Positions 1 through 6,750 of a stretch of 6,750 nt of DNA are shown here, in pieces. This DNA comes from Deltaproteobacteria bacterium (GTDB lineage Bacteria > Desulfobacterota > Syntrophia > Syntrophales > UBA5619), in assembly GCA_026388365.1 (NCBI GenBank), contig JAPLJW010000246.1:1-6750 (forward strand). Reading direction: 5' to 3'. Positions within the stretch are counted from its first letter, which is position 1. Every line of letters begins with the position of its first letter. Below the pieces are notes generated by a model. The model had not been told where the DNA came from and did not search any database. It saw only the letters and a program-made list of their open reading frames with translations. The position numbers were made by a program, and so were the translations under genes.

Positions 1-720
1 ATCGTCCGCGGACGGCATGTAGAGCTTGTGGGCGGGTTCGATCTGGCTCGGATGGATGAGCATCCTGCCCTCATACCCCATCTGGCGGCCTTCGAGGACG
101 CTCTTCTCGAAGGCCTCGACATTCTTGAAATCGACGAACGGGCAGTCGATGGCGACGCAGCCGGCGGCGCGGGCGGCCACGGCGGTATAGAACCGGCCAT
201 AAAGTTGTTCCTGCGCCTCGGAGGTCAGCTTCACCCTCATGTCCTTCGTGTAATCCACCGCCCCGAAGATCAGGGAGTTGACACGCTTGCTTGCGGTCGC
301 GGAGGCATAGGCGTTGACCATGCCCTTGGCCGTTTCGATGAGCAGTTGAATGGCAATGCCGCCCACCTTGAGGCCCCTTCTGCGCTCCAACTCTTCCAGT
401 TTCCAGTCGAGGCGCTTCACGTTGTCCGCCTCGCCGGTCTTGGCCAGGCAGACGCCGGACAGACCTTCATGGACAATCGCCTCGAGGTCGTCGTTCGTCA
501 TCAGGGTTTCCCAGTTGTTGATTCGGGAATAGATCTTGGATCCGCCGGTGCCGGCGAATTTCAGGTTTTCGCGGACGCATTCGCGCGCCTTTGGCTTTTC
601 GGCGGGGGGAACGGAGTCCTCCAGGTCCAGCGTGATGATATCCGCCGGAAATTCCGGCGCCTTGCCGACCATCTTTTCGTTGTTGCCCGGTACATAGAAT
701 ACGGATCTCATGACTGTCAT
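1..720 (-). CDS. CoA-ester lyase, CitE/malyl-CoA lyase (HpcH/HpaI) family, 3' end missing
   Basis: The frame is open from the ATG at 720 to the window edge, giving 240 residues; family members are usually about 290-320, so the C-terminus lies outside. These Mg-dependent TIM-barrel enzymes cleave or form beta-hydroxyacyl-CoA thioesters (malyl-CoA, citramalyl-CoA, citryl groups). Visible marks are RSVFYVPGNN (residues 5-14), LDLEDSV (31-37), the substrate-binding Arg in YSRIN (about 66), the metal-ligand Glu in IETAKG (129), the second acidic ligand in FGAVDYT (Asp156), and LIHPSQI near 221-227. An ATG at 711 would also fit, but AAAGGAG lies 8 nt before the 720 ATG. The gene starts 27 nt after the ligase alpha stop, so it is the fourth gene of that operon. 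Substrate is not readable from sequence; malyl-CoA or citramalyl-CoA are the best family-based guesses. Confidence 0.9.
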   Translation of the reverse strand, partial: MTVMRSVFYVPGNNEKMVGKAPEFPADIITLDLEDSVPPAEKPKARECVRENLKFAGTGGSKIYSRINNWETLMTNDDLEAIVHEGLSGVCLAKTGEADNVKRLDWKLEELERRRGLKVGGIAIQLLIETAKGMVNAYASATASKRVNSLIFGAVDYTKDMRVKLTSEAQEQLYGRFYTAVAARAAGCVAIDCPFVDFKNVEAFEKSVLEGRQMGYEGRMLIHPSQIEPAHKLYMPSADD

Positions 721-747
721 AATCGTTTCTCCTTTCGTGGTTGCGGG

Positions 748-1662
748 TTATTTCACCCTGAGTTTTCCATTTTTTTTAAGTTCCAGAAGCCTCTGCGGGA
801 TCTCGTTGGGATTGTCCACCACGATGATCCCCGCGTCCCTGAGCCGTGTAATCTTATCCTGTGTCGAACCGCTGCCGCGCTCGACAATCGCACTGGCATG
901 GGAGAACTTCATCCCGGCCGGCGCCCAGGCGCCGGAAACGTAAATCATGATCGGTTTGGTAAACTTTCCGGACTTCACCAACTGCGCCGCCTCTTCCTCG
1001 TGGGAACCGCCCATCTCGCCGAAGATGGCCACCGCATCCGTTTCGGGATCATCCTGGAACAGGGGAAGAATATCGGCGAAGGACATGCCGGTCACCGGTT
1101 CCGTTCCGACATGAATCACCGTGCTGACCCCGAGCCCTGCCCTCGCGATGACGTAGGGAAGGGTGCCCGACTGCCCGCCGCTGCGGGAGATGACCCCGAC
1201 GTGTCCCGGCACAAAATGCTGGTTGGAGAATTCGACCGAACCGCCCAGCCAGCCCAGGGCGCCGATCCCCGGGGAGTTGATCCCGATGGACCCCGGACCC
1301 AGGAGCATGGCGCCCTTCCGCTTCCCGTAGGCGACCATTTCGAGAATATCATACAAGGGGACGCGTTCGACCGGCATGACCGCCCATCTGATATCGGAGT
1401 CGAGCGCCTCGAAGACAGCCTCCTTCAGCCCCGTCCCGGGGATGAAGGTCACGGTGACATCGAAAAGACCTCGGTTCTTCACGGCATCCTTCATCGTATT
1501 GAAAACGGGGATCCCATCGACCTCCTCGCCGCCGCGGCCCGGCGTAACGCCCGCAACGACATTCGTCCCCAGGCGCCGCATGAATTTGGCGCGCATGGAG
1601 CCTTCCCTGCCCGTAATCCCCTGAATCACCACTTTCGTTGTTTTCGTCAGCAAGATAGCCAT
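748..1662 (-). CDS. Succinyl-CoA-synthetase-like acid-CoA ligase, alpha subunit (SucD/MtkB family, divergent)
   Basis: 304 residues, close to the usual 290-300. The alpha subunit of these heterodimeric ligases binds CoA and carries the phosphohistidine used to make an acyl-CoA from an acid and NTP. Visible marks are an N-terminal CoA-binding fold ([12 protein letters not shown] about 11-22, GVTPGRGG 38-45, PVFNT), ISRSG (158-162), [12 protein letters not shown] (214-225), and the phosphohistidine in SHASAI (His255, the position of the GHAGAI His in E. coli SucD). Oddities: the usual GPNCPG is GPGSIG (122-127); three residues (GQS) are inserted into the SRSGTL stretch; GIGGDP is HVGTEP. An in-frame ATG at 1812 lies inside the ferredoxin gene and its translation is junk-like; AAGGTGGTG before the ATG at 1662 decides the start. 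The gene follows the ferredoxin stop by 19 nt. True succinate-CoA ligase is possible, but malate- or another dicarboxylate-CoA ligase seems more likely beside a lyase. Confidence 0.9.
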
Positions 1663-1670
1663 ATTTTCAC

Positions 1671-1676
1671 CACCTT
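1671..1676 (-). promoter_or_regulatory. Ribosome binding site of ligase alpha gene
   Basis: AAGGTG lies 8 nt before the ATG at 1662 and selects that start over the in-frame ATG at 1812, which would overlap the ferredoxin gene by 131 bases. Confidence 0.7.
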
Positions 1677-1681
1677 CTCGG

Positions 1682-1957
1682 TCAGGAAATCCCGTGCTTC
1701 TTCCGGTACTCTTCCAGCCCCGGGGTGGGCGCTTCGATCCGGATGGCCCCCTTCCCCCTGAACCAGCACTCATATTCGCACGCCAGGCACTCCGTCCCGA
1801 GGCGCTTGGCATCCCCTTCCACCGCCGGTTTCCCCTCTTTCAGGATCAGCAGTCCGCGGGCGTAGGTCTTGCAGGCCGCAATGCAGGGCTTGGATTCGCA
1901 GGCCTGGCAGAGGCTTTCATCGATGATGATTTTGATCGTCTGTTCCTGAAATTCCAT
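1682..1957 (-). CDS. Small seven-cysteine ferredoxin-like protein between the two ligase subunits
   Basis: 91 residues, soluble, with no signal peptide or membrane segment. Cysteines at 17, 20, 25 and 29 form C-x2-C-x4-C-x3-C and those at 57, 60 and 64 form C-x2-C-x3-C. The order (IIIDESLCQAC, KPC, then CLACEYEC, then an IRIEAPTPG tail) recalls FixX-type ferredoxin-like proteins, but the second motif lacks the CxxxCP ending of a complete 2[4Fe-4S] ferredoxin. One [4Fe-4S] cluster is plausible and a second incomplete or unusual one is possible. GGGAGG lies 6 nt before the ATG, immediately after the beta-subunit stop (12 nt intergenic). Its place between beta and alpha ligase genes implies co-expression and perhaps a physical partnership. 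Its role (electron carrier, structural or regulatory subunit) is unknown. Confidence 0.85.
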   Translation of the reverse strand: MEFQEQTIKIIIDESLCQACESKPCIAACKTYARGLLILKEGKPAVEGDAKRLGTECLACEYECWFRGKGAIRIEAPTPGLEEYRKKHGIS

Positions 1958-1969
1958 GGGTGGCCTCCC

Positions 1970-3226
1970 TTACCCGTTTTTCTTCCGCTTGTATTCGAGA
2001 ACCATCTCTTTCATCTCTGCCGCAAGCCCTTCCGTGTCATAGACGCGGTCGCCGCCGTAGATGCGGATCCGGGCATTGAGATCCTTCGTTCCCTCCCGCA
2101 GGATTTCCAGGGACTCTTTCTCTTTGTTTCCGGCGAGCAGAAGGACGACAGGGAAACCGGGACGCTTGGGCAGCTCCTCCCGCAGGGCTTTGACGACCCC
2201 GTGGGCGTGGTGCCACTGCTCCTGGTTGGCCGCCATGAACCCGCCCAGCATGTAGCCGTCGATCCCCGGCAGGGAGAAGACCATTTTGGCCGCGCGATAG
2301 ACCTTGGAGGCCGGAGGGTTTCCGCTCGTATCGGCGAAGTTGGCCACCTTCATCCCCTGCTTGTTCAGACCATCGACGCCGAGCATCGCCCCGCCGCCGC
2401 CCATGCCATGGTAGCCGATCGTGCCGAAAACCTCGCGGTCCCGGATCTCGTTGTTCATCTCCGCAAAATAACAGGTTCCGCGGAGATCCTTTTCCTCCAC
2501 CCACCAGGCGATTCTGTCCAGTTCGGTGGGGGGCGTTGAAGCCTCGCGGGCGACCTCAATGCCCAGTTCCGGATGGCGGATGACGGCGGAGTCATCGATG
2601 GAGATGCGGCAGTCACCGGCGAGAACCTTTCCCTCCTTCGTGACGACCATGGGGTTGATTTCGATCAGTCGGGCGCCGTAGTTCTTGAAGGTTTCATAGA
2701 GGCCCAAGATCAATCGGGCGACCTGGTTGATGTGCCGGCTGGGAACCTTGAGGTCGTTGGCGAGATTGAGGGCGTCGTAGATTTTGAATCCCCGGATAAC
2801 ATCGACGTTCATGAGGGCGATCCGGTCGCCGGGAACCGATTCGATGTCCATGCCGCCTTCCGTGGAGAACATGACCACGGGACAACGCGCGTCCGCCTGG
2901 GCGTTGACGATGATCCCGGCGTAGTATTCCTTCTCGATCGCCAGCTTCTCCTCAACGAGGACCTTTTCCACCAGGAGGCCCTTGATGGTGGCGCCCAGCA
3001 GGGAGGCCGCAATCTTTTCGGCCTCCTCCGGCGTATCGGCGAATTTCACACCGCCGGCCTTCCCTCGTCCGCCCGCCCAGATCTGAACCTTGATAACCAC
3101 GGGCTTCCCGAGCTTCTCCGCAATTTTCCGCGCCTCCTTAGGCGTTCCAGCGACATCTCCCTGAGGAATCGGCATTCCGGCAATCTTGAACAACGCCTTA
3201 CCTTCATGTTCCTGCAAGCGAGCCAT
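1970..3226 (-). CDS. Succinyl-CoA-synthetase-like acid-CoA ligase, beta subunit (SucC/MtkA family, divergent)
   Basis: 418 residues, about 30 longer than E. coli SucC (388). The beta subunit binds the nucleotide through an N-terminal ATP-grasp fold and completes the active site with a C-terminal domain. Visible marks are LQEHEGKALF (4-13), the ATP-grasp Lys in VVIKVQ (46), GGRGKAGGVK (52-61), STEGGMDIE (121-129), LIEINPMVV (187-195, containing the Glu that faces the alpha phosphohistidine) and GDCRISIDDSA (204-214, metal site). The C-terminal domain (about 255-418) is much less like SucC: GTIGYHGMGGGGAM (268-281) replaces the usual GNIG...NGAGLAM, FADTSGNPP replaces FLDVGGGA, and LGGFMAANQ (327-335) stands where SucC has NIFGGI. 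This suggests a changed acid substrate. AGGAGG lies 5 nt before the ATG. It is the first gene of the operon, reading from the sigma54 and sigma70 promoters in the 491-bp gap upstream. Confidence 0.9.
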   Translation of the reverse strand: MARLQEHEGKALFKIAGMPIPQGDVAGTPKEARKIAEKLGKPVVIKVQIWAGGRGKAGGVKFADTPEEAEKIAASLLGATIKGLLVEKVLVEEKLAIEKEYYAGIIVNAQADARCPVVMFSTEGGMDIESVPGDRIALMNVDVIRGFKIYDALNLANDLKVPSRHINQVARLILGLYETFKNYGARLIEINPMVVTKEGKVLAGDCRISIDDSAVIRHPELGIEVAREASTPPTELDRIAWWVEEKDLRGTCYFAEMNNEIRDREVFGTIGYHGMGGGGAMLGVDGLNKQGMKVANFADTSGNPPASKVYRAAKMVFSLPGIDGYMLGGFMAANQEQWHHAHGVVKALREELPKRPGFPVVLLLAGNKEKESLEILREGTKDLNARIRIYGGDRVYDTEGLAAEMKEMVLEYKRKKNG

Positions 3227-3355
3227 ACCTGCCTCCTGAAACCTTCTATGGGTTCAAGACCCGATCCGATTTCTCGAATTTCATCTTAGGTTTTCTGCCT
3301 GACCAGTCTCCCGGTCTCCGTTCCGCCGCAGCGGTCCTGTGAAATGGATAACAGG
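3227..3355 (-). promoter_or_regulatory. Operon leader (5' untranslated region)
   Basis: Transcripts from the predicted sigma70 start (about 3356) or sigma54 start (about 3415) would carry a leader of about 130 or 190 nt. It contains a small GGGT-N5-ACCC hairpin (3250-3262) and a 12-codon ORF (3284-3246, MKFEKSDRVLNP) without a good ribosome site. I see no T-tract terminator or recognisable riboswitch. The AGGAGG of the first gene is at its end. Confidence 0.4.
3336..3355. promoter_or_regulatory. Dyad CCTGT-N10-ACAGG at the predicted sigma70 start point (possible operator)
   Basis: Perfect 5-bp arms at 3336-3340 and 3351-3355. The dyad lies just inside the predicted transcript, a typical place for a repressor site. 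No cognate repressor is visible, and a short dyad like this can occur by chance. Confidence 0.25.
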
Positions 3356-3362
3356 GCGTAAT

Positions 3363-3391
3363 TTTATATCAAATGGTCCGCTTGCTGTCAA
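3363..3391 (-). promoter_or_regulatory. Predicted sigma70 promoter of the ligase/lyase operon
   Basis: On the minus strand TTGACA (3391-3386) is followed after exactly 17 bp by TATAAA (3368-3363): a perfect -35 and a 5/6 -10 box at optimal spacing. The start would be near 3356, about 130 nt before the first ATG. It lies just downstream of the sigma54 promoter, so the operon probably has a housekeeping as well as a regulated promoter. Confidence 0.6.
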
Positions 3392-3414
3392 CACGGAAAA
3401 ACACACGGAAGAAC
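3391..3414. repeat. 12-bp tandem repeat between the two promoters
   Basis: Two adjacent 12-mers, ACACGGAAAAAC (3391-3402) and ACACGGAAGAAC (3403-3414), match at 11 of 12 positions. The unit is close to one helical turn. The pair overlaps the last base of the sigma70 -35 box and ends at the predicted sigma54 start, so it is placed where an activator or repressor could act. Confidence 0.6.
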
Positions 3415-3425
3415 GTTTTATGAAC

Positions 3426-3442
3426 AGCAATAGTGATGCCAA
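3426..3442 (-). promoter_or_regulatory. Predicted sigma54 (RpoN) -24/-12 promoter of the ligase/lyase operon
   Basis: On the minus strand TTGGCATCACTATTGCT has GG and GC separated by exactly 10 bp, as required by the sigma54 consensus TGGCAC-N5-TTGC; the TGGCA and TTGC blocks are both intact. The start would be near 3415, about 190 nt before the first ATG. A sigma54-dependent activator gene lies immediately upstream, which makes the match functionally coherent. Confidence 0.75.
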
Positions 3443-3480
3443 TATGATCCTTTCACGTGCCCGCGCCTTTTGCTTGGAGA

Positions 3481-3540
3481 TTTCATAGCAATTAATATAA
3501 TGATATCTGATTATTGAGCCACTGATAATCTTAAATAATT
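3481..3540. promoter_or_regulatory. AT-rich stretch between activator sites and sigma54 promoter (possible IHF/bend region)
   Basis: Only 13 of 60 bases are G or C, against a GC-rich background. A weak IHF-like match (TATC-N6-TTG, 3504-3516; two mismatches to the core) falls within it. Its position between enhancer-like dyads and the -24/-12 element fits DNA bending in sigma54 activation, but the specific protein is not proven by the sequence. Confidence 0.35.
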
Positions 3541-3560
3541 CGGGATCCCGCTGGTAACGG

Positions 3561-3619
3561 ATTGAAGATTCCTGTCAACAGGACGGGAAGAAACCGTGCT
3601 GTTATCGCACGGCTTCAAT
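3561..3619. repeat. Nested inverted repeat (ATTGAAG...CTTCAAT enclosing two smaller dyads)
   Basis: Outer arms ATTGAAG (3561-3567) and CTTCAAT (3613-3619) are perfectly complementary. Inside lie CCTGT-CA-ACAGG (3571-3582) and CCGTGC-N7-GCACGG (3594-3612). As minus-strand RNA this could fold as a three-way junction. The inner right hairpin is followed by TTTCTTCC, so it may also help end the activator transcript. The element overlaps a predicted activator site, and I cannot tell whether it acts as DNA or RNA. Confidence 0.45.
3594..3612. promoter_or_regulatory. Upstream activator site 1 (GTGC-N7-GCAC dyad)
   Basis: CCGTGC-N7-GCACGG, perfect 6-bp arms, centred at 3603, about 190 bp upstream of the predicted sigma54 start. 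It shares its core and spacer length with two further sites at 3666-3680 and 3686-3700. Confidence 0.55.
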
Positions 3620-3665
3620 GGGAGAATTCCGTGAAGTTCAACATCCGAGAGCAGCAGATAAGATT

Positions 3666-3680
3666 GTGCGTCCGTTGCAC
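3666..3680. promoter_or_regulatory. Upstream activator site 2 (GTGC-N7-GCAC dyad)
   Basis: GTGC (3666-3669), seven bases, GCAC (3677-3680), followed by GG as in site 1. Its centre at 3673 is exactly 20 bp, about two helical turns, from the centre of site 3. Confidence 0.5.
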
Positions 3681-3683
3681 GGT

Positions 3684-3702
3684 ACGTGCTCATTCAGCAC
3701 GT
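3684..3702. promoter_or_regulatory. Upstream activator site 3 (GTGC-N7-GCAC dyad)
   Basis: ACGTGC-N7-GCACGT, whose complementarity extends to 7-bp arms with a 5-base centre. It lies 16 bp beyond the activator gene stop codon. The lack of a T-tract after it on the minus strand argues for a protein site rather than a terminator. Confidence 0.55.
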
Positions 3703-3717
3703 TTCATCGTCCGACCA

Positions 3718-5853
3718 TTATTGAATATAATTATCTATTTTCCTTTTTTCCCGGATAAGCTTGTAACGAGAGATCCCCAAACGTTTCGCCGCCTCGGTCT
3801 TGTTTCCCCGGGTCATCTCCAGGATATTCTCAATGATCTTCCGTTTGCTGTCGTTGGCGATCCTCTCCGTAACCCGGGTAAAATCAATCCCCTCGGAAGA
3901 GAGCTGCGGCAGGATGTTGTCGATCCGGATGCGGAGTTTATCCTGATCGACCGTCGCCTTCATCTCCACCGGCAGGCTTTCGGCGGTGATCAGGGTCCCG
4001 TCATTGTGGAGGATCATGATCCGTTCGATGATGTTCTTCAGCTCGCGGACATTGCCCGGCCAGGGGTAGGCAAGCAGAATGCGCTCCGTATCCGCTGTGA
4101 ATCCCTGAACATTCTTTTTGAATTTCCGATTGAACTCTTCCACATAGTAATGGGCGAGGAGCAAAAGATCGTCGGTCCGCTCCCGGAGGGGCGGGATCAA
4201 AATCGGAACGACGCTAATCCGGTAAAAAAGATCTTCGCGGAATTCGCCTTCCGCCACCATCCGGTTCAGATCCCGGTTGGTGGTAAAGATGAAACGGACG
4301 TCGATGGGGATATTGTCGTTGCCGCCCAGACGGCGGATGTGACCGTCTTCCAGCATCCGCAGAAATTTGGCCTGGAGATGAATGCCCATGTCTCCGATTT
4401 CGTCCAAAAGGATCGTACCGCCTCTGGCATGCTCGAGCAGTCCGAGCTTTCTCTTTCTTGCATCGGTAAATGCGCCCGCCTCATAGCCGAAGAGTTCACT
4501 TTCTAAAAGCGTGCCGGGAATCGCGGCACAGTTGACGTCAACAAAAGGTTTCGCGTTTCGGTCGCTCTGCCGGTGGATCGCCCGGGCGATCAGCTCCTTC
4601 CCGGTGCCGCTTTCTCCCTGAATCAGAATGTTGGTGTTGTGTCCCGCCACTTCCTCGATCACATGAAATAGACTGAGCATCTTCTTCGATTTGCCGAGAA
4701 TGTTGTGAAATCCGAGGAGGATATCCTCACGCTCCTTGAGCTTCTCTACCTCCGTCTTGAGGGATTTCGCCTCCAGTGAAAGCGCAGAGTGCATGATGGC
4801 ATTGTCATACGATGTAGAGGCATTCTTGACCAAAATATCCAGAACATGGATCAGATCCTGGGAATAGCCTCCCTCCAGCTTCGCCAGATAAAGGGCGCCC
4901 TTGAACTTGTCCTTGACCTTCAGGGGAAGGGCGATCTCCGACAGGTAACCCGGGAAGACGGGTTCCATGGATGAGGCTGCGTCAGATCTCTGCCTGGTTA
5001 TAACGGTATTTGTGTTCAGGGCCTCCCGGATGATGGTCGGGCCGATCCGCTCTTCGCAAGCCCGGTGGTCATCGATACAAACCTTTTCCCCGTCGTTCAA
5101 GAGACAGCGGTTCTTTTTGATATCCAGGAAATAAACGAGGACCTTCTCCGACCGTGCGATCCGGAGGGCGCTCTTGACAAGGATCTCCAGGATATTGTTG
5201 GCCAGGACATAGCTTGCGTTCATCTCGGAGACGGCATCCTGGAGGTTCATGAGCTGCCGGATTTTCTCGGCGTTGGCCTCGAAAAGCCGCATGTTGTAGA
5301 TGATAACGCTCAGGGTGTTGGCATAGGTGACGAAGAGGTTGATCTCCTCCGGAAAGAATTGGGTCTCCTCCTTGAACCAGGCGGCGATGATTCCGATCAC
5401 CTCTTCCCCGATCTTCAGCGGAGCGCAAAAGTAGGAACCCCGGTCATAGATCTTCGTCAACCTGCGGTCCGTTTCCGTGATCCGGGGATCGGTCGCGGTC
5501 ACCTCCACGGCGATCGGCTGGCCGGATTTGGCGACCTTGGTCACGATACAATCATGCCGATTAATGTTGAGTGCCATGGCAAAGACCTGCTGTGCCTCTT
5601 CGGGGCTGTAATTTTTGACCACCTTGGCCTCAAGATTCTGTTTCGAGGCATCGAACAGGCGGATGATCCCCCGGTCAAAGCCGATGCCGTCCACCACCTC
5701 GTCGAGGATTTTCACCAGCATTTCATTTACGTTGGAGGGCGCGGTCAAAAAAGAACTCAGGCGGAAGATGCTCTGCAGCAGTTTATCCTTATCCAACATC
5801 AGAATGGAGGATACCCGCGAACCGTCATCCGTGATTTGTGATGATTGGGACAT
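3718..5853 (-). CDS. Sigma54-dependent transcriptional activator, GAF-GAF-AAA+-Fis HTH
   Basis: 711 residues, cytoplasmic. Two GAF-like sensor regions (about 27-190 and 205-355) are followed by a short charged helical linker (about 358-380), the AAA+ ATPase (about 384-620) and a Fis-type helix-turn-helix (about 670-708, NKTEAAKRLGISRYKLIREK). AAA+ marks: Walker A GESGTGKE (413-420), Walker B ILLDEIGD (481-488), sensor I TTNRDL (524-529), arginine-finger segment FREDLFYRI (538-546), WPGNVREL (598-605). The sigma54-contact loop reads GAFTDA (460-465) rather than the commoner GAFTGA. There is no receiver domain, so it probably senses a small ligand or redox/gas state through GAF, like FhlA-type activators. 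The frame extends to an ATG at 5904, but that extension translates a REP palindrome; AGGAGAAGGG precedes the ATG at 5853. The downstream sigma54 promoter and three dyads suggest it controls the ligase/lyase operon. Confidence 0.95.
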   Translation of the reverse strand: MSQSSQITDDGSRVSSILMLDKDKLLQSIFRLSSFLTAPSNVNEMLVKILDEVVDGIGFDRGIIRLFDASKQNLEAKVVKNYSPEEAQQVFAMALNINRHDCIVTKVAKSGQPIAVEVTATDPRITETDRRLTKIYDRGSYFCAPLKIGEEVIGIIAAWFKEETQFFPEEINLFVTYANTLSVIIYNMRLFEANAEKIRQLMNLQDAVSEMNASYVLANNILEILVKSALRIARSEKVLVYFLDIKKNRCLLNDGEKVCIDDHRACEERIGPTIIREALNTNTVITRQRSDAASSMEPVFPGYLSEIALPLKVKDKFKGALYLAKLEGGYSQDLIHVLDILVKNASTSYDNAIMHSALSLEAKSLKTEVEKLKEREDILLGFHNILGKSKKMLSLFHVIEEVAGHNTNILIQGESGTGKELIARAIHRQSDRNAKPFVDVNCAAIPGTLLESELFGYEAGAFTDARKRKLGLLEHARGGTILLDEIGDMGIHLQAKFLRMLEDGHIRRLGGNDNIPIDVRFIFTTNRDLNRMVAEGEFREDLFYRISVVPILIPPLRERTDDLLLLAHYYVEEFNRKFKKNVQGFTADTERILLAYPWPGNVRELKNIIERIMILHNDGTLITAESLPVEMKATVDQDKLRIRIDNILPQLSSEGIDFTRVTERIANDSKRKIIENILEMTRGNKTEAAKRLGISRYKLIREKRKIDNYIQ

Positions 5854-5864
5854 CAATAATAAAT

Positions 5865-5874
5865 CCCTTCTCCT
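5865..5874 (-). promoter_or_regulatory. Ribosome binding site of the sigma54 activator
   Basis: AGGAGAAGGG (minus strand) ends 11 nt before the ATG at 5853, somewhat far but the only good site here. The alternative ATG at 5904 has only a weak GGGGAC and begins within a REP palindrome. Confidence 0.5.
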
Positions 5875-5884
5875 GGTCTTGCGG

Positions 5885-5915
5885 ACGGCGACATGATGCC
5901 GCATCGTGTCCCCGT
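5885..5915. repeat. REP-like palindrome, copy A
   Basis: 31-bp palindrome with arms ACGGCGACA and TGTCCCCGT around GATGC-C-GCATC. It is identical to copy B at 6446-6476 except for one base (C for G at 5889), which breaks one arm pair. It sits between the cyclic-nucleotide gene and the activator gene. Confidence 0.8.
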
Positions 5916-5922
5916 CATTATA

Positions 5923-6432
5923 TCATGATTCGCGGAGAATGATACTGAGGGCCGTCGTCAGCTTGATCGTATCATCATCGGCTTTTCTCAGCCGGGCGCT
6001 GACGATTCTGGCCAGATTAAAGAAGATACGGTAACCCAGTTCGTGATCCGCTTCGGCCAGGCTGAGGAAATCATCTCTTTTTATTTCATAAAATCTGCAT
6101 TTTGTAACGGTTTTAATCGTTGCCGTCCGCTTCATTCTTTCCAGAAGGGCAATCTCGCCGAAGACGGCATGAATCGAGGCATCAAGCCGGGTAAAGACCT
6201 TGTTCTTTTCGTCCACTTCTTCATCGGGATCCCCCATGACGAGGCTTTTGACCACCTCAACGGTCCCCTCCAGGATGATGTACATCGTATCCCCTTCCTC
6301 CCCTTCCCGCATAATAACTTCGTCCTCGGAAAAGGTTAGTTTTCTCGAGATACTCAGAATTTTCCCGATCTGCTCCCCGGTCAGATCCCTGAACAACTCC
6401 GTCTCGCGGAGGAGGGCTGTCTCCTGTTCCAT
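5923..6432 (-). CDS. Stand-alone cyclic-nucleotide-binding (CAP_ED) domain protein
   Basis: 169 residues. A cNMP-binding beta-roll (about 13-122) begins LFRDLTGEQI and contains EGEEGDTMYIILEGTVEV (43-60). The phosphate-binding cassette is AVFGEIALLERMKRTATI (89-106), with the conserved Glu93 and Arg102 that contact the ribose and cyclic phosphate. An acidic insertion (about 66-78) lengthens one loop. A helical tail (about 123-165) follows, with no helix-turn-helix, so this is not a CRP/FNR-type regulator; it more likely gates or reports to a partner. An open frame runs up to 6483, but that part translates a REP palindrome; AGGAG 7 nt before the ATG at 6432 sets the start. Neighbours are a channel-like protein upstream (51 nt) and the sigma54 activator downstream (69 nt), all on one strand. 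Confidence 0.88.
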   Translation of the reverse strand: MEQETALLRETELFRDLTGEQIGKILSISRKLTFSEDEVIMREGEEGDTMYIILEGTVEVVKSLVMGDPDEEVDEKNKVFTRLDASIHAVFGEIALLERMKRTATIKTVTKCRFYEIKRDDFLSLAEADHELGYRIFFNLARIVSARLRKADDDTIKLTTALSIILRES

Positions 6433-6439
6433 CTTCCGT

Positions 6440-6444
6440 CTCCT
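6440..6444 (-). promoter_or_regulatory. Ribosome binding site of the cyclic-nucleotide-domain gene
   Basis: AGGAG lies 7 nt before the ATG at 6432, which rules against the in-frame ATGs at 6483 and 6465. Confidence 0.7.
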
Positions 6445-6445
6445 G

Positions 6446-6476
6446 ACGGGGACATGATGCCGCATCGTGTCCCCGT
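6446..6476. repeat. REP-like palindrome, copy B
   Basis: 31-bp palindrome with perfect 9-bp arms ACGGGGACA and TGTCCCCGT, then one unpaired base on each side, then GATGC-C-GCATC. It lies between the channel-like gene and the cyclic-nucleotide gene. No T-tract follows, so it is not a standard terminator, though a transcript would fold strongly here. Confidence 0.85.
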
Positions 6477-6483
6477 GACGCAA

Positions 6484-6750
6484 TTACTGTGGCGTCGCTT
6501 TGGACAACACCACGGCATAATCATCCGGACCGATCGTATAATCATCCGGGGGGTTCACGATAATCCGCGCTTCATCCTTTTCGGCGAAAAAATCTTTCTT
6601 GGACTCCCGGATCTTTTCCCGAATGAAAGTATCGATCACGGAGGTGTTGTCGGAAAGGACATCCTCCAACTTCATCGCCTTCTTCTCCTTCAGGAATCCG
6701 ATCAGAATGGCATGCTGCTTCTCCCGGTAATAACGGGAGAGGTCCCGGAA
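6484..6750 (-). CDS. C-terminal end of a probable ion-channel/RCK-like protein, 5' end missing
   Basis: The frame is open from the right edge to the TAA at 6486-6484, giving 88 visible residues; internal ATGs such as 6675 are not needed as starts. The visible part starts FRDLSRYYREKQHAILIGFL, continues with a charged region (IDTFIREKIRESKKDFF), and ends with IIVNPPDDYTIGPDDYAVVLSKATPQ. A closing 'NPP-DY-ι-DDYAVVL'-type stretch is typical of the regulatory RCK/TrkA-C tail of prokaryotic potassium channels. No pore or Rossmann motif falls inside the window, so the assignment rests on the tail alone. The adjacent cyclic-nucleotide-binding gene is consistent with ligand-gated channel function. 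Confidence 0.5.
   Translation of the reverse strand, partial: FRDLSRYYREKQHAILIGFLKEKKAMKLEDVLSDNTSVIDTFIREKIRESKKDFFAEKDEARIIVNPPDDYTIGPDDYAVVLSKATPQ

Follow-up and report, generated by a model that had tools for sequence, protein, structure and literature searches.

The small iron-sulfur-type protein encoded between the beta and alpha genes of a bacterial CoA ligase is, with good confidence, an integral third subunit, and the ligase belongs to a distinct ADP-forming class. This reading draws on comparative sequence evidence: a gene order that recurs across genomes, natural fusions of the small protein to the beta subunit, and a separate clade formed by the ligases linked to it. An iron-sulfur part is not known from the ADP-forming CoA ligases of the textbooks.

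The operon and its small iron-sulfur-type protein

The window, that is, the whole analysed stretch of 6,750 nt, carries on its minus strand an operon in the order beta, FeS (the small iron-sulfur-type gene), alpha and a CitE/HpcH-type lyase. The features considered here were the following:

1..720, minus strand: CitE/malyl-CoA-lyase-like C-C lyase, truncated at the window edge
748..1662, minus strand: CoA-ligase alpha subunit, 304 aa, with a CoA-binding domain and the phosphohistidine loop FSHASAI
1663..1681, minus strand: gap between FeS and alpha, 19 nt, read from the sequence
1682..1957, minus strand: putative iron-sulfur-type third subunit (FeS), 91 aa, with seven cysteines and Gly54 where an eighth cysteine would be expected
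1958..1969, minus strand: gap between beta and FeS, 12 nt, read from the sequence, with a ribosome-binding-like AAGGGAGG overlapping the beta stop
1970..3226, minus strand: CoA-ligase beta subunit, 418 aa, with an ATP-grasp part and an ATP-citrate-lyase-like citrate-binding C-terminal part
3426..3441, minus strand: sigma-54 promoter-like site TGGCATCACTATTGCT, with one mismatch, some 200 nt ahead of beta
3718..5904, minus strand: GAF-sigma-54 activator gene (PF00158, 226.7 bits; GAF domains; HTH_8)

The beta subunit scored 180.8 bits against Pfam PF08442 and 33.3 bits against PF16114, over the cut-off of 26.8 for the latter. The alpha subunit was over the cut-offs of PF02629, PF13607 and PF00549, and in a motif alignment its phosphohistidine aligned with the histidine of other ligases. 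Alpha can also be read as a longer ORF reaching 1812; we placed its start at the ATG at 1662, because relatives align from residue 1 of that start. The lyase scored 130 bits against PF03328 (cut-off 25), which assigns it to the HpcH/HpaI fold. It reached 166 bits with TIGR01588, under the equivalog cut-off, and this truncated piece, as well as its relatives in L050 and L059, stayed under the cut-off of every curated lyase model. The initial annotation had described the small gene as lying 12 nt after beta and 19 nt before alpha and as encoding seven cysteines, and the coordinates and the translation of the 91-aa ORF agree with it on each point.

The seven cysteines occupy positions 17, 20, 25, 29, 57, 60 and 64 and form the motif C-x2-C-x4-C-x3-C followed by C-x2-C-x3-C. 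A search for homologues of the FeS protein returned 184 at E<=1e-3, 120 of which were listed, and among 118 aligned homologues each of the seven cysteines was invariant or at least 90% conserved. A lack of such conservation had been named beforehand as grounds for abandoning the proposal, and the alignment shows the opposite. Against three close relatives, the dN/dS of the FeS gene was 0.08–0.10, while that of alpha was 0.10–0.11 with the same three relatives and that of beta 0.10 in the one comparable pair. On the evidence of homologues, conserved cysteines and dN/dS, the FeS ORF is a real gene, beyond chance.

The second motif had been called incomplete, and it is. Position 54 is Gly in 120/120 listed separate homologues of the window protein and Cys in all 121 fused relatives (see below), which have eight cysteines; the motif is thus incomplete in the window's branch because Gly54 replaces a cysteine that the fused forms keep. 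Dicluster ferredoxins have eight ligand cysteines in two motifs, whereas the window protein has seven. It differs from these ferredoxins, including the [3Fe-4S] types, in lacking Cys54, in the x4 spacing of motif 1, in its C-terminal helix and in its fixed place in a ligase locus. In four other loci (L090, L117, L118 and L119), Asp occupies one of the positions presumed to bind cluster II (29 or 54), and in L090, L117 and L118 the spacing of motif 1 is altered as well.

The description of the protein as FixX-like, by contrast, did not survive the family searches. At E<=0.1, Pfam returned two generic 4Fe-4S models alone, Fer4_11 and Fer4_6, both under cut-off, and no match to the FixX or ETF-QO ferredoxin models. 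No curated Pfam or NCBIfam family was reached over its cut-off, and the names now given to the homologues go no further than hypothetical protein, ferredoxin or another Fe-S protein. The predicted fold is ferredoxin-like (best model pLDDT 92.9; five models, 74.1–92.9). The sole sequence-profile match of the family in the PDB, to a Duffy binding protein, was rejected as a chance match (E 0.26). On viral contigs, 36 pattern matches included no relative, and a search of plasmids yielded no match.

From the cysteine pattern we infer that the FeS protein binds clusters. One complete [4Fe-4S] site would be formed by C17, C20, C25 and C64. A second site would have the three cysteines C29, C57 and C60, with Gly54 in place of the fourth ligand, and would probably hold a labile [4Fe-4S]/[3Fe-4S] cluster.

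Upstream of the operon, 0.09 sigma-54-like sites were expected in the window, and 17/200 window shuffles contained one. Perfect sigma-54 sites lay upstream of beta in 6/69 relatives (L004–L007, L010 and L011), and the other 63 had none at this strictness; simple shuffling gave an expectation of 0.26 in the relatives with up to one mismatch allowed. The GAF-sigma-54 activator is a candidate regulator of the operon. A 32-nt near-palindromic repeat occurs in two copies, at 5884–5915 and 6445–6476, each lying where a gene seems to begin, the sigma-54 activator in one case and a cNMP-binding gene in the other; the true starts of both genes probably lie downstream of the repeat. Its 27-nt core had no exact match in 156 loci.

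Gene order, natural fusions and trees

A GTDB scan gave 109 relatives, and the best 80 of the 109 loci were examined. Alpha was downstream of FeS in 80/80 of these loci and beta was upstream in 77, in 70 of them over nearly its full length. The three loci without beta begin at contig ends, within 195 nt of the FeS gene, and in L003 beta is visible as its last stretch alone. A lyase gene followed alpha in 76 of the 80 loci; the four without it were L007 (contig end), L032, L051 and L073. The gap between FeS and alpha exceeded 60 nt in 12/79 loci. Two apparent fusions were discarded: L071, though kept in the set of 80, holds nothing but fragments of beta, FeS and alpha, and the apparent join of FeS and alpha in L068/L115 consists of N letters in the scaffold. 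The hosts of the GTDB loci include Syntrophaceae, Desulfofustis glycolicus, Desulfospira, Moorella and Desulfosporosinus, together with MAGs labelled Dehalococcoidia, Actinobacteria, Thiobacillaceae and Nitrososphaeria, labels that may be wrong. The labels of the genomes and MAGs that carry the clade of FeS-linked ligases span at least five bacterial phyla as well as archaea.

Genome searches covered 201 genomes of the phylum of the Dehalococcoidia MAG, 200 of that of the archaeal MAG, 395 of that of Desulfofustis and 199 of that of Moorella. Positive genomes numbered 1/201, 6/200, 22/395 and 8/199, respectively, with 41 FeS matches altogether. All 41 lay between or within beta and alpha, and none was a free copy. 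These matches are not independent of the GTDB scan, as 23 are places among the 80 loci and 18 are new. The sole match in the phylum of the Dehalococcoidia MAG was the centre genome itself. The distribution of the cassette is patchy: it was found in 7/41 genomes of the Desulfofustis family, and in 13/198 and 22/395 genomes of its phylum. Some genomes (G216, G646 and G839) contain more than one FeS-ligase cassette, two or three, drawn from different branches. A search for the order beta, ferredoxin, alpha across genomes had been proposed, with the proviso that an order confined to one genome would undo the idea; the order recurs, in the 80 loci of 109 and in the 18 new places, and is common to many loci.

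In G216, the FeS domain lies within the same open frame as beta. We searched for further fusions with the FeS domain of G216 alone as query, the lengths of candidates being set by the whole protein. This gave 135 matches at E<=1e-3 to the FeS domain in fusion-length proteins; among the 120 listed, nearly all had about 515 aa and beta-type Pfam domains, with the FeS domain at the C-terminus of beta. In the archaeal phylum, such fusions were present in three genomes (L090, L092 and L093). The predicted structure of a natural fusion, as a single chain, had a pTM of 0.83 and a low-confidence linker, and its pLDDT and pTM say nothing on docking. In a structure search, the beta part of this model matched succinyl-CoA synthetases, and none of the 50 structure matches listed for the fusion was described as an Fe-S ligase chain.

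A beta tree was built from 68 chosen proteins, namely 18 of the 120 listed fusions and, for the rest, proteins of the loci. All 47 FeS-linked rows fell into one clade (99/95). The fused state needed two changes on this tree, and well-supported branches force two, so that the tree requires at least two fusion or fission events. A quick alpha tree of 45 rows likewise placed the FeS-linked rows in one group (SH-aLRT 97), with the caveat that L142 and L081, both long branches, may have been joined wrongly.

A free ferredoxin that is merely co-transcribed with the ligase, and that carries electrons from a glycolate oxidase or to 2-oxoacid oxidoreductases, would suit the ferredoxin-like predicted fold and the GlcD-like genes found in 36/63 loci with 4.5 kb of downstream sequence. 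We consider it very improbable, as every examined match is either flanked by beta and alpha or joined to beta in one protein, the fused group is large, and 0/41 genome-search matches are free copies. The FeS part is also present in two citryl-CoA-lyase cassettes, L147 and L156, in which tblastn found no relative of GlcD, GlcF or malic enzyme. Since fusion of beta and FeS has occurred repeatedly and the order beta, FeS, alpha is otherwise fixed, the three are very probably parts of one enzyme. Thus, the suggestion in the initial annotation of a three-part complex gains strong support from comparative genomics, through the order in 80 loci, the 41/41 matches, and beta-FeS fusions involving at least two events.

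We infer a physical complex in which beta would supply the ATP-grasp and acid-binding parts and alpha the phosphohistidine and the CoA site. Because the natural fusions join FeS to the end of beta, the FeS subunit would dock on the C-terminal portion of beta and lie close to alpha. The class would usually be paired with a downstream C-C lyase.

Relation to known CoA ligases

In 198 genomes, 14/14 beta matches above 300 bits had an FeS domain adjacent or fused, and in the 200 genomes of the archaeal phylum 5/5 such matches carried it beside or in them. Among the 14, one beta gene of the FeS clade (G075:C108:4498-5736) has a single in-frame TAG, which may reflect an error, decay or recoding. In the next beta match, L082 (258 bits), the stretch between beta and alpha holds a short, broken FeS-like frame, in which the first half of an FeS-like protein can be read (480–960, minus strand). 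In this locus the FeS part may be dispensable, it may have decayed, or the assembly may be wrong; L082 was left out of the trees and of the tally of cysteine variants. Among the lower beta matches, 14 loci were inspected. In 12 of them (L083, L084, L128, L129, L131–L133 and L135–L139) alpha adjoined beta, and the gaps, from -4 to 141 nt, left no room for an FeS gene. L083 and L084 were rejected as FeS-type, being SucCD of the classical type, and served as comparison rows. Of the remaining two, L130 has 1164 nt before alpha with no FeS match, and in L134 no alpha match was found. As a control, we used 7 MtkA loci over the curated cut-off; in 7/7 alpha followed beta by 10–25 nt, and therefore there was no room for an FeS gene.

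The window ligase combines an ATP-grasp beta, a CoA-binding alpha and a phosphohistidine, which places it in the ADP-forming CoA ligase superfamily, with the same fold and layout as SucCD. Unlike SucCD, it belongs to a separate clade and has the putative third subunit. The alpha loop is of the SRSGGQ type in FeS-linked ligases and SRSGTLTYE in SucCD; a few FeS-less archaeal-type ligases have SRSGGM. This alpha loop and the beta loops of the HGIGGGGAM and DTSGNP types lie near the active site, and all three set the FeS-linked ligases apart from SucCD and MtkAB; beta further differs from SucCD in its longer C-terminus.

The best general matches of the window ligase are succinate-CoA ligases, as would be expected of an ordinary TCA-cycle enzyme whose two subunit genes happen to flank an unrelated small gene. 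That reading is most improbable. Both subunits scored far under the curated SucCD equivalog cut-offs (NF001913 and NF004230; beta 247.1 vs 370, alpha 263.9 vs 336), the FeS-linked ligases form their own clade, a lyase gene follows in 76/80 loci, and the hosts G002, G107, G130, G216 and G226 have a beta of another clade elsewhere in the genome.

MtkAB of serine-cycle methylotrophs catalyzes the reaction that is probable for the window ligase, and a malyl-CoA-lyase-type gene was near in 4/7 MtkA loci with short flanks. However, MtkA groups with classical SucC in the beta tree, apart from the FeS-linked clade, 0/7 MtkA loci have an FeS gene between the subunits, and the window beta missed the MtkAB model NF010647 (172.2 bits vs a cut-off of 604). 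Citryl-CoA synthetase (Hydrogenobacter, PDB 6hxq) and ATP-citrate lyase share with the window system the logic of ligase plus lyase and the citrate-binding domain match. An FeS domain is not apparent in their solved chains, nor in the other solved structural relatives of the ligase, as judged from names, lengths and coverage. The window beta was nearer to the Thermus succinyl-CoA synthetase (223 bits) than to the side of citryl-CoA synthetase and ATP-citrate lyase (157.5 bits).

In a full-text literature search, no listed paper appeared, from its title and the start of its abstract, to describe an iron-sulfur subunit of such a ligase. As most subscription papers lay outside its scope, this is weak evidence of novelty, on which the distinct FeS-linked clade of ADP-forming CoA ligases appears new.

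Candidate substrate and role of the clusters

The alignments show that the phosphohistidine and the ATP-grasp motifs are kept in alpha and beta; therefore, the ligase should form an acyl-CoA with ATP. Among the 63 loci with 4.5 kb of downstream sequence, a GlcD-like gene was present in 36, a malic-enzyme-like gene in 11, either in 45 and neither in 18. Neighbours were counted anywhere in the locus, and a gene was taken as GlcD-like when it shared at least 48% identity with either of two queries. In Desulfofustis glycolicus, GlcD and a TRAP permease lie beside the cassette, both over curated cut-offs. Three Moorella loci (L059, L061 and L065) have a malic-enzyme-like gene after the cassette, whose product is under the cut-offs of the models it matched. 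The nearest relative, L001, has GlcD-like genes, under the GlcD cut-off. In L050 and L046 (about 8140–9290), two genes lie between the lyase and GlcD, and relatives counted by tblastn show the same in several sulfate reducers; we take one to be methyltransferase-like and the other, a small gene, to be MTH1187-like.

In PMC6313629, D. glycolicus, Syntrophobotulus glycolicus, Moorella sp. HUC22-1 and M. thermoacetica figure as users of the malyl-CoA pathway in anaerobic glycolate conversion, and PMC8092247 gives S. glycolicus and Moorella sp. HUC22-1 a malyl-CoA pathway with glyoxylate. Because of the GlcD and malic-enzyme neighbours and the hosts that use this pathway, we regard malate/malyl-CoA as the probable substrate pair of the window's branch. 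The ligase would interconvert malate, ATP and CoA with malyl-CoA, and the CitE-like lyase would interconvert malyl-CoA with acetyl-CoA and glyoxylate. Run towards malate, the two steps would yield ATP during anaerobic oxidation of glycolate or glyoxylate.

Since 18/63 loci have neither neighbour, the substrate may vary. CitE/RipC-type lyases accept several hydroxyacyl-CoAs, and the same three-part enzyme could act in the window on citramalate, citrate or another hydroxy-acid. That beta exceeds the cut-off of the Pfam model for the ATP-citrate-lyase citrate-binding domain counts for this alternative, as do related cassettes with other neighbours. The sister cassette L147 (2577–7249) holds fumarase-family genes, a fused beta-FeS, alpha and a citryl-CoA lyase over cut-off; L156 (6625–11536) holds fumarase-family genes, separate beta and FeS, alpha and a lyase 58% identical to that of L147. 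The two suggest a citryl-CoA (or citramalyl-CoA) version of the same enzyme. An MmgE/PrpD gene accompanies the cassette in L140 of the archaeal phylum, and an aconitase-family gene in L142; L141 has a TRAP DctM gene. For the window itself we nevertheless hold a substrate other than malate to be unlikely, given the GlcD-like or malic-enzyme-like genes near 45/63 loci, including L001. Hydroxy-di/tricarboxylates are the thread that links the cassettes, and for the most part they feed a C-C lyase.

The ligase reaction needs no electrons, and we therefore propose that the clusters would hold the beta-FeS-alpha complex together and would let its activity follow the redox state. Redox gating or sensing by the FeS subunit is conceivable, and we put it forward tentatively, giving it slightly more weight than a purely structural role and leaving the remainder to other functions. 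The clusters might instead be purely structural, stabilizing the assembly of beta and alpha with no redox or regulatory role, a somewhat doubtful reading. It is in keeping with a reaction that is not a redox reaction, with the nearly invariant ligands of cluster I, and with the fixing of the domain to beta by fusion in a large group. It accounts less readily for the strict, lineage-specific loss of a single ligand (Gly54 in the listed separate forms, Cys54 in the fused ones), which hints at tuning of cluster II, and for the Asp at 29 or 54 in four other loci, which suggests tuning of the site too. Returning to the redox proposal, a more specific and rather speculative version of it is a redox-gated class of ATP-forming CoA ligases in bacteria and archaea, whose site-differentiated cluster would sense redox or bind the hydroxy-acid at an open iron, with the replaced ligand being Gly here and Asp elsewhere.

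In conclusion, a whole clade of ADP-forming CoA ligases carries an FeS part, either as a subunit of its own or fused to beta. The cassette is a strong candidate for the gene set of the malyl-CoA route of anaerobic glycolate oxidation, a route known from physiology. If true, a redox-gated class would tie substrate-level phosphorylation in anaerobes directly to electron balance, and through the cassette, the question whether redox state controls this kind of phosphorylation can be put to the test in syntrophs, sulfate reducers and acetogens.
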